Positions 1-64,000 of a DNA stretch of 64,000 bases are shown here, piece after piece. The notes under the pieces were generated by a model. That model did not search any database, was not told the origin of the DNA, and was given only the letters and a program-made list of their open reading frames with translations. The DNA comes from Nitrospinota bacterium (lineage in GTDB: Bacteria > Nitrospinota_A > UBA7883 > JACRGQ01). The position numbers and the translations under genes are program-made. Positions within the stretch are counted from its first letter, which is position 1, and every line of letters starts with the position of its first letter. The stretch lies in the NCBI GenBank assembly GCA_029881495.1, contig JAOUMJ010000011.1:1-64000 (forward strand), given 5' to 3'.

Positions 1-1977
1 TCTTTTTTTACCCTCCTCGGATGTCGATTCAAATCTCAAACCGATTATTCGCGCAAAAGGGGGGTATCCGGTTATCCTTCTTTTTTCGATCTCCTCATTG
101 TAGAAGGACTCGTAGTCGTGGTTGAGCGCGTGATTTATTGCGTAGTGTCCGCTTGTGGAGCTGACCATCACCTCGCCTGTATCCCCTCCGCGCCCGGTTC
201 TCCCTGCAGCTTGCGTGATTAGAGAGAATGTGCGCTCAGCAGACCTGAAATCTGGGAAGGCAAGGTAATCATCGGCGCCCGCTATTGCGGTGAACGTCAG
301 GTTCCTGAAGTCGTGTCCTTTGGCGACCATCTGCGTGCCGACGAGGATATCGGTTTCATTCTCTTCAAACCTTTTCAGTATTTCAAAGGTTTTATCGCGA
401 GTCGGAGCAGTGTCCTGGTCAAGCCGATCCACTTTCAATTTTGGAAAAAGTTCCTTGAGGTATGCTTCCACCTTCTGTGTGCCGACGCCGCGATATGAAA
501 ATGTCTTTCCCGCACCGCACTCGGAACATGTACCGGGCTTTGAAAGGGAGTAACCGCAGTAATGGCATAGAAGCCCCTTTCCTCCCGCCGAATGGTGCGT
601 AAGTGTGATGGAGCAGTTGGGGCAGAGCACAAAGGCGTTGCATGTATTGCATTTAAGGTACCTTGAATCCCCCCTTCTGTTCACGAAAATAAGAACCTGC
701 TCATTGCGCTCTTTTCTCTTGATGATATTTTCTACGACGTTCGCAGGGAGGAGGCGCTTATCGTCAGGGTCTGAGTTGACCAGCGTCGTTTTCGGGAAAG
801 GGGTCTTATCGATCCTGTGTGGCATGCGGCATATGCGGTATTTCCCCTCGCTGGCGTTATAAAACGATTCTATTGATGGGGTCGCGCTACCGAGCACAAC
901 AGCCGCTCCGCTCATTTTACCTCTCATCACGGCGACGTCGCGGGCATTGTAATATGGATGTTCGGACTGTTTGTAGGAGCCGTCATTCTCCTCGTCGACT
1001 ACGATGAGCCTCAGGTCGTCGATAGGGGCGAATACGGCAGAGCGGGCGCCTATAACGACTTTCGCTTCGCCTCTGGCTACGCGCATCCACTCTTCCCGTC
1101 TCTGCGCGGGCGAAAGCCCTGAATGGAGTATGGCAATAGAAATGCCGAATTTGGATTCGAATCTCCGGACAAGCTGGTATGTAAGCGCAATTTCCGGGAC
1201 GAGAACGATCGCGCCGCCGCCATTGGAAATTGCGCGTTTGCATAGCTCCATGTAGACTTCGGTCTTGCCTGATCCTGTCGCGCCGAAAAGAAGCGTTGTT
1301 GTGCCGGCTCTCTTTTCTATCTCCGCTGAAATGCTTTCTATAGCATCAAGCTGTTCTGCCGTAAATTCCTTCACAGCTCTGAGAGATACGGAAGGGGGAT
1401 TAAATTTCCTCTTGGACGTATCCGATGAAACCGTGAAATAGAACTCTTCCGATCGTGTCAGAAATCCCTTTTTAAGATGAGGTTTTATATGCTTTTCGGT
1501 TTCGCTTGCCGTCATGCCGAGTTTTTTTGATAGCGTCTGAATAGAGAGCGGTTTTTTCAGTATTTCATGGAGTTCAATTATTCCTCCCTTGGACCGTTCC
1601 GGGAGTGACCCGGAGCGTGAAACAACAATCCTGCTTTTTAGTTCCTCCCTGGGAGATATCATTTTAAAAACCTCTCCCGCTCCGCAAAGGTAGTAAAGGG
1701 CGGTCCACTCTGCAAGCTCCACGACCTTTTCGCTGAATATCGGTTTGTCATCGAGAACAGTTTTTACAGATTTGGTTTTTATGTCGGTCTTTTTGAAGCG
1801 GAGGAATACGCCGACCATGTCGCGATTTCGAAAAGGGACAACGACCCGTACGCCGGGGAGAAGTTTAGGTTCATCCACTTTTGTGAAAGAATAGAAAAAC
1901 GTTTGTCTTAATGGAACGAAGACCGCTATCTCCGCAGATAGCACTTCAGGGGGTTTTTCGGTTTCGGACGGAATCAT
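1..1977 (-). CDS. priA: Primosomal protein N' (PriA helicase), 3' end cut by window edge
   Basis: PriA is a superfamily 2 DNA helicase that reloads the replisome at stalled forks. I translated this frame directly: 659 codons are visible and it runs off the left edge, against roughly 730 residues for the family. The N-terminal 3'-end-binding domain is recognisable (VPLRQTFFYSF near residue 20). Walker A (GATGSGKTEVY) is near residue 230. The zinc domain near 440-490 has paired cysteines (CNTC, CPNC, CHYC, CSEC). The motif II box at about 328-331 reads DEEN where PriA normally has DEEH, followed by the usual DGSYKQ. The ATG overlaps the stop of the upstream metF-like gene by four bases (ATGA), so the two are probably translationally coupled. 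Identity is firm; only the C-terminus is missing. Confidence 0.95.
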   Translation of the reverse strand, partial: MIPSETEKPPEVLSAEIAVFVPLRQTFFYSFTKVDEPKLLPGVRVVVPFRNRDMVGVFLRFKKTDIKTKSVKTVLDDKPIFSEKVVELAEWTALYYLCGAGEVFKMISPREELKSRIVVSRSGSLPERSKGGIIELHEILKKPLSIQTLSKKLGMTASETEKHIKPHLKKGFLTRSEEFYFTVSSDTSKRKFNPPSVSLRAVKEFTAEQLDAIESISAEIEKRAGTTTLLFGATGSGKTEVYMELCKRAISNGGGAIVLVPEIALTYQLVRRFESKFGISIAILHSGLSPAQRREEWMRVARGEAKVVIGARSAVFAPIDDLRLIVVDEENDGSYKQSEHPYYNARDVAVMRGKMSGAAVVLGSATPSIESFYNASEGKYRICRMPHRIDKTPFPKTTLVNSDPDDKRLLPANVVENIIKRKERNEQVLIFVNRRGDSRYLKCNTCNAFVLCPNCSITLTHHSAGGKGLLCHYCGYSLSKPGTCSECGAGKTFSYRGVGTQKVEAYLKELFPKLKVDRLDQDTAPTRDKTFEILKRFEENETDILVGTQMVAKGHDFRNLTFTAIAGADDYLAFPDFRSAERTFSLITQAAGRTGRGGDTGEVMVSSTSGHYAINHALNHDYESFYNEEIEKRRITGYPPFARIIGLRFESTSEEGKKR

Positions 1978-3803
1978 TCTGGGAGATATTTTTCAAGAAC
2001 GGCAAGCGCGGGCTTTACGGCACCGCCCGGTGCCATGACGTAGGCCCCATGCACGATATCCCTTGTCTCGTCGAGAGCTTCTACCGCGATTTTGATACCT
2101 TCTTCTGAGGCGTGTTCACCTGCCGATTCGAGCCTCTTCATTACTTCATCCGGCACTTTCATTCCTGGAACCTCGTTATGCAGGAACTCGGCCATCCTTA
2201 CGGATGATATCGGTAAAATACCTATCAGGAACGGCACCTTGATATCTTTGGTTCGCTCTCTGAATTCGATGAAAATCCGCGAATCGAATATAGGCTGAGT
2301 AAAGATATACTCCGCTCCGTTTTCCACCTTCTGGTAAAGCCTTCTTATCTCTTCCTCGATGTTGATCGCCACAGGATTTACCCCAACCCCGATATGGATG
2401 GCGGTAGGTTTTCCGATAGGGTTCCCCGCAACGTCGAGGCCGTGGTTGAGATTGTTTATCAGCCGTACAAGGCCTATTGCGTCAACGTCATAAACAGCGG
2501 TGGCGTTTGGATAATTGCCGAGTTTTGGAGGGTCGCCTGTGACGGCGAGTATGTTGTGGAGTCCTACGGCATGAGCTCCGAGGATATCCGACTGCATGCC
2601 GAGGAGGTTCCTGTCCCGGCATGTGTAGTGGAGAACAGGCTCTATCCCGACATCCTGCCGGAAGAGGTGGGCAAGAGACATCGGGCTCATCCTTGCGGAC
2701 GCTCTGGGGCCGTCCGGGATGTTTACGGCGTCAACCCCCGCATCCTTCAGTTTACGTGCCTTTTCAAGCGTTTTTGCAGGGTCGGAACCTTTTGGGGGGA
2801 GTATCTCCACGCAGGTGATGAATTTCCCTTCACTTAGCTTTTTGGCTAGATTCGACTTTTCAGCCGTCGGCACTATATCGACAGGCTCTGCCTTTTGGGT
2901 CTCCCTTGCTTCCACGCTAATGCGGGAAGGGGAGAGAGCCTTTACCGTATTATGGATGAGCTTTATATGCTGTGGAGTGGTACCGCAACATCCACCGACT
3001 ATCTTCACACCGGTACGGATATATCGCTTCGCATAGGTGACGAGGTATTCGGGGGTGGTCATGTAAATGTGGCGTCCGTCTACGAGGTGCGGATTTCCGG
3101 CATTAGGCATGGCGGAAATCGGGAGTTCAGTACTCGAAGCCAATCGCTCAAGCGTTTCCAGCATCGGAGCGGGGCCTACTGAGCAGTTGGCGCCTATTAC
3201 GTCCACTTTCAGATTTTCAAGGAATTTGGCGACCTTTTCAGCCGGTTCGCCGACCGGTGTGGCGCTCTCCTCGTTGAACGTCATCTGGGCGATAATTGCG
3301 ATATCTTTTTTAACGCTTCTGGCGGCGCCGATGGCGATTTCCAGCTCGGCGGTATTCAGGAATGTTTCGAAGATAATGAGATCCACCCCCCCCTCAATCA
3401 GGGCGGATATCTGCTCCTTGAACGCATCGAAAGCGGCATTGTGCGATATCTTGCCGAACGGGGCTATAGGGCTTCCAAGGGGACCAACCGCTCCGGCAAC
3501 AAAAACGGCTCCTCTCGCTTCGTAGGTGGCGTTGGACGCGGCGGCGAGATTTATCTCTCTCACCTGGCTCTCAAGGCCGTGCTTGCCGAGCGAGAACCTG
3601 TTTGCGCCGAAGGAGTTGGTCTCTATGATATCAACGCCGGCAGAGATATACTCTCGGTGTATCTCTCTGATAAGTTCAGGTTTTGTGAGGTTCACTTGGT
3701 CGTACGAGCGGTTTATATACTCCCCTTTCTGATAGATGAGCGTCCCCATTGCGCCGTCGCAGACTAGAATGTTTTCCTTTAGAGCCTCTCTGAATTTCTT
3801 CAT
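1974..3803 (-). CDS. Bifunctional homocysteine S-methyltransferase / methylenetetrahydrofolate reductase
   Basis: About 609 residues joining two methionine-cycle enzymes. The N-terminal half is a zinc-dependent homocysteine S-methyltransferase barrel: it opens with NILVCDGAMGTLIY and carries zinc-ligand motifs GANCSVGP and GGCCGTTP. The C-terminal half is MetF-like, with YTCRDRN, AVTGDPP and a TQPIFD strand; it would make 5-methyltetrahydrofolate. This arrangement is a known bacterial fusion (YitJ-like). The frame stays open to an ATG at 3890, but homology begins at the ATG at 3803, so I prefer that start; no good ribosome binding site supports either. It ends in a four-base overlap with priA. 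The upstream open stretch holds a 9-bp inverted repeat. Confidence 0.9.
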   Translation of the reverse strand: MKKFREALKENILVCDGAMGTLIYQKGEYINRSYDQVNLTKPELIREIHREYISAGVDIIETNSFGANRFSLGKHGLESQVREINLAAASNATYEARGAVFVAGAVGPLGSPIAPFGKISHNAAFDAFKEQISALIEGGVDLIIFETFLNTAELEIAIGAARSVKKDIAIIAQMTFNEESATPVGEPAEKVAKFLENLKVDVIGANCSVGPAPMLETLERLASSTELPISAMPNAGNPHLVDGRHIYMTTPEYLVTYAKRYIRTGVKIVGGCCGTTPQHIKLIHNTVKALSPSRISVEARETQKAEPVDIVPTAEKSNLAKKLSEGKFITCVEILPPKGSDPAKTLEKARKLKDAGVDAVNIPDGPRASARMSPMSLAHLFRQDVGIEPVLHYTCRDRNLLGMQSDILGAHAVGLHNILAVTGDPPKLGNYPNATAVYDVDAIGLVRLINNLNHGLDVAGNPIGKPTAIHIGVGVNPVAINIEEEIRRLYQKVENGAEYIFTQPIFDSRIFIEFRERTKDIKVPFLIGILPISSVRMAEFLHNEVPGMKVPDEVMKRLESAGEHASEEGIKIAVEALDETRDIVHGAYVMAPGGAVKPALAVLEKYLPE

Positions 3804-3850
3804 TGTCAGGATATTATACCTCTTCTTCAGATAGTCATACCCTTGCATTT

Positions 3851-3881
3851 CTCGAACATGAGGTGCGAGTAAATGTTCGAG
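3851..3881. promoter_or_regulatory. Inverted repeat between metF-like gene and ybgC
   Basis: Arms CTCGAACAT and ATGTTCGAG match perfectly over 9 bp with a 13-base spacer. It lies between two divergent genes, upstream of the preferred metF-like start. There is no T-run after either arm, so it is not an obvious terminator. It could be an operator or an mRNA hairpin; function is inference. Confidence 0.4.
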
Positions 3882-3901
3882 GAGAGACATGGGAAAAAGG
3901 T

Positions 3902-3930
3902 TTTAATTGGCGGGATATCTCACATATAAT
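3902..3930 (+). promoter_or_regulatory. Possible sigma-70 promoter of ybgC
   Basis: A perfect TATAAT lies at 3925-3930, preceded at 17 bases by a poor -35 (TTTAAT). Transcription would start about 5 bases before the ybgC ATG, giving an almost leaderless mRNA; no Shine-Dalgarno sequence is visible before that ATG, which fits. Confidence 0.35.
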
Positions 3931-3941
3931 CCAGAATCATC

Positions 3942-4334
3942 ATGGAAACAGAAGTAAAGGTTTATTACGAGGATACCGACTGCGGCGGAGTGGTATATTA
4001 CGCCAACTACCTGAGGTATTTCGAAAGGGGGAGGACAGAGCACCTCGAGAGCCAGGGTATATCCCTGCCGGAATACCAGAAGAGAGGTGTGGTGTTCACT
4101 GTGGTTAATGCCAGCATCGAATACAAATCCCCGGCAGTTTACGGCGACATCTTAAGCGTTGCTACCTCGATAGAAAAAATCAGGGGGGCGAGCTTTGTAG
4201 TTAAGTACGGGATAAAGAGAAAGAGCGACGGGAAATTGCTGATAACCGGGAGTACACGAATGGCTTGCGTGGACTCAAGTATGAAACCTATCATGATCCC
4301 GGACGAAATAAGAGAGGCGTTGGAAAGAGGGTAA
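3942..4334 (+). CDS. ybgC: YbgC-type acyl-CoA thioesterase (hotdog fold)
   Basis: 130 residues, full length for the 4-hydroxybenzoyl-CoA thioesterase/YbgC hotdog family. The active-site segment is plain near residue 10: YEDTDCGGVVYYANYLRYFE, with the catalytic aspartate in DTD. YbgC proteins hydrolyse acyl-CoA or acyl-ACP and in enterobacteria sit beside tol-pal; no tol-pal genes are visible here, so the physiological substrate cannot be inferred from context. It is a single-gene unit between divergent metF and a convergent channel gene. Confidence 0.88.
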   Translation: METEVKVYYEDTDCGGVVYYANYLRYFERGRTEHLESQGISLPEYQKRGVVFTVVNASIEYKSPAVYGDILSVATSIEKIRGASFVVKYGIKRKSDGKLLITGSTRMACVDSSMKPIMIPDEIREALERG

Positions 4335-4352
4335 TCAAAAAGGGGAGGGGGG

Positions 4353-5330
4353 TTATCGCTCCATGTACCGTTTATAGATGGTGATAACGAACAGCGCAAG
4401 CAGGAAATACCCCATGTATGCTTCAAGCGCGGAGAGTATCTTGCCTACACCTTCCGGCGAGTAGTCGCCATAGCCAAGAGTGGTGAATGTTACGACGCTA
4501 TAATAAAACGAGTTGTAGAGTATCAAAAGGTTGTCAGCAACGGAGAGTGAAAGCGAGAAGGAATCGGTTGAAACCCCTGAAAAGTGCGTCAATCCCAGAA
4601 AGCCGAATATAAGGGCAAATATGGTTATGGTGATGGTGGATAGGGTGATAATCCTGTACGGTTTTTCTCCATATCCGGTTGAAAAATCCATGAAGATTGA
4701 CCAGAAGCGTTCGGGCGACCAGGCTGGCATGAGCCTTCGCTGCATTATCATTTCGCGATAGAAAAATTTCCCGGCATAGTGTGAGAGACCCCTGCTTTGC
4801 AGGTTGTTCTTGACATTTCGGTAGATCTCCATCGCTTCATAGTATTTTTCACTAGCCTTGTCCAAATCCCCTTCATCAGATGCGTTATCCGCTTCAAGCT
4901 CGTTTTTAACCTTATATCCAGGCCCCCAATAGACATTTTCGAAACTTGCGTTGCCAAATTTTGTCCCCAGCAGTTCAGCATCAATAAGGACGGTCTGTTT
5001 AAAGTTTGCGTTATCCAGATTAGCCTTAAAAAGATTCGCGCCAGTAAGGTCGGAACCGAAAAGATGCGCGCCGCGCAGGGAGGCTCTCCTGAAGTTGACG
5101 TCCGTCAAATTCGCGTATGTCAGGTTCACGCCGTCCAGACTTGCGTTGTGAAGATTAAACCCTTCCAGTCGTTTACCGCTTTTATGTGCGTCTTCGAGAT
5201 GTTTTTTAAGCTCAATCCCTTTTCTATCCAAAGAAGGGTCGTGCCAGACGCAATAGACGGAATCCTTCCCCGCCGTCTCTTTGCAGGAGGTACTGTCGCG
5301 GAACTGGTATTTACATGTCCCTTGGCTCAT
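4353..5330 (-). CDS. Pentapeptide-repeat two-TM potassium channel, canonical filter
   Basis: 325 residues in four visible parts. The N-terminus has a C-C-C-H cluster (CKYQFRDSTSC, then YCVWHD), reminiscent of a small zinc knuckle. Residues 55-130 are A(D/N)LXX-type pentapeptide repeats, expected to form a right-handed beta-helix. A helical linker follows (YYEAMEIYRNVKNN). The C-terminal third is a two-TM pore: TM1 about 220-245, pore loop TTLGYGDYSP at about 283-292 with the canonical GYGD potassium filter, then TM2 ending in a basic tail (YKRYMER). Probably a plasma-membrane potassium channel with a cytosolic regulatory domain. It has a close paralogue immediately upstream in the same orientation. 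Confidence 0.85.
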   Translation of the reverse strand: MSQGTCKYQFRDSTSCKETAGKDSVYCVWHDPSLDRKGIELKKHLEDAHKSGKRLEGFNLHNASLDGVNLTYANLTDVNFRRASLRGAHLFGSDLTGANLFKANLDNANFKQTVLIDAELLGTKFGNASFENVYWGPGYKVKNELEADNASDEGDLDKASEKYYEAMEIYRNVKNNLQSRGLSHYAGKFFYREMIMQRRLMPAWSPERFWSIFMDFSTGYGEKPYRIITLSTITITIFALIFGFLGLTHFSGVSTDSFSLSLSVADNLLILYNSFYYSVVTFTTLGYGDYSPEGVGKILSALEAYMGYFLLALFVITIYKRYMER

Positions 5331-5415
5331 TTTGGATATACCCCTTGCAAATACGGTTCAATAATATGTGAGCACGGCTCCCCCAGACCAACATGCCTTT
5401 CCGGCCATACTGATT

Positions 5416-6387
5416 TTACCGCTCCATGTACCTTTTATATATTGTGATAACAAAAAGAACAATAAGAAAAAATCCGGTATACGCTTCCAGCATTGTGAAT
5501 ATCTTTCCAATGCCGTACGGTATGTACTCACTGTTTCCAAGAGTGGTAAATGTAACAACGCTGTAATAGAGCGAGTTAAAAAGGACTAAGAGCGATTCAT
5601 CCATCGTTTGGTTCGCGCTTAGCGCAGAAATCTCACCGGTATAATCCTTCAGGCCGGTGAGACTGAATATGAACATGAATCCGAACATTATGATAGCGGA
5701 AAAGCCGATAATCTTGAACGGCTTTTCACCATAGCCGGAAGAGATATCGAGCAGAAAAGACCAAAACCTTTCAAACGTGAAATAAGGTATCAGTTTTCTC
5801 TGCATTACCATCTCGCGATAAAAATATCTGCCCGCCTGGTTCTGCAGGCCACGGTTCTTGAAATTGTTTTTGATATTGAGATATATCTCCATCGCCTCGT
5901 AATATTTCTCCGCCGCTTTATCGGTCTCGCCTCTGCTCAGGAAGATGTCTCCCTCTATTTCATTTTTTATCTTGTTGTCGTTACCAAATTCAACATTATC
6001 CAGGCTTGCGTTACCAAGTCTGGCTCCAAGGAGTTCCGCGTCATACAGTGTGGTCTGTTTCAGGTTTGCGCTTTCAAGGTTGGCCTTAAAGAGGTTGGTT
6101 TTATTCAAATTTGATCCGAAAAAGTGGGCTCCTCGTAGATTTGCTCTTTTGAAGTTGACGTTATACAGGTCGGAATAGGTGAAGTTTATTCCCTCAAGAT
6201 TTGCCTTTTGAAGGTTAAAACCTTCGAGCTTTTCCCCTTTTTTATGCTTTTCATCAAGGATCTTTTTAATGTCGGCTCCGAGCCTGTCGGCATTTGGGTC
6301 GTGCCAGAAACAGTATCCAGAGTTACCCTGTTGTGGCTCCTTGCAGGTTGTTTTGTCCCGGTATTGGTATGTGCAGGAATTTTCCAT
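5416..6387 (-). CDS. Pentapeptide-repeat two-TM channel paralogue, altered filter
   Basis: 323 residues, collinear with the downstream neighbour along its length: same C-C-C-H N-terminus (CTYQYRDKTTC, YCFWHD), pentapeptide repeats, helical linker and two-TM pore, and an identical last ten residues (TIYKRYMER region). The pore loop differs at the critical place: TTLGNSEYIP at about 281-290, so GYGD has become GNSE. The rest of the pore helix (SVVTFTTLG) is conserved. By established channel chemistry this should lose simple potassium selectivity. A mixed tetramer with the neighbour is possible. The pair reads as a tandem duplication followed by divergence; 85 bases separate them. Confidence 0.82.
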   Translation of the reverse strand: MENSCTYQYRDKTTCKEPQQGNSGYCFWHDPNADRLGADIKKILDEKHKKGEKLEGFNLQKANLEGINFTYSDLYNVNFKRANLRGAHFFGSNLNKTNLFKANLESANLKQTTLYDAELLGARLGNASLDNVEFGNDNKIKNEIEGDIFLSRGETDKAAEKYYEAMEIYLNIKNNFKNRGLQNQAGRYFYREMVMQRKLIPYFTFERFWSFLLDISSGYGEKPFKIIGFSAIIMFGFMFIFSLTGLKDYTGEISALSANQTMDESLLVLFNSLYYSVVTFTTLGNSEYIPYGIGKIFTMLEAYTGFFLIVLFVITIYKRYMER

Positions 6388-6593
6388 CTGCTAATGTTAC
6401 CTCAAAATAAATGAATTTCGACTAAAAAAAACAGAATGTTAACCTGAGTGAAAATATCATTCACCAAAGGCTTTGGCAGGTAACAGGAGGTTACAGGTGA
6501 TGGAAAATCCGGTATCAAATGAAAAGAATCAATCAACAACAGATTGCAGTCGGTAAATCGGTAATTTTGTGGCTGGGATATTCGTACGGTTTC
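6388..6593. other. Intergenic gap with one tiny possible ORF
   Basis: About 200 bp, AT-rich, between lon and the channel gene. The only thing that stands out is an 18-codon ORF on the plus strand with a strong Shine-Dalgarno sequence, listed separately. I see no clear terminator. Confidence 0.5.
6500..6556 (+). CDS. Possible 18-residue small ORF with strong ribosome binding site
   Basis: ATG at 6500 is preceded by AACAGGAGGTTACAGGTG, an unusually good Shine-Dalgarno match though slightly far from the ATG. The peptide is MENPVSNEKNQSTTDCSR, then TAA. No family is recognisable. It may be chance. Confidence 0.2.
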   Translation: MENPVSNEKNQSTTDCSR

Positions 6594-9065
6594 CTATTTT
6601 TTTCCTTTTTTTATTGATGCTTTTACCGGTGTTTTCCTTCGTTTAGACGTAATCGGCTTCTTTGCGGTTTTATTAATTAAGCCTCCGACCCCTTTTTTGA
6701 ATGCATTTTCAAGGACAGTATCAACGGTCTTTACCGGGATGAAATTTATCTTCTTTTTGATGTAATCCGGGATTTCCTTCAGATCGGGTACATTTTGATC
6801 AGGGATAATAACGTTGGAAATACCCGCCTGAAGCGCGGCGAGGGTTTTTTCCTTCAGGCCGCCTATCGGCAGAACCCTTCCCCTGAGAGTGATCTCTCCC
6901 GTCATGGCGATATCGTTTCTCACGGGTTTTCCGGAAAGGGCGCTTGCCAGGGCTACTGCGATAGTTATTCCAGCGGACGGGCCGTCCTTGGGGACAGCGC
7001 CCGCAGGCACATGGACATGTATATCGGTATTTTTTGCGAACTCCTCGGAGATACCGATCCTCTTTGCGTTGGTACGGCAGTAGGAGTATGCCGCTTTGGC
7101 CGATTCGCGCATGACCTCTCCGAGTTTCCCGGTGATAATGAGGCTTCCGCGTCCTTTCATGGTGGTAACCTCAATGTGCATCAGGGTGCCCCCTACCTGA
7201 GTCCAGGCGAGACCTGTAGCGACTCCTATTTGAGGCTTCTCCTTTTCAGATTCATTAAGGAATTTAGCCGGGCCAAGATAATCTTCGGTTGATTTGTCGG
7301 AAATGGTGAAATGGTTTTTTGTTTTGTTCTGTACTATTTTCAGCGCTACCTTGCGGCAGATGTTCGCGATTTCCCTCTCCAGATTGCGCAATCCTGCTTC
7401 GCGGGTATAGCCGCTAATAAGTTCCCTGATAGCGCCATCGGAAAAAGATATCTGTTTTAATGTCAATCCATTCTCCTTTGATTGTCGCGGAACGAGATAT
7501 TTTTTAGCGATACCGAGTTTTTCCTCTTCTGTGTAACCGGAGAGATAAAGTATTTCCATTCTGTCGCGCAATGGGCCGGGGATGGTATCGGTCATATTGG
7601 CTGTTGCGATGAAGAGCGTCTTTGAAAGATCGAAAGGAACGCCGAGATAATGATCTACAAAGGAGTGGTTTTGTTCCGGATCCAGAACTTCCAGGAGTGC
7701 GGAGGAGGGGTCTCCCCTGAAATCGCTCCCCAGTTTGTCTATCTCGTCGAGCATGAATACAGGATTGTTCGATCCGGCGGTTTTAATCCCCTGTATTATT
7801 CTTCCGGGTAGCGCTCCGATATATGTCCTTCGGTGTCCCCTTATTTCAGATTCGTCCCGGACACCACCGAGCGACATCCTTGAGAAGTTCCTTCCAAGCG
7901 CCTTTGCGATCGATTTACCGAGGGAGGTCTTTCCTGTTCCTGGAGGGCCTACAAAGCAGAGGATCGGCCCCTTGATATCCTTTTTCAGTTTCGCAACACC
8001 AAGGTATTCAAGAATTCTCTGTTTGATCTTCTCAAGGTCGTAATGATCCTCATCCAAAACCTTTTTTGCCTTCGAAATGCTGATGTTATCTTTGGTCTCC
8101 ACGGACCATGGGATATCGGTAAGCCACTCAAGATATGTGCGCACGGTAGTCGCTTCTGCCGATTCAGGGTGCATTTTGCTGAAGCGTTTCAGTTGTTTTT
8201 CAGCCTCTTTAAGAACCGGCTCCGGCATTTTAGCTTTCTTTATATTTTTTTCCAGCTCCATTATCTCTGCCTGGGAATCGTCGGTATCACCAAGCTCTTT
8301 CTGTATCTGTGAGAGCTGTTCCCTCAGGAAGTATTCCTTTTGGGATTTTGTCATCTTATCCTGCACCTTTGACTGGATTTTCTCCTGAATGGTGAGCAGC
8401 TGGATCTCGCGTCCGAGAAATTCGCTTACTTTTTTAAGTCTTTTTATCGCCCCTTTTGTCTCTATTACCTTTTGTGCGTCTTCAACGCGGAGGCCAATAT
8501 TGCTTGCGACAAGGTCGGCCAGTTTGCCCGAATCCTCAATTCCGTCTGCGACAATGACAATATCGGGAGATATCCCTTTGCCCATATCGACCATTGTAGC
8601 GATCTGTTGACGCACGGTGCGTCTTAGAGCCTCGGATTCGACGTTTTCCACGCCAGATCCTTCCGTATCGTCAAAAAGTTCGATCCTGACTTTCATGAAA
8701 GGGGAGAGAGTGGTAAATTCCTTAATGCTAACCTTCACCAGTCCCTGAACTAGTATCTTGAGTTTGTCCCCTGATATCTTTACCATACGCAGGACATTGA
8801 CGAGGGTTCCAATCCGGTAGAGGTCTTCAGGCTGCGGTTCCTCCACTTTGGAGTCCTTTTGGGCCACGAGCATCATCATTCTGTTTGTCGCCATCGCTTC
8901 ATTTACAGAATTGGTGGAGATTTCTCTCCCGACGTACAGCGGCAGGATCATATAGGGAAAAACCACAATATCTTTTACGGGGAGGAGGGGGAGTTCTTCA
9001 GGAATGCTCAGTTCGAGTGGCGTTTCTTCGGTTATTTCCGTAAGTATTACCGGTTTTTCATTCAT
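6594..9065 (-). CDS. lon: ATP-dependent protease Lon
   Basis: 823 residues, typical LonA length. Order: N-terminal substrate domain (about 25-225, LPVKDIVVFPYM), coiled linker, AAA+ module with Walker A GPPGTGKTSLGKS and Walker B VFMLDEIDKL, then the serine-lysine protease domain with catalytic serine in PKDGPSAGIT and lysine in GGLKEKTLAA. It degrades misfolded and regulatory proteins in the cytoplasm. The C-terminal tail is lysine-rich. The start overlaps the end of the hsp20 gene by 8 bases, with GAGG six bases before the ATG, so chaperone and protease are co-expressed. Confidence 0.97.
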   Translation of the reverse strand: MNEKPVILTEITEETPLELSIPEELPLLPVKDIVVFPYMILPLYVGREISTNSVNEAMATNRMMMLVAQKDSKVEEPQPEDLYRIGTLVNVLRMVKISGDKLKILVQGLVKVSIKEFTTLSPFMKVRIELFDDTEGSGVENVESEALRRTVRQQIATMVDMGKGISPDIVIVADGIEDSGKLADLVASNIGLRVEDAQKVIETKGAIKRLKKVSEFLGREIQLLTIQEKIQSKVQDKMTKSQKEYFLREQLSQIQKELGDTDDSQAEIMELEKNIKKAKMPEPVLKEAEKQLKRFSKMHPESAEATTVRTYLEWLTDIPWSVETKDNISISKAKKVLDEDHYDLEKIKQRILEYLGVAKLKKDIKGPILCFVGPPGTGKTSLGKSIAKALGRNFSRMSLGGVRDESEIRGHRRTYIGALPGRIIQGIKTAGSNNPVFMLDEIDKLGSDFRGDPSSALLEVLDPEQNHSFVDHYLGVPFDLSKTLFIATANMTDTIPGPLRDRMEILYLSGYTEEEKLGIAKKYLVPRQSKENGLTLKQISFSDGAIRELISGYTREAGLRNLEREIANICRKVALKIVQNKTKNHFTISDKSTEDYLGPAKFLNESEKEKPQIGVATGLAWTQVGGTLMHIEVTTMKGRGSLIITGKLGEVMRESAKAAYSYCRTNAKRIGISEEFAKNTDIHVHVPAGAVPKDGPSAGITIAVALASALSGKPVRNDIAMTGEITLRGRVLPIGGLKEKTLAALQAGISNVIIPDQNVPDLKEIPDYIKKKINFIPVKTVDTVLENAFKKGVGGLINKTAKKPITSKRRKTPVKASIKKGKK

Positions 9066-9513
9066 CGCGAACCTCTATTTTTCGGACAGGATTTCGACGA
9101 TCAAGGAGCTTGGGTATGCAGATATGAAGTATGCCGTTCTTGCATGTAGCTGTGATCGAATTTGAATCAACGGCCTGGCCGAGTCCAAAGCGGCGTTTAA
9201 ACCACCCGTAATTCCTTTCCGCGCAGTGGAAGGTAACCGGACCAGGAGTTGGCTCATCCTTTTTTACCCCTTCGATTGTGAGAAGGTCTTTTTCAATGGT
9301 CACTGATACTTTTTCAGTTTCGATGCCGGGAACTTCAATATCCACCATAACAAACTTTTCGTTTTCGTAAATATCTACCGCGGTGATGAAGGTATCCTTG
9401 CCGAAACCGCCTTCCGAGGTGACTATATCCTCTTCAGCGTAATTAAGATGGAATATATAATCCTTTTTAGGATCAAATCCGGTCTCGTTGTTATCGTCGT
9501 TTTGTGAACCCAT
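9058..9513 (-). CDS. Small heat-shock protein, Hsp20/alpha-crystallin family
   Basis: 151 residues. The alpha-crystallin domain spans about 45-148: VMVDIEVPGIETEKVSVTIE, then LTIEGVKK, and a C-terminal IPKLL close to the usual I-x-I anchoring motif. Such proteins hold unfolding clients as ATP-independent chaperones. A conserved FHCAERNYGWFKRRF segment fits the GxFxRxF region of bacterial Hsp20. AAGGTGG lies just before the ATG. Overlap with lon supports a heat- or proteotoxic-stress operon; no CIRCE element or other clear heat-shock operator was seen. Confidence 0.88.
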   Translation of the reverse strand: MGSQNDDNNETGFDPKKDYIFHLNYAEEDIVTSEGGFGKDTFITAVDIYENEKFVMVDIEVPGIETEKVSVTIEKDLLTIEGVKKDEPTPGPVTFHCAERNYGWFKRRFGLGQAVDSNSITATCKNGILHICIPKLLDRRNPVRKIEVRDE

Positions 9514-9552
9514 ATGCCACCTTCACTACCACTATATCAAAAATGAGCAGTT

Positions 9553-10422
9553 CTACATATTCAGGTTCTTTAGGTAGTTTTTGAAATCGCTCCCAAGGTC
9601 ATCGCGGCGAAGGGCAAACTCAACAGTCGCTTTCAGAAATCCCAGTTTGTTTCCCGCGTCATATCGGAGACCGGTGAAGCGGTATCCGCTCATCTCCTCG
9701 TTTTTGCAAAGCATATTCAAGCCGGCGGTAAGCTGTATCTCCCCTGAGCCGTCCGCCTGAACCCCTTCAAGAAGCTCGAATATATCAGGTGTAAGGATAT
9801 ATCTACCTATGACAGCCAGATCGGAAGGGGCTTTTTCGGTTTCAGGTTTTTCCACAAGCCCTTTGATCCTGGATTTGCGCCCCGTTTCGGAAACGATATC
9901 GGCCACTCCATATTTTGAGATATCTTCCTTTGGAATTCTTTCAAGCGCTACTACAGAGGCGCCGGTCTCATGGTGCACGGTCAACAGCTGTTTAAGCGCT
10001 GGCTCGGTTTCTGAATATATTATGTCGTCTCCGAGAAGGACAGCAAAAGGTTCATCCTTTATCAGGTCCTTTGCGCGCAGTATCGCGTGTCCTAGGCCGA
10101 GCGGCTCTTTCTGGCGAATGTACCAGAAGTCGCACATGTTGGAGATGTTTCTGATCATCTCCAGCTCTTCATGCTTGTTTTTCTGCTGAAGCAACAGCTC
10201 AAGCTCTATTGCGTTATCGAAATGATCCTCGATGGCGTTCTTTCCGCGCCCTGTGATCATTATTATCTCTTCGATTCCTGATTCAATTGCCTCTTCAACG
10301 ACATATTGGATCATCGGTTTATCAACTATCGGAAGCATCTCCTTTGGGGATGCTTTTGTGGCAGGGAGGAACCTGGTTCCCATTCCCGCAACAGGGAGGA
10401 CGGCCTTTCTTACTTTAGCCAT
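9553..10422 (-). CDS. galU: UTP-glucose-1-phosphate uridylyltransferase
   Basis: 289 residues from the ATG at 10422; the frame stays open to 10455, but homology starts at MAKVRKAVLPVAGMGTRFLP. The nucleotide-binding signature GMGTRFLPATKASPKEMLPI is intact, as are the PLGLGHAIL and VEKPE segments. It makes UDP-glucose for envelope and exopolysaccharide synthesis, which fits the polysaccharide-export genes at 49-55 kb. The longer start would overlap the upstream glycosyltransferase remnant; the chosen one leaves a 23-base gap. Confidence 0.95.
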   Translation of the reverse strand: MAKVRKAVLPVAGMGTRFLPATKASPKEMLPIVDKPMIQYVVEEAIESGIEEIIMITGRGKNAIEDHFDNAIELELLLQQKNKHEELEMIRNISNMCDFWYIRQKEPLGLGHAILRAKDLIKDEPFAVLLGDDIIYSETEPALKQLLTVHHETGASVVALERIPKEDISKYGVADIVSETGRKSRIKGLVEKPETEKAPSDLAVIGRYILTPDIFELLEGVQADGSGEIQLTAGLNMLCKNEEMSGYRFTGLRYDAGNKLGFLKATVEFALRRDDLGSDFKNYLKNLNM

Positions 10423-10445
10423 GATTCGATTTCCATATGAATAGG

Positions 10446-10736
10446 TTAACTCCACTCTCTTTTAATGGTTTCTAATGCTGTTTTGTCGGTATGGTTCAGC
10501 TCATAATATCGTGCATTAACGGAAAAGACAAAGACAGCTTCTTGAATGGCGGCGCGATATCCCTTTCGGCCTCTCAGGAAATTACCGCGAAGGAAGTATG
10601 ACTTGAAAAAGCTGAGAAGAGGGGAGAAAAGAAGATCTACAGCTTTGCTATTATTAGTGGAAAGAGTTGAAGCTTTTTTCTCGATCTTGTTTTCCAAATC
10701 GTTCCAAAACCCGTCATCTTCCCTGTTTTGGCCCAT
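10446..10736 (-). pseudogene. C-terminal remnant of a family 2 glycosyltransferase
   Basis: 96 codons resembling only the last part of WaaE/KdtX-like lipopolysaccharide glycosyltransferases: a KIEKKASTL helix, then FFKSYFLRGNFLRGRKGYRA and an aromatic tail (VNARYYEL). The catalytic GT-A domain that should precede it is absent. The sequence immediately upstream in frame is a TAG, and beyond that lies the cytochrome gene on the same strand. I read it as a 5'-truncated relic; a short membrane-associated protein is possible but less likely. Confidence 0.55.
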
Positions 10737-10746
10737 TAACTATGTG

Positions 10747-12042
10747 TTAATCCCTTTTACAATGTCTGCTTCTTTTAACCAGGGACCAGCTAAACGCGAG
10801 AAAAACAAGCCATGATGCCACCAGTCCGTATTTCCTTCTGGAAAGTTCATGGGTTCTGGCATCAACTTCTTCCATGACTTCCTTCGTGAGGTTTTCCGCT
10901 GAATTTGCTTTTTCGTTTAGCGGGTCTACATCCATGGAATGAGAAGCTACAACCATCTCCTTTAGCATGCTGTTTACTTTTTTCATTTTATTGGTGAGGT
11001 GCGATGTTTCAAAACCGCTGCCGCTCCATTCATTTATTCTCTTAACAGCATCGTTCCCTTTATTCAGATTGTCTTCGGTATCCTTTAGCAGTTTGTGCAA
11101 TGCTGTTCCCGTTTCCATCTGCAGGGAGTTTTTAGCGTGACAGGTGACACAGTTGCCTTTCCCCTCATCCACAAATTTGGCAATAGTCGGTTTCATTACG
11201 TCATGATTCGAATGGCAATCTATACAGGTAGGGACTCCATTCTGCTGGGCGGCATCCCAGTGGAGACTCATTTTGTAGGTCTCTTCCTGCGAAATATGGC
11301 AGTTCATGCAAACGAGTTTCACGGACATTTCCTGCGGTTTTCTGATCCTGTGGTTTGAATGGCAGTCGGTACATGATGGTACACCCATGTCGCCTTCAAA
11401 GTAACGCATACCGTGTGTGCTGACCTTATACAGGTCGTATTGGTTTATGGGGAGTTTGCTGTCGGCCATCTGGGATGCATTTGAATGGCAGGAAGCGCAG
11501 GTTCTAACGATGTTCTTTCGGTTAACAGCTGATTCCGGATCCGCTACCCGCTTTATGGCGTGCGTCCCTCCATGACAGTTCATACAAGTCGGTACATTCT
11601 CATTTCCAGCGGCAAGTTTTTCACCATGCACACTGTCTGAGTACTTTTCGAATTGGTCGTATGGGAGATTGTACGGGCGCATTTTCAAGGGGTCGGAATG
11701 GCATTTCGAGCAGAACTTCGGAATGTCCTTTATCTCCGGCTTGCCGACAAAACCCTTGGCAGGTTCCATCGCCTCGCCAAAGTCGGTAGGATCACCACCA
11801 TGGCAGTCCTGGCACTCAACGCCCCCTTCAGCGTGAACCGAAAGCTTCCAATCGTCCACGACCTGCTTAAGTACATCTTCCATTTCAAGATGACAACTTA
11901 TGCAGACGTTCTCACTTTCAGCCTCTTCCGCATATGCAGGGAGGCTGAACGAGAGGAGGGCAAAGGACAGAAACGAAGAAACGATCATCGGGAAGCACCC
12001 AAATCGCAAAAGGCTTTTCGGTTTGCCCACTTCAGTTTCCAT
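10747..12042 (-). CDS. Nine-heme membrane-anchored c-type cytochrome
   Basis: 431 residues with a signal peptide (hydrophobic core around 19-36, ending LPAYAEE) and nine CxxCH motifs: CISCH, CQDCH, CSKCH, CMNCH, CASCH, CTDCH, CMNCH, CIDCH and CVTCH, between about residues 47 and 310. Many extra histidines between motifs suggest bis-histidine ligation. A helical segment follows, then one C-terminal TM helix (about 405-422) and a basic tail, so the heme domain should face the periplasm, anchored at its C-terminus. I cannot place it in a named enzyme family; a quinol-linked electron-transfer role is inference. It lies 9 bases after the oxidoreductase alpha-beta gene and is likely co-transcribed. 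Confidence 0.85.
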   Translation of the reverse strand: METEVGKPKSLLRFGCFPMIVSSFLSFALLSFSLPAYAEEAESENVCISCHLEMEDVLKQVVDDWKLSVHAEGGVECQDCHGGDPTDFGEAMEPAKGFVGKPEIKDIPKFCSKCHSDPLKMRPYNLPYDQFEKYSDSVHGEKLAAGNENVPTCMNCHGGTHAIKRVADPESAVNRKNIVRTCASCHSNASQMADSKLPINQYDLYKVSTHGMRYFEGDMGVPSCTDCHSNHRIRKPQEMSVKLVCMNCHISQEETYKMSLHWDAAQQNGVPTCIDCHSNHDVMKPTIAKFVDEGKGNCVTCHAKNSLQMETGTALHKLLKDTEDNLNKGNDAVKRINEWSGSGFETSHLTNKMKKVNSMLKEMVVASHSMDVDPLNEKANSAENLTKEVMEEVDARTHELSRRKYGLVASWLVFLAFSWSLVKRSRHCKRD

Positions 12043-12051
12043 CCTTATATA

Positions 12052-14349
12052 TTACAACAGTGGATGTTCAGACATAGCCTTTATTCTGGCAAATCTCCTG
12101 TCTACCTCATCCCGGAACCTGTCCACGATATGTTTGTTCTCCGGTTTAAGAAGATGCTTGGTTTTGCCCATCATTTTCAGCCATTCGATTACATCTACTT
12201 TTTTACCTTTCGCTTCAGGATCGTAGTTCAGCGTAGTAACTCCATGCTCAACTTCGTACAAGGGGAAGAAGTTGCTGTTTACGGCCGCTTCGCCAACCGG
12301 CATCCCCTGGTCATCCTCATGCTTCCAGTTAAGGGGGCAAACAGAGAAGAATTTGCCGAATACGAGCCCCTCGTTCCTGGCGTACCACTGTGCCTTTGCC
12401 GCTTTGGTCATAAGGTCCTTGTAGTTGGCGTCCGTCGCGGTGAAGACATACGGAATATGGCACGAAGCAAAGAGCTGGGCCGAATCCTTGTGGTTGAACG
12501 TCTTTCCGGTCTGGTGTGACCCCACGTTCGAGGTGGAGGTGGCATGACCAAGAGGGGTTGTATATGACAGCTGATGCCCTGTATTCATGTAACCCTGGTT
12601 ATCGTACTCAAGGATGATCATCTTATGATTTCTGAAAGCTGTTCCAAGTGCCGGTCCAAGACCGATATCAAGGCCGCCGTCACCTGTTACCATTATGAAC
12701 GTTATCTCTTCATCACTTGGGATCTCGCCCCTTCTTTTTCGCTCGGCGAACATCTCTACCACGCCTGAAAGTGTTGCGGCGCCGTTCTGGAAGAGGTTAT
12801 GGATATATGTAATGTTGAAGGCTGTATTCGGGTAGCCGGTGGTCACGACCATTCCGCAGCCGGTGTGCCAAAGCATCACCACATGCCCCTCGATCCCTTT
12901 GAGGAAAGTGCCGATATTTGTGAATATCCCGCAACCTGGGCATGCGCCGTGACCCGGGGCTATCCTTTGAGGCATCTTCGTAAGGTCTTTCGGTTTTACC
13001 CCTTTTACGACCACTTTACCGGTTGCTTCATCTTTCGTGGCAGAGATAACCCCCGGTGAGCTTGCTTCTTTTTTAATAGCGTCGTTCTTGGTTAGGATGG
13101 AGTAGCTGACATCCCCCGGTTCGGCACCGATATAGTCGTACGCGATTTCCACTTTCCCTTTTGCGGCGGTATCGAGCGCGAGATTGAACATCTCAATCGC
13201 GTCGTGATCGTAGTAATCCTTTCCTCCGAGTCCATAGATCCGGCTCAATACAAGCGTCTTGTTGTTCGGGTCGTCCTTTAAGGCCGATTTGGCGTCGATA
13301 GTCATCGCTCCACCCTGGGCGCCGTATACGTCGGCCCGGTCAGCTACAAGAAGAGCTTTTACATTCTTGCAGGCTTTCCTTAATTCTTCGCCTGGGAAGG
13401 GGCGGATAACCGTGGGATATACCACGCCGACCTTTTTTCCTTCAGCTCGGAGCTTATCGCAGACGCTCATTGCCGTGTCTGCCGCCGAATTGAGTATCAT
13501 TACTGCCGCTTCGGCGTCTTCCATCCTGTAGGTTTCGAGCATATTGTACTTTCTGCCCGAAAGCTTCTCCCACTCGGCAAACACATCCCTGAACACGGCC
13601 CTGGATGCTTCCATGGCAAGGGAGAGCTGTTTTTTATTGTTTATCTGATCGGGGTCGTTCATGTACGGGCCGAATGTGACCGGGTTTGCCGGATCGACAG
13701 AAGAGTATTCATACTGGAACGGCCCAACGAAATCCTGTATGGTTTTTGCGTCCTCGAAGCGGCTTATTCTCCGCTTCTGGTGGCTTGTGAAGAATCCGTC
13801 ATCGGCAACGATTACCGGAAGCCTTACATCCTTATGCTCGCCTACCTTTGTGGCAATAGCGACAAAATCGTAGGTAGCCTGCGGATCCTTGGCGCATAAA
13901 ATGAGCCAACCAAGATTCAGCGTGGAGTACAGGTCGCTGTGGTCGCCGCGGATATCAAGCGGACCGGATACTGAACGGCACACAAGGTTTAGCACCATCG
14001 GCATTCTGGTTCCCGACTGTACAGGCATCTGTTCGATGGAGAAGAGAAGACCGTTTGCGGATGTCGCGTTGAAAACGCGTCCACCGGCTGTCGATGCGCC
14101 GTAGCAGATACCAGCGGCGCCATGCTCACCATCGCCCGGTATTAGTACCGTTTCATGTTTGCCGGAGGCCTTCATTTCGTCGAGGAATTCGGCAACTTCA
14201 GTAGAAGGGGTGATAGGGTAGTATCCCATCACATGGAAGTTGACCTGTGACGCGGCGAGAGCCGACATTTCGTTACCGCTCAGGAAATCCGTTACCTGTT
14301 TGGCGGACCCTTTGGAAGTTCCTTTTGAGTTTGCTGTTACCTTGCTCAT
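12052..14349 (-). CDS. 2-oxoacid (pyruvate):ferredoxin oxidoreductase, fused alpha-beta subunit
   Basis: 765 residues. The first ~400 residues are the alpha/pyrimidine-binding part (GYYPITPSTEVAEFL, ATSANGLLFSIEQM). The last ~300 are the thiamine-diphosphate beta part: GHGACPGCGIF, WHTGCGMV, GDGGLDIG and YDNQGYMNTGHQ, which include cluster cysteines and the TPP-binding motif. The enzyme interconverts a 2-oxoacid plus CoA with acyl-CoA plus CO2 and reduced ferredoxin; pyruvate is the likeliest substrate but specificity cannot be read from sequence. The ATG overlaps the stop of the gamma-delta gene by four bases. Such enzymes can run in the carboxylating direction in autotrophs. Confidence 0.88.
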   Translation of the reverse strand: MSKVTANSKGTSKGSAKQVTDFLSGNEMSALAASQVNFHVMGYYPITPSTEVAEFLDEMKASGKHETVLIPGDGEHGAAGICYGASTAGGRVFNATSANGLLFSIEQMPVQSGTRMPMVLNLVCRSVSGPLDIRGDHSDLYSTLNLGWLILCAKDPQATYDFVAIATKVGEHKDVRLPVIVADDGFFTSHQKRRISRFEDAKTIQDFVGPFQYEYSSVDPANPVTFGPYMNDPDQINNKKQLSLAMEASRAVFRDVFAEWEKLSGRKYNMLETYRMEDAEAAVMILNSAADTAMSVCDKLRAEGKKVGVVYPTVIRPFPGEELRKACKNVKALLVADRADVYGAQGGAMTIDAKSALKDDPNNKTLVLSRIYGLGGKDYYDHDAIEMFNLALDTAAKGKVEIAYDYIGAEPGDVSYSILTKNDAIKKEASSPGVISATKDEATGKVVVKGVKPKDLTKMPQRIAPGHGACPGCGIFTNIGTFLKGIEGHVVMLWHTGCGMVVTTGYPNTAFNITYIHNLFQNGAATLSGVVEMFAERKRRGEIPSDEEITFIMVTGDGGLDIGLGPALGTAFRNHKMIILEYDNQGYMNTGHQLSYTTPLGHATSTSNVGSHQTGKTFNHKDSAQLFASCHIPYVFTATDANYKDLMTKAAKAQWYARNEGLVFGKFFSVCPLNWKHEDDQGMPVGEAAVNSNFFPLYEVEHGVTTLNYDPEAKGKKVDVIEWLKMMGKTKHLLKPENKHIVDRFRDEVDRRFARIKAMSEHPLL

Positions 14350-15353
14350 TCTATCTCCTTTAGGTCTTTCACGAAGCCCTTTTCGATGACCGCCGGATTT
14401 ACCGACGCTTCAACATGCTCGGTGAGGGCGTCAAATTTACATATTCTTACGCAACGAAGGCAACCTTTGCAGTAGCGGTAGTTGATCCTTTGAAGCACTT
14501 GCTCTATTTTACCTTTTTTGTTTGCCCCTTCCTTCCATTCAAAGCTGTAATCGGGGCATGTGATGTCGCATTCGCCGCAGTTTGTGCATTTCTCGACATT
14601 TAATACTGGAATCATGCCGGAGCGGCTGGCGGTAAGATCCTTGAACATCGATGTCCCTGCCGCAGGGATGACGCCGCCGATAGGCTGGTTGAGATAGCCG
14701 AGTTTCTGCCCGTGCGGGGAGAACGGCTGTAGCGGATATTTCCCGTCCGATGCGAATTTCTTGGAGCTATATTCACTCGCTCCTCTGTCAAACGTCTTTA
14801 TGTTCGGTTCTATCAGGAACGCGTACTTCTTTCCAAGCGCGGTCTTTATGGAATCCTTTACAGCGTCCTGTGAGATGAAACCGCTTACGGCCGCCATCGT
14901 GCCAAGGAGCGCGGTGTTTACGCGGGTCTTCTCTTCAAGCGCGATTTTCATGGCGTCAATGACCACCAGCGTGCCGCAAGGGAGTTTGATGTAATCCCTC
15001 GCTTCTTCCGCGTTCATGCTTGTATTGAGGATTACTATGCTCTCCTCGTTTACGCCGGTAAGCATCCCTTCATTCTGGGCAATCGCCTCCAAAAAGATGA
15101 CCAGCATGTGCGGCTCGGTTACGGGGGCGTTCACCCTTACATTGTGGTCGGCGGCGCAAAACCTGACAAACGAACCGACAGGAGAGCCTTTCTTCTCGGA
15201 ACCGTAACTCGAAAAGTTTGAGCCGTTAAAGCCCATGTTAAGAATCCCGGCTTCGGCAAGTATCTTTCCGGCGAGATTGGCGCCGAAACCCCCGATGCTT
15301 GCCATTCGGATTTCGTAAAATCCCAGATCATTCGTTATAGGTAATTTTTGCAT
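14346..15353 (-). CDS. 2-oxoacid:ferredoxin oxidoreductase, fused gamma-delta subunit
   Basis: 335 residues. The N-terminal gamma domain begins EIRMASIGGFGANLAGKIL, the usual CoA-side glycine-rich opening. The C-terminal delta domain is a two-cluster ferredoxin: CTNCGECDITCPDY and CKGCLRCVRICKFDA, eight cysteines for two [4Fe-4S] clusters. With the overlapping alpha-beta gene it makes a two-polypeptide enzyme in place of the common four-subunit or single-chain forms. It appears to be first in a unit continuing to the nonaheme cytochrome. Confidence 0.88.
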   Translation of the reverse strand: MQKLPITNDLGFYEIRMASIGGFGANLAGKILAEAGILNMGFNGSNFSSYGSEKKGSPVGSFVRFCAADHNVRVNAPVTEPHMLVIFLEAIAQNEGMLTGVNEESIVILNTSMNAEEARDYIKLPCGTLVVIDAMKIALEEKTRVNTALLGTMAAVSGFISQDAVKDSIKTALGKKYAFLIEPNIKTFDRGASEYSSKKFASDGKYPLQPFSPHGQKLGYLNQPIGGVIPAAGTSMFKDLTASRSGMIPVLNVEKCTNCGECDITCPDYSFEWKEGANKKGKIEQVLQRINYRYCKGCLRCVRICKFDALTEHVEASVNPAVIEKGFVKDLKEIE

Positions 15354-15403
15354 TCCTACTCCTTCAGCTACCCCAAATAAATATTTTCAAAAGCTAAAGT
15401 CTC

Positions 15404-16000
15404 CTATATTTTCTGTCTGCCTTCAAGTGATTTAAGCAGAGTAATTTCGTCAACATACTCGATATCCCCCCCAACAGGTATCCCGCGGGCTATTCTGGTC
15501 ACCTCTACGGCCAATTTTTTCAGTACATTCGAGAGATAAAGGGCCGTCGCTTCTCCGTCCATGGTCGGGTTTGTGGCCACAATAACCTCCTTAACCTTAT
15601 TTTTTTCAATTCGTTGCATAAGTTTGTCAATTTTCAGCGACTCCGGCCCCATTCCATCCAGCGGGGAGATGGTCCCCATCAGCACATGATAGAGCCCCTT
15701 GAATTTCCCCATCCTCTCAAAGATCGCAATATCGAGAGGTTGTTCCACTACGCATATTATTGAGCGATCCCGTTCCCCGGAAACGCATATCGAACATGGG
15801 TCGGTCTCGGTGATACCTCCGCACTCGCCGCAAAGTATCACCTTCTCGTCCAGGTCCCTTAGCGCGTTTCCAAGCGTCGTCGCCTGCCTGTTTTCCGATT
15901 TCAGAAGCGCATACACCAGCCGTTCTGCCGTTTTCTTGCCGATACCGGGGAGCTTCTGCAGTTCCTCGGTCAGCGTAGCTACCGTAATGGAGGATTCCAT
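15404..16000 (-). CDS. recR: Recombination mediator RecR
   Basis: 198 residues, normal length. Helix-hairpin-helix KLPGIGKKTAERL near residue 17, a zinc site with cysteines CGECGG and CSIC near 57-72, then a Toprim domain (IICVVEQPLD, VATNPTMDGEATALYL). RecR works with RecF/RecO to load RecA on gapped DNA. It follows ybaB by 4 bases in the classic dnaX-ybaB-recR order. Confidence 0.96.
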   Translation of the reverse strand: MESSITVATLTEELQKLPGIGKKTAERLVYALLKSENRQATTLGNALRDLDEKVILCGECGGITETDPCSICVSGERDRSIICVVEQPLDIAIFERMGKFKGLYHVLMGTISPLDGMGPESLKIDKLMQRIEKNKVKEVIVATNPTMDGEATALYLSNVLKKLAVEVTRIARGIPVGGDIEYVDEITLLKSLEGRQKI

Positions 16001-16004
16001 ACCT

Positions 16005-16319
16005 TTAAAACAGGCCGGGTAGCGATATTCCCGCTTCTTTCATTGCGCGTTGCCCAACCTCTTTTTGAACCTCGCCGGCCTTATCCAGGGCGTCGTTCAC
16101 GGTCTTCAATAATGCTTCCTGCAGTTTGCCGCCGTCCGTCAGGCAGCCGGGATCAATGGATATAGAGACGATCTCCTTGTCGCAGGTTGCAACAACCTTT
16201 ATCAAGCCGTCTTCCGATACAGCATCGACCTTTCTCTCCTTCAGCTCGTCGCGGAATTCGGTCACTTTCGACTTTATATTCTGCGCTTTCTGAAGCAGAT
16301 CACCCAACAGTCTTGACAT
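16005..16319 (-). CDS. ybaB: YbaB/EbfC family nucleoid-associated protein
   Basis: 104 residues with the typical layout: an N-terminal helix (LLQKAQNIKSKVTEFRDEL), a VSEDGLIKVVATCDKEI sheet region, and a C-terminal helix ending LPGLF. A small dimeric DNA-binding protein. Placement between dnaX and recR is conserved across bacteria and supports the call. Confidence 0.93.
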   Translation of the reverse strand: MSRLLGDLLQKAQNIKSKVTEFRDELKERKVDAVSEDGLIKVVATCDKEIVSISIDPGCLTDGGKLQEALLKTVNDALDKAGEVQKEVGQRAMKEAGISLPGLF

Positions 16320-16342
16320 AACTTTTCTCCATAGGTTCCAGG

Positions 16343-18034
16343 TTACTCTTCAAATTCAGGCCTCCCCTCGAAGATATCTATCGCCTTTGCGATGAGAGGG
16401 TCCTTCAATATCTCCAGTTTCGCGGCGTTGTCTATGCCGTTACTCTTTTTTTTTTCAGATGCCACAGGCTCACCCGCCTGGAAACTGAGGGTCATTTTCC
16501 GGCCAGCATGTTTGTTTATTTCGGTTTCAATGAACTCCTTGTTCCTCTGGCACTGATTGGCGACATATTCATCCCCATGAGGGTAGAAAAGTGTCGCATT
16601 CTCACCATTAACAACCAGAGTAGTGTTCGCAAGCGCCGTTGCCAGAAAGCCGGAAGCGGAACCCTTTATAGAGTTCCAGTCCACCTCGCCCGGCGCACGG
16701 GGAGCGGCAGGCTTTTCGACCGCTTCAGTGATGTATGGCGAATCGTCGACTGGGGGAGTTGCGGTGACTCGCTTCTGCGCGGGGGGCTGATACCCGCCGG
16801 AGGGTTTTGCTTGATACGAGACAGCCGAGCGGGGAGCCTGCGCAGGCTGACCGGAAGTGACCCCTTCGCTCTTGAGGATTTTAAGTAGCTCGTCCACCGG
16901 AACCACGTCATCAAGACCGTTCATCTTTAATAGCGCCATCTCCAGCACGGAGAGGTCGTTGCTTGCCATCTTCCCCTGGTACTCCGCCTTCGTGAGGAGG
17001 TCGTAGAACTGCTGTAGTTTGGTCGGGGAGACGTTCTTCACCATCTCCTTCATTAACACTATCCGCTCCGGGGTCTCCTGGATGATGCTTTCCGGCTTAG
17101 GGATAAGTTTTACTATCGTAAGCTCGCGAACAGCCTCAAGCATTTCGCGCAGGATAACCGCCGTGTCGTATCCGGTATAGTAGAGGTCGTGAAGTTCAGC
17201 GAGAGTTTTCTCGGAATCCTTCACGAACAGCGAGTTTATTATCGACCAAATCCTGTCGCGCGATACCAGGCCGAGTACCATGCCGACCTCTTCCTCCCCA
17301 ATCTCGCCGTCGCTGTATGAGACAAGCTGGTCCATTAGGGATTCGGCGTCCCTCATGCTCCCCTCGGCGCGTCGGCTTATCATCTTTAATGCGGTGTCGG
17401 TGACGGAGAGCTTCTCCTTGTCGGCGATCGCCTTCAGTTTTTCGGCTATCTGAAGTTCGGAAAGAGCGCGGAACTCGAAACATTGGCAACGGCTCAGTAC
17501 CGTTTCGGGGATCTTTGTAAGCTCCGTGGTGGCGAATATGAAGAGGGTATGCGGAGGCGGCTCCTCGAGAGTTTTTAGGAAAGCGTTGAACGCCGGTTTC
17601 GAGAGCATATGCACCTCGTCAACGATGTATATCTTCATCCTGCATTTCGCCGGGGCGTACTGTAGCGCCTCGCGTATCTCTCTTATGTCGTCTACGCCGT
17701 TGTTGGAGGCGCCGTCTATCTCTATCACGTCGATGGATGAACCGCTTACTATCTCATTGCATATGGCGCACTCGCCGCACGGCGCGACGGTCGGCCCTTT
17801 CTCGCAGTTTATGGAGCGGGCGAGTATGCGGGCGAGCGAGGTTTTGCCGACCCCCCTTATGCCGGAGAAGATGTAGGCATTCGGGAAGCGGTTGAGCTTG
17901 ATGGCGTTTTGAAGTGCGCGGACGATGTGCTGCTGTCCCGAAACGTCGGCGAAGGTGAGGGGTCTCCATTTCCTTGCGAAAACAAGGTAGTTGCCGGAAG
18001 ATTTAGCGTTATCAGTTTCCATAAGCGGGACCAT
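16343..18034 (-). CDS. dnaX: DNA polymerase III subunit gamma/tau
   Basis: About 563 residues. AAA+ clamp-loader core: RKWRPLTFADVSGQ, Walker A GIRGVGKTSLAR, a zinc site with CEKG and CGECAIC, and the DEVH box (VDEVHMLSKPAF). The C-terminal region is tau-like. I start at the ATG at 18034, which has TTGGGGTGC before it; a TTG at 18043 is the longest option. Near the 3' end the coding strand has ten consecutive A residues (complement of 16446-16455), where slippage by one base either way reaches a stop within a few codons. The SRP RNA gene lies about 50 bp upstream on the same strand. Confidence 0.95.
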   Translation of the reverse strand: MVPLMETDNAKSSGNYLVFARKWRPLTFADVSGQQHIVRALQNAIKLNRFPNAYIFSGIRGVGKTSLARILARSINCEKGPTVAPCGECAICNEIVSGSSIDVIEIDGASNNGVDDIREIREALQYAPAKCRMKIYIVDEVHMLSKPAFNAFLKTLEEPPPHTLFIFATTELTKIPETVLSRCQCFEFRALSELQIAEKLKAIADKEKLSVTDTALKMISRRAEGSMRDAESLMDQLVSYSDGEIGEEEVGMVLGLVSRDRIWSIINSLFVKDSEKTLAELHDLYYTGYDTAVILREMLEAVRELTIVKLIPKPESIIQETPERIVLMKEMVKNVSPTKLQQFYDLLTKAEYQGKMASNDLSVLEMALLKMNGLDDVVPVDELLKILKSEGVTSGQPAQAPRSAVSYQAKPSGGYQPPAQKRVTATPPVDDSPYITEAVEKPAAPRAPGEVDWNSIKGSASGFLATALANTTLVVNGENATLFYPHGDEYVANQCQRNKEFIETEINKHAGRKMTLSFQAGEPVASEKKKSNGIDNAAKLEILKDPLIAKAIDIFEGRPEFEE

Positions 18035-18086
18035 GCACCCCAATGCAAATATCGATTGTAGGAAAGAGCCTCCAACATTAAATTAT

Positions 18087-18181
18087 GCCGGGCACCCTTA
18101 CAGCGCCCCCGACACACCGCGTACCGCTGCTTCCTTCCGGATCTGACGGGGTTAACAGGGTCGAGTCGCGTAAGACCCGGC
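18087..18181 (-). ncRNA. ffs: Signal recognition particle 4.5S RNA (small bacterial type)
   Basis: Read on the minus strand, about 95 nt begin GCCGGG and end CCCGGC, closing a long hairpin. The apex carries the conserved SRP domain IV: the GTCAGATCCGGAAGGAAGCA stretch contains the GGAA tetraloop and the asymmetric AGCAG internal loop that binds Ffh. Placement immediately upstream of dnaX is common. There is no Alu domain, so this is the short form. Confidence 0.93.
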
Positions 18182-18187
18182 AAGGAG

Positions 18188-18215
18188 ATTTTACCAAAGT
18201 GGCGGTGGATAGCAA
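18188..18215 (-). promoter_or_regulatory. Promoter of the SRP RNA gene
   Basis: On the minus strand TTGCTA is followed by 16 bases and TAAAAT; the -10 ends 7 bases before the predicted first nucleotide of the RNA at 18181. The exact spacing to an independently defined RNA end makes this convincing. Confidence 0.6.
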
Positions 18216-18254
18216 CCGCAATAATCGGGAGGAGTGGGTTTCACGCATTGCCCT

Positions 18255-18378
18255 GGTAGCGCAGACTTCAGTCTGCGTGAATTTCGGTATCGTAGCCTTC
18301 AGTCTGCGTATATTTCGGTAGCACAGACTTTAGTCTGAGTGTATTTCGGTAGCGTAGACTTCAGTCTGCGTTTGCCCC
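18255..18378. repeat. Four tandem 31-bp palindromic intergenic repeats
   Basis: Copies begin at 18255, 18286, 18317 and 18348, exactly 31 bp apart; each starts GGTA and contains a hairpin of the form GCAGACTTCAGTCTGC (some copies with one or two changes), with an ATTTC spacer. Sequences of this style are common dispersed intergenic repeats in environmental bacterial genomes. Their function is unknown; they could form stem-loops in the ffs upstream region or after the nucleotidyltransferase gene. Confidence 0.85.
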
Positions 18379-18388
18379 GCCTTCACCT

Positions 18389-18464
18389 TGTCATTCCCTC
18401 AAAGTTGGGTTTCAGAGGTTCTATGCTTTTGCGAAACTGGATCCCCGCATGCGCGAGGATGACA
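18389..18464. repeat. Second palindromic intergenic element
   Basis: An imperfect inverted-repeat element with ends TGTCATTCC and GGATGACA and an inner CCCCGCATGCGCGAGG palindrome. The same style of sequence is widespread as a dispersed MITE- or REP-like repeat in bacterial genomes. It ends 15 bp from the stop of the neighbouring gene and may help terminate transcription. Confidence 0.65.
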
Positions 18465-18478
18465 GTAATGCCTATCTG

Positions 18479-21133
18479 CTAATTCTTTCCCGTAATTTTC
18501 TTCTTCAGTGTTGCGTAATATTTTTTTGCGAAGGCGAGCTCCTCTTCCTTCGAAGCGAAGACGTTCTTCAGATTTTCGATCCTCAGCGTGTCCAGAACCT
18601 TCCCTAGAAGAGGGCCGGGCTCCATTCCGGCTTTTATCAAATCGTTGCCGCTTAGCATCGGCTTTATGTTCCTTATGGTCGTCATGAATTCGGCGACCAT
18701 CCGTTTCCGGTTTCTCCCTTTCACCGCCGCCATTATGAGTATCAATGTTTCCGGCTCCAGGCCGACTAGCGCCTGATATACCTCCACCGGTTTGTTAAGC
18801 GAGAGGGTATTGAACTCCTTCATCTGTTCCCACCCCTTGCACTTCTGCTCGACGTAATGTTTCGTAGGATGATTTTCAAATCCGAGACGCCTGAAAAACT
18901 CTGCCGTCGCCGTTCGCGTGAGATTCGCCGAAAGGGAGTAGAGGTATACGAGCCATTTCCGCAATTTCTCCTCCTCGAAGGTGAGGTCGTGCCAGGCGAT
19001 CGCCTCCTTTGCATGTTCGACGAGGGAGTGGGTTGCGTGGTCGTACTTTATATTTGGTTGCAGGAAGCGCCATAGACCGAGATCCGCTATCCGTTTGGTC
19101 GCCCGCTCGACATGCTCCTCCTTGAAGATGTTCTGCAGTTCCCCCATCAGCCGGCTCCCTGAGACCTTGTTGAGGAGTTCCTTCTTGGCGGCAAGTTTCA
19201 GCAGATTTTCGGTCTGCGATCCGAGCGCAAAATGGAACCGCTCCGAGAAGCGGATCGCGCGGAAGATCCTTGTCGGGTCCTCAACGAAACTGAGGTTGTG
19301 AAGGACGCGCAACATTCCGTCGTTCAGGTCCTGCTGTCCGCCGAAGAAATCTATCAGCCTGTTCTTGTCCTTTCCGTTCAGCTTTATCGCCAGCGCGTTG
19401 ATGGTAAAATCGCGCCGGAAGAGGTCGTTCTTTATCGAGCTCATCTCGACTATCGGGAGGGCGGCAGGCTCCGGATAATATTCGGTTCGGGCGGTTGCGA
19501 CATCTATCTTCTTCCCCATGCTGAGAAGCATGACCGCTGTCTTGAACTTCTTGTGCGTCTTTATCCTTCCGCCATGTATTTCCACGAACCGCTCGGCGAA
19601 CTCAATTCCGTCACCCTCTATGACAATATCGAGGTCGAGGTTCTTTCGCCTCATAAGGAGGTCGCGCACGAATCCGCCGACGGCGTAGGCTGTAAATCCG
19701 AGTTCCGAGGCGGCATCGCCAACCGCTTCGAGAAGTTTGTGAATCTCATCCGGGAGGCGCTCCTTCATCAGCCCCGTGAGGGAACGGGCAACGTACCGCT
19801 GTACCTTCCGTTCGGGGTGCAGCATTGTGGAGGGTGATTTCATAAAGTCGGAATAGATGGCACGCATTACGTCCAGACGTCCGACGATGCCGAGGAGCTT
19901 TCCACTGTCGTCGACTACAGGGACGATCTTCTGCCTCTGGCGGATGACTATATCCTTCACATTCTCGTACGAAGCGTTAAGAGGAATGGTGGCAAACTCG
20001 GTCTGCATGTAATCCCGGACTTCCGATTTACCCAGATTATGGGAGAGCGCTTTTTCGACCAACTGGCGCGTGATGATGCCGACTGGTTTTCCGCTCTTTA
20101 GCACCGGCATTGAATTTATATTCTGCCGGGTGAGGAGGATCTCCACATTTTCGAGGCTCTCCTTTTCACCAGCGGAGACGACAGGGGCGACCATCATCTG
20201 TTCCGCGGAAGGGGCCGGGGGGATGATCTTTTCAAGAGTATTGATGAGGGTGTCCTGCGCCTCCTTCATGAGCATATTTCGGATGGTGGCCGATGCGGCG
20301 TTTGTGTGACCCCCACCGCCGAATTTTGCCGCGACCTGTGAAGCGTCGAGTGCGGCTATATTACTGCGACCGATAAGGTGTAGCCGAGCTTCCATTTCGA
20401 CTATCACAAAGAGCGCGGAGATGTTCTCCATCTCCTTCAGGGTGTGGATAACTGCCGCCAGGTCACCAACATATCTGTCCGCTTTTGCGAATGCAACGAC
20501 GACTTCCACTCCATTAATGACATGATATTCGAGACGGTTCAATAGTTCATGGAGCATGGAGATCTGCTCCGCGCTGAGGGTTCTTTGCAGGAATTCGGTT
20601 ATCACCGGGAGTGTAGCCCCCAGGCCGAGGAGGTATTCGGCGGCGCGGAAATCCTCCGGGGTAGTTGAGGTGAAGGTTAGGTATCCCGTATCTTCATATA
20701 TTCCTAGCATCATAAGGGTCGCCTCTTCGGGGGAGAGGGGTATCCCTTTCTCGCGTACTATTTCGAGCATCAAGGTTGTGTTCGCCCCTCTCTGTTCGAT
20801 GCGTCCAACTTTAAAAGTGATATCCCCGGAATCCTTCGGGTGGTGGTCGTACACCTCGACCTTGATGTTGGGATCGTCGCAGAGTTTTCCGAACGGGCCG
20901 AGCCGCTCCTTGGAGGTGGTGTCGACTATAACCAGTTTGGTCACTTTTGAAAGGTCGAAATTCTTGAGGCGGCGGATCGGGAGATGGTGGTCGCTCCTTT
21001 CAAGGTAGGTTCGGACGTTCTTCTCCTGGGAGCCGGGGAAGATTATGATCGCGTCCGGGTATAGCTTGCATGCAACCATCATGGAGGCGAGGCAATCGAA
21101 ATCGGCGTTTACATGTGTGGTGATGACAATCAT
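18479..21133 (-). CDS. DHH phosphoesterase - CBS pair - tRNA nucleotidyltransferase fusion
   Basis: 884 residues in three modules. Residues 1-310 are a DHH/DHHA1 phosphoesterase: THVNADFDCLASM, VEVYDHHPKDS, FGGGGHTNAAS. About 315-435 are two CBS domains, usually adenine-nucleotide sensors. From about 465 on is a class II poly(A) polymerase/CCA-adding head: AVGGFVRDLLMRRKNLDLDI holds the catalytic aspartates, and RRDFTINALAI is conserved. This composite is known in bacteria such as Aquifex, where the related enzyme adds A to tRNA ends while a separate one adds CC. Whether this enzyme adds CCA or only A cannot be decided here. Confidence 0.87.
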   Translation of the reverse strand: MIVITTHVNADFDCLASMMVACKLYPDAIIIFPGSQEKNVRTYLERSDHHLPIRRLKNFDLSKVTKLVIVDTTSKERLGPFGKLCDDPNIKVEVYDHHPKDSGDITFKVGRIEQRGANTTLMLEIVREKGIPLSPEEATLMMLGIYEDTGYLTFTSTTPEDFRAAEYLLGLGATLPVITEFLQRTLSAEQISMLHELLNRLEYHVINGVEVVVAFAKADRYVGDLAAVIHTLKEMENISALFVIVEMEARLHLIGRSNIAALDASQVAAKFGGGGHTNAASATIRNMLMKEAQDTLINTLEKIIPPAPSAEQMMVAPVVSAGEKESLENVEILLTRQNINSMPVLKSGKPVGIITRQLVEKALSHNLGKSEVRDYMQTEFATIPLNASYENVKDIVIRQRQKIVPVVDDSGKLLGIVGRLDVMRAIYSDFMKSPSTMLHPERKVQRYVARSLTGLMKERLPDEIHKLLEAVGDAASELGFTAYAVGGFVRDLLMRRKNLDLDIVIEGDGIEFAERFVEIHGGRIKTHKKFKTAVMLLSMGKKIDVATARTEYYPEPAALPIVEMSSIKNDLFRRDFTINALAIKLNGKDKNRLIDFFGGQQDLNDGMLRVLHNLSFVEDPTRIFRAIRFSERFHFALGSQTENLLKLAAKKELLNKVSGSRLMGELQNIFKEEHVERATKRIADLGLWRFLQPNIKYDHATHSLVEHAKEAIAWHDLTFEEEKLRKWLVYLYSLSANLTRTATAEFFRRLGFENHPTKHYVEQKCKGWEQMKEFNTLSLNKPVEVYQALVGLEPETLILIMAAVKGRNRKRMVAEFMTTIRNIKPMLSGNDLIKAGMEPGPLLGKVLDTLRIENLKNVFASKEEELAFAKKYYATLKKKITGKN

Positions 21134-21176
21134 TACCTAACTCTAACAGGAGGTGTAAGATTTTTAAATGGCATCG

Positions 21177-23444
21177 TTATTTTCCTCTATGGGGCTGAAA
21201 TGCCACAAATGAAGCAATGAGGTAAATTAAGGCTCCTATCAGGAGGACATTGGAGAATCCAACCAGGTATGCGAGGAGCGGGGCGGACGATGCGCCAAGT
21301 ACCGAAGCGAACCCGTTAGCGGCCATCCCCCAAGGTATGATGTAATCCGAGATCGATCCGGCAACTCTCAGACCGAGCGGGTATGGAAATCCCAAAATGA
21401 AACCGGTTACAGCAACCATCAAGATGAAGAGCAGGTTCATCAGAGTGAAATTCATGTTCTGCATGTTTGCAAAAACCGATTTGAACAAAAAGCAGTCGAT
21501 TATCAGTATTATTGCAATGGAAACCGTTATTTTTTGATGAAATTGCACCTTTTTTGAAAAATAGCCTCCGATAGCTGACGAGAAGAGCATAACAGGGACA
21601 ACAAACGCAAAAGATTTCACAGGCCCCCCCAGAAATAGAACTCCTTTTTGGATGAAAACCATCTCAACAAGCATATATCCGGCGCCGAGGGAGAAAAAGT
21701 AGGTTATCCAGTTTTTTGGCAGAGGTTCGGCAGTTTTTCGAATGAGTGGAAGGAGAAGAAGGAAAAGCGAAAATAGTCCTGTCTGGGCGATGATCAAAAT
21801 ATCCATCCCTCCACCGGTAAGGATCGGGAGCCACCTCCCGTCGAAGGCTTTTACCGTTTCTGGGATACGCGAAAATTTGAGGAAATTTTCAAAGAATGGG
21901 GCGTCGTCAGTTGGCGGGTCGGTATTGAAAAGCGTCTCTTTTCCGTTTTTCAAATCCTGTATGGCCATAAAGTAGATCGGCTCTCTGAATTCAACATTTC
22001 GGTTTGTATCATTTTCGGAGATACCCGGGAAGTAGACAGGATCGAGAAACAGACCATCGGCAATCTCTCTCAGCCTCGAGATCTGTTCTTTTGTAAAGGT
22101 TGAGTTTTGGTAGATGAGGGTGAAGGTCCCCCATGATCGGAAGGCGACAACCTTGTTCCATCCGTCAGATGATGCGCTGACAAAAAGTTGTACAAGTGTA
22201 TTTTCAACCCTTGGCGGTGGAAGTAGCGGAACGGCCACCGTCAAAATTCCGTCAGCAGTGAGGTGGTCTATTGATGACCTTACTACCTCCTTTGTGGATA
22301 AATAGTCCTCAGATAGGGTACCTGTACCTGTTCCGGCACCTGTGAAAGGCCTTGAAAAGGATATCAAATCATAATGAATAGCCTCTGAGAGATACTTTCG
22401 GAGTCCGGAAATTTCAATTTTGTAGACGAATTCCCTTGAAAAGAGCATGCTGTTGGCTATGAGGCGGTTTTCCTCCAGCATGTGGATAACTTCGCACCCG
22501 ATATCCCTTGAAATGTCATATTCTGTGGTACCCGATGCCCCGACTATCAATACTGAGTTAGGTTTTCGATATAGGTAGGGCAAAAGGAGCGGAAGGGGCA
22601 AATCTGAACCCTTACTATTTTCATACAGGGGGGCGTAGAGGCTTCCATTAAAGAATACACCTCTCATAGGTGGAACCGGTTTGGAAAAAGAGGGATTCAA
22701 TCCTGGGGCATGGCGGAGGTAGGGTGATCTGACGATATCCACTCTCCCTTCGGGACCTCGAAACGAGGCCAGGATTTCGGTGTTGGGGTATTTCTGGAAA
22801 TGGGAGATATCCTTGTAGTTGGAGATCGGGAGTTCCAGAGTGTCGATCTTCATAGCTGAAAAAGTGAGAACCATTATTGAAATGGCGATATTTCTAAAAA
22901 GTTCATCCCTTTTCCCAACCAGATTTGCCCCGAAAAGCGCAAGAGCTGTGGAGGTCATTGGGGGGAATCCGATATGGCGTGATAGCGCTAAAAAGAGAAT
23001 CGAGCCAAAACCGGCTCCAGCCATATCGGTAAAATAGATATTGCCCGACTCGGAGAAGTTCTCCTTCATCGTTTTTACTACAAAAAATGATGATAATAAA
23101 AATGGGATGGCTAGAATTGGGTAGTATGTTGATAGTTTGAGAATTTGCCATAGATCCCAATCAAGCTGAACAGGGTCGAATTCAACCCATCGTATGGTCA
23201 TTAGTGAGAGCGGATATGAAACCGAGAGTAGAAAAGCTGTCGTTTTCAGACTGAACCTTTGCGAAAAATTTGGAAAAACACGAATTACCACCCCAGAAGC
23301 GCCGATACCGAGCATCGCTGTCGAGACTACGATGGAGGCGAAATGGTGGTCAAAAGAGATGACGAATTGCGAAGTCAGGTATATTTCAAAGAGGAGAGCC
23401 GAAGAAGTAACGAAAAATACCGAGCTAAAGTTTCTCCCGTTCAA
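21177..23444 (-). CDS. Multi-TM protein with spermidine-synthase-like domain
   Basis: 755 residues: a first block of about six TM helices (1-210), a soluble Rossmann-like domain in the middle (VLIVGASGTTEYDISRDIG, then YDLISFSRPF), and a second block of about six TM helices at the C-terminus. The arrangement matches membrane-embedded spermine/spermidine synthase-like proteins, whose substrates are largely unknown. The first glycine-rich loop is VGASG where true methyltransferases and SpeE have GxGxG, so catalytic activity is uncertain. It overlaps the upstream pcm gene by four bases and is last in a three-gene operon. Confidence 0.65.
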   Translation of the reverse strand: MNGRNFSSVFFVTSSALLFEIYLTSQFVISFDHHFASIVVSTAMLGIGASGVVIRVFPNFSQRFSLKTTAFLLSVSYPLSLMTIRWVEFDPVQLDWDLWQILKLSTYYPILAIPFLLSSFFVVKTMKENFSESGNIYFTDMAGAGFGSILFLALSRHIGFPPMTSTALALFGANLVGKRDELFRNIAISIMVLTFSAMKIDTLELPISNYKDISHFQKYPNTEILASFRGPEGRVDIVRSPYLRHAPGLNPSFSKPVPPMRGVFFNGSLYAPLYENSKGSDLPLPLLLPYLYRKPNSVLIVGASGTTEYDISRDIGCEVIHMLEENRLIANSMLFSREFVYKIEISGLRKYLSEAIHYDLISFSRPFTGAGTGTGTLSEDYLSTKEVVRSSIDHLTADGILTVAVPLLPPPRVENTLVQLFVSASSDGWNKVVAFRSWGTFTLIYQNSTFTKEQISRLREIADGLFLDPVYFPGISENDTNRNVEFREPIYFMAIQDLKNGKETLFNTDPPTDDAPFFENFLKFSRIPETVKAFDGRWLPILTGGGMDILIIAQTGLFSLFLLLLPLIRKTAEPLPKNWITYFFSLGAGYMLVEMVFIQKGVLFLGGPVKSFAFVVPVMLFSSAIGGYFSKKVQFHQKITVSIAIILIIDCFLFKSVFANMQNMNFTLMNLLFILMVAVTGFILGFPYPLGLRVAGSISDYIIPWGMAANGFASVLGASSAPLLAYLVGFSNVLLIGALIYLIASFVAFQPHRGK

Positions 23445-24166
23445 TCCAGCATCCTACCGGTCATCGGAACGAAATTTACGGAAGCGATATTTTTCATCCT
23501 TATATCGTCACCCTCTTTGGTAACTAGTACCAGCGTTTGGAACAGCCAATTGGTATTCAGAGGCAAAACCAGCTTTCCGCCGTCTTTCAGTTGGGCTATA
23601 AGGGGGGGAGGTATATGGTTTACCGCCGCGGTTATGATCACAGCATCAAAAGGGGCTTTCTTCTCCAGCCCGAAATAGCCGTCCCCGAATATCGGATGTA
23701 CATTGGTATAGCCCAGCTTTTCCAGGAGCGGAGCGGTCCTGTTAAAAAGGACTTTTTTAATCTCTATTGTATAGACCTCCTTGCAGAGTGGGGAGAGGAC
23801 AGCCGCCTGATATCCGGAGCCTGTACCGATTTCCAGGATTTTTTCGGTCCCCTTTAGCTCCAAAAGCTCGGTCATTAAAGCGACAATATATGGCTGGGAG
23901 ATAGTTTGCCCTTCTCCAATCGGCAGGGGATGATCTCCATAAGCCCTTTTATTTTGCAAAGGTACAAAGAGATGCCGGGGTGTTTCCCGTAATGATTTAA
24001 TGACACGGGGATCTTTTATCCCCCTGGCTATTATCTGGCTGTCGACCATCAAATTTCTTTCCATGGCAAAGTCACCTGCATAAGTCGAAAAAGGTAAAAA
24101 TGAGGCGAATAAAAACGGAAAAATCCCGATTCGCATTAAAACGCTTCTCAAACTCTCCAAACTCAT
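23441..24166 (-). CDS. pcm: Protein-L-isoaspartate O-methyltransferase, apparently exported
   Basis: About 241 residues from the ATG at 24166, chosen because GGAAA lies 8 bases ahead and it follows the upstream stop directly. The PCMT core is clear: RHLFVPLQNKRAYGDHPLPI, GEGQTISQPYIVALM and the SAM motif ILEIGTGSGYQAAVLSPL. The enzyme repairs isoaspartyl damage. A hydrophobic stretch ahead of it (GIFPFLFASFLPFSTYAGD) looks like a signal peptide, so repair may act in the periplasm; ordinary Pcm is cytosolic. SAM supply outside the cytoplasm would then be a puzzle. Confidence 0.85.
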   Translation of the reverse strand: MSLESLRSVLMRIGIFPFLFASFLPFSTYAGDFAMERNLMVDSQIIARGIKDPRVIKSLRETPRHLFVPLQNKRAYGDHPLPIGEGQTISQPYIVALMTELLELKGTEKILEIGTGSGYQAAVLSPLCKEVYTIEIKKVLFNRTAPLLEKLGYTNVHPIFGDGYFGLEKKAPFDAVIITAAVNHIPPPLIAQLKDGGKLVLPLNTNWLFQTLVLVTKEGDDIRMKNIASVNFVPMTGRMLD

Positions 24167-24168
24167 GG

Positions 24169-24702
24169 TTATTTCCAAAGTTTCAGAAATGGAAAAAACA
24201 TCCATGTAGTTTTCATATACTCTTCATATTCCTTTCCAAATTTCTCCAAATTTTCGATTTCCTCAATTCTGGCGGTGGCAATAAGGGATATTGTTGCGAT
24301 GAGAAAAAGGGGGGTAGCGACAAGGGAGGTATCTTTTAGAAATGCTCCAATTGTGAGGAGGAGCAAGGAGCTGTATAGGGGGTGACGGATATACCTGTAT
24401 AGGCCGACTGTAACAAGTCTGGTGGTGTCCTCGATATGGTTTTGCGGTTTCCCGACCACCTTTAGCAGTCTGAATCCCTCAATGACGAAGAGGAGAGAGA
24501 GGGTCAGTATCAGCCAAGAGGCTATTTGCCCATAACCAAAAGGGTCAATAAACCAGAATTCGGAGTTAAGGAGAACCAGCAGGAGGATAGACTCAAAGGC
24601 GAAAAATCTGTAAAAGCCGTGGGATCTGGTATTGCAGAGGTAGGGCCAGGAGAAGACTATTATCCCGGCAGATGCCAGAACAAAAACAGATACTCTAATC
24701 AT
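24169..24702 (-). CDS. Isoprenylcysteine methyltransferase-like membrane methyltransferase
   Basis: 177 residues from the ATG at 24702, which has GGAGG five bases upstream; a longer ATG exists at 24720. Four or five TM helices, then the family signature LYRYIRHPLYSSLLL and a C-terminal EEYMKTTWMFFP segment. Members of the ICMT/phospholipid methyltransferase superfamily bind SAM at the membrane face; the bacterial substrate is usually unknown. First gene of the operon with pcm and the spermidine-synthase-like protein. Confidence 0.75.
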   Translation of the reverse strand: MIRVSVFVLASAGIIVFSWPYLCNTRSHGFYRFFAFESILLLVLLNSEFWFIDPFGYGQIASWLILTLSLLFVIEGFRLLKVVGKPQNHIEDTTRLVTVGLYRYIRHPLYSSLLLLTIGAFLKDTSLVATPLFLIATISLIATARIEEIENLEKFGKEYEEYMKTTWMFFPFLKLWK

Positions 24703-24891
24703 TTCAACCTCCGGCAACATTTACCAACGTTGAAAAGGATCTGTCTCAAATCCAGATGGAAGCTTTCTTCCACATTCATTATGTTACACCTGAAAATAAC
24801 TGCCGTACAGGGGGAAAGCGTACTATATTAAGTTTCGTGAATATGATAATCTCAATTCTCAACACGACTTTTTCAAAGAAAGAGGTACATA

Positions 24892-25473
24892 TTGACCAGG
24901 TTTAGGGACTACCCGATACTACACCCTTGGCATTCACTTGATGTAGGGGATGACGCTCCAAAAATCGTCAATGCCATTATCGAAATTCCGATGGGCTCAA
25001 AGGTAAAGTATGAGCTTGATAAAAGGAGCGGACTTATCAAGGTCGACCGCATCCTTTATGGAGCTGTATTTTATCCGGCAAATTACGGGTTCATTCCTCA
25101 GACATACTGTGAGGATAAGGATCCCCTTGATATTCTTGTTTTCTGCCAGGAACCTCTGTACCCAAGGTCCATCGTAGAAGCGAAAGTGATCGGATGTATG
25201 GGGATGGTGGATAACGGCGATGCCGATGACAAGATCATAGCGGTAATGAATGCCGACCCTGCCTTTATGGATTATAACGATATAAGCCAGCTTCCAGAGT
25301 ATCAGATAAACGAATTGAGGAAGTTTTTCGAGGATTACAAGAAGCTCGAGAAGGGTAAAGATGTAGCGGTTGATGAATTTTCCGGCAGAGTGGACGCGCA
25401 AAATGTGGTAAGGAAGGCGATGGATTTCTATACTGTCCATGCGGATGAACTTCAGAAAAAGGATTCTACCTGA
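24892..25473 (+). CDS. ppa: Inorganic pyrophosphatase (family I)
   Basis: 193 residues with a TTG start, supported by AAAGAAAGAGG about 8 bases ahead. Family I motifs: VKYELDKRSG, the YPANYGFIPQT strand and the metal-binding EDKDPLDILVF, then GMVDNGDADDKI. It hydrolyses pyrophosphate to drive biosynthesis. It is 24 bases before mqnE and probably in the same operon. Confidence 0.95.
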   Translation: MTRFRDYPILHPWHSLDVGDDAPKIVNAIIEIPMGSKVKYELDKRSGLIKVDRILYGAVFYPANYGFIPQTYCEDKDPLDILVFCQEPLYPRSIVEAKVIGCMGMVDNGDADDKIIAVMNADPAFMDYNDISQLPEYQINELRKFFEDYKKLEKGKDVAVDEFSGRVDAQNVVRKAMDFYTVHADELQKKDST

Positions 25474-25497
25474 GTTAGGGAAATATCGGGAGATGGA

Positions 25498-26592
25498 ATG
25501 AACATCAAAAAGATAGCGAAAAAGGTCGAAAGAGGGGAGAGGCTCACATTCGATGATGGCCTTTTCCTCATGGAGTCTCCCGACCTCTTGGCTATAGGCC
25601 AGCTTGCCGACATTATGCGCAAAAGGAAAAATGGCGACAATGCATACTACATTATCAACAAGCATATCAATCACACGAACATCTGTATAAACGAATGCCG
25701 ATTCTGCGCCTTTCAGAGGAAGGAAGGGGAGGATGGCGGATACGCCTGGGCGATTGATGAAGTAATGAAGAAAGCGGGTGAAGATTTTTCCGAAGATATT
25801 TCCGAGTTCCATATAGTAGGCGGTCTTCACCCGGAATTACCGTATTCATATTACAGGGAGATAATCGCACGGCTTCACGAAAAATATCCGAACGTCCATC
25901 TACAGGCGTTTACCGCAGTTGAGATAGATTATTTTGCCGAAATATCCGGTAAAAACATTAAGGATGTGTTGATCGATCTGAAGGATGCCGGGCTAGGTTC
26001 ACTTCCGGGGGGTGGAGCAGAAGTTTTTAACGACAAAGTACGGAAAAAGATATGTCCCAATAAGATTTCCGGCAAACGCTGGCTGGAGGTAATGGAGACA
26101 GCGCATAACGCTGGACTGCGATCAAATGCTACGCTCCTTTACGGCCATATTGAAAAACCGGAAGACCGGATAGATCATATGGTTCAGCTCCGCGAACTTC
26201 AGGATAGGACCGGCGGCTTCATGGCTTTTATTCCGCTAGCTTTTCATCCGAAAAACACCGAACTTGCCGAGAGACATTTCACTTCGGGCCAGCTTGATAT
26301 TAGGATGCTGGCGGTATCGAGACTGATGCTGGATAATTTTGACCACATAAAGGCGTTCTGGATAATGATATCGCCAAAGATATCACAGCTGTCGCTGATA
26401 TTCGGCGTAGACGATATCGACGGAACGGTTCTAGAGGAGAGGATCACCCACTCCGCCGGAGCGGAAACCGAGCAGGGTCTCACAGTATCAATGCTTGAGA
26501 ATCTGATAACGTCTGCTGGGCGCGTACCGGTAAGACGGGATACGCTCTATAATGCTGTGGGCGGAAAGAGGGTTGAGGCCCTTATCCTCTGA
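25498..26592 (+). CDS. mqnE: Aminofutalosine synthase (radical SAM), menaquinone pathway
   Basis: 364 residues. The radical SAM cluster motif CINECRFC is near residue 63. The LPGGGAEVFNDKVR segment near 165 is characteristic of MqnE. The enzyme joins SAM with 3-[(1-carboxyvinyl)oxy]benzoate, the product of MqnA, to give aminofutalosine. The paralogue MqnC is the main alternative, but the GGGAE motif and the adjacent mqnA favour MqnE. Confidence 0.9.
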   Translation: MNIKKIAKKVERGERLTFDDGLFLMESPDLLAIGQLADIMRKRKNGDNAYYIINKHINHTNICINECRFCAFQRKEGEDGGYAWAIDEVMKKAGEDFSEDISEFHIVGGLHPELPYSYYREIIARLHEKYPNVHLQAFTAVEIDYFAEISGKNIKDVLIDLKDAGLGSLPGGGAEVFNDKVRKKICPNKISGKRWLEVMETAHNAGLRSNATLLYGHIEKPEDRIDHMVQLRELQDRTGGFMAFIPLAFHPKNTELAERHFTSGQLDIRMLAVSRLMLDNFDHIKAFWIMISPKISQLSLIFGVDDIDGTVLEERITHSAGAETEQGLTVSMLENLITSAGRVPVRRDTLYNAVGGKRVEALIL

Positions 26593-26597
26593 ACCAG

Positions 26598-27407
26598 ATG
26601 AACAGCAAGAGGTTGAAATTCGGATGCCACGATTTCCTGAATTCAAAACCGCTTACCTACGCGATCACCGAAAAACTCATTCAGCCCTCATTTGAAACGG
26701 TTTTCGCACCCCCGTCAGCGCTTGCAGACATGCTGAAAAAAGGGGAGGTGGATTTTGCGTTGATACCAGCGGTCGAATATTTGAGGATACCCGGTTTGAA
26801 AATAGTTCCCGGCTTTTCTATTGCCTCTGCAGGGTGTGTCAAAACGGTGCTGATGTTTTCCGACAAGCTGGTCGAAGGGATACGTAAGATCGCCGTAGAT
26901 TTCAGAAGCCGGACATCGGTTGCGCTTTTAAAAATACTTTTCAGGAAAAAATATGGGCGCGATATTGAAACTGTCGAAGTTACCGGCAGTTTCGAAGTTC
27001 CCCCTACAATGCTGTCGAATGCGGATGGCGCTTTACTGATAGGTGACGAGGCGTTTCAAGTGGATCTGGAACATTATCGCGTAATTGATTTGTCGGAAGA
27101 GTGGCACGGCCTTACAGGGAAGCCGTTCGTTTTTGCCATACTTTGCGTTCGGAACGGGATAAATATCGATGAAGCTGTCATGCAGCTTGCCGAAGCTAAA
27201 GCCATCGGCTTTGAAAATATCGTTTCAATCTGCGATGACGCATGTGACAAGATAGGCATATCGGATGAAGAGTGCCGGGATTATCTGCTACACAGGATAA
27301 AGTACGATCTTGACGATGAAGATATAGACGGGATGAAACTCTTTTTCAAATACGCTTCAGCCGAAGGTGCGGGAGAGGAAAAACAGGTTCTATTTTACGG
27401 GAAGTGA
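26598..27407 (+). CDS. mqnA: Chorismate dehydratase, futalosine pathway
   Basis: 269 residues with the periplasmic-binding-protein-like fold of MqnA: FLNSKPLTYAI, VDFALIPAVEYLRI, ALLIGDEAF and the DLSEEWHGLTGKPFVFAI segment. It dehydrates chorismate to 3-[(1-carboxyvinyl)oxy]benzoate, the first step of futalosine menaquinone synthesis. Five bases after mqnE. Later pathway genes (mqnB, mqnC, mqnD) are not in this window. Confidence 0.92.
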   Translation: MNSKRLKFGCHDFLNSKPLTYAITEKLIQPSFETVFAPPSALADMLKKGEVDFALIPAVEYLRIPGLKIVPGFSIASAGCVKTVLMFSDKLVEGIRKIAVDFRSRTSVALLKILFRKKYGRDIETVEVTGSFEVPPTMLSNADGALLIGDEAFQVDLEHYRVIDLSEEWHGLTGKPFVFAILCVRNGINIDEAVMQLAEAKAIGFENIVSICDDACDKIGISDEECRDYLLHRIKYDLDDEDIDGMKLFFKYASAEGAGEEKQVLFYGK

Positions 27408-27454
27408 AAGACAGTAAAACTATTTGTGTTTCGTTTGTGAAATAAAAGGAGTTT

Positions 27455-28306
27455 ATGCAAATTTCGAAATCACATTTTGCGAAAATACCTTCAAAACCGC
27501 GCTTGGTAAAAAAACTATTCCCAATCGCATGTTCATTTCTTTTATTCATTTATTTTCCACTAGGAATTGCGCATGCGGCTGAGTGGAGCATAAATGAACT
27601 GCATTATCAGCAAGGTGCGCTACAGGCACCCTCATTTACCGGCGGGAAAAAAGCCGATACCGATATCCTTACTTTTCAACATGCGAGCGGCTGGGCCTAT
27701 GGGGATACCTTTTATTTCATAGATTACCTTCAGGACAATGTTAAGGACGGTTTCAACGATTCGGATGTATACGGCGAGTTGTATATAAATCTTAGCATGG
27801 GGAAGGTTTTAGGACAGGATGTGAGCGTGGGGCCAGTGCGTGATTTAGGGATAATATTCGGTTTAAACGCAGGCGCAGATGCCAATGTACGAAAGATGTT
27901 GCCAGGCATACGACTATCATGGGATATTCCAGGATTTGCTTTTCTAAATACGGACATTACAGCGTATATAGACCGCAACGGCGGAGTTTCATCGGGAGGC
28001 GCGCCGAAAGAGAGCGACAGCTTTATGGTGGATCTGAATTGGGCATATCCATTCATGTCGTTCGGTAGTAGTTTCAGCATTGAGGGGCACGTTGAATATA
28101 TTGAGGCGCGAACAAACGAATTCAACGATAAGGCGGAGAGCTGGATATTGGGTCAGCCTCAGATAAGGTACGATCTGGGCGCGGACGTCAATGGAGTTCG
28201 TGACAAGCTGTTTGTCGGCATTGAGTGGCAGTACTGGATGAATAAGCTCGGTGACAGTGAAACCGACGAGAACATTGCCCAGGTTTTGATAATCTGGAGG
28301 TTATGA
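27455..28306 (+). CDS. Tsx-like nucleoside-specific outer-membrane channel
   Basis: 283 residues with a signal peptide (hydrophobic core about 25-40, cleavage near AHAAEW). The mature part resembles the nucleoside-channel Tsx family: WSINELHYQQG, FQHASGWAYGDTFYFID and alternating beta-strands ending in an aromatic or hydrophobic C-terminus (VLIIWRL). Expected in the outer membrane. It starts 47 bases after mqnA; the futalosine route makes and splits nucleosides, so adjacency may be meaningful, though this is inference. Confidence 0.75.
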   Translation: MQISKSHFAKIPSKPRLVKKLFPIACSFLLFIYFPLGIAHAAEWSINELHYQQGALQAPSFTGGKKADTDILTFQHASGWAYGDTFYFIDYLQDNVKDGFNDSDVYGELYINLSMGKVLGQDVSVGPVRDLGIIFGLNAGADANVRKMLPGIRLSWDIPGFAFLNTDITAYIDRNGGVSSGGAPKESDSFMVDLNWAYPFMSFGSSFSIEGHVEYIEARTNEFNDKAESWILGQPQIRYDLGADVNGVRDKLFVGIEWQYWMNKLGDSETDENIAQVLIIWRL

Positions 28307-28408
28307 TACAAATTTTCAATATATGGTAATATCTATCATGTTATTCGCTTTGACGTGTCGCTGGTTTCCATCATCAGATAGTTTTAAAAATGTTCCTGGC
28401 AATTTTGT

Positions 28409-30769
28409 ATGTACGAAAAGAATTTAAATAGAGATCCAGGCCTCTTTACCGGCAGCCTAAATGGGAAGTTTATCCTTCTCACCCTTCTGATTTTCATATT
28501 GATCTCAACAATTTCATTTTTGGCATATGAGGTTGTCGTTGATAATGCGACGGAAGAGCTTGGGAAAATACTAGCCAGAAAACAGGTCGCTTTCGACAAA
28601 TCACGCAGTCTCCAGCCGTTGTTAAGGGAAGTGGATCTGGCATCGCATCTGGTCCAGTCTCCCGCAGTTCGTGAATGGGCAAAAAATGAAAATGATCCTG
28701 ATCTGAAGAGACGCGCGATTGACGAGCTGGAATCGTATCGAGAGATGTTCAGGGACAAAAGCTACTTCTTCGTAATAGATAAATCCGGCAACTACTATTA
28801 CAACGACAAGGATGGAAGATACACGAAAAATGAATACAGATACACCCTGAGTCCGGATAACCCGAAAGATGGCTGGTATTATTTGACGGCGGCATCCGGC
28901 CCAGAGTGCAAACTGAATGTGGATCAGGACAGGAAACTTAAAGTGACAAAGGTCTGGATAAACTGCCCGGTAACTGAAGATGGAAAGACGCTAGGCATCA
29001 TCGGAACAGGAATTAATCTATTTAATTTCATACAGCAGATAGTAGATATCAAGCAACCGGGTGTAAACAACATATTTGTTGATGAAAGCGGAGCCATTCA
29101 GGCGCATCGCAATCTTCAATACATAGATTTTCGGAGTCTTACAAAAAGCATCAATGAACGAAAGACTGTTTTTCAGATGCTTGATTCGCCAGATGAACAA
29201 AAGGAGTTCCGCGCGTTGCTGGATTCCCTGACTGGAGAGGATAAAGGGGTAGGAACGATGTTCGTAAATATCGACGGCAACCGCTATCTTGCCGGGGTCG
29301 CGTATCTGGAAAAAATGAGGTGGTACAACATTACCTTAATGGACCTGAGAGTTTTAATCGGGCCGGGCCGCTTTACATATTTTGCAGGGTTGATGGCTGG
29401 GGTTCTTGTCCTGACGCTATTGATAGTTACCACATTGCTTAAATATTTTATTCTTGATCGTCTTTACAGGCTGGAGCGTTCTGTGCGGCTTGTTACAAAA
29501 GGAAAATATACGCCAAGGGAGAGGGATATAGACCCAAAGAATGATGAGATAGGGCGGCTTTCAGAGAGCTTTCATGAAATGGCGCGCACCATTGGCGAAT
29601 ATACTAATAACCTGGAACACGTTGTAGAAGAGCGAACGAGAAATCTTTGGACCGAAATAAATGAAAGAAAAAAAGCTGAAGAAGAAATGAAGAAGGCGAA
29701 AGAAAAAGCGGAGGAGGCAACAAGACTTAAGGACAAGTTTGTTACCCTTGTTGCGCATGACCTTCGATCGCCTTTTGCGACGATCATCGGGTTATTGTCA
29801 GTTCTGAAAGATGACAATAAAAAAGTGCTGGATCCGGAACATGCTGGAATAATCAACCGCGCAACCGGCATCGGGGAAGGGATGATTAGAATGATCGACG
29901 AATTATTGAAGATAAGCCGATTGCAACTTGGCAAAATTACCCCTATTTTTGAATTTATCGACAGTTTTATGGCTGTTCAGCATTGCATCGCAAACTATAT
30001 TCATATCGCCCAAAACAAGGAAATAGTCATCCATAACGAAGTGCCACCCGGAACACGGATATATGCTGATTCCAACATGTTTGTTGAAGTGATTCAAAAT
30101 CTTCTTTCAAACGCGATCAAGTTTTCAAATAAAGGTGGCGAAATTACCTTTTTCGTGCCGTCTGGAAAGAAAAGTACGATAGCCATCAGGGATAACGGCG
30201 TAGGGATAGGCCAGAAAAATCTTCCGACTATTTTCAGTTATGAAGTGAAAACGAATACGGTCGGCACTGCGGGAGAAACAGGTAGCGGCTTTGGGCTCCC
30301 TTTCAGCCGCGAATTAATCGAAGCCCATGGTGGGAGCCTCACAGTGGAATCCGTAAAAGGAAAAGGTTCAGTATTTTTCGTGGAGTTGCCATATATGAAA
30401 CCGAAGATTCTTCTGGCAAATGCCGACAGGAACGAGCGCATTAACCTGTGCAGACTGCTTGAAAAAATCGAGTCCGACTTCAGTGAAGCTGAAAACGGCA
30501 AGGATGCGTTGGAAATTATGCAGAAGGATCTGCACAATCTGGTAATCGCTGATATTGATATGCCGATTAAGGGAGGGTTTGAGCTTCTAGCTGGGATTCG
30601 AAGCAGTTCGGGCTCCGCGTCAGTGCCTGTGATTTTGCTTTCATCGGACGCTGATATCAATATCAGGGATAAGGCTTTCGAAATGGGCGCCAACGACTTC
30701 ATCTCAAAACCTGTGGAACTTGAAGATCTGTTGTCGAGGGTCAAGAAGATACTAAACCATGCCGGGTAA
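28409..30769 (+). CDS. Hybrid histidine kinase: Cache - HAMP - HisKA - HATPase - receiver
   Basis: 786 residues. TM1 about 22-45, a periplasmic double-Cache-like sensor (about 50-325, FFVIDKSGNYYYNDKDG), TM2 about 330-355, HAMP, a charged coiled coil (KKAEEEMKKAKEKAEE), HisKA with the phosphohistidine at about 450 (VAHDLRSPFATI), and HATPase with NLLSNAIKFS, RDNGVGIG and GSGFGLPFS. A C-terminal receiver keeps the phospho-aspartate (about 715, ADIDMP) and the lysine (ISKP), but the usual acidic pair after the first strand reads LANAD, so its metal site looks weakened. No cognate output regulator is adjacent. The start lacks a good ribosome binding site. Confidence 0.88.
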   Translation: MYEKNLNRDPGLFTGSLNGKFILLTLLIFILISTISFLAYEVVVDNATEELGKILARKQVAFDKSRSLQPLLREVDLASHLVQSPAVREWAKNENDPDLKRRAIDELESYREMFRDKSYFFVIDKSGNYYYNDKDGRYTKNEYRYTLSPDNPKDGWYYLTAASGPECKLNVDQDRKLKVTKVWINCPVTEDGKTLGIIGTGINLFNFIQQIVDIKQPGVNNIFVDESGAIQAHRNLQYIDFRSLTKSINERKTVFQMLDSPDEQKEFRALLDSLTGEDKGVGTMFVNIDGNRYLAGVAYLEKMRWYNITLMDLRVLIGPGRFTYFAGLMAGVLVLTLLIVTTLLKYFILDRLYRLERSVRLVTKGKYTPRERDIDPKNDEIGRLSESFHEMARTIGEYTNNLEHVVEERTRNLWTEINERKKAEEEMKKAKEKAEEATRLKDKFVTLVAHDLRSPFATIIGLLSVLKDDNKKVLDPEHAGIINRATGIGEGMIRMIDELLKISRLQLGKITPIFEFIDSFMAVQHCIANYIHIAQNKEIVIHNEVPPGTRIYADSNMFVEVIQNLLSNAIKFSNKGGEITFFVPSGKKSTIAIRDNGVGIGQKNLPTIFSYEVKTNTVGTAGETGSGFGLPFSRELIEAHGGSLTVESVKGKGSVFFVELPYMKPKILLANADRNERINLCRLLEKIESDFSEAENGKDALEIMQKDLHNLVIADIDMPIKGGFELLAGIRSSSGSASVPVILLSSDADINIRDKAFEMGANDFISKPVELEDLLSRVKKILNHAG

Positions 30770-30832
30770 GCGGAGTTCCCGGATAATTTTGTCTGACAAG
30801 TATCATCAGTTTGAAAATTTATAAATCCTGGG

Positions 30833-31411
30833 TCAGGCTTTTTCTCCAGTGACAAAAGAGTGGTAGGGGAGGTCGGAAAAACTTTCAATTTTGCCGAATC
30901 CCGCTTCCGAGAGCTGTTCCATTATCTCTTCTCCGGTTACTCGTATCTCAAGTGGTGGACCAGCGGGGGTCTCTTCCTTTTTCCAGTCGATGATCACCGC
31001 TTTCCCTCCAGATTTCAAAAGCCGTTTCACTTCCAAGAGATTTTTTATCGGATCATCGAATTCATGATGCAGATTCTGCATAAGAACCGCGTCCGCTATC
31101 ACATCAGGAAGGGGTACGTCCACCTCTCCCATTAAAAGCGGCTTTACGTTTGAAACATTTTCCTTCTTGATCTCCTTGTCAAGCTCGGCAAGCATCTCCG
31201 TGCTTATGTCGCATGCCCAAACGGTGCCGTGGCTCATTTTCTTCGCGAACGGTATCGCCGCGTACCCGATGCCGGCTCCGATATCGATTACACAGTCGGG
31301 ATTTACAAGCGCGAGCCGGTTCCAGATCACTTCGATGTTTTCCCTGGTTTCCCTCTCCGGATTGCGGAGCCGCTCAAGGCATTTTGGATTAAACTTCTTT
31401 TCATTGCCCAC
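30833..31411 (-). CDS. Class I SAM-dependent methyltransferase
   Basis: 192 residues with SAM motif I VIDIGAGIGYAAIPFAKK near residue 40, acidic motif II around ACDIS, and a LKSGGKAVIIDWK strand. Closest in style to UbiE/arsenite-type small-molecule methyltransferases, but without the cysteines of ArsM; the substrate is unknown. Convergent with the histidine kinase, and 27 bases downstream of the SprT-like gene on the same strand. Confidence 0.75.
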   Translation of the reverse strand: MGNEKKFNPKCLERLRNPERETRENIEVIWNRLALVNPDCVIDIGAGIGYAAIPFAKKMSHGTVWACDISTEMLAELDKEIKKENVSNVKPLLMGEVDVPLPDVIADAVLMQNLHHEFDDPIKNLLEVKRLLKSGGKAVIIDWKKEETPAGPPLEIRVTGEEIMEQLSEAGFGKIESFSDLPYHSFVTGEKA

Positions 31412-31438
31412 TTCAGTTCTCCATTATTCTGGAAAAGA

Positions 31439-32122
31439 TTATTTTTCGTTCGCAGGATTATATCTTAAGAGTTTATGTATGTGCCTCTTTTGCCAGGCAC
31501 GGGCAAGTTCAAAGTGGCTGAATCTGCTCTCTATCTTTTTAAAAAGGTGTGAATGGAGATTTTCACTTCCGTTCTCTCCCGTCAGATGTAGGTATTCATG
31601 CACCATTTCATGGTGAATAACGCTCTCCAGATAAAAGAGGGGTACAAGCTCTGTATCCAGTACAGGGTGTATCCGAATAAGGTTTTCCGAGGGGGAGAAT
31701 GAGCCGAAAAGGATAGAGCGTTTTTTACCGAACACACGTCTTCCCCATGTGATGCGCCCATTAAGCTTTTCGTCAAAATACTTTTTATTCAGCTTGTTGT
31801 ATATTTTTCGAAGGTCGTAGTTATCCCCACGGCTTGTCACTCTCGTTTTTCGGCTACCGGTTTTCCCATGCGCGGGTATGCTTTTTACAAAAGTATGAAT
31901 GCTTTCTGGAACCTTGGCGCGGGGATGCAGCAGGTAGTAAACAAGATCGTCTCGAACATCTTCATCTGCCGTTTCAAAAGCGGAGTGGAGCCTTAATACC
32001 GGAATATCCTTCTTCTTGTTGAACGATACCATCGTACGGCGGTTGTCGGTCCATACTACCTCAAGCTTTTCGCCAAACACTCTCTTTAGATGTTTCTCAA
32101 AAGCCTTTCTCCAGAGGAGCAC
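31439..32122 (-). CDS. SprT-like zinc metalloprotease domain protein
   Basis: 227 residues. The zinc site HHEMVHEYLH has HExxH at about 171-175, and a downstream histidine (SHLFKKIESRF region) is a plausible third ligand. The preceding ITWGRRV strand and LIRIHPVLD are typical of SprT-like folds. It starts with GTG immediately after the mltG stop; a strong AGGAGG lies inside the mltG end 9 bases upstream, so the two are coupled. Substrate unknown. Confidence 0.72.
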   Translation of the reverse strand: MLLWRKAFEKHLKRVFGEKLEVVWTDNRRTMVSFNKKKDIPVLRLHSAFETADEDVRDDLVYYLLHPRAKVPESIHTFVKSIPAHGKTGSRKTRVTSRGDNYDLRKIYNKLNKKYFDEKLNGRITWGRRVFGKKRSILFGSFSPSENLIRIHPVLDTELVPLFYLESVIHHEMVHEYLHLTGENGSENLHSHLFKKIESRFSHFELARAWQKRHIHKLLRYNPANEK

Positions 32123-33163
32123 CTATTGTTTCCTCCTTTTCTTTTGGTATTTGTTTACCGCATTCACATGTTCCCTTAATGTATTGGAGAATACATGCTT
32201 CCCTTCAGCTTTTGTCGCCACGAAATAGATGTAGCTTACCTTTGAGGGAGTATAGGCGCTGGTTATCGCCTTTATGCCGGGATTCGCGATCGGGCCTGGT
32301 GGGAGGCCGGTATAGAGATAGGTGTTGTACGGGGAATCATACTGCAGATCCTTCTTTCGTATATTTCCGTCAAAATCCGGCAGACCGTATATGACGGTTG
32401 GATCCGCCTGGAGCTTCATATTCTTTTTTAAGCGGTTGTTGTAAACTGCGGATACGAGGTTGTATTCGTCATCGGAGGCGGTCTCCTTTTCTATGATGGA
32501 TGCGAGGGTTATTATCTCCTCGAAAGATAGGTCGGAGTAGGGCTGGTATTTTTCCTTTATAGGTCCGATCTTTTCAAAGAAAGTAGTGATCATCTTTTCA
32601 ATAATTCTCTCGGCAGTCACCCCTTTCCTGAACCGATAGGATTCAGGAAAGAGATACCCTTCTGCACTTTTCCCCTTTATCATGAACCTTGATAGTATTT
32701 CCCTGTTCTTCGCCGCTTCAATGATCGATTTTTCGTCACTGAAACCTGCCGACGCGATTACTTTCGCTGTTTCCGTGATGGTCAGCCCTTCAGGAACCGT
32801 GACAGGCCAAAGTTTTACCCTGCCGGATGAAAGCATGCTCACAATCTCAAAGATATTATTGGATGGATCGAGCTCATACTCCCCAGCCTGAAGGTCTCTC
32901 GATTTACCGGAGATCATCGACCAAAGAATAAATCCGTTTTCAGAACGTATTACCCCCGCTTTTTTCAGAATATAGGCGATGTTGTTGGTTCCGGTGCCGG
33001 GTTTTATCTCAATGCTTACGGATGAAGAGACGTCTTGCGCAGGAGCAACCATCACCCTTATGATCGCCAGGGGTGAGAGCAGCAAGAATAATAGAAGGAA
33101 ACCGAGTTGCCACTTGATGGCGGGTGACAGGTTTCCATAAAATTCACGGAGGTCAAACTTCAT
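32123..33163 (-). CDS. mltG: Endolytic peptidoglycan transglycosylase MltG
   Basis: 346 residues: one N-terminal TM anchor (about 18-40), a LysM-like region (IKPGTGTNNIAYILKKAGVI) and the YceG domain with the catalytic glutamate in LASIIEKETA. The C-terminal NTYLYTGLPPGPIANPG motif is highly conserved. It cleaves nascent glycan strands and sets their length. Coupled to the SprT-like gene downstream. Confidence 0.93.
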   Translation of the reverse strand: MKFDLREFYGNLSPAIKWQLGFLLLFLLLSPLAIIRVMVAPAQDVSSSVSIEIKPGTGTNNIAYILKKAGVIRSENGFILWSMISGKSRDLQAGEYELDPSNNIFEIVSMLSSGRVKLWPVTVPEGLTITETAKVIASAGFSDEKSIIEAAKNREILSRFMIKGKSAEGYLFPESYRFRKGVTAERIIEKMITTFFEKIGPIKEKYQPYSDLSFEEIITLASIIEKETASDDEYNLVSAVYNNRLKKNMKLQADPTVIYGLPDFDGNIRKKDLQYDSPYNTYLYTGLPPGPIANPGIKAITSAYTPSKVSYIYFVATKAEGKHVFSNTLREHVNAVNKYQKKRRKQ

Positions 33164-33264
33164 TTTCGAAAAAAACTTCCAATAAAAGATTAATACGTTT
33201 CCACTTCTGTTAGAATTTATGCGATATTCTAACAGAATTATTTACATTGGAGGCAAGGAAGTAA

Positions 33265-34023
33265 ATGGCGTGGGTTTTTGGAGCGGGGCTCGGCTTTCTC
33301 CTCGGCGGACCACTCGGAGCGATAGTGGGGGGCTCACTTCAACATTTCCTCTCAAAGGACGCACAGCGAAATTTCGAGCAGGGGAGGCCGGAAAACGACC
33401 TCGCGTTCTTCGTTACCTACCTGACGACTATAATGACGAAGATTTCGATGGCGGACGGCAGAGTTTCAAAAAGTGAAATAGAAATGATAAGGAGCTTTTT
33501 CATAAACGGGCTCGGTTTTTCCGGTATGGAAATAAGATATGTTGAAGGTTTAATAGCCGAAACCCAAAGATTGAATCCGGATATTGGAGTTGTTGCCCGT
33601 GATTTCAAAAAGAATGCTGGTCACGAGGATGTTCTGAGACTTCTTGATATCTGCTACCAGGTAGCAGCGGCTGATGGTACGATCAGCCTTCAGGAACAGC
33701 ACGAACTTGGATTTCTTGCTGAAAGCCTCGGAATCAGCCGGGAAGAGCACGAAAGGATCAAATACAAATACAGTGGATATAAAGGGGAATCGCACCATTC
33801 AACAGGAGAAAAGGTACACCCGGAAAAAAACGATTACGCTGTTCTTGGTCTCACTTCGGATGCCTCAAATGAAGAGATAAAGAAAGCATACAAACAGATG
33901 GCATCTCAATATCACCCGGATAAGGTTGCGCACCTCGGAAAAGAGCTGGTGGAATTCGCAACAGTTAAATTCGGAGAGATCAACAAAGCTTACACCGCGT
34001 TGCGAAAAGCGAGAAATTTCTAA
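33265..34023 (+). CDS. TerB-like / DnaJ co-chaperone (DjlA-like)
   Basis: 252 residues: a glycine-rich hydrophobic N-terminus (VFGAGLGFLLGGPLGAIVGG) that could insert in the membrane, a TerB-like acidic helical domain (about 45-165, KISMADGRVSKSEIEMIR and AADGTISLQEQHEL), and a C-terminal J-domain (190-250) with the HPD tripeptide in QYHPDKVAHL. DjlA has the same order and stimulates DnaK. The ATG follows GGAAG by 3 bases. Confidence 0.85.
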   Translation: MAWVFGAGLGFLLGGPLGAIVGGSLQHFLSKDAQRNFEQGRPENDLAFFVTYLTTIMTKISMADGRVSKSEIEMIRSFFINGLGFSGMEIRYVEGLIAETQRLNPDIGVVARDFKKNAGHEDVLRLLDICYQVAAADGTISLQEQHELGFLAESLGISREEHERIKYKYSGYKGESHHSTGEKVHPEKNDYAVLGLTSDASNEEIKKAYKQMASQYHPDKVAHLGKELVEFATVKFGEINKAYTALRKARNF

Positions 34024-34354
34024 ACCAAAGTCTGTTTACTATTTCATATCCTCAATGTTTGGGTCTCCTCTAATTGCTTTTCACCTCCGAGCATTGGGTC
34101 GAAAATGAACCACTTCTAAAAAAAAATAATCAGTTTTCTTCTTCAAAATATTGAATTTCAAGTATCAGCTGTGAATGATGTTGTAAATACAATAAGATAC
34201 GTTTCCTTGTTCAAAATAAAATAACATAATAAAATAAAATTATTTTAAGAATTATGCTTGACATCTATGTCAGACTAAAGTAATCTATTCCAAAAATAAA
34301 GGGTGATCTTTAGTTATTCAGCGTTTGGTAAATACACCTTTTGAGGAGTTTGAT
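34024..34354. other. AT-rich intergenic region with promoter and operator-like palindrome
   Basis: About 330 bp without a gene. The left two thirds are AT-rich with several A/T runs and no feature I can name. The right third carries the promoter and palindrome listed separately. Two T-rich stretches could terminate the TerB/DnaJ transcript, but no stable stem precedes them. Confidence 0.5.
34258..34286 (+). promoter_or_regulatory. Sigma-70-type promoter of the cytochrome-barrel gene, with palindrome
   Basis: A perfect -35 TTGACA (34258-34263), 17 bases, then TAATCT (34281-34286), a weak -10. A 6-bp perfect inverted repeat, TGACAT-CT-ATGTCA at 34259-34272, covers the -35 and the start of the spacer. 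A dimeric regulator bound there would block RNA polymerase, so repression is the natural reading; the regulator is not identifiable. Confidence 0.5.
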
Positions 34355-35770
34355 TTGAGGAAGTTTTCAACTGGTTCTTGCCCTTCATCTGAGACAAATA
34401 TAGAAGTTAGCCTGTTTGTCATATTTGCATTTTTTCTTCTACTCGGCTTCAGCATTGAGAAGGCAGAGGCGGTTCCGTCGTTTGCAAAAAAATATTCGGC
34501 CCCATGTACGCTCTGTCACTCAACTTGGCCAAGGCTTAACAAGATCGGCTATCAATTCAAGATAAACGGCTATCAGCTCCCAGATGGACGTGATGGGAGC
34601 GACTTTGGGAAAGTATCACCTGATTGGAATCTTCATCTTGACTCAGGGGACGCAAATCCGCCGGTAAGCCTTAGGTTGAAAGGGGGGTACCAGCTCCAGA
34701 GCCCACTTTCAGACCTTGAAGGGAGGCAGTCAACACGGTTTGCCTGTTGTACCGAGCCGAACAGCCTTAATCTCTACGCGGCCGGCAGTGCCGCAAAGGA
34801 TGTTGCATATTTCATCTCCTATCCATTGGGAGGCAAGGAGATGGAGCAGGGGTACATCCGCCTTGTAAATATGCTTGGTCAAGGGGGTATGGCACTCGAT
34901 ATCGGCGTGATAAGAACCGCCGACTACGATATTGTACCTCAGACCAGAGAATGGTTTGGAGAGCCAAACCTCGCTTATAACGGGAACGAGAGTTTTCGCG
35001 GTTTTGCGCACGGTCTGCACGCTGGTGCGTCGGATACCGGGATAAGGATCTATGGAAATCCGGGGTACCATCTATTCACTTACGATCTGGTATATGTGAC
35101 CGGCGTAAAGACGATAGGGGGAACCTACAGAGGGCATGGTGAAGGGGTAGGGGCAACAGGCCGAATAGACTGGGACAATTTTGGGCTTTCTATCAAATAT
35201 TGGCAGGTTAAATCCGGAGCGACAACATTCACGAGAGTAGATACCGGTGGTGTCGGGACATTCCTGTATAACTTTAATGAAGATGGAGAATTTAAACCTA
35301 ATCGTCTCTATCCAAATGAAACTACCGTAGACATCATACTGAATATGAAATACGAGACCGAAAGATGGCGGGTAGAGTTCGTATTCGATAAAAACAGCTT
35401 TAGAACTGATGAGAGAAAAGATCCGACAGGCATGCATACCTATGTAAGGGGTGTGAACGACAGAACAGGGCTAAGCGTCGCATGGGTATACAGGGTCAGC
35501 AGTTCAATAGCCATTGGCGCCAGGTATGCGCAGTCGACAACGAAGGATTTTTCAGAAATGTATGACGATCTCTACCATGAAATACCTGAAGCGAATGCCG
35601 CGAAGGCAGATTTCAAGATTGATTTCATGCCGGCTCAAAATGTGAAATTTGCTTTACAGGCAACTATGGATACATCAGACGCTGATTCCAGGAAGACCAT
35701 CATGAATGGGGTCCTTTCTGAATATGATCAGCAAAACAAACTGCTCCTTCTATGGGATTTGGCTATCTAA
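34355..35770 (+). CDS. Monoheme cytochrome-outer membrane barrel fusion (Cyc2-like layout)
   Basis: About 471 residues from the TTG at 34355, chosen because GAGGAG lies 7 bases ahead; a TTG at 34325 is the longest option. A signal peptide (VSLFVIFAFFLLLGF, cleavage near KAEAVPS) is followed by one heme motif CTLCH at 51-55 inside SAPCTLCHSTWPRLNKIGY. The remaining ~400 residues alternate polar and hydrophobic positions with many aromatic and glycine residues, as in a beta-barrel. The layout matches fused cytochrome-porins such as the iron oxidase Cyc2, whose N-terminus also runs CxxCH-x-x-P-x-L-N-x-x-G. Homology to Cyc2 itself is not established, so an extracellular electron-transfer role is inference. 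Confidence 0.6.
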   Translation: MRKFSTGSCPSSETNIEVSLFVIFAFFLLLGFSIEKAEAVPSFAKKYSAPCTLCHSTWPRLNKIGYQFKINGYQLPDGRDGSDFGKVSPDWNLHLDSGDANPPVSLRLKGGYQLQSPLSDLEGRQSTRFACCTEPNSLNLYAAGSAAKDVAYFISYPLGGKEMEQGYIRLVNMLGQGGMALDIGVIRTADYDIVPQTREWFGEPNLAYNGNESFRGFAHGLHAGASDTGIRIYGNPGYHLFTYDLVYVTGVKTIGGTYRGHGEGVGATGRIDWDNFGLSIKYWQVKSGATTFTRVDTGGVGTFLYNFNEDGEFKPNRLYPNETTVDIILNMKYETERWRVEFVFDKNSFRTDERKDPTGMHTYVRGVNDRTGLSVAWVYRVSSSIAIGARYAQSTTKDFSEMYDDLYHEIPEANAAKADFKIDFMPAQNVKFALQATMDTSDADSRKTIMNGVLSEYDQQNKLLLLWDLAI

Positions 35771-35805
35771 CTCCTCCTCCTCTCAAATAGCCGATCCTGT
35801 CTTAG

Positions 35806-35834
35806 GGCCCCGGGGTCGACACACCCCCGGGGCC
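35806..35834 (+). terminator. Terminator hairpin after the cytochrome-barrel gene
   Basis: Stem GGCCCCGGGG pairs perfectly with CCCCGGGGCC around a 9-base loop. The tail is TCCTCCTTCTC, pyrimidine-rich but not a clean T-run, so termination efficiency is uncertain. Confidence 0.6.
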
Positions 35835-35945
35835 TCCTCCTTCTCATTGATAAATAAGGAGTTAGTTCTGTATGCTTTGTCCCAGTGAATTAGAATATAG
35901 ATTAAAGTCAGATAGCAGAATCTTTGAATAGCAGTTAAAAATAAA

Positions 35946-35975
35946 TTGACTTCGAGGTACAAGAAGTAGGATAAT
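35946..35975 (+). promoter_or_regulatory. Candidate promoter of the large FecR-repeat protein
   Basis: TTGACT, 18 bases, then GATAAT. It would give an mRNA leader of roughly 210 nt before the ATG at 36193. Both boxes are one mismatch from consensus. Confidence 0.35.
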
Positions 35976-36192
35976 CTGAAAAGGTATAAATAGACACAGA
36001 TGTAGCATAATATGGTTGATGTATTATTTCGTTGCATATGTGAAAGGTGATATGGGGCGCAATTCCGAGTCGTTTGGAAAGTGCCAAAAGAATTGGTACA
36101 ATATAATTGAAGTAGGAAAGCAGTTTTACGTAATTTCAAAGGTATCGTGGAAGGACGTCTTCTTGAAAAACTTTTATAGTGGGGTTGGGAAA

Positions 36193-39100
36193 ATGATAAA
36201 CGTGAGTAAGCTTGGGGTCGCGGTTCTCATATCTATTTTCACACTAGTTGCCATTCCGAAAGAGGCACATTCTGCCAAGGTAATGAGCAAGGGTGAATAC
36301 ATAGATCTGCTCGTTCAAAAGGATCTTAAATCTTCTCATCAAAATGAATTTATTCCTCAAAATGCATCGAAGATGAAGAAGGACGATTTATACAAATCCG
36401 TTCTTGCATCAATGGCGAAAAAAGGGGTTAAACCTTTTTCATCAGATGATCTCAAATCCCCACTTACAAAAGTTGAGATGGTCGATTTCACATATGCCTT
36501 CCTTACAGGTGATGCTGGCGGAAACTTCATAGAGAGAAAATACTTCCTAAAAGAAAAAGGTGTCGTCGACCCCAACGACATCGGCATGGTAAAGAGTTAT
36601 GAAGGCGATGTAACTTTCACCCGCTTCGAGACCAAAAAGACTTTTGGGATAAACGGCAGTGAAGCTGTCCTTTTCAAGGATGTAGCGGAGACTGAAGAGG
36701 AATCCCGCCTGCAACTGGTATTTGACGATAACTCCGAACTTACTCTCGGTGAAGACAGCGCCGTTGAGATAAACCAGATGATTTTCGACCCCAAGAAGAA
36801 CATCAGGGATATTACCGTCAAAGTCGCTTTTGGTAAATTAAAGGTTAAAGCATCGAAACTGAACACTGCAGACGTTAATTTCAAGATTGAAACGCCGACA
36901 GCCGTTATCGGTGTACGCGGTACAGAATTTGTCGTTGACGTTAATGATACTGGTAAAACAAAAATAACGACTATCGAAGGTCTAGTTGCAGTAAAGCCCA
37001 ATCTTCAGCCTTTCAAAATAAACGGCGGGTCGAAGAATGTTCAGAAGAAAGTTACAAAGATAAATAAGGTCGTTGAAAAGGCTACGAAGGTAAAAGAAAA
37101 AGCCGCAGCCGAAAAAGCAGAGAAAAAAGAGGAAGTAGCGAAACAGAGCGATTCAGCTGAAGAAACAGCGACTACAGAAACAACCGCCGCAGAAACATCA
37201 TCTGCTCCGGTTGAAGCTGCATCTGCACAGGAAGAAGTTCTTCTAGGCGCAAACACCTCTACCGATGTTTCAGAAGAGGGTAATTCCAGCGGGCCTGTTG
37301 ACGTGCCGCCTGCTGAAATGCAGAAAATAATCAAGGAAACCACGGTCATTAATCCTGTAATTGTAGCCGGCGGCGGTGCGGTAAACGCAAGTGAAGCGAA
37401 GAAAGTTGTAGAAGTTGCTGCAAAAGTGGAAGAAGAAATTGTTACTGAAGAAGAAGCAAAGGCAGAAGAGGAGCCTGTAGCAGAAACAACTGAGACCGCC
37501 TCCGAAGAGACAGCTTCTGAAGAGGTCGCCTCCACAGAAGAGGAAGCAACAACTGAGGCTGGAACAGAAACCGAAGAGAAAAGCGTTGCAGAGGAAACCG
37601 TTATAGAAGTCGCTTCCCTGGATAAGGGCGATGGAGGGGAAAAAGCCGCTGAGCTTGAAAAGGAAAAAGACTCGGATGGAGACGGAGTTCCGGATGTAAA
37701 TGATAAATTCCCGAACGATCCAAACGAAGTTGTTGACTCGGATGGAGACGGTGTCGGTGATAACTCAGATGCTTTCCCGAGAAATGCTAAGGAAAAGGCA
37801 GATTCGGATGGAGACGGTGTCGGTGATAATTCAGATGCGTTCCCGAATGATCCGAAAGAGAGCGCCGATTCGGATGGCGATGGTGTCGGTGACAACGGCG
37901 ATGCTTTTCCAAGAGATGCTACTGAAGTTGCCGATTCGGATGGTGACGGTGTAGGTGATAATTCAGATGCGTTCCCGGCAAATGTTAACGAGTCCAAGGA
38001 TTCGGATGGCGATGGAATCGGCGACAACTCAGACAAGTTCCCGAAGGATTCAACCGAGTGGGTCGATTCGGATGGTGACGGCGTAGGCGATAATAAAGAC
38101 GCATTCCCGACTAACAAGAAAGAGTCGAAAGATTCGGATGGAGACGGCATCGGTGATAATTCAGATGCGTTCCCGAACGATGCAACGGAAACTGCTGATT
38201 CAGACGGCGATGGTGTAGGTGACAACAAGGATGCATTCCCGAACAACGCGAAGGAAAAGGCAGATTCTGACGGCGACGGCGTAGGCGATAATTCAGACAA
38301 ATTCCCGAAGGATCCTACCGAGTGGGCTGATTCAGATGGCGACGGCGTAGGCGATAACAAGGATGCATTCCCGAACAACGCGAAGGAATCTAAAGATTCC
38401 GACGGAGATGGCATCGGTGACAATTCCGATAAATTCCCAAACGATGCAACGGAAACTGCTGATGCAGACGGTGACGGCGTAGGCGATAACAAGGATGCCT
38501 TCCCGAAAAATAAGGCTGAGTGGGCAGATTCTGATGGCGATGGCGTAGGCGATAATTCCGACAAATTCCCGAACGACTCAACCGAGACTGCTGATTCTGA
38601 TGGCGACGGTATAGGTAATAACAAGGATGCTTTCCCGAATGATGCAACCGAGACTGCTGATTCAGACGGCGACGGTGTAGGCGATAACAAGGACGCATTC
38701 CCGAATGATCCAACCGAGACAGCAGACTCTGACGGCGACGGAGTTGGGGACAACAAGGATGCTTTCCCGAATGATCCGACCGAGACTGCAGACTCTGACG
38801 GTGATGGTGTAGGTGATAATAAGGACGCATTCCCGAATGATCCAACCGAGACCGCAGATTCTGATGGCGACGGTGTAGGTGATAATAAGGATGCTTTCCC
38901 GAATGATGCAACCGAGACTGCTGATGCAGACGGTGATGGTGTAGGTGATAATAAGGATGCTTTCCCGAACGATCCTACCGAAACCGCAGACTCTGACGGT
39001 GATGGTGTAGGTGATAATAAGGATGCTTTCCCGAATGATCCAACCGAGACCGCAGATTCTGATGGCGACGGTGTAGGTGATAATAAGGATGCTTTCCCGA

Positions 39101-41568
39101 ATGATCCAACCGAGACCGCAGATTCTGATGGCGACGGTGTAGGTGATAATAAGGATGCTTTCCCGAATGATGCAACCGAGACTGCTGATGCAGACGGCGA
39201 CGGTGTAGGCGACAATAAAGACGCATTCCCGAATGATCCGACAGAAACCGCGGATTCTGACGGTGATGGCGTTGGCGACAACAAGGATGCATTCCCGAAT
39301 GATCCAACCGAGACCGTAGACTCTGACGGTGATGGTGTTGGCGACAACAAGGATGCATTCCCGAATGATCCGACAGAAACAGCGGATTCTGACGGTGATG
39401 GCGTTGGCGACAACAAGGACGCCTTCCCGAATGATCCGACAGAAACAGCTGATTCAGACGGTGACGGTGTAGGCAACAATAAGGACGCATTCCCGAATGA
39501 TCCTACCGAGACTGCAGACTCTGACGGTGACGGTGTAGGCAACAACAAGGACGCATTCCCGAATGATCCTACCGAGACTGCAGATTCTGACGGTGATGGT
39601 GTAGGCAACAACAAGGACGCATTCCCGAACGACCCAACTGAGACTGCTGATTCAGACGGCGACGGTGTAGGCGACAACAAGGATGCTTTCCCGTTTGATC
39701 CGACCGAGTGGGCTGATGCTAATGGTAATGGTATTGGTGATAATAAAGAAGCGTCGCTTCTGGCATTAAGCGGTGCAAACTTCCTTGCGATGTGGAATAC
39801 GTTATCACCGCAGGAGCAGGCTCTTTTAAGCAACCTCCTTGCACTAGATCAGAAAGTGTCTATTGCACAGTCGGATATTGGTAATCTGCAGGGTACAAAT
39901 CTCGTAACCTACTGGAAATCACTTGGCGCTGATGTTCAGGGACAGTTGATCGCAGGTCTTACGGCTCAACAGGCGCAGACGATGTTGAGCGGAATGGCCG
40001 GAGCAGAACTTGTTGCATTCTGGAACGCTCTTACCCCTTCTCAGCAGGTAGGGGTGGTTCTTGACGGCACACAGGCTCTTGCGATCATGAACACGGGTAA
40101 TTTGTCTGGAGCAGTTCTTGTCAATTTCTGGTTCACGCTTGATCCGGCTACCCAAGCCGCGATAATTCCCAGCCTGAATACGATGCAGGCACAGACGATT
40201 CTTGACTCACTGACGGGTGCAGAGCGCCAGGCTTTCTGGAACGCCTTGTCACCCGAAATGCAGGCTCAGCTCAATAATGGCCAGAATCCACCGACAGATG
40301 CCGAGATAGGCGATGCGGTAGCAGCTGAGCTTTCGAAGCTTCCAGGTGGAGCTAACGACCAAAGAGCAATCGTTGCCAGTGATGATGTTGTTGCTGCGAT
40401 AAAAGCAGGAGGTCTTGCTTCAGCGGAAGATATTGATGGCGGATTTAAACCAGAAAACTACCAGCTACAGACAGGCGAGTATACCAGCGAAGATGTGAAA
40501 ACCGCACTGTCTGGCAGTGGATACCTTTCCTATGCTGTTCAGGTTGAAGAGGACTTTGTGAACAAGGCTTCGCTGAGAATTTTCAATGATAGCCGGGCTA
40601 CAATGGATGGAGAAGACGATGATCATAGGGATCATGTGCGAAACGAACTGTGGGGCAATATAGATAGTGCCCTTGAAAACTCCGATATCCGTGGTCGTGA
40701 TGCCTTGCTTGAGGAAGTAGCTGACGCAAGGGCCGGCAGGGTTCTTAAGGATGCAAATGGCAACTGGGTTAGGGTTCAGCAGTATGTAATTCGCCCGACA
40801 TCCGATTCATTACAGGTAGTAAGCGTAAATCTGCGGGGCGCGGAGGCTGGAGATCTTTCCGGTCTGCAGTCAATGGACTGGCAAACCGAGTTCGATAAAA
40901 ACCTGCCGGGTGGAAGTGCGATACTTGACCTGCCGTGGGCAGACTACCTGAATACTTACAGGGATTCGAGCGGTAAAACCGGTGGTGATAGCAACGAACA
41001 TGGTAAACAAGGTGAATCAAAAACCGGTTATGTTAAACATGACAGCGACTATGAATTGGATAAGATGTCTGTTGAGTTTAAATCGGGTAGCGACTCGCTT
41101 AAGGAATCAAGATCCTTTAAGGAATTGGATCATGGCAAACAGTCCATATTCGATGAGACTTTGACCGTAAACGGCGAATCGTTCGAGTATGACAGGAACT
41201 TGAATTCCAAGTCGAAGTATATGATTACCATGGTATCCGGCGGAGAATTGAAGTACAGGTACTCAATCAAGGATAGCAATGGAGAAAAGAAGGACATCGA
41301 CGTAAGCCTGTTCGTAGTGGGCGACGCGCATCTGGCCGATAACGTCGGAGTTGACGGTTCAGTTGAAACCGGAGTAAAGGACGTGTGGCAGGGGCTTGGT
41401 GCAAATACAGAAGGTAGCTCAGTAAATGTTGGAAACAATAATCTTGAATTCAGGTTCTCCAACACAAAAGCCAGCAGCGGATTGCTGACAAATCCTCTTG
41501 ATTTGGTATACATACCTCTGCCGAGGATGGATTGGAAAGCCGCTAGTGTGGAAAGGCACCACGATTAG
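36193..41568 (+). CDS. Giant exported FecR-domain protein with 22-residue calcium-loop repeats
   Basis: About 1791 residues from the ATG at 36193, chosen because GGGGTTGGGA precedes it and a signal peptide begins there (GVAVLISIFTLVAIP, cleavage near AHSA). Residues about 150-275 form a FecR-like domain (LTLGEDSAVEINQM, TPTAVIGVRGTEFVVDV). Then a Glu/Ala/Thr-rich linker (about 290-490), 31 repeats of 22 residues (493-1174) built on DSDGDGVGDN, a thrombospondin-type-3-like calcium loop, five W-containing 36-residue repeats (about 1190-1365), and a ~420-residue C-terminus with no family I recognise. Likely a calcium-stiffened surface rod or adhesin. No cell-wall anchor, autotransporter barrel or type I signal is obvious, so its route past the periplasm is open. 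Confidence 0.8.
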   Translation: MINVSKLGVAVLISIFTLVAIPKEAHSAKVMSKGEYIDLLVQKDLKSSHQNEFIPQNASKMKKDDLYKSVLASMAKKGVKPFSSDDLKSPLTKVEMVDFTYAFLTGDAGGNFIERKYFLKEKGVVDPNDIGMVKSYEGDVTFTRFETKKTFGINGSEAVLFKDVAETEEESRLQLVFDDNSELTLGEDSAVEINQMIFDPKKNIRDITVKVAFGKLKVKASKLNTADVNFKIETPTAVIGVRGTEFVVDVNDTGKTKITTIEGLVAVKPNLQPFKINGGSKNVQKKVTKINKVVEKATKVKEKAAAEKAEKKEEVAKQSDSAEETATTETTAAETSSAPVEAASAQEEVLLGANTSTDVSEEGNSSGPVDVPPAEMQKIIKETTVINPVIVAGGGAVNASEAKKVVEVAAKVEEEIVTEEEAKAEEEPVAETTETASEETASEEVASTEEEATTEAGTETEEKSVAEETVIEVASLDKGDGGEKAAELEKEKDSDGDGVPDVNDKFPNDPNEVVDSDGDGVGDNSDAFPRNAKEKADSDGDGVGDNSDAFPNDPKESADSDGDGVGDNGDAFPRDATEVADSDGDGVGDNSDAFPANVNESKDSDGDGIGDNSDKFPKDSTEWVDSDGDGVGDNKDAFPTNKKESKDSDGDGIGDNSDAFPNDATETADSDGDGVGDNKDAFPNNAKEKADSDGDGVGDNSDKFPKDPTEWADSDGDGVGDNKDAFPNNAKESKDSDGDGIGDNSDKFPNDATETADADGDGVGDNKDAFPKNKAEWADSDGDGVGDNSDKFPNDSTETADSDGDGIGNNKDAFPNDATETADSDGDGVGDNKDAFPNDPTETADSDGDGVGDNKDAFPNDPTETADSDGDGVGDNKDAFPNDPTETADSDGDGVGDNKDAFPNDATETADADGDGVGDNKDAFPNDPTETADSDGDGVGDNKDAFPNDPTETADSDGDGVGDNKDAFPNDPTETADSDGDGVGDNKDAFPNDATETADADGDGVGDNKDAFPNDPTETADSDGDGVGDNKDAFPNDPTETVDSDGDGVGDNKDAFPNDPTETADSDGDGVGDNKDAFPNDPTETADSDGDGVGNNKDAFPNDPTETADSDGDGVGNNKDAFPNDPTETADSDGDGVGNNKDAFPNDPTETADSDGDGVGDNKDAFPFDPTEWADANGNGIGDNKEASLLALSGANFLAMWNTLSPQEQALLSNLLALDQKVSIAQSDIGNLQGTNLVTYWKSLGADVQGQLIAGLTAQQAQTMLSGMAGAELVAFWNALTPSQQVGVVLDGTQALAIMNTGNLSGAVLVNFWFTLDPATQAAIIPSLNTMQAQTILDSLTGAERQAFWNALSPEMQAQLNNGQNPPTDAEIGDAVAAELSKLPGGANDQRAIVASDDVVAAIKAGGLASAEDIDGGFKPENYQLQTGEYTSEDVKTALSGSGYLSYAVQVEEDFVNKASLRIFNDSRATMDGEDDDHRDHVRNELWGNIDSALENSDIRGRDALLEEVADARAGRVLKDANGNWVRVQQYVIRPTSDSLQVVSVNLRGAEAGDLSGLQSMDWQTEFDKNLPGGSAILDLPWADYLNTYRDSSGKTGGDSNEHGKQGESKTGYVKHDSDYELDKMSVEFKSGSDSLKESRSFKELDHGKQSIFDETLTVNGESFEYDRNLNSKSKYMITMVSGGELKYRYSIKDSNGEKKDIDVSLFVVGDAHLADNVGVDGSVETGVKDVWQGLGANTEGSSVNVGNNNLEFRFSNTKASSGLLTNPLDLVYIPLPRMDWKAASVERHHD
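37669..39756 (+). repeat. 31 in-register 66-bp coding repeats plus one partial
   Basis: Unit starts step by exactly 66 bp from 37669 to 39715, giving 31 whole units with no indel, then a decayed partial (DANGNGIGDN). Consensus protein unit: DSDGDGVGDNKDAFPNDPTE plus two residues. Units 1-15 vary at residues 11-22; units 16-30 are nearly uniform and share long identical DNA. A four-unit (264-bp) higher-order period is visible: 38857 and 39121 begin identical stretches of about 80 bp. Confidence 0.95.
39757..40280 (+). repeat. Five 36-residue W-motif repeats in the large protein
   Basis: Five copies of a motif of the form (L/R)xx(F/Y/M)W-x-x-L-x-x-x-x-Q: FLAMWNTLSPQEQ, LVTYWKSLGADVQ, LVAFWNALTPSQQ, LVNFWFTLDPATQ and RQAFWNALSPEMQ. 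Tryptophan spacing is 40, 36, 36 and 36 residues. Predicted helical; no named repeat family comes to mind. Confidence 0.8.
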
Positions 41569-41586
41569 CTTAAAATAGCTTGCAGA

Positions 41587-41619
41587 CGCCCCTCCAGCAC
41601 GAAGATGGAGGGGCGTTTT
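41587..41619 (+). terminator. Rho-independent terminator of the large protein gene
   Basis: Perfect 10-bp stem CGCCCCTCCA / TGGAGGGGCG with a 9-base loop, followed by TTTT and a T-rich tail, 18 bases after the stop codon. Confidence 0.9.
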
Positions 41620-41859
41620 CATTTATACTGGTTCACAAAATTCACAAAATAGTCGAGGCAAAATTAGTCCCGCCATTGGTACAAACTTTGCTTTAATTCA
41701 TTGATAATCATGAATATGTACAAAAATCAGCAATAAATGGGATTTTGCCATGAAATTTTGGCAGTTTTTACAATAAATCGATGGAACCGTATCAGTTCTT
41801 CACTGAAAAATACCAAAAAATCCATTACAGCGGGTTAAAATAACCCAACACAGGGGGAG
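41620..41859. other. AT-rich intergenic region before the OmpA-barrel gene
   Basis: About 240 bp, AT-rich. A short GGGTTAAAATAACCC palindrome lies at 41832-41846 just upstream of the start codon and could sequester the ribosome binding site; otherwise I see nothing to name. Confidence 0.4.
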
Positions 41860-43605
41860 ATGACAATAAACAATCTGGCTGTAATGGTTCTTACAATATT
41901 TCTTAACACTGATGAAGGTATCATGTTTCATCTTGCTGACAGCGAGATGACAAAACCAACTACCACAACCGTCGCAGAAGAAAACACCAGGCTAAAAAGC
42001 GAAGGCTATCTTGACTTATCGACAGGCGGCTCCGCAAAACCTCCAATTAACGCAGAAAGCGAACTGGCAAAAAAGCAGGATGATACTAAAACAAAAGAAA
42101 AGGGGAAAAAGGAGCCAAAAGAGAATGTAGTAGAGATGGTCTTTTTTGCCTTCAAAACCCACGTCCTGTCGGACAAGGCGAAAAAAAAGCTGAACGCGTT
42201 ACCGAAAAATCGGAAATATAAACTGGTAGGCTATACAGACTCGATAGGTTCTATCGAGTTCAATAATATGCTTGCCATATTAAGGGCTACAACTACCGCA
42301 CTGTATCTACGGTCGTTAGGGGTGTTCGTCATAGAGTATTACGGGAGAGGGTCATGCTGTTACCTTGATCCGCTGAATCAGGATGTGAACCGGCGTGTTG
42401 AGATAATAGATGTCGGCCCTTTGGAGGGTCCCAGGAGACCGCCTAAGAAGACGGAATGGATGAGGTTCATGTGGTTATCGGATATTTCGGCCAATAGCAC
42501 CTACTCGTCATTGGTAGGCGGTTCATCCATTATGGGCGGCAATGCCTCTGCTGTTCTAGCTCCAACTGTACAGTTTGGAGATAATAAATTCCTGATAGTC
42601 CTAAACAACACCTCGTATCAGAAAAGGAAGCAGGTATATACGGAGGATGAAGGGCCCCGGCTGAGCTCGGAATATCTGACGAATACTCTTACCCCCACAT
42701 TCAAGTACAGCAACTCGGACAAGCTGGATTTAAGTCCCGGTCTGTTTTTCACTCAATCATATTCAAAGGAAACCCAGGATGAAATCTGGTTCAAGGGGCT
42801 TTACGATTATGAGGAATCGGGCTATTCTTTTGACATACGGTATGTAGTTGGGACTACCGATACCTCCTCAAGCACGATGTCGCTAGGTTACCAGAAATAC
42901 GATCGTGTATATCCCAATTTTAAATCATTATTCTCCATCGCTGGGTTTGGCACGCTTGAGGAGCATGAAAAGGATTTTGCCGGAACATCGTATTCCATGA
43001 CGTATGCGGTAAATAACTCACTTGGACTTTCATATACGTTAAACCTGAATTATTTGTTGAAGGAATACGTTGACAAGCTGGTGGAGAACGAATTTGGCGG
43101 CAGAGATCCTGAAAGGCAACTGGATGTCAGTCAAACAGGTTCTCTTATGTTGACTTACAAGGCAAGCATGAATTCATCTATAGGTTTCAGGATTACCGTA
43201 AATGATAACCTTAGCAACCAGAACCTTGTTGAAGGCTCCTTCCCTGATTTTATTTTTCACAAGAACTATTTTTCATATCAGTCAACAACGGTCTCTCCGG
43301 ATTACAGTTACATAATGCAATTATCTGACAAGAAGAGAGTCACATTCAGAACTGCGTATAACGTGACAAGAACCAATTTTTATGCAAGATATAGCAGAAA
43401 TGAACTTGGCGAATTGACCGATCAACTGCAGGAAGATTGGGCGCACAGTTACAGCGCAAGCGCCAGGTACACATTGAATGAGCATTGGAGCTTTAGCTCA
43501 ATGCTGGATGTTTCAGCATCCAGATCAAATCTGAAGGACGAGCTGTTTTTTCGTTCAAACTACGAAATTATAAATATCTCATTTGGATTTTCATATCATT
43601 ACTAG
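41860..43605 (+). CDS. OmpA-like domain followed by C-terminal outer-membrane barrel
   Basis: 581 residues. A short hydrophobic N-terminus (NLAVMVLTIFL) is a weak signal peptide. After a Lys/Glu-rich linker, residues about 90-185 are an OmpA-like peptidoglycan-binding domain: YTDSIGSIEFNNM has the peptidoglycan-contacting Asp (127), the conserved Arg is near 142 in the LRATTTALYL helix, and DVNRRVEII closes it. Residues about 195-581 alternate as beta-strands rich in Tyr, Ser and Thr and end in FSYHY, typical of outer-membrane barrels. The order is reversed from OmpA, where the barrel comes first. GGGGGAG abuts the ATG. Co-oriented with the large FecR protein but behind its terminator. Confidence 0.72.
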   Translation: MTINNLAVMVLTIFLNTDEGIMFHLADSEMTKPTTTTVAEENTRLKSEGYLDLSTGGSAKPPINAESELAKKQDDTKTKEKGKKEPKENVVEMVFFAFKTHVLSDKAKKKLNALPKNRKYKLVGYTDSIGSIEFNNMLAILRATTTALYLRSLGVFVIEYYGRGSCCYLDPLNQDVNRRVEIIDVGPLEGPRRPPKKTEWMRFMWLSDISANSTYSSLVGGSSIMGGNASAVLAPTVQFGDNKFLIVLNNTSYQKRKQVYTEDEGPRLSSEYLTNTLTPTFKYSNSDKLDLSPGLFFTQSYSKETQDEIWFKGLYDYEESGYSFDIRYVVGTTDTSSSTMSLGYQKYDRVYPNFKSLFSIAGFGTLEEHEKDFAGTSYSMTYAVNNSLGLSYTLNLNYLLKEYVDKLVENEFGGRDPERQLDVSQTGSLMLTYKASMNSSIGFRITVNDNLSNQNLVEGSFPDFIFHKNYFSYQSTTVSPDYSYIMQLSDKKRVTFRTAYNVTRTNFYARYSRNELGELTDQLQEDWAHSYSASARYTLNEHWSFSSMLDVSASRSNLKDELFFRSNYEIINISFGFSYHY

Positions 43606-43652
43606 TTGACTCATATGTCAAGTCAGTATGTTCAATTTTGAAGCGCCTAGGA

Positions 43653-44399
43653 TCATCGCTTTTTGGCAGGCGGTTTATTCCCGGAGTTTTTTGAGGTTTT
43701 GTTTTTTTTAGGCTTGGATTTCTTTTTTGCCGGGTTTTTATCAAAGTCATCCTCAATTTCAATCGCGCTCTCAGGCACGACAAAGCGCATATTTTGTACA
43801 ACTACCTTTGCTCTTTCGTAATCTCCAAGCTTTATGAATATATCGAGAGCGTTCATGTAGTTCCTCAGGGCTGCGTCGTTTTTCTTCATTTTATAGTAAA
43901 GTTTTCCAATGTTGTTTTGAGTGACCGCAGTTCCGAGGATATTGCCGGATAAAATATCAAACTTGAGTGACTCCTTGTATGAGGCAAGTGCGTTATCGTA
44001 CTTTTCAATGTTAGCGTAGGCCGTACCCTGAAGAGTAAGGAGGGAAGCTACCTGTATGTTATCCTGACTCTCCTTGCTGAGTTCTATCGCCCTTGAGATA
44101 TATCCCAAGCTCTTTTCAATTTTTTCCTGGTTTATGTTTATGTACGCTAGAGATTCCAGGCAGAGCACTTGTCCCTGTTTATAATCCTGTTCTATGCTTA
44201 CTCTTAAAGCCTGTTCAAGCCTGCTTTCAGCCTGTTCGATTTTTCCTTCATTGAGCAGTTCACGGCCGACTATATACATCTTTTGGGCGGCGTTCAGTTC
44301 TGTTTGTCTAATTTCCTCTTCAGAAGGTTTCAGTGTTGCACAAGAAGTCATAAATGAGGAAACAAGAATAAACAAAAAGAAACGGCTGGTAGATCTCAT
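43653..44399 (-). CDS. TPR-repeat lipoprotein
   Basis: 248 residues from the ATG at 44399; the frame is open further upstream, but a lipoprotein signal begins here (FFLFILVSSFMTSC, lipobox cysteine near residue 20). Four or five tetratricopeptide repeats follow (GRELLNEGKIEQAESRLEQA, LASYKESLKFDI, GKLYYKMKKNDAALRNYMNA), then a lysine-rich disordered tail. TPR lipoproteins act as scaffolds at the outer membrane. Last gene of the operon with the cyclase; 7-base gap upstream. Confidence 0.75.
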   Translation of the reverse strand: MRSTSRFFLFILVSSFMTSCATLKPSEEEIRQTELNAAQKMYIVGRELLNEGKIEQAESRLEQALRVSIEQDYKQGQVLCLESLAYININQEKIEKSLGYISRAIELSKESQDNIQVASLLTLQGTAYANIEKYDNALASYKESLKFDILSGNILGTAVTQNNIGKLYYKMKKNDAALRNYMNALDIFIKLGDYERAKVVVQNMRFVVPESAIEIEDDFDKNPAKKKSKPKKNKTSKNSGNKPPAKKR

Positions 44400-44406
44400 A
44401 ATATTT

Positions 44407-44781
44407 TCAGTTTCCTTCTCTGTTTTTTGTTGCGTATGTATTGGCGTACTCAACAAGCGCCATAATTGAATCAAGACGCGATATGGCCTTTATCTCGATA
44501 AGGGCCTTCCCCATGGGAATCATTTCAGCTTGCTGGGCCACGAGTATTTCGTTTATCTGTTCGTTTGTTAAAAGGTTATGTTCAATGGCCAGATCACCAT
44601 ACCGTTTGTTGGTGCGGTTTTGCTCAAGCAAGAGTTTAAGATTGTCAACCTTGCTGATAAAGCCGTGCATGACAGCAATCTTGCCAAGTGGAAGTTTGCT
44701 GTGCCTCTGAATATCAAGCGCTTCATTTACTTGTTGTTCGGTAACAAGATTCTTTGATATTAGAAATTCGCCAAATCTCAT
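44407..44781 (-). CDS. Small protein with two MshEN/GspE-N-like motifs
   Basis: 124 residues containing two similar halves: FGEFLISKNLVTEQQVNEAL with LPLGKIAVMHGFIS, then YGDLAIEHNLLTNEQINEIL with IPMGKALIEIKAIS. The LGEFLV-x-x-G-L-(I/V)-(T/S)-xxQ-L-xxAL pattern is that of the GspE/PilB N-terminal and MshEN domains, some of which bind c-di-GMP. No ATPase domain is attached. Nucleotide binding is a family-based guess. GAGG lies 6 bases before the ATG, 7 bases after the cyclase stop. Confidence 0.55.
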   Translation of the reverse strand: MRFGEFLISKNLVTEQQVNEALDIQRHSKLPLGKIAVMHGFISKVDNLKLLLEQNRTNKRYGDLAIEHNLLTNEQINEILVAQQAEMIPMGKALIEIKAISRLDSIMALVEYANTYATKNREGN

Positions 44782-44788
44782 AAAATCC

Positions 44789-47074
44789 TCATTTTGATGT
44801 CAGGATGAATACGCCATCCCAGTCCTTCGGAGGTTCCTTTAACTGGAAATCAAGCGCACGTTCCAAATAAGTCATTGCAGGGCCATCATTTACGTCAAAT
44901 TCAAGGATTTCGGAAAACTTGTCTACGGCCTTCTTCCATTCTCTCTCCTTGTAATGACCAAGGCCGTCATTATACAAAGTTATTACATTCTGTTTTTTAG
45001 GATCAATTTTTCCCTTGAGACAAATAAGCTCGTATACCGTTATTATTTCCTGTTTTCCAACGACACGCAACCTGTCAATTTCCCTCGAATCGAAGAGGTG
45101 GCCACAGATGTTATGGGTATAGTGGCTTACCATCAGTTCTGTGCCGTAAGGTTTATTGGCTCCTTCAAGCCTTGCGGCGAGGTTTACAGCGTCACCCATC
45201 ATCGTATAATCCATCCTTGTCCTGGAGCCCATGTTGCCTACGACCATGCTTCCGGTATTTATTCCGATCCTCATTCTTAGCTGTGCTTTTCCCTCCTTGG
45301 CCCAATCTTCCCTCATCAGAGCCAGTTTTTCCTGCATCTCGATCGCAGTAAGGCAACACCGTTCCGCATGGTCCTCGAAATCAAGAGGAGCCCCGTAGAA
45401 TGCGATTATGGCGTCCCCCTCGAACTTGTCCACAACCCCATCGTATTTGAGAATGATGTCAGTCATTGCCGTCAGGTAGTCATTCAGGAGCAATACAAGC
45501 TCCTCTGGGGAAAGTTTTTCCGATATTGTAGAAAATCCGGCAACGTCCGAGAAAAAGGCTGTAAGCTCCTTTCTTTGCCCGCCAAGCTGAAGAGCTGCCG
45601 GATCTTTTATAAGCTGATCAATAACGACTGGAGAGAGGTATTGTCCAAATGCGCCCTGAATATACCGCTTCTCCTTTTCTTCCATGATGAATCGGTAGAT
45701 TGCCAGGGAGGCGTATGCGAGGCCAGTTTCGAGAAGAGGCGGAACCGTATGAAAAACCGTGTTATATCTAGTAAAGAGGATATAATGCGCAAGAAGGGAT
45801 ATTACCGCAATAGCAAGAGCTAAACCTCCCCCTGTGACAGCCCCAAGCCTTGGGACGGTAACAAATAAAACGGTTCCTATAAGAACTATACTGATAAAAT
45901 CGATAAGGATATTTGGAACCGGAGGATCCTTAAGAAAACGCTGGTGTATTATGTTATCAATAACCGTTGCGTGGGATTCCACTCCGGGAAAAACCTTGTC
46001 AAAAGGCGTAATCCGTAAATCTTCGATTGCAGTTGCGGTAGGGCCGATCATTACGATCTTTCCGTCAAGTTGCTCAGGCGGAATTTTACGTTCGATTATA
46101 TCTACAATTGAGAGATGCGGGAATGTTCCACCAGGACCGTAATAGTTTATCCACATTTCGCCCATTTCGTTTGTAGGGATTTCAATGTCACCATCCTTGC
46201 TCATAAGCGCGACTTTTTGAATTCCTAGCGGCCCTGTCCAGATAAGTATTGTAGCTTTTAGATATTTTCGCAACACTGTAAATGAAAGAGGGGGGAAGAG
46301 ATAGTCGTCCTCGCCTTCGAGTTCCACCATATCGCGGTATTTCACGATTAATGGAATTTTCCGCACAGAACCGTCCAAGTCTGGCGCAAAGTTGAAATAT
46401 CCCATCCTTTTTGTCGAGTTGGAAATTTTTTCAATAGTTGCTTCAACCGCATACGCCTTTTTCAAGCGCATATTCTTTAGGTCTGTCCCTTCATCCTTCT
46501 TGAGGCCGGAGTATCGGGATTTCGCGACAATATCAAGATAACTCTCCATTTCAGCTTCAGAAAGATGCTCAAGACCTTCTTCGGAGAAGTGGAAAAAATA
46601 GCCTAATACCGCCTTTTTTGACCGTTTGAGCGCATCGAAAAGTTTCTGGTCATTATCAGCATTGTTTTCGATTTCTGCCAATAGACTTTCAATCTTCGAG
46701 TCAGGAATTCCCTCCTCATTCATTTTAGACCTGATACTGTCTAATTGTTCGGGGGTAATCCCTATCTCTGGAGAGGAAAAGACAATATCAAACCCGAATA
46801 CTTTTACGTTATATTCGGTTAGTGCGTCGACAAGATCCGCTATTACGGTTCTCTTCCAGGGCCATCTGCCGAGTTTATCAATACTTTTCTCATCGATAGT
46901 GGCAATCGCAACTTCGTTTCCTGGTACAAGTTCGCCGCGAACATTGAAAAAGGCGTCCTGCATAAGGAGTTCCAGTCTCCCCATGAACCGAGGAGAGAAG
47001 AGGTAGGAAACCATTACAAGGATTGTGATAGCGACAGTAATGGAGAGGTTGTTCAGCTGAATGAATTTTTTCAT
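44789..47074 (-). CDS. CHASE2-domain class III adenylate/guanylate cyclase
   Basis: 761 residues: an N-terminal TM, a periplasmic CHASE2 sensor (about 35-345, MQDAFFNVRG, ATIDEKSIDKLGRWPW, FGFDIVFS), three TM helices (about 350-440), and a class III cyclase domain (about 495-685). Metal-binding aspartates lie in FFSDVAGFS and KFEGDAIIAFYG; DYTMMGDAVNLAARLE contains the substrate- and transition-state-contacting residues. The C-terminus has a short TPR-like stretch (YKEREWKKAVDKFSEIL). It should make cAMP or cGMP in response to a periplasmic cue. First gene of a three-gene operon convergent with the OmpA-barrel gene. Confidence 0.88.
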   Translation of the reverse strand: MKKFIQLNNLSITVAITILVMVSYLFSPRFMGRLELLMQDAFFNVRGELVPGNEVAIATIDEKSIDKLGRWPWKRTVIADLVDALTEYNVKVFGFDIVFSSPEIGITPEQLDSIRSKMNEEGIPDSKIESLLAEIENNADNDQKLFDALKRSKKAVLGYFFHFSEEGLEHLSEAEMESYLDIVAKSRYSGLKKDEGTDLKNMRLKKAYAVEATIEKISNSTKRMGYFNFAPDLDGSVRKIPLIVKYRDMVELEGEDDYLFPPLSFTVLRKYLKATILIWTGPLGIQKVALMSKDGDIEIPTNEMGEMWINYYGPGGTFPHLSIVDIIERKIPPEQLDGKIVMIGPTATAIEDLRITPFDKVFPGVESHATVIDNIIHQRFLKDPPVPNILIDFISIVLIGTVLFVTVPRLGAVTGGGLALAIAVISLLAHYILFTRYNTVFHTVPPLLETGLAYASLAIYRFIMEEKEKRYIQGAFGQYLSPVVIDQLIKDPAALQLGGQRKELTAFFSDVAGFSTISEKLSPEELVLLLNDYLTAMTDIILKYDGVVDKFEGDAIIAFYGAPLDFEDHAERCCLTAIEMQEKLALMREDWAKEGKAQLRMRIGINTGSMVVGNMGSRTRMDYTMMGDAVNLAARLEGANKPYGTELMVSHYTHNICGHLFDSREIDRLRVVGKQEIITVYELICLKGKIDPKKQNVITLYNDGLGHYKEREWKKAVDKFSEILEFDVNDGPAMTYLERALDFQLKEPPKDWDGVFILTSK

Positions 47075-47549
47075 TAACCCCCACCCAAATCATGAAAACA
47101 TAAAAATCACCTGACAAACTTCTTGTTTGTTAAACCTAAGTATACCTCAGTTACAGTGATATAATCCAACATAGTTTCAATACATTAGGTTGATATTTGC
47201 AACTATTTTGGCTAGGTATCAATTTTCAAGGAAATTAACAAGAAGCGCAAAGATGTTATTACCTCAATAAAAACAAAGAGATAGGAAAAGGCAATGACCC
47301 GGAAGATAATTTTTCTTTTGTTTGAAAACAAAATGCAATATTACGATATGTTACATCTCAAATCGTTCCAATAAAGCTTCAAGTCATATCTCAAATTGAA
47401 TATATACAGAATTTAGGTATTGCTTATTCTCTTTCATAGCGAAGTAATTTGATTACATTTTTGAAAACATTAAGGCCAATGTACGGAATTTTGACGCTCC
47501 ATTTTCCTGATTTTGGGATTTTCCAAAGGATGCTATATAATAAGACATT
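47075..47549. other. 475-bp AT-rich divergent intergenic region
   Basis: Lies between the divergent cyclase operon and the 15-residue-repeat gene. It holds an inverted repeat ACAAAC-TTCTT-GTTTGT at 47114-47130 upstream of the cyclase and a promoter at 47513-47541 listed separately. I found no plausible coding frame. Confidence 0.5.
47513..47541 (+). promoter_or_regulatory. Promoter of the 15-residue-repeat gene, likely leaderless mRNA
   Basis: TTGGGA, 17 bases, then a perfect TATAAT ending at 47541. Transcription would start at about 47548, two bases from the ATG at 47550. No Shine-Dalgarno sequence lies at useful distance, consistent with a leaderless transcript. Confidence 0.45.
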
Positions 47550-49211
47550 ATGGGTTTTAATGCATTGCAAAAGCGGAGTAGATTATTCGTGACCGTCATA
47601 GCTTTGACTATCGGTATTTTCACTGTTACATTTTCGTACTCAGCTGAAGGCGATGCAAAAGCCACTTCAAAAACTGAAAACAAGGATGAGACAAGGCGAA
47701 GGGAGTTTCAGGAAAATATTGATAAAGCATATCTGGACTCTTTTGCCGAGGCGGTAAAGAAAGACGCAAAGTATGCTACGGAATTGGCTCGGCTAGCCGC
47801 CCAATCTTCGCCCCATCTAGCCTCCGAAATAGCGGCTCGAGCTGCGGAAGTAGCTCCCTCGCAGGCTGAAAGGATAGTGTCGGTAATGGTAACGGAATAT
47901 CCTGATCTGGCATTAAAAACGGTCTTTTCCGTTTCCATGAAGGTTCCCGGGAGTGCCTGGAAAATCGGGGCCGCAGCTGCGGGCATACGAAAAGATATTG
48001 CCTCCCAAATAGCCGCAGCGGTGACATCAGTATCGCCAAAGCAGGCAACATTAATTGCTGTAACGGTAACGAAAGAGGTTCCCAGCGAGGCGGTTGGCAT
48101 TGCATCCGCGGTGGCGACGAAATCACCAGAGAGTGCAGCAAGCGTTGCAAGCGCCATCTCGAAGGTGTTCCCTGACAGCTCTGTAGAATTGGCAGGGAAG
48201 ATGTCAAAGATAAATCCCAATGATTCCCCAACTATCGTTGCGGAGATAACAAAAAATAATCCGGAAAGCGCGGCGGAGATAGCCGCCTCAGCGGCCAAGA
48301 ACGCCCCAGGGAAGGAATCAATGATTGCCGCGGCGGCGACCATCAATTCCCCGAATCTTGCGCCAAGGATTGCCACTTCAGTTGCTGAAGTAAATCCGAA
48401 TGCTACCCTTAAGATTGCCGCATATTTGGCAAAAGTAAATCCGGCCTCCGCCAAAAGTGTAAATTCCGCGCTTGGTAATTTCGCCCCGAATTTAAAGGGG
48501 AGACTGGATAGTATGCTTGCAAAAACCGGAAAGGAAACGAGGATAGAAAGGGCCAAGACGTTAAGAAAGACACTTCCACCCAGTGTAATCGCGACCATTC
48601 AAGAGGCCGCGCAGACAAGGAACAGGGATGTTATGAAGTACGCTATTCGAATTGCCATTAAGAAATACCCGGATCTATCCGTAGATATTGCAAAATTGGC
48701 CGCGATCTACTCCAGGGGGATGGCAGAAGAGATAGCCTTTACTGTGGCACAGTTAGCTCCAAAAGATGCGGCAGGTATCGCTTCGGCAGTCGCCGAGATT
48801 GCACCGGAAAAAGCGGTAGCAATAGCCACATATGCCACTAGGGCAAATCCTAAACTGGCGGCGGAGATTGCCGAATCCGTTGCTGTAGTTGTGCCCGAGA
48901 AAGCCGCCGAGATAGCCGGAGAGGTTGCGAAGATTTCGCCAACAATGGCTGTGCAAATCGCCTCCAGAGTATCAAAAGCCTTGCCAGGAAATACGGTGCA
49001 GGTTGTCGGGAGCGTAGCTGCCGCTGTACCTTCGGCGGCAACGGAAATTGTTACCACTCTCTCAGCTGAACATCCGGAATTAGTCAGTGAAATAATAACA
49101 GTGGCATTTGGGCCAAGTCCTGAAAATGTTGCCAGTGGTGAAGGTGTAGTCGCAGAGCTTGAGATGGTAGGAATTGAAAATCCGGCTCAGGATATTGCGA
49201 GCGCTGAGTAA
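47550..49211 (+). CDS. Exported protein built of ~25 fifteen-residue Ala-rich repeats
   Basis: 553 residues. A signal peptide is visible (VTVIALTIGIFTVTF, cleavage near SYSAEG). From residue about 72 to 312 and again 374 to 523 the chain is a strict 15-residue repeat of the form P-x-x-A-x-x-I-A-x-x-V-A-x-x-x, for example PSEAVGIASAVATKS, PESAASVASAISKVF and PEKAAEIAGEVAKIS. Proline starts almost every unit, so each is probably one helix turned by the proline, stacking into a solenoid or long amphipathic rod. A 61-residue charged spacer (RIERAKTLRKT) separates the two blocks. I know no named family with this repeat. It heads a run of plus-strand polysaccharide-export genes, so a matrix or export-scaffold role is a guess. 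Confidence 0.75.
   Translation: MGFNALQKRSRLFVTVIALTIGIFTVTFSYSAEGDAKATSKTENKDETRRREFQENIDKAYLDSFAEAVKKDAKYATELARLAAQSSPHLASEIAARAAEVAPSQAERIVSVMVTEYPDLALKTVFSVSMKVPGSAWKIGAAAAGIRKDIASQIAAAVTSVSPKQATLIAVTVTKEVPSEAVGIASAVATKSPESAASVASAISKVFPDSSVELAGKMSKINPNDSPTIVAEITKNNPESAAEIAASAAKNAPGKESMIAAAATINSPNLAPRIATSVAEVNPNATLKIAAYLAKVNPASAKSVNSALGNFAPNLKGRLDSMLAKTGKETRIERAKTLRKTLPPSVIATIQEAAQTRNRDVMKYAIRIAIKKYPDLSVDIAKLAAIYSRGMAEEIAFTVAQLAPKDAAGIASAVAEIAPEKAVAIATYATRANPKLAAEIAESVAVVVPEKAAEIAGEVAKISPTMAVQIASRVSKALPGNTVQVVGSVAAAVPSAATEIVTTLSAEHPELVSEIITVAFGPSPENVASGEGVVAELEMVGIENPAQDIASAE
47763..49118 (+). repeat. Two blocks of 45-bp coding repeats
   Basis: About 16 units in the first block and 10 in the second, each coding 15 residues. 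The DNA copies are well diverged, unlike the 66-bp repeats at 37.7-39.7 kb, so the protein pattern is old and under selection. Confidence 0.8.
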
Positions 49212-49238
49212 GAATTGGTTGACTGAGGATAGAACGAG

Positions 49239-50489
49239 TTGAAGCCCGGTTTCCAGCATCCGGCCAGGAATCCGGGCTCATTTATTGGAGTATTTGTATT
49301 GATTGCTGTTTATTTTTTTATGATTCGGGTAACACCGCTGGCAGAATCAGCGATGCTTGACGAATTACGGACAAAAGGGATTTCAGCTGGCGGTTTTGCG
49401 ATATTTCCCAATCTTAAACTTGGTTATTTGACAGACAGCAACATTTACTCCGAAGAACAAAATCCAACCGGCGACAGCATAACGAAGATCTCACCAAGTT
49501 TGCTGTTCCAGACAAACTGGTCCAGGCACCGCCTTTACTTGCAAGGAGGCGGGGACATGTTTTCATACCAGCAGAATCCTGCTGAAAATCATACGGATGT
49601 CAATGCCAGCACCGGAGTAAAATTGGACATCACCTCGCAGACATCCTTCCTGACAAATTACATGATGAATCAGTTATCCGAAGATCGAGGGTCTCCTGAC
49701 GATGCAAAAGGAAAAAGACCCACAAAATACGGCTTGAATGCGATTGATTTATTGATTGAGCGAAAAGGGGGAATTCTTTCCATAGGCATCGACGGTGGAG
49801 TAAAGACTTTCATCTACGAAGATACAGAAACATCTGCAGGAATAATTGACAACGCAGACAGAGACAGGACTGAAAATACAGCCTCCGTAAAACTAGGATT
49901 TCAATTTCATCCCGGTTTTCACTTCGTAATAAAGAACGGTATCAACCAGCGCATCTACGCGACAGAAAAGGATGATAACGGGTATAACAGGCATTCAACA
50001 GGAAATGATATCAGCGCCGGTATGAGGTTCGATTTTGGCGGGCCTCTTTCAACCGAACTTTTGTTTGGTCAATGGACTCAAATATACGAAGATACCAGGT
50101 TTCCGAAAACAACAGGGGTCTCCTATTCAGGCATATTGTCATGGAGCCCGACACGCTTGACCGCAATAAACTCAATTTTGAAAAGAACTGTCGAAGAAAC
50201 GACCTTAGACAAATCATCAGGTATCTTCACTAGCAATTTGTCTCTTGAAATTCAGCACTCTATTCTTAGAACCGTGGTATTCAACCTTGGAATAGCAGGG
50301 AGTGTGATGGAATTTCAGCAAACCGGGCGAGTCGACAACCTGACAATACCAGAAATCGGCATAAGGTATCTAACAAACAGATATCTCCATCTAAAACTTG
50401 GATACGCTCAGAAGAGCAAAGTCTCCACTGAAAAAGGCGCGGGTTTTGAAAAAGCAGAAGTCAAATTTTCAATCATAGGGCGCATATGA
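49239..50489 (+). CDS. Outer-membrane beta-barrel protein of a polysaccharide locus
   Basis: 416 residues with a TTG start (GAGGA about 8 bases ahead). A hydrophobic export segment (FIGVFVLIAVYFFMIRV) precedes a long stretch of alternating beta-strands: PNLKLGYLTDSNIYSEE, ISPSLLFQTNWSRHRLYLQG, ending KAEVKFSIIGRI. The pattern fits the BBP2-type outer-membrane barrel family often found beside exopolysaccharide genes. The last codons overlap the wza start by four bases (ATGA). Confidence 0.7.
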   Translation: MKPGFQHPARNPGSFIGVFVLIAVYFFMIRVTPLAESAMLDELRTKGISAGGFAIFPNLKLGYLTDSNIYSEEQNPTGDSITKISPSLLFQTNWSRHRLYLQGGGDMFSYQQNPAENHTDVNASTGVKLDITSQTSFLTNYMMNQLSEDRGSPDDAKGKRPTKYGLNAIDLLIERKGGILSIGIDGGVKTFIYEDTETSAGIIDNADRDRTENTASVKLGFQFHPGFHFVIKNGINQRIYATEKDDNGYNRHSTGNDISAGMRFDFGGPLSTELLFGQWTQIYEDTRFPKTTGVSYSGILSWSPTRLTAINSILKRTVEETTLDKSSGIFTSNLSLEIQHSILRTVVFNLGIAGSVMEFQQTGRVDNLTIPEIGIRYLTNRYLHLKLGYAQKSKVSTEKGAGFEKAEVKFSIIGRI

Positions 50490-51079
50490 AATTAACTGTT
50501 ATAAAAAGCTGTTTTAACACACAGCCTGGCAAAAAGAGGGCAGGTCTGAGCGTGATTTTGTGCGCTGTATTTGCTTTCATGGATGTATCAATCGCTCTCG
50601 GAGCCGGAGCATCTTCCACAATGGATGTTTACAACCTGGGTTCTGGAGACAAAATAAGGATAACCGTATTCGGTCACGCTGATCTCTCCGGAGAATTTCT
50701 GGTGGACGATACAGGGGCGATTTCCATGCCACTAATAGGTTCGGTTTTATGCGGCGGTCTGACAATAAGAGAGCTTGAAAAAACTATCATTCGCGAACTT
50801 AAAGACGGGTATCTGGTAAATCCAAGCGTGAATGTCGAAGTCGTTAAATTCAGGCCATTTTACATTATTGGCGAAGTTGCAAAGCCAGGGAGTTACCCCT
50901 ACATAAGCGGCATGACGGTTTTTAATGCTGTCGCTTTGGCGGGTGGTTTTACGAGCCGCGCAAAAAAAAGCGAAGTAATGATCTCAAGAGGAGGGGGCAA
51001 GGCAAAAGAGGTAAAGTTGAAATCTGAAACCGTTGTCTTGCCTGGAGATATTATTGAAATTCCCGAACGGTTTTTTTGA
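50486..51079 (+). CDS. Polysaccharide export protein (Wza/GumB family)
   Basis: 197 residues: a signal peptide (AGLSVILCAVFAFMDVSIALG), the poly-export domain (YNLGSGDKIRITVFGHADLS, DDTGAISMPLIGSV), and one SLBB domain (FYIIGEVAKPGSYPYISGMT, NAVALAGGF). It lacks a lipobox cysteine and the C-terminal pore helix of Wza, so it is a short periplasmic/outer-membrane export component. It precedes wzc by 28 bases. Confidence 0.88.
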   Translation: MKLTVIKSCFNTQPGKKRAGLSVILCAVFAFMDVSIALGAGASSTMDVYNLGSGDKIRITVFGHADLSGEFLVDDTGAISMPLIGSVLCGGLTIRELEKTIIRELKDGYLVNPSVNVEVVKFRPFYIIGEVAKPGSYPYISGMTVFNAVALAGGFTSRAKKSEVMISRGGGKAKEVKLKSETVVLPGDIIEIPERFF

Positions 51080-51107
51080 ATTTAAATTATTAGAAGGACT
51101 TTAAACT

Positions 51108-53342
51108 ATGGTAATCAAGGGGACACACTATCCGATGTATCCGGCTACGCATGGTCTTCATGATCAGGAGGAATTGGATCTTCAATCGCTCATTGGTCTG
51201 TTAAGGCGCCGGAAATATATGATATTAGGTACGATGCTGCTCGTTACAATATCGGCATTTCTTGTAGTGTCTCAAATGACGCCAAGATATACTGCTGAAG
51301 CCGGATTGTTGATAGAAAATAAACAGTTAAGGGTCATGAATATCGAATCGATATTTTCTTCCGTTATAAACCTTGACAGGGAAAAAATGATTCTCACTTC
51401 AACAGTATTGTCAGAGAGAGTCGTTGAAAAGGGGAATTTACTCCGCTATAAGGAATTCAATCCACAGCCGGGAGAGAAATATTCCGTTTTGAATCCTCGC
51501 AAGTACATTCCAAGGGAATGGATAGAAGCTCTTATAGGCAAAGAGTCCGATTTGGAAAAAGGCGAAATGACGGAATATGAGAAAAAAATCAGAGCTTCCG
51601 AGATATTGCGTAATAGTCTTGAAATCAATCATAAGGACAATTCAGGACTTCTAAAAGTCCGGGTTACATCGGAATCTCCTGAAGCTGCGGCAATCGCCAC
51701 GAATCAGCTTTTGCAAGAATATATAGGTGAGATGATGGAATCCCGCTATCAGGGGACAAAACAGGCTTCAAAATGGCTAAATGATACCATGGAAGAGTAT
51801 AAAGAGAAAGTGCAGGAATCAGAAAACGCCGTTGAGGAGTACAAGAGAGAGATTGGACTCACTGAAAGCGGAGGTGAATCCATATATACACAACAACATT
51901 CCCAACACAGTTCTCAATTTATGAATGCTAAAAATGCGCGTCTCGATATGGAAGCCAGGATCAGCCAAGTGCGAAAAGCGCTTAAATCCGGTAATCTGGA
52001 AGCGGCGCCAGTCGAGGTACGCACATCTCCGCTTTTACAGAATCTGTACCTGAACAATTCCAAAATATCTTCAAAAATATCCGAATTGTCCACAATATAC
52101 GGACCAAAACATCCGGTGATGATAAATGCCATGGCTGAAAAGACAAAGGTGCAGGATGAAATTGTACAGGAGATAAAAAAAATAGCCTTCAGTCTGGAAT
52201 CGGAATATGAAGTTGCCAAAAAGAAAGAGCTGACAATGAAAATGGCGATGGATGAATTCCAGGAAAAGATCGGCACTTTTAAAAAATATGAGATTGAGTT
52301 AAGAGCACTGGAAAGGGAAGCGAAAGCGAACAGGGGACTTTACGAATCTTTTCTTACTCGTTACAAAGAAGTTAATTCGCAACCCGATATACAGGATATA
52401 GACGCAAAAATAATTTATGAGGCTACTCCGCCAACAACAAAATCCTTTCCAAGAACAAGGCTGATCATTATGATGGCATTTGTATTTTCCATCGCGATAG
52501 GCGTCTTTTTTGGATTCCTTATGGATAATCTGGAATCAGGTTACGTCAACGTGGAACAGGTAGAGCATATGACAGGCGTGAAAACCATAGGGCTGGTTCC
52601 ATATTTGGAATCTAACGGGCCCATTCCTCAAAAACCGTCGGATTATATTTTGGAAAATCCAAAATCTATTTATGGTGAATCTCTTTACAATATCAGAACC
52701 GCTCTGACAATGATAAAGGAAAATAAGTCCTCGAAGGTATTTCTTGTATCATCCGCGGAACCAGGTGAGGGAAAAACTTCCTTTGTAGTGTCCTTGTCCA
52801 GGATTGCCGCAAAGTACGGAGATAAGGTTGTTGTAGTCGATTGCGATTTGAGAAAACCAAAGATCCAAAAAGCAATGACTGGCGCAAAATGGGTAGGGAT
52901 TGCGGACTATCTGTACGGCGACAAGGAGCTGGAAGAGGTGATCAGTAAAGACGTAACCGGCGCTGATTTTATTTCTGTTGGCAGGCCATTTGAAGGGGGG
53001 GCGGCTGATGTGCTCGCTTCCGACAAAATGAAGGAACTTGTCGCCAAACTGCGCGAGATTTACGATATAGTGATTCTAGATACTCCGCCAGTATTGGTAG
53101 TTTCGGATGCTTTGGTTTTAAGCAAACTTGTAGACAAGACCATGTACGTCGTTAAATGGGGAAAAACAAGACGTGAAGCTGTCAACAAAGGGATAAAAGT
53201 TATAAGCAGTACTATTGAAGATGAAAATACTCTTGGCATTGTGCTTACGCAAGTAAATCTAAAAAAATACCCGCTCTACGATTACGGGTCGCACGGATAT
53301 TACAACCCTAAAATATACGAGTATTATAAGGGGTACTCATAA
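51108..53342 (+). CDS. Wzc-type chain-length regulator with BY-kinase domain
   Basis: 744 residues. TM1 (about 37-57), a long periplasmic Wzz-type coiled coil (about 60-440), TM2 (about 448-470), then a cytoplasmic bacterial tyrosine kinase: Walker A SSAEPGEGKTSFVVSL, Walker A' VVVVDCDLRKPK, Walker B IVILDTPPVLVVSD. The C-terminus is a tyrosine cluster (YPLYDYGSHGYYNPKIYEYY), the usual autophosphorylation site. It controls polysaccharide polymerisation and export with Wza. Confidence 0.93.
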   Translation: MVIKGTHYPMYPATHGLHDQEELDLQSLIGLLRRRKYMILGTMLLVTISAFLVVSQMTPRYTAEAGLLIENKQLRVMNIESIFSSVINLDREKMILTSTVLSERVVEKGNLLRYKEFNPQPGEKYSVLNPRKYIPREWIEALIGKESDLEKGEMTEYEKKIRASEILRNSLEINHKDNSGLLKVRVTSESPEAAAIATNQLLQEYIGEMMESRYQGTKQASKWLNDTMEEYKEKVQESENAVEEYKREIGLTESGGESIYTQQHSQHSSQFMNAKNARLDMEARISQVRKALKSGNLEAAPVEVRTSPLLQNLYLNNSKISSKISELSTIYGPKHPVMINAMAEKTKVQDEIVQEIKKIAFSLESEYEVAKKKELTMKMAMDEFQEKIGTFKKYEIELRALEREAKANRGLYESFLTRYKEVNSQPDIQDIDAKIIYEATPPTTKSFPRTRLIIMMAFVFSIAIGVFFGFLMDNLESGYVNVEQVEHMTGVKTIGLVPYLESNGPIPQKPSDYILENPKSIYGESLYNIRTALTMIKENKSSKVFLVSSAEPGEGKTSFVVSLSRIAAKYGDKVVVVDCDLRKPKIQKAMTGAKWVGIADYLYGDKELEEVISKDVTGADFISVGRPFEGGAADVLASDKMKELVAKLREIYDIVILDTPPVLVVSDALVLSKLVDKTMYVVKWGKTRREAVNKGIKVISSTIEDENTLGIVLTQVNLKKYPLYDYGSHGYYNPKIYEYYKGYS

Positions 53343-53407
53343 TAGATAGTCGCGAGTTCCCAAAGGAGAATTCTACCGAGTTACTGGTTGTTTTCATTAT
53401 AGCCCTT

Positions 53408-54055
53408 TTGATCATATGGTTTTCGGTGTTCAGGATGCTGGAGGGAATCATCCTCTTTCCAGCCGAGCCGGGGTTAAGCGTTATAAGGGAGGGGGGCGAG
53501 GTCTCAAACGAAAAGCTCGACTACCTGATAACGAGGTTGCAGACAGTCGCAGGTATTTCTCCCAATTACAATATCCATAATTTATTAGGACACCTGTACG
53601 GTATAAAGGGGATGCAAGCCGGAGTTTCAGAAGAGGAAACTTCTCTTCTGAATGAATTGGCAATCGAAAACATGGTGAAAGGTTTATCACACGCTCCTGC
53701 AAGCCCTTATCCATGGGCAAGGTATGCTCAATTGGAAATTCTGAAAGGGGATATCGCAAAAGCCGCAAAAGGGATTAAAGTTTCCTATATGAATGGATTT
53801 TACGACGATAGGCTATTTTTGCCTCGCCTGAAGATCGCGTTATCTGCCTTCAACGAGATAGATCATGAAGGCAGGGATATAGTAAAGAGACAGATTATCT
53901 TAGGGATGGAAGATAATCCGAAAGAAATTGTAAGAGTAGCCTGGGGGAACAGAAATATTCTTCCGATCATAAGGAATTTATTGGCGGAACAGCCAGATCA
54001 TCTGAAGAAATTCAATGAGATGTATAATCCATTTTCGAGTAGCGGGGATAGCTAG
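53408..54055 (+). CDS. Small membrane-anchored protein of the polysaccharide locus
   Basis: 215 residues from a TTG at 53408, but this start cuts into a hydrophobic segment. The frame is open from 53330, and codons upstream extend the TM helix (TELLVVFIIALLIIWF). AAAGGAG at 53362-53368 has no standard start codon at good distance, so the true start is unclear; an unusual codon (CTG at 53384 or ATA overlapping the wzc stop) is possible. The rest is soluble and helical, TPR-like in places (ARYAQLEILKGDIAKAAKGI). No family recognised; co-directional with wzc. Confidence 0.55.
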   Translation: MIIWFSVFRMLEGIILFPAEPGLSVIREGGEVSNEKLDYLITRLQTVAGISPNYNIHNLLGHLYGIKGMQAGVSEEETSLLNELAIENMVKGLSHAPASPYPWARYAQLEILKGDIAKAAKGIKVSYMNGFYDDRLFLPRLKIALSAFNEIDHEGRDIVKRQIILGMEDNPKEIVRVAWGNRNILPIIRNLLAEQPDHLKKFNEMYNPFSSSGDS

Positions 54056-54064
54056 TAACTCGAT

Positions 54065-55468
54065 TTATAATGACCTCTTGCGTTTGAGTGATTGGGATGC
54101 CGACATTCCCATTATCAAAGCGTAGAGTGATGCATTTGCTGGTATCTGAATACTGAAATCAAACAGTGAATGGATCGCGACCAAGGCTGTAGATGCTAGT
54201 CCGATAACAGGAAACATAAAGTTGTGTTCACGCATCATAATCCCACGCAGACAAGTAAATATCAGTGCACCAAAAGCCGAAAGGAGCAGGGCTGTTGCGG
54301 GAATTCCCAGTTCGAAGGCGGTCTCAAGGTAGACATTATGTGCTTTTGTAAAAAACATTCCTGTTTCTCTGTCCCTGTATTTTGGGAATGATTCCGCATA
54401 AGTGCCGTACCCCTTCCCAAAAAACGGGGATTCGGATATGCCTTTAATCGTGCTCGCATAAACAATCATCCTTGAGTCCTCAAGATCACTGTTTCTCATG
54501 CGATTTGACGTAGTTTCTCCTGAAATAGACATGATGCCAAAGTAGCAAATGCAGAGGGTAATAAAAGAGAGAGCGATACTCAGCTTTCTATTTTTACTGC
54601 TAAATAAATACAGGAGAAACAATATGGCAATTGCACCAGTAGTGCTTATTAGCCCACCTCTTGAGAACGTTAGCAATAACGAAGAAAAGGAAACAATGAA
54701 TAAAATTATATAAATCCAGCCTGATTCTAAAATTGAGTATAGTGTCCTCACGATTTCTTCGCCAAGGTAGGAATATTGTCCCGACACCTTGAAGGTAATA
54801 TCCATGAATTGTGCAAGAGCGACCAATGCGATCATGCCTGAATACGTCGCAAAATGATTTCTGTTTGCAAATGTGCTTCTCAATCCTTCAGAGTGATGGT
54901 CATTACCGTGCCATGGGACGGTGCTTGTTCCAGATAAATAAATGTAAAGGCCAAAAGCAGAATATGCCAATCCGGAAAAGAGTACGATTTTCAAGATAAG
55001 CTTTGCGTTTTTTGTGTTTGTCGAATATTGAAACGATAAAAAGAAAATTGTGCCATATGTAAAGAGCTTCATAAGCCCCATATATGATTCATATGGATTG
55101 ACGCTGATACTTCCTGTGACAGTATTTCCAAGAGCAAACGACGCATCCTGCCATGCAGAATTTTGCCAGGACAAAGGAGTAAAAGGAGAATTTTGGAAAA
55201 ATATCCAGGCTCCAACTGAAATAAAAAGCCAGAATGGGAATCTGATATATTCAAATTGTGGCGAAAAGGAGAACTTACCCGAAGAAACCTGAATAGACCA
55301 TGACAACAGAAGCAAGCCGGAAGCAAAAGAAAGCATGCTCCAAGGAAGAGGGCGGTTGCTGCCAAGGAACAGGGGCGAAACTGAAACAGCAAATAATAAT
55401 ATGTATAGGATTATTGGCGAGCCATGTGTAGAGCTATTACCAGTGTGAAAATGGTTGCGAAGTTTCAT
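54065..55468 (-). CDS. O-antigen ligase/polymerase-like membrane protein (Wzy/WaaL family)
   Basis: 467 residues with about twelve TM helices and a large loop after the eighth. The Wzy_C-type signature lies near 335-375: GKGYGTYAESFPKYRD, then FTKAHNVYLETAFELG with the conserved histidine, and a late FDFSIQIPANA segment. It should polymerise or ligate glycan repeat units at the periplasmic face. Transcribed opposite to, and convergent with, the export genes. Confidence 0.82.
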   Translation of the reverse strand: MKLRNHFHTGNSSTHGSPIILYILLFAVSVSPLFLGSNRPLPWSMLSFASGLLLLSWSIQVSSGKFSFSPQFEYIRFPFWLFISVGAWIFFQNSPFTPLSWQNSAWQDASFALGNTVTGSISVNPYESYMGLMKLFTYGTIFFLSFQYSTNTKNAKLILKIVLFSGLAYSAFGLYIYLSGTSTVPWHGNDHHSEGLRSTFANRNHFATYSGMIALVALAQFMDITFKVSGQYSYLGEEIVRTLYSILESGWIYIILFIVSFSSLLLTFSRGGLISTTGAIAILFLLYLFSSKNRKLSIALSFITLCICYFGIMSISGETTSNRMRNSDLEDSRMIVYASTIKGISESPFFGKGYGTYAESFPKYRDRETGMFFTKAHNVYLETAFELGIPATALLLSAFGALIFTCLRGIMMREHNFMFPVIGLASTALVAIHSLFDFSIQIPANASLYALIMGMSASQSLKRKRSL

Positions 55469-55757
55469 ATTACAATTGAGTGACTAAGATTAACGCAAGA
55501 ATGGGAAAATGTCATTCAAATAATATGATCTGGAACAAATCTGTTGAACTATACCTCTGAATATATTGAAGTGTATTGTTCATATGCGTTAATAAGGCAC
55601 TGAAATATAATAATATAGGCATATGGAGCATGTGGGTATGCCGGAGTAGGTTCTTGCGGGATATCGATATTAATAAATAATACCACTGTTCAATGAATTG
55701 CGAGTAAGTTAAAATATGACGGTCTGTTGATGTCCGGAAATTTCGAGGAGGAGAACC
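55469..55757. other. Divergent intergenic region
   Basis: About 290 bp between the wzy-like gene and the HD-GYP regulator, AT-rich. I see only weak promoter-like boxes (TTGAAG, then TAATAA at 18 bases, around 55568-55597) and a strong GAGGAGGAG ribosome binding site just before 55758. No hairpin or coding frame stands out. Confidence 0.4.
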
Positions 55758-57227
55758 TTGCAGGAAGAAATATCTGCTATGCCTGATGTTGACAAGTTCA
55801 AGATTCTGCTGGTAGAAGAAAATAAAATCGCCAGGAAGGTCCTAGAAGGTGAACTTGGCATTCTGGAAGCTTCAATTGAGATTCTCACTGACGGCAGGAA
55901 GACGATCGCTACAGTAGCGGGGACGAGGCCAGATGTAATCGTGTTGGCAAGTGACTTGTCCAATATGACAGAACATCAAATTTGTGCCGAATTGAAAAAG
56001 CACAATGATACGAAAGACATTCCAGTAATAATTGTATCACACACCCCCACAGAGAGTGACAGGAAAAATGCATATGGTGCGGGTGCCGACTATTTCTGCA
56101 AATCTCCATTCCCGCGGGGAATGCTGGCAAAAAAAATACAGTCATTTCTGGAAAAGAAAGATGAAAAGGTAATTCCTCAGAAATTTTTGGTTGCGGAAGA
56201 CAGCGACACCATTCGTTCGATCATTGTAAATATTCTTCAAAAGCAGGGGCATACAGTTGTTGAGGCGAAAGACGGTATGGAGGCTTGGGATATTCTGAAT
56301 GAACAAAAGGATATTGACCTGATCATCAGCGATATATCAATGCCGAATATGGATGGCTATCAATTGTGCCGGCTGATAAGGGGAACCCAGGATCTCGAAT
56401 TTATTCCGATCATAATTGCATCCACGATATCGGATAAAAATAACATAGCAAAACTATTAAATTCGGGCGCGGACGACTATCTGATCAAACCTTTTTCGGA
56501 AGAAGAGTTTCTCGCGAGAATAAAGGCGCATACACGGGTGCACCAGCTGTACGCGGAACTGAGAGTTGCGAACGAGAACCTGAAAAAGTTCAACGATTCA
56601 CTGGAAAGGATGGTAAGTTTCAGAACCCAGGAGTTGTACGAAGCGAATATGGAGTCAATCACAATGCTTGCTGTGGCATCCGAGCATCGCGATACTGACA
56701 CGGGGAACCATGTTAGGAGAATTGCTGACTACTGCCATCAGATTACTTTTGGGATGGGTTATTCGGAATCAAAGGCGGATGAGATACGATACTCGGCAAT
56801 ACTCCATGATGTTGGCAAAATAGCTATCCCAGATTCCATACTTAAAAAGCCCGGAAATCTTAGTGAAAGCGAAGCAAGACTAATGCAGAATCATACTGTC
56901 AAGGGAGAGGAAATTCTTTCAGGAACTCAATTCTTTAAAACAGCCCGGGAAATTGCTCGGTGGCATCATGAAAAATTTGATGGAAGCGGGTATCCGGATC
57001 GGCTAGAAGAGTACAGTATTCCTCTTCCTGCGCGAATAACATCAGTCGCAGACGTTTTTGATGCTTTGACTACAAAACGGGTTTACAAAGATGCCTGGAA
57101 AGAGAAAGATGCACATGAATATATCATAAAACTTTCAGGCAAGGATTTTGATCCAATGGTAGTCGATGCGTTCGACAAACTATTCCAAGAGGGTGTTATC
57201 AGCAAAATACGCAATAAATACAGCTAG
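55758..57227 (+). CDS. REC-REC-HD-GYP response regulator (c-di-GMP phosphodiesterase)
   Basis: 489 residues with a TTG start preceded by GAGGAGGAG; an ATG at 55779 is the alternative. REC1 (about 10-135) keeps the acidic pair (LVEENK) and the lysine (CKSP), but the phospho-acceptor column is Ala64 (VIVLASDL), so it is probably a pseudo-receiver. REC2 (about 145-265) is canonical with Asp192 (IISDISMP) and a KPF lysine. A coiled linker leads to HD-GYP with HDVGK (350-354) and HHEKFDGSGYP, the full catalytic set for c-di-GMP hydrolysis. The next gene is a sigma-28-type flagellar operon, which suggests control of the switch between motility and surface life. Confidence 0.92.
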   Translation: MQEEISAMPDVDKFKILLVEENKIARKVLEGELGILEASIEILTDGRKTIATVAGTRPDVIVLASDLSNMTEHQICAELKKHNDTKDIPVIIVSHTPTESDRKNAYGAGADYFCKSPFPRGMLAKKIQSFLEKKDEKVIPQKFLVAEDSDTIRSIIVNILQKQGHTVVEAKDGMEAWDILNEQKDIDLIISDISMPNMDGYQLCRLIRGTQDLEFIPIIIASTISDKNNIAKLLNSGADDYLIKPFSEEEFLARIKAHTRVHQLYAELRVANENLKKFNDSLERMVSFRTQELYEANMESITMLAVASEHRDTDTGNHVRRIADYCHQITFGMGYSESKADEIRYSAILHDVGKIAIPDSILKKPGNLSESEARLMQNHTVKGEEILSGTQFFKTAREIARWHHEKFDGSGYPDRLEEYSIPLPARITSVADVFDALTTKRVYKDAWKEKDAHEYIIKLSGKDFDPMVVDAFDKLFQEGVISKIRNKYS

Positions 57228-57267
57228 TTACAGGCCGAAAATATTTCAAATAAAACTGCCCAAGGGC

Positions 57268-57294
57268 TAAAGTTTGCCGAATTACGTCCGATAA
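57268..57294 (+). promoter_or_regulatory. Near-perfect sigma-28 (FliA) promoter
   Basis: TAAAGTTT-N11-TCCGATAA against the consensus TAAAGTTT-N11-GCCGATAA: one mismatch in 16 and exact spacing. It points at the FliD-like operon, with a leader of about 230 nt. Confidence 0.85.
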
Positions 57295-57315
57295 GTAGAC
57301 AGGAAGGGCGCAACT

Positions 57316-57408
57316 ATGGCGTTATGTCCCGTATTTTTGCCTGAAGGTGTTCACTGCAACTGGCACCTTGTATTTATCGGTAAAGGTTATGAAAACTTTA
57401 ATGAATAG
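57316..57408 (+). CDS. Possible 30-residue leader ORF behind the sigma-28 promoter
   Basis: ATG at 57316 with AGGAAGGG about 8 bases ahead, 15 bases past the predicted transcription start, ending TAG. Peptide starts MALCPVFLPEGVHCNWHLV. No homology recognised. Position and ribosome binding site make it worth noting; it could be a leader peptide or chance. Confidence 0.3.
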   Translation: MALCPVFLPEGVHCNWHLVFIGKGYENFNE

Positions 57409-57487
57409 TATGGTTATTTCGAGCGGAATTCTGCCTTTTTTTTGTTTTTCTATTGATAAAGTGAAGCCTTGGTACTTCGCGTATACG

Positions 57488-57514
57488 TTATCGGAAGGAA
57501 AAAGTTTAACTTTA
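57488..57514 (-). promoter_or_regulatory. Sigma-28-like promoter on the minus strand
   Basis: Read on the minus strand: TAAAGTTA-N11-TCCGATAA, two mismatches in 16 with exact N11 spacing, and the same TCCGATAA -10 as the facing promoter. It directs transcription leftwards across a noncoding stretch into the antisense strand of the HD-GYP gene. Confidence 0.55.
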
Positions 57515-57530
57515 GCACCGGTGAAAAAAA

Positions 57531-59321
57531 ATGGTAAATAAAGCATTCTCACTATTCAATGATGGGCGTACAAGCTTCGGGGTTGGCGGGAGAAGGACCG
57601 GGTTTCTGATTGATACTGGCGATATTACGCCAAAGAACAGCGGTGGAACCATATCGGGAAGCGAGAAGAGAGTTGCTGAAAGTCTATGGATAATCAGCAG
57701 AAATCATCCAACGGTTTCGCTACGCCAATCAACACCCATAAACGCAATTTCAATCAGTGAATCCGTAGAAATGCTTGAGAGGGAATCGACAAGCAATCCT
57801 GTAGAACGCGCAACAAACTATCGATCAAGATTTCTGGAGATACAGGGGGATAAATTCAGGAAAGTTGAAGATCTGCTCCGAAGTATACAGGAAGAAGTCA
57901 GGGATATCCAGAGTCAGGGCTATTTAAGGAATACACGCACAAAAAACCGGGATCCCTCGATCATTGAAACTATGACGTATGAGAATCCGGAGCCGGGTAA
58001 TTACAAGATCGAGGTGCAAAATATGCCGGTGACCCACAGGCTTGCCTCGTCAAAAACATATCATCCAGCTCAAAAGCTGAATGTAGCCGGCGAGATAAAA
58101 ATTAACGGGTACCAGATTTCCATAGAGAGTAATGATTCACTGGCTACTATCGCCGAAAAAATAAACAGGGGCGAGGATACAAATTATAACAAAGCTCTTG
58201 ATCCCAGCGAGGATATAAACGGAAATGGAGAACTTGATGTCATAGACATCAATTCCTACTTCACGGGTAACAGCTATTCGAAACCGGTTTTCATCAATGA
58301 AGATTTAAATGGAAATGGAATACTGGACGGCTCCGAAGATTCCAACAATAACCAGAGGCTGGACGGAGTTGGTGCAGAAACGGGTGTAAAAGCTGTCATT
58401 TTCGACAATCAGCTTGTTTTGGTTAGCAGAATACCTGGTGATGTGGAAATAAGGCTTGAAGATCCTTCGGGCATTCTTGAACATATTGGACTGTTGATCA
58501 GAGATGAGCTGACTCAGGACGTAACCAAAAACACAAACAATGAAAACACGGTAGCCGTCGAAGTGGGAACAGTATTAGTCAACGGTGAAGCACACAAAGT
58601 TAACGATACAGAAACGCTCGATTTGATAAGCGGAATTATAGTGAAGCTCAAGGAAGAGGGGACTGCTGTAATTGAAGTTGAAGGCGCTCCGCAAGATATA
58701 TCGACGCAATCCGTTTCGCTTGTAGGAAGGTACAACGAAGCGTTAGATAACATGAATCTGGCAATATCCGGGCATGGCGCTATCAGCAACAACTTGAAAC
58801 TGCAAATGATTCACACGGATACGATCAAGGCGTTATTTTCTCCCCCTCCGGTTAAATTCGGCCTCTATAAATCGCTTGCGGACATAGGTATTAAAGACAA
58901 TAAAAGTGAGCCTTCCTCAATGGAACAGATTACCCTTGAAAACCTCTCTTCTGCACAGAACGATTCTCTAATGATACCTGGGAAAGGGAAATATTCGTTG
59001 TTAAGCAAAATAGACAAGATAGGGGTTAACTCCAGAGACAACTTTAAGCTGGAATTGGACAAGGGTCTCATGACGAGTAGCGTAAAAAAGGACTTTCAGT
59101 CGGTTAAGGATATGCTGAATTATGCTTCCAGCAGGCTACAGCAAAAACTGGACAAGCATTTAAATGAAGATTATGGGACATTGAAATTTCAGGAAGGCGT
59201 ATCAAATTATTATCTGCAAAACCGTGAGGCTGCCTCCTCAAACATGAGGTCTTTATCGGAAGTAACAAAAACAGAAATTTCAATCGAAAAGCATCAAAAA
59301 CTGTTTGGCTCGATTATTTAG
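57531..59321 (+). CDS. fliD: FliD-like flagellar filament-cap protein with calcium-loop insert
   Basis: 596 residues. The FliD pattern is seen in the PGNYKIEVQNMPVTHRLASS strand, SLATIAEKIN, and TGVKAVIFDNQLVLVSR with VEIRLEDPSG; the C-terminus is helical (DFQSVKDMLNYASSRLQQKL). The N-terminus lacks the usual GLGSGID opening. Between the IN helix and the GVKAVI strand (about 214-280) is an insertion with two D-x-N-x-N-G loops (DINGNGELD, DLNGNGILD) like EF-hand/dockerin calcium sites. Sigma-28 control and a following chaperone-like gene support FliD. A filament-cap paralogue or hook-associated variant is the alternative. Confidence 0.65.
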   Translation: MVNKAFSLFNDGRTSFGVGGRRTGFLIDTGDITPKNSGGTISGSEKRVAESLWIISRNHPTVSLRQSTPINAISISESVEMLERESTSNPVERATNYRSRFLEIQGDKFRKVEDLLRSIQEEVRDIQSQGYLRNTRTKNRDPSIIETMTYENPEPGNYKIEVQNMPVTHRLASSKTYHPAQKLNVAGEIKINGYQISIESNDSLATIAEKINRGEDTNYNKALDPSEDINGNGELDVIDINSYFTGNSYSKPVFINEDLNGNGILDGSEDSNNNQRLDGVGAETGVKAVIFDNQLVLVSRIPGDVEIRLEDPSGILEHIGLLIRDELTQDVTKNTNNENTVAVEVGTVLVNGEAHKVNDTETLDLISGIIVKLKEEGTAVIEVEGAPQDISTQSVSLVGRYNEALDNMNLAISGHGAISNNLKLQMIHTDTIKALFSPPPVKFGLYKSLADIGIKDNKSEPSSMEQITLENLSSAQNDSLMIPGKGKYSLLSKIDKIGVNSRDNFKLELDKGLMTSSVKKDFQSVKDMLNYASSRLQQKLDKHLNEDYGTLKFQEGVSNYYLQNREAASSNMRSLSEVTKTEISIEKHQKLFGSII

Positions 59322-59330
59322 GAGTAGGGC

Positions 59331-59744
59331 GTGAGTGATATAGATGTGATAGGCAAGGAGCTGGCAAGGCTATACAGGGAGTTACTTGAGATATCCAGAA
59401 GAATGCTCAGTGCGCTTAACGCGGAAAAGGGGGTGCCCGACATTCAGGAGTTATTGAATGAAAGGGAGGCGGTTATTGCGTCTATAAAAGCGAATGATGA
59501 GAGGTTGAAGGTTGCCGGGTTGGAACATATTGATGATTTCGATGTTTTATCAGAGATCGATTCACTATTGGAGGAAATAACGGAGATCGACAGGAGATGT
59601 TCGGAAATACTGGAGAATAATAAAACCGACATTTCCAGGGAAATGGAAGATTTAAGAACCGGCGGCAAGGCAATAAAGGGTTACAATCGCCGCCGGGAAG
59701 AGGGGAAAGGAGGATTTGGACGGTTTATCGACCTGAAAAAATAA
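59331..59744 (+). CDS. FliT/FlgN-like flagellar chaperone candidate
   Basis: 137 residues with a GTG start behind GGAGTAGGG. Almost wholly helical and charged (ELARLYRELLEISRRML, then EIDSLLEEITEIDRRCSEIL), with a basic C-terminus (GYNRRREEGKGGFGR). Size, coiled-coil character and placement right after a fliD-like gene suggest a FliT-type export chaperone; sequence alone is not diagnostic. Confidence 0.5.
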   Translation: MSDIDVIGKELARLYRELLEISRRMLSALNAEKGVPDIQELLNEREAVIASIKANDERLKVAGLEHIDDFDVLSEIDSLLEEITEIDRRCSEILENNKTDISREMEDLRTGGKAIKGYNRRREEGKGGFGRFIDLKK

Positions 59745-59748
59745 TCTC

Positions 59749-60018
59749 ATGAAACAGCTAGGATATGTTCAGCAGGTTGTCGGTCTTTACGCGATGCAAA
59801 ACATATATGCGGACAGATTGAAAGCCTATAAGATGGAAAGACCCGTTGTTCAGATACAAAGGGATTCCGTTGTGATATCTTCGCAGGCAAAAATACTCCA
59901 AAAAGCGGATTATAGAGAAAAGAAAGAATCCAGATCTCTGACGTATACCAATCCTAGGATAGACAATCCCGGTATGGGGAATACATTGGCCAATGAACTG
60001 ACGCCGATACCAGCCTAG
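59749..60018 (+). CDS. Small protein of the flagellar operon, unknown
   Basis: 89 residues starting 4 bases after the chaperone-like gene stop, with only a weak ribosome binding site. A D-S-V-V-I-S-S-Q-A-K segment resembles the D-x-V-x-I-S-x-x-A motif common in small flagellar proteins such as FlgM. The rest is low complexity and polar. Function not assigned. Confidence 0.45.
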   Translation: MKQLGYVQQVVGLYAMQNIYADRLKAYKMERPVVQIQRDSVVISSQAKILQKADYREKKESRSLTYTNPRIDNPGMGNTLANELTPIPA

Positions 60019-60032
60019 GGAGAATCCTGCCG

Positions 60033-60995
60033 CTATCCGTTCTCAATGGTGTCCAGAAGTAGTGACTTCACTTCCTCAAGACGACCTGGTATTGTAGCTC
60101 CACTTGCCCGTGGATGACCTCCACCTCCGAATTTTCTCGCCATCTTGTTCATATCGTAGAGATCGGATTTTGCCCTGAAGTTTACTCGACAATCCTTGCC
60201 GTTCACTTCTCGTATCAGAAAGGCGAGTTCTACCCCCTTTATGGAGAGGACTTCGTTCGCGAATCCGTCAGTGTCCACTTTTCTGCCGATTTTAGAATCC
60301 ATGAATTCATGGTCGAGCTCGGCGATTGCAACGGTATTGTTCCTGTGCAGAGTGATTGAGCTAAGCATCTTTCCACGCCCAATAGTGCTTTCATAGCTGT
60401 TCTGGGCAAACAGTATCTTTGATATCTCATGGGGATTTGCACCCATCTCTGCGAGCCATGCGGAAATTTCCAGGGTTCCGGCATCGGTGTTCTCATACTT
60501 GAAGCTCCCCGTATCGGTAGTTATTCCTGTATAGATGGCGGAAGCAGTAGTCGCGTCAGGTTCGATTTTCATTTCCTGAAAAATCAGGGCGACGATATGA
60601 GCCGAAGATGAAAGATTGGTAAACACCAGATTGCATGATCCGAATGCTTCATTCCCCTCATGGTGATCAATGTTCATGATCATCGCGTTTTTACCGATCA
60701 ATTTTTTAACAGGGCCGATACGGTCAATACCGGGAGAGTCAACGATGATTACCGAGTTAAAAGATTCGTCATGCAGGTCGTCGCTGAATATTTCAAATTT
60801 TTGCGACTGAGTGAGAAAAGTCAGCTTATCGGGTACAGGATCGTTGATAATAACCCTGTATTTTTTCCCGATACAATCAAACAATCCGGTCAGGCCGGCC
60901 ATGGAGCCTATGCCATCGCCATCAGGATTTACATGAGTAGTAATCAGAAAGTTATCATTTGTCGAAAAAAACTTCGATACGCAACTAAAATCCAT
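60033..60995 (-). CDS. nrnA: DHH phosphoesterase, NrnA-like oligoribonuclease/pAp phosphatase
   Basis: 320 residues, full length. THVNPDGDGIGSM, VIIVDSPG and NIDHHEGNEAFG supply the metal-binding aspartates and histidines of the DHH domain, and the DHHA1 substrate domain ends KFGGGGHPRASGAT. NrnA degrades short RNA oligomers and 3'-phosphoadenosine 5'-phosphate; it also clears pGpG from c-di-GMP turnover, which fits the nearby HD-GYP gene. It is convergent with the flagellar operon. Confidence 0.88.
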   Translation of the reverse strand: MDFSCVSKFFSTNDNFLITTHVNPDGDGIGSMAGLTGLFDCIGKKYRVIINDPVPDKLTFLTQSQKFEIFSDDLHDESFNSVIIVDSPGIDRIGPVKKLIGKNAMIMNIDHHEGNEAFGSCNLVFTNLSSSAHIVALIFQEMKIEPDATTASAIYTGITTDTGSFKYENTDAGTLEISAWLAEMGANPHEISKILFAQNSYESTIGRGKMLSSITLHRNNTVAIAELDHEFMDSKIGRKVDTDGFANEVLSIKGVELAFLIREVNGKDCRVNFRAKSDLYDMNKMARKFGGGGHPRASGATIPGRLEEVKSLLLDTIENG

Positions 60996-61097
60996 CTGAA
61001 TTTATTCTACACCAATTAATATCCGGAGTTATCTGTTTAAAAGAAACAGTGGCTTTTGCAGCAAATATCACTATTTACTGCTCAAAATGCAGCCAAA

Positions 61098-61127
61098 ATG
61101 AAACCACCGCTGATAGGCAGCGGTGGA
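61098..61127 (-). terminator. Terminator of the rubredoxin operon
   Basis: Perfect 9-bp stem CCACCGCTG / CAGCGGTGG with a 5-base loop, followed on the minus strand by TTTCATTTT, six bases past the rubredoxin stop. Confidence 0.75.
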
Positions 61128-61132
61128 AAATA

Positions 61133-61297
61133 CTATGCAACTACCTTGGTAAAATCGCTTTTTGATACGCCGCAGGCGGGACAATACCAGTCGTCCGGTA
61201 TGGATTCAAACGGCGTTCCAGCCTCCACACCACTGTCGGGGTCTCCAATTGCCGGGTCGTAAACCCATCCACATACGTTGCATACCCATTTTTCCAT
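61133..61297 (-). CDS. Rubredoxin
   Basis: 54 residues. Two iron knuckles are intact: [11 protein letters not shown] and [13 protein letters not shown], the four cysteines that hold the FeS4 centre. The [20 protein letters not shown] centre is typical. AGGAG lies 8 bases before the ATG. A small electron carrier; with the ferritin-like gene upstream it suggests a peroxide/oxygen-protection pair of the rubrerythrin type. Confidence 0.95.
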
Positions 61298-61319
61298 TAA
61301 ACTATCTCCTAAATTTATG

Positions 61320-61553
61320 TTATTTTTTTTGCAACTCTGCTAGCTGTTCTTCAAGTGAGTTTAAAAGCCTCTCCAGCTGTTCCTGATGTGACTTTTCTTG
61401 TTTAGCCAGAAATAAAAACATCTCTTTGGATACGGGATCGGTGTACTGCTCATAAAGTTCCATGTAATATTCATGAGCCTCCACCTCGCGAGGAATGGCG
61501 ATCACCAAGGCCTCGATCTTTCTCTCGATGTCCCTTATTTCCTTGCTAGACAT
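61320..61553 (-). CDS. Small ferritin-like/rubrerythrin-like protein
   Basis: 77 residues, two helices: [20 protein letters not shown] with an E-x-x-H-E arrangement, then [20 protein letters not shown] with E-x-x-H. That is one metal-binding half of a ferritin-like four-helix bundle; two copies would have to pair. Its ATG shares one base with the upstream stop (TAATG), and rubredoxin follows 22 bases on. Confidence 0.7.
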
Positions 61554-61969
61554 TATATAAACTTACCTCCCAGATGCCCCAAGTAGGCTACGAACCCGCC
61601 GTTTAGAACGGATAAGGAAACGTACAGGTACCTCAACCCGTTTTCAGGTGTCGGTATCGACGGATCAATGAATCGCCATACCACCAATAAAATCGATAAT
61701 ACCACAAACGAAAGACCAAAAAGCCTTTTATGGTCGAAAATATGGGTAGATCTCCCGCTGAATCGGGTCTTCCAGTCAAAGATTCCCGAGAAAAACGTAA
61801 CCGGGGCGCCTAAGGCAGCGAAGATAAAACAGTAAAATGATGCCGATTCATAGCTCTGCTTTCCTGCCACAATGTAGGAAAGGAGGAGTATCACACCGAC
61901 GGGCCAAAGGGCGTTTGTAAAGTGGCTACCTATATGGTGGGTGTGTACGATCAACTTCTTACTTTGCAT
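61553..61969 (-). CDS. DUF2231-like small membrane protein
   Basis: 138 residues with four TM helices and an N-terminal histidine-rich start (LIVHTHHIGSHFTNALWPVG). GIFDWKTRFSGRSTHIFDHK between helices 2 and 3 recalls DUF2231 proteins, where conserved histidines may bind heme. First gene of the rubrerythrin-like/rubredoxin operon, so a redox role is plausible but unproven. Confidence 0.6.
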   Translation of the reverse strand: MQSKKLIVHTHHIGSHFTNALWPVGVILLLSYIVAGKQSYESASFYCFIFAALGAPVTFFSGIFDWKTRFSGRSTHIFDHKRLFGLSFVVLSILLVVWRFIDPSIPTPENGLRYLYVSLSVLNGGFVAYLGHLGGKFI

Positions 61970-62099
61970 AATCCCGCTTTGTGATAATCATATTCAAGTT
62001 TATACGACGAACCATACTCAACTCGTTCATTATACACAAGAAATGGTTTGAATTACAAAATATGAAGGTTGAAGAGTTTTGTTTCATCTGCAAGGCTGT

Positions 62100-63824
62100 T
62101 CAACTCTGCAAAGATGAGGAAAGGTCTTTAAGTTTCTGCAAAACGTCCTCTTTTTTTATGTTGAGGCGTTCGCCGGTTTTGCGGATCTTCAGCTCGACCT
62201 CGCCGTTTTTTAGACCTTTTTCGCCTATAATAAGCTGTATCGGGATGCCGAGGAGGTCGGCATCCTTGAATTTCACCCCTGCGCGCTCGTCCCGGTCGTC
62301 ATGAAGGATCTCAAAACCCTCCTTTTCCAGCATCTCCTCCATGTCATCGGCTGTCTTCACTATCTCCTCTTTCCGTACATCAAGTGGGAGCAGGGAGATA
62401 TGGAAAGGCGCGATGGCGTATGGCCAGATGATGCCGTTATCGTCATGGTTCTGTTCGATGGATGCCGCGACCGTCCGCCCAACCCCTATGCCGTAAGTAC
62501 CCATGACGATTATCTGCTCCTTGCCATCTTTATCAAGGTAGGTGGCCTTCATAGCTTCGCTATACTTTGTGCCGAGGCGGAATATATGCCCGACCTCTAT
62601 TCCACGGTAAAAATCAAGCTTTGCCTCTTTGCACCTGGGACAGGAGTCTCCTTCAATGACCATTCGTATATCGCCGAAGATATCAGGCTTAAAGTCTCTC
62701 CCATGATTTACGTTAATGACGTGGTAATCATCCCGGTTCGCTCCCGAGATGCCGTTCCGAATCACTTTTACGGAGTTATCGGCGATGATTTTGCATTTTA
62801 AGCCTTGCGGACCGACAAATCCGGTTGACGCCCCGGCAAGAGTTTTTACCTTTTCCGAATCAGCCAGTTCGATCTCGTTCGCCTTGATAAGTTTTTTCAG
62901 CTTTATCTCATTGATATCGAAATCTCCGCGCACAAGTACGGCGCAAAGCTCTTCTCCACCATTTACAGAGTAGACGAGGGTCTTAATAAACTCCTTTGGA
63001 CTCCGCTTCAGAAATGCAGAAACCTCCTCGATGGTTCGCTGTCCCGGTGTCTCCACTTCCGTAAGCGCCCCTTCTTTTTCAGCAGATTCATTTCCAGGAG
63101 GGGTATCGGATATTTCCGTCCTCTCGACATTGGAAGCGTAACCGCATTTCGGGCAGGAGACGATCAGGTCTTCCCCGGAATTTGCCAGAACCATGAATTC
63201 GTGCGAATCGGAACCCCCAATCTGACCGGTGTCGGCTTCCACAACACGGAATTTCAGCCCGGCCCGCCTGAATACTGCGGAATAGGCGTCATACATTTTC
63301 TGGTAGCTGACGGCGGCTGATCCCTCATCAATGTCAAAACTGTATCCGTCCTTCATGAGGAATTCGCGCGCTCTCATAACGCCGAAACGGGGTCTGATCT
63401 CGTCCCTGAATTTCGTCTGTATCTGGAAAAGGTTCAGCGGTAGCTGTTTGTAGGAGCGGACTTCACGCCTTACTAGGTCTGTCATAACCTCTTCATGCGT
63501 GGGGCCGTAGCAGAATTCGTTGTCGTGCCTATCCTTTATTCTAAGAAGCTCTTTCCCGTAGAAATCCCATCTGCCGGTCTCCTTCCAAAGATCAGATGGA
63601 ATAAGGGAGGGGAGGAGGGTTTCTATCGCTCCTGCCGCGGTCAGCTCTTCGCGGATGATGTTCTCCATCTTTTTTAATGTTCTAAGTCCTACGGGGAGGA
63701 GACTGTAAACTCCGGCGGCCAACTTCCGTATCAGCCCGGCTCTTATCATCAGGCGATGGCTCGGTATCTCGGCGTCGGCTGGAACTTCCCTTACGGTGGG
63801 AGCAAAATACCGGCTTATCTTCAT
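62100..63824 (-). CDS. proS: Prolyl-tRNA synthetase, bacterial type with editing domain
   Basis: 574 residues. Class II motif 1 (LLPVGLRTLKKMENIIREEL), motif 2 (FQIQTKFRDEIRPRFGVMRA), the inserted Ala-tRNA-Pro editing domain (about 225-385, GASTGFVGPQGLKCKII), motif 3 (GTYGIGVGRTVAASIEQ) and an anticodon-binding C-terminal domain (FEILHDDRDERAGVKFKDAD). A full-length bacterial-type enzyme. A probable ispG lies just upstream. Confidence 0.97.
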   Translation of the reverse strand: MKISRYFAPTVREVPADAEIPSHRLMIRAGLIRKLAAGVYSLLPVGLRTLKKMENIIREELTAAGAIETLLPSLIPSDLWKETGRWDFYGKELLRIKDRHDNEFCYGPTHEEVMTDLVRREVRSYKQLPLNLFQIQTKFRDEIRPRFGVMRAREFLMKDGYSFDIDEGSAAVSYQKMYDAYSAVFRRAGLKFRVVEADTGQIGGSDSHEFMVLANSGEDLIVSCPKCGYASNVERTEISDTPPGNESAEKEGALTEVETPGQRTIEEVSAFLKRSPKEFIKTLVYSVNGGEELCAVLVRGDFDINEIKLKKLIKANEIELADSEKVKTLAGASTGFVGPQGLKCKIIADNSVKVIRNGISGANRDDYHVINVNHGRDFKPDIFGDIRMVIEGDSCPRCKEAKLDFYRGIEVGHIFRLGTKYSEAMKATYLDKDGKEQIIVMGTYGIGVGRTVAASIEQNHDDNGIIWPYAIAPFHISLLPLDVRKEEIVKTADDMEEMLEKEGFEILHDDRDERAGVKFKDADLLGIPIQLIIGEKGLKNGEVELKIRKTGERLNIKKEDVLQKLKDLSSSLQS

Positions 63825-63929
63825 GCTACCCCTTTTATGGGAAAGGTTTTGTTAAACATCGTTAGGCATTATATGGCGAAAATGGGGTTTCGGAAATTTA
63901 AAAATCGATTCTTTTACCGGTAAACGGCG

Positions 63930-64000
63930 CTAAAGTTTATTTATCTCTTCCATTAGGGCGTTATAGAGGTTCTCTTCGGGCTCTTTCCTTATTATCTTCC
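63930..64000 (-). CDS. ispG: 3' end of probable ispG, cut by window edge
   Basis: The last 22 codons before a TAG: KIIRKEPEENLYNALMEEIN then KL. This is the usual close of the IspG (4-hydroxy-3-methylbut-2-enyl diphosphate synthase) C-terminus, and ispG-proS adjacency is common in related bacteria. Too short for certainty. Confidence 0.5.
   Translation of the reverse strand, partial: KIIRKEPEENLYNALMEEINKL

Follow-up and report, generated by a model that had tools for sequence, protein, structure and literature searches.

Described channels closest to the tandem pair

Tetrameric channels of bacteria are usually regarded as homomers, each with a single fixed filter. Of the solved structures that were listed, HalA, the effector channel of the anti-phage system Hailong (PDB 9nyi, NCBIfam NF051894), came closest in overall architecture to the two proteins described here; it is reported as an ion channel blocked by poly-dA from HalB (PMC13275509). 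Departures from the potassium filter are likewise documented for NaK, whose filter TVGDGN has only two sites (S3 and S4) and is non-selective, four being restored by TVGYGD (PMC9822992); for NaKTs of Tsukamurella paurometabola, a two-transmembrane (2TM) channel with the filter LPMGNGPLSP that is a non-selective, Ca2+-dependent cation channel, and for CNG channels, with the filter TIGETP (both PMC5052707); and for GIRK2, in which a Gly-to-Ser change in the filter led to a loss of selectivity in simulation (PMC9001731).

Proteins with the same plan as our pair, pentapeptide repeats followed by a 2TM pore with a TT(L/I)GYG(D/N) filter, occur on haloarchaeal plasmids (filter GYGD or GYGN) and in gammaproteobacteria, where most carry an N-terminal C-C-C-H cluster, all are single copy in the searched genomes, and none of the filters read is GNSE. 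The homologues are annotated as "pentapeptide repeat-containing protein" or "potassium channel family protein", and no functional study of pentapeptide-repeat channels was found in a literature search.

Location and arrangement of the two genes

In the 64,000-nucleotide stretch of DNA that was analysed (the window), two collinear genes of this kind were located on the minus strand, to which all coordinates of the pair refer. ORF B (P0002; 5416-6387; 323 aa), with the filter TTLGNSE, lies upstream of ORF A (P0001; 4353-5330; 325 aa), with the canonical filter TTLGYGD; both begin with ATG, both were assigned with Pfam as pentapeptide-repeat 2TM channels, and the two proteins are 57% identical over their full length. 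The B stop and the A ATG are separated by 85 bp (5331-5415), and a consensus scan of this spacer, weak evidence by its nature, detected no minus-strand promoter- or terminator-like sites, which would fit co-transcription of B and A. Read by eye, the translations of the neighbouring ORFs pointed to a Lon protease on the upstream side and a thioesterase-like product on the downstream side.

The surroundings of the channel gene showed no conserved synteny with family relatives. An ORF resembling protein-L-isoaspartate methyltransferase is found about 17 kb away from the channels (window 23441-24205), and a similar ORF directly adjoins the single channel gene of a family relative, G006 (L096 10533-11264); the two are possibly remnants of an old synteny.

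Domain architecture and comparison with HalA

A and B share one plan: the C-C-C-H cluster comes first, then the pentapeptide beta-helix and the helical linker, and the two-TM pore last. The Pfam Pentapeptide model (cut-off 20.2) scored 62.5 bits (2.5e-17) in A and 53.6 bits (1.6e-14) in B, and Ion_trans_2 (cut-off 22.5) scored 39.7 bits (4.5e-10) and 27.2 bits (3.6e-6), all above the cut-offs. AlphaFold2 (AF2) models were built from a four-sequence alignment, with mean pLDDT of 65 and 68; the beta-helix (about residues 51-135) and the linker (141-198) were confident, whereas TM1, the pore helix and TM2 were of low confidence (pLDDT about 35-65).

At the N terminus, the motif C-x9-C-x10-C-x2-H is formed by C5, C15, C26 and H29 in B (6301-6375) and by C6, C16, C27 and H30 in A (5241-5315), and is a putative zinc-binding cluster. 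The pentapeptide-repeat right-handed beta-helix follows at about residues 51-135 of B (5983-6237; Pfam, AF2 pLDDT 74-91 and Foldseek) and 52-136 of A (4923-5177; Pfam, AF2 and VIA-align). The linker of B (5737-5967; AF2 and alignments) comprises helices at 141-151, 155-178, 182-198 and 205-217 with a conserved YREM motif, and a GYGEKP motif follows at its end. TM1 of B is predicted at residues 223-243 (5659-5721; AF2, low confidence, pLDDT about 45-57) and TM2 at 293-322 (5422-5511; alignment and low-confidence AF2), running to the C terminus KRYMER.

For comparison within the family, 69 full-length members were collected: from this phylum, from a single genome of a second phylum and from the order to which an Alteromonadaceae genome belongs. 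The C-C-C-H cluster was present in 62 of the 69, with slightly variable spacing, and is, as far as these proteins tell, a family trait; its combination with a beta-helix, considered unusual in the sequence-only reading, is therefore not so within the family. The seven members from the Alteromonadaceae order that are without the cluster (L085, L086, L087, L089, L090, L091 and L092) keep the beta-helix, the linker and a GYGD pore, indicating that the cluster is dispensable in some lineages.

Of the listed solved structures, HalA complexed with oligodeoxyadenylate (9nyi) was the one matched along nearly the whole chain (Foldseek E 2.3e-4 across 260 columns, with a low-confidence model); most fold matches (HetL, MfpA, Qnr and synthetic solenoids) covered the beta-helix alone. 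With the same low-confidence model, VIA-align gave a Z of 11.2 over 261 of 333 residues (model residues 7-323), with an rmsd of 7.9 A and 8% identity. As far as the match reaches, the order of elements in A and B is HalA-like: pentapeptide beta-helix, helices and C-terminal pore. A sequence search of the linker/TM1 block against the PDB yielded nothing. The HalA profile NF051894 matched residues 191-321 of A (linker and pore; 4.3e-5) with 22.9 bits, short of its curated cut-off of 250, and gave no match on B at E values up to 1; no genome of the phylum had a HalA above the cut-off, and further searches for bona fide HalA genes whose filter could be read also yielded none above it. No HalB-like nucleotidyltransferase neighbour was recognised when the translations around A and B were read by eye, without a profile. 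Membership of A and B in Hailong was rejected, given scores far below the HalA cut-off and no HalB-like neighbour recognised among the translations read; judged by profile, fold match and neighbours, the pair is HalA-like in plan and is not HalA. This link, which the sequence-only reading had not drawn, sets a widespread family, present in about one fifth of the sampled Alteromonadaceae order, in haloarchaea and in this phylum, beside a channel with a known DNA gate, which makes the question of the ligand of the pentapeptide channels directly testable.

The selectivity filters of A and B

The filter stretch reads ...SVVTFTTLGYGDYSP in A and ...SVVTFTTLGNSEYIP in B, with TTLGYGDYSP in the former opposed to TTLGNSEYIP in the latter. 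The codon comparison placed GYGD at residues 286-289 of A (4464-4475; GGC TAT GGC GAC) and the GNSE that replaces it at residues 284-287 of B (5527-5538; GGA AAC AGT GAG). Five base differences thus account for the three residue changes, and a sixth, in the codon of the first Gly, is silent; with several independent base changes involved, neither one sequencing error nor a frameshift can be the source of GNSE. The T-x-G-[YF]-G signature of K+-selective channels is present in A and absent in B, which keeps T-T-L-G and the pore helix S-V-V-T-F unchanged while its outer Y-G-D is replaced, the pattern seen in NaK and CNG filters.

Among the 69 full-length members, 67 have GYGD, B has GNSE and one Alteromonadaceae MAG has GFED, so that the three positions replaced in B are held by Y in 67/68, G in 67/68 and D in 68/68 of the other members. 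GYGD was also found in four further members (a fragment from G007, two gammaproteobacteria and Aeromonas). The GFED protein is a single-copy homologue (L015, CAJXMO010000014.1, match 4983-5969; filter TTLGFED, codons GGT TTT GAA GAT) and the only other filter departure in the set, a putative one that may stem from an error in the MAG.

At 58 alignment columns, at least 95% of the 67 other members share the residue. B departs from it, privately and without a gap, at seven of these columns, and the Y, G and D of the filter account for three of the seven (hypergeometric p = 0.0011); this clustering in the filter indicates a focal change and not a general decay. The coordinates, the codons and the focal deviations agree with the sequence-only reading of tandem paralogues that differ sharply at the potassium filter.

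Comparison with the channels described above shows likeness and difference. NaK resembles B in its 2TM pore, in the T-x-G that is kept next to a changed outer filter and in a two-site filter, which for B is predicted; it differs in its outer residues, DGN where B has NSE, and in not being part of a tandem pair. To our knowledge, NaK has neither a pentapeptide nor a C-C-C-H domain. NaKTs, like B, is a 2TM channel with a one-off filter, and it has been shown to work, so a channel is not necessarily dead because its filter is unique; the filter of NaKTs, unlike that of B, is proline-rich and binds Ca2+, and no comparable sensor domain is described in the excerpts of its report.

Origin and distribution of the pair

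In the family tree A and B were sister in-paralogues (support 98/96), with branch lengths of 0.65 for B and 0.48 for A, by which measure B is only mildly accelerated. No further full-architecture family members were found in this genome. The family profile was run on 24 genomes from this phylum, on 385 relatives, and on 295 and 358 genomes from the order and the class of the Alteromonadaceae, respectively. The gene was detected in 8 of the 24 genomes of the phylum, with two copies only in this one, and in 64 of the 295 of the order, always as a single copy; no second genome with two copies appeared in any of the four sets, and no GNSE outside B among the filters read from them. Recurrence of GYGD/GNSE pairs, the check proposed in the sequence-only reading, was accordingly not found in the profile-searched genomes. 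That reading had also held that restriction to one strain would speak against it, and this is borne out in part: GNSE and the pair are known from one genome only, and that genome is the sole one of its genus in the collection. The tree and these counts identify the pair as a tandem duplication specific to this lineage, so far seen in a single genome. Searches of phage and viral collections returned partial or weak matches only, with no close full-length relative.

There was no sign of recent gene conversion between A and B, their third codon positions differing at 53% in the pore region. In 5 of the 14 gammaproteobacterial neighbourhoods that were read (L014, L015, L143, L145 and L151), the channel gene lies near an ORF of about 550 aa with a CheY-type response regulator-like start and apparent TPR-like repeats, and a functional link between the two is possible.

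Maintenance of B

Both frames are intact, that of B over 323 codons. Differences between A and B at codon positions 1, 2 and 3 amount to 102, 72 and 203 of 323; at 63%, third positions come close to saturation, against 22% for second positions. In simulations of neutral drift, 0.1% of the runs still had an open B frame at 0.3 substitutions per site, and no run did at 0.5. On present evidence, with duration gauged by the divergence from A and a single genome at hand, B is under purifying selection and has been kept. B as a decaying pseudogene or an assembly error was rejected, as five separate base changes underlie the three replacements, its frame is intact, the differences from A fall mostly in third positions and the losses at conserved sites concentrate in the filter. 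Pseudogenisation of the GNSE copy, the other outcome that the sequence-only reading had named against itself, thus finds no support (neutral-drift P of about 0.001 or less at 0.3 or more substitutions per site).

After the duplication, B could have lost its channel function while its frame stayed open; it would then either be about to disappear or serve solely to sense a ligand in the cytosol, its membrane part being no more than an inert anchor. The private deviations outside the filter, which include the conserved R170 (L), S204 (T) and A310 (V), and the occurrence of B in one genome would be in line with such a loss, which we nevertheless regard as very unlikely, given a frame that is intact despite near-saturated third positions and a pore region whose conservation is the reverse of what the loss of a pore would lead one to expect.

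Conservation of the pore and possible modes of assembly

The pore helix and TM2 are the best conserved region between A and B (74% identity), and TM1 with the following loop the least conserved (31%), which upholds the earlier statement that the pore helix and tail are conserved. By homology, each channel would be tetrameric, its cytosolic sensor domains preceding TM1 and its TM2 ending at the C terminus; the C-C-C-H cluster, beta-helix and linker would sense a cytosolic ligand, pull on TM1 and gate the pore. A would conduct K+ selectively. B keeps the residues of the inner sites, T-x-G (S3-S4), and the N-S-E that replaces the outer Y-G-D should remove S1-S2, as in NaK and CNG; our best guess is therefore a pore subunit without K+ selectivity, B forming a pore, or part of one, that would no longer discriminate K+. 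A non-selective channel or a regulatory subunit of heterotetramers, as proposed in the sequence-only reading, remains the best reading of B.

Our preferred reading, held tentatively and at a little short of an even chance, is that A forms a ligand-gated channel selective for K+ and that B is a maintained subunit lacking such selectivity, with mixed A/B tetramers as the likeliest form and B homotetramers next. The commonest state in the cell would be the mixed tetramer, with changed selectivity or conductance, and B homotetramers would come second. Mixing is put first because the genes are adjacent in one direction and the interface of pore helix and TM2 is the best conserved part; the spacer, free of promoter- or terminator-like sites, leans slightly the same way.

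The low identity of TM1 and its loop could equally mean that A and B assemble separately, and B might be a stand-alone, NaK/CNG-like non-selective channel for Na+, and perhaps Ca2+, that never mixes with A. The divergence of TM1 and the parallel between the T-x-G plus altered outer filter of B and TVGDGN and TIGETP suit such a channel, but the shared direction and close spacing of the genes, together with highly similar TM2 and pore helices, speak against it, and we judge strict separation to be rather improbable.

A filter with a changed outer part, as in B, may also simply be non-conducting. B would then be a silent or dominant-negative subunit that assembles with A and whose level sets the A current. 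The second filter Gly of K+ channels is a residue that few filters can lose, and in eukaryotic tetramers a channel subunit whose mutated filter does not conduct is known to act dominantly; in B all three outer filter residues are changed, this Gly included, and the adjacency to A and the conserved pore helix and TM2 point the same way. Against this, a mere plug would not need the T-T-L-G and pore helix that B has kept, and four Glu side chains at the outer mouth would probably suit the conduction of cations. We consider a silent B possible, if on the unlikely side.

Returning to the preferred reading of B as a non-K+-selective pore subunit, its fullest form would be a prokaryotic heteromeric 2TM channel in which a K+-selective A and a dedicated degenerate-filter B are expressed from one operon and their mixing tunes selectivity or conductance in response to a ligand sensed by the HalA-like pentapeptide domain; we put this forward as a conceivable, though doubtful, arrangement. 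If the heteromeric reading were true, it would constitute an independently arisen bacterial parallel to the A/B subunit system of animal CNG channels. With GYGD retained in one copy and the other altered mainly at the filter, such a tandem pair is a natural experiment in the evolution of selectivity after duplication, and A and B are two matched proteins with which to ask whether bacteria use mixed channels.

Other repeats in the window

Two further repeat arrays were observed. A 31-bp tandem repeat of 3.8 copies (unit GGTAGCGCAGACTTCAGTCTGCGTGTATTTC) lies between ORFs at window 18255-18371, each unit containing the imperfect palindrome GCAGACTTCAGTCTGC. An ORF of 1850 aa (window 36016-41568) encodes about 24 or more tandem 22-residue DSDGDGVGDNKDAFPNDPTETA repeats (period 66 bp; array 37708-39708), which resemble calcium-binding thrombospondin type 3 repeats and are preceded by an apparent FecR-like domain.

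Follow-up and report, generated by a model that had tools for sequence, protein, structure and literature searches.

The window, a 64,000-nucleotide stretch of Nitrospinota DNA (contig JAOUMJ010000011.1, positions 1 to 64,000; genome G000 below), carries a gene for a 553-residue repeat protein followed by a set of polysaccharide-export genes. The features are listed below, with residue numbers referring to the repeat protein.

47550-49211, + strand: 15-mer protein, predicted alpha-solenoid, 553 aa, ATG start
47550-47642, + strand: putative Sec-type signal peptide (aa 1-31), assigned by eye from the sequence
47652-47810, + strand: N-terminal helical lead-in (aa 35-87) in the model, pLDDT about 70
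47811-48485, + strand: repeat block 1 (aa 88-312), 15 units of P-x-x-A-x-x-I-A-x-x-V-A-x-x-x, from repeat analysis and model
48486-48758, + strand: charged segment (about aa 313-403), degenerate units modelled as ~15-residue helices
48759-49118, + strand: repeat block 2 (aa 404-523), 8 units, register 1 residue off that of block 1, from repeat analysis and model
49170-49208, + strand: C-terminal tail GIENPAQDIASAE, related to the tails of syntenic proteins
49239-50489, + strand: BBP2_2 outer-membrane beta-barrel, candidate outer-membrane translocon (Pfam PF10082, E 8e-82)
50486-51079, + strand: short Wza/OPX protein of D1D2 type, 197 aa (Poly_export 46-119 and one SLBB 125-172)
51108-53342, + strand: Wzc-like polysaccharide co-polymerase/tyrosine autokinase, 744 aa, from profile matches
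53408-54055, + strand: small protein of ~215 aa, position conserved in relatives, weak TPR match
54065-55468, − strand: Wzy_C/O-antigen-ligase family membrane protein, convergent (PF04932, E 9e-23)

Profile searches confirmed that the repeat gene lies directly upstream of genes for a BBP2_2 barrel, Wza and Wzc in that order, as had been proposed in an earlier reading made from the letters of this DNA (the sequence-only reading). The barrel gene overlaps wza by 4 bp, and the 197-residue Wza consists of D1 and D2 only, without the outer-membrane-spanning Wza_C. With a D1D2-only OPX protein and an outer-membrane barrel encoded side by side, the locus is, as judged by its gene content, a composite OPX/beta-barrel exporter. 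Translocons of a class-3/D1D2 OPX protein with a barrel are established (PMC9601211, PMC9603273), and the Myxococcus EpsX/EpsY and WzpX/WzaX systems resemble the window locus in having adjacent genes for a D1D2-type OPX protein, an outer-membrane beta-barrel and a Wzc-type co-polymerase; the window locus differs in that its barrel is BBP2_2. Targeted text searches of the two articles found no accessory secreted repeat protein. On the other side of the repeat gene, a gene encoding CHASE2 plus adenylate cyclase (44789-47074) runs divergently from it.

At a lag of 15 residues the 553-residue protein has an identity autocorrelation of 0.243 (z = 13 relative to shuffled sequences); the multiples 30, 45 and 60 follow with z of about 9-10, and no other lag comes near these values. 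Since the signal at lag 30 does not exceed that at lag 15, the repeat unit is one helix rather than a hairpin pair. The 23 cleanest units follow the pattern P-x-x-A-x-x-(I)-(A)-x-x-(V/A)-(A/S/T)-x-x-x (P1 in 22/23, A4 in 17/23, I7 in 18/23, A8 in 15/23, V/A11 in 16/23 and A/S/T12 in 20/23), and together with the lag-15 signal the proline count bears out the 15-residue proline-headed repeat described earlier. In-phase comparison of units gave identities of 0.47, 0.52 and 0.27 at codon positions 1, 2 and 3, versus 0.32, 0.29 and 0.25 out of phase. Conservation of the first two positions with the third at background indicates that the period is held at the protein level and does not stem from recent DNA duplication; Tandem Repeats Finder likewise reported no DNA repeat within 47550-49211, in agreement with the claim that DNA copies have diverged while the protein pattern holds. 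Adjacent units are no more alike than remote ones, indicating that the array is old. By eye, residues 1-31 show a basic n-region, a hydrophobic core and small residues at the end and look Sec-type, which is consistent with the proposed export of the protein. Its C-terminus, ENPAQDIASAE, is free of a transmembrane segment and does not show the pattern of PEP-CTERM/exosortase substrates (PEP motif, transmembrane helix and basic end).

An AlphaFold2 model built from a shallow alignment of 4 sequences has a mean pLDDT of 79.7, reaching about 90 over much of the repeat array, and consists of an unbroken series of some 30 helices, in most cases 14 residues long, with one-residue breaks between them. 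The window protein is predicted to be an alpha-solenoid of single 14-residue helices with a proline every 15 residues. The sequence-only reading had named structure prediction as a check, and this single-helix 14+1 solenoid supports its helical array, although its count of ~25 repeats falls short of the helices in the model. Its division into two blocks with a charged spacer also stands as far as blocks and charge are concerned, but the spacer is itself modelled as ~15-residue helices, with a net register shift of one residue between the blocks. The modelled lead-in starts with one long helix and continues with 15-mer-spaced helices that have no proline. A relative, g12, was modelled separately and shows a low-confidence beta region in its FecR-matching part, then 14+1 helices at pLDDT about 90 and a disordered tail; the g12 model is poor overall (pLDDT 48), the solenoid part alone being confident. 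Foldseek searches against the PDB returned just general alpha-solenoids and designed toroids, and TM-scores of 0.06-0.32 with rmsd of about 17-30 A indicate no matching superhelix among the matches listed. Against viral models, nothing better than the PDB matches was found.

Coiled coils with a 15-residue (15/4) period exist, and the protein could be a stalk of this pentadecad type, or an alanine-rich low-complexity chain, instead of a folded solenoid. An alanine content of 20%, the known 15-residue coiled coils and the shallow alignment behind the model speak for such a structure. A pentadecad, however, needs a continuous helix with a 15-residue hydrophobic pattern, whereas proline heads 22 of 23 units here and every repeat helix is separated by a break in a model with pLDDT of about 90, as also seen in the g12 relative. 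Proline every 15 residues and the helix breaks, the latter predicted by the models, argue against a coiled coil in the window protein, and we consider a non-solenoid structure very improbable. The earlier statement that the repeat fits no TPR, HEAT or coiled-coil pattern is right for TPR and HEAT, given a period of 15 and the lack of a profile match, but went too far for coiled coils, since 15/4 forms are known.

Searches of Pfam, NCBIfam, PHROGs and PDB sequences gave no family match for the window protein, those against PDB sequences yielding nothing convincing. A match to a characterised repeat family had been named as a refutation of a new scaffold, and none emerged from these four collections. 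Weak Pfam/NCBIfam matches to DUF3726, ZapG-like and SspB-like models were far under cut-off and were taken as chance. HEAT, ARM, TPR, Sel1 and designed alpha/alpha toroids, the general class of the best Foldseek matches, share stacked short helices with the window model. However, TPR, HEAT, ARM and Sel1 proteins are recognised by profile matches and two-helix units of about 34-47 residues, whereas the window protein has no Pfam match and a unit of a single 15-residue helix. TPR scaffolds serve barrel exporters (PMC9384988, PMC9734138), and AlgK and the TPR domain of PgaA are, like the window protein in our reading, secreted alpha-solenoids working with an outer-membrane beta-barrel polysaccharide exporter. 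By contrast with their 34-residue two-helix TPR unit, the window protein has a 15-residue one-helix unit, is encoded by a separate gene without a TPR match, and belongs to a Wzc/Wza-type rather than synthase-dependent locus. Text searches of a body of literature that lacks most subscription papers, and so cannot prove absence, found no description of 15-residue solenoids or of FecR/OPX accessory proteins.

BBP2_2 barrels occur in 8 of 24 Nitrospinota genomes, the repeat protein in 7 of those 8, and neither of them in the other 16 (Fisher 2e-5); in the eighth barrel genome (G020) the barrel is cut at the contig end. All eight Nitrospinota barrel loci with readable upstream DNA, a second G015 locus included, are preceded by a secreted 15-mer protein. 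The same six-gene order recurs in another Nitrospinota family (L013, L015), where the product of the first gene combines FecR with 15-mers and has the tail ENPSQSVSGR or ENPGQSISKG. The more divergent members in G012, G013, G015 and G019 have 142-313 residues and C-termini of (A/L/G)SPS. When 385 genomes were searched with the profile, just 4 window-type proteins reached E <= 1e-5, all of them barrel-linked. Weak matches inside a fatty-acid synthesis protein (G007) and a large repetitive surface protein (G183) were judged spurious. Scans of genome and viral contig collections with the repeat, as single proteins or alignments, gave no further relatives, the patterns being too degenerate; the FecR-bearing alignment alone recovered three Nitrospinota MAGs there, and scanned plasmid and phage collections gave no match. 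Comparison of the window-type with the SPS-type repeat profile by hhalign gave a probability of 16%, a weak likeness that falls short of showing common descent for all bodies.

Four Pseudomonadota 15-mer proteins also lie beside barrels (G537, 284 aa; G569, 322 aa; G493, 806 aa; G726, 198 aa), although they came from fetched barrel neighbourhoods and are thus no measure of linkage. Those of G537, G569 and G493 match the repeat profile as well, whereas that of G726 has few repeats and is unmatched; the G493 gene is divergent from its barrel and encodes a protein with a FecR-like start by eye and a tail ENQASPS. Many Pseudomonadota BBP2_2 barrels have no 15-mer neighbour, indicating that such translocons do not generally require the protein. 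Placement beside the composite translocon thus recurs in two phyla, and the linkage of the repeat to exporter genes, which the sequence-only reading had proposed to check by profile search, holds for every readable barrel locus in Nitrospinota and for some of the barrels in Pseudomonadota. In the gammaproteobacterium G305, a secreted 15-mer protein of 246 aa (L043 383-1123), with a weak profile match, is encoded beside purD/purH-like genes and away from polysaccharide genes.

Elsewhere the position before the barrel is often held by other secreted proteins, including FecR (G236), helical proteins ending in EEPASPIY, EEPASQS or ENPASQS, and others ending in VSPS or SPASPFRP. In other phyla, small secreted pre-barrel proteins with similar short C-termini were seen at L078 3584-4177, L081 770-1369, L075 4242-4922 and in the upstream genes of L083 and L086. 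FecR (PF04773) is carried by the g12 and G236 proteins in the equivalent gene position, with L003 and L072 above the Pfam cut-off and L002 and L004 just under it; the window protein has no PF04773 match. The repeat protein is one of the body types found at an accessory position that recurs ahead of BBP2_2 barrels; its relatives may carry FecR and often have a similar C-terminal tail. Its description as a repeat protein heading one locus was correct in placing it before the barrel, but was too narrow for a position with varying bodies.

The C-termini of these syntenic proteins often read ENPx(x)S-A-S-P or a fragment thereof, as in ENPAQDIASAE (window), ENPSQSVSG (g12), ENPQRSASPF (G569) and ENQASPS (G493). 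A tail regex was fixed before the last search and applied to 40 held-out loci, 4 of which had no usable barrel ORF and 15 no same-strand upstream gene. The strict test failed, with 0/21 matches among the same-strand genes immediately preceding a barrel; the majority of these genes do not encode small secreted proteins. Background matches were 2/194 in non-accessory proteins and 0/78 in held-out loci, and the 2/4 found for Pseudomonadota 15-mer proteins come from a subset picked after the fact. Because of the 0/21 count and this later choice of subset, the common tail is a supported lead, drawn from sequence comparison, rather than a proven signature.

A different kind of terminus is found in the SPS-type proteins of G012, G013 and G019, in which the repeats end with helix-(A)DP-x5-TAAG. 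The NF033682 LapA retention model matches exactly at this module (E 1e-4 to 8e-3), which fits the published LapG site, a DP followed by [T/A/P]AAG after a targeting helix (PMC13090378). LapG (PF06035) was detected in these three genomes and G020 only among the 24 Nitrospinota genomes, that is, in 3/3 genomes with a TAAG protein versus 1/21 others (Fisher 0.002). In G019 some 3.5 kb separate it from the repeat gene, and in G012, G013 and G020 a LapD-like gene (by eye) directly follows it. LapG-type retention, in which the protein would sit in the barrel or outer membrane and be freed by proteolysis under c-di-GMP control, is favoured by these matches. However, a DP..TAAG module is missing from the window protein and a PF06035 LapG from the window genome; moreover, the three TAAG proteins are related and thus not independent, and LapG there may serve ordinary adhesins. 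We consider this mode of action improbable for the window protein. The pairing of LapG-site repeat proteins with LapG in the three genomes was noted at L025 5106-5534 and 8986-9732, L026 9761-10702, L027 9035-9589, L050 6920-7714 and L051 4252-4932. In L050, a CHASE2-type protein (by eye) similar to that of the window precedes LapG, and at L072 2398-3048 a lipoprotein-like transglutaminase/LapG-like protein (by eye) is encoded immediately ahead of the FecR protein at the barrel locus of G236.

The helical nature, protein-level constraint and tie to polysaccharide export put forward in the sequence-only reading are upheld by repeat statistics, the model and gene position. We suggest, at a probability of roughly 50%, that the window protein may serve the barrel/OPX translocon as an alpha-solenoid scaffold in the envelope, an analogue of the AlgK and PgaA TPR domains without being a member of their family. 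The protein would be Sec-exported, and its rod-like solenoid would form a scaffold within the envelope, most likely in the periplasm. With the BBP2_2 barrel crossing the outer membrane and the short D1D2-type Wza beneath it, the short C-terminal tail would dock on the barrel or the OPX protein, and the docked solenoid would assist in assembling, bracing or gating the translocon, a part played in other exopolysaccharide systems by the AlgK and PgaA TPR solenoids. Such a role is supported by the period and its constraint, the predicted fold, gene position and barrel co-occurrence in Nitrospinota, the Pseudomonadota neighbours and the related tails, and is countered by the G305 protein away from polysaccharide genes, the barrels without a 15-mer neighbour, the failed tail test and the weak profile similarity between repeat types.

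The main rival to a scaffold is an extracellular matrix or surface protein, a solenoid released through or with the polysaccharide that would structure the polymer, with the tail as an export or retention signal. The widely varying repeat number among relatives (142-806 aa), the Gly/Asp/Ala/Gln-rich linkers preceding the tail, the co-location with the exporter and the lack of a membrane anchor point to such a protein. However, the signal peptide and the FecR-type bodies of relatives suit a periplasmic protein equally well, and there is neither a known secretion signal nor a known route for a folded solenoid through a BBP2_2 barrel. A matrix role is possible but rather unlikely in our judgement.

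More broadly, and with low confidence, the position may represent an undescribed accessory site in several phyla, at which secreted proteins with interchangeable bodies (15-mer solenoid, FecR or other helical) would dock on the translocon by a common tail (around ENPx(x)S-A-S-P) and in some lineages be cut by LapG. If so, LapG cutting would subject polysaccharide export of the Wzx/Wzy type to proteolysis controlled by c-di-GMP, a tie that may hold for some of these exporters. The composite translocon itself is already known; what is new is the unit size and the unrecognised accessory position. A scaffold role, if true, would supply a missing part of the third route by which polysaccharides are exported across the outer membrane, recognised only recently, and would present an alpha-solenoid whose unit, a single 15-residue helix, is half the usual size. 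For specialists on the assembly of these exporters, the pre-barrel gene and its short tail offer a simple handle.

Elsewhere in the window, 66-bp tandem repeats in about 30 copies (37708-39707) lie within an 1850-aa ORF and encode Asp-rich DPTETADSDGDGVGDN units resembling thrombospondin type-3 calcium repeats, and a short intergenic 31-bp tandem array is located at 18255-18371.
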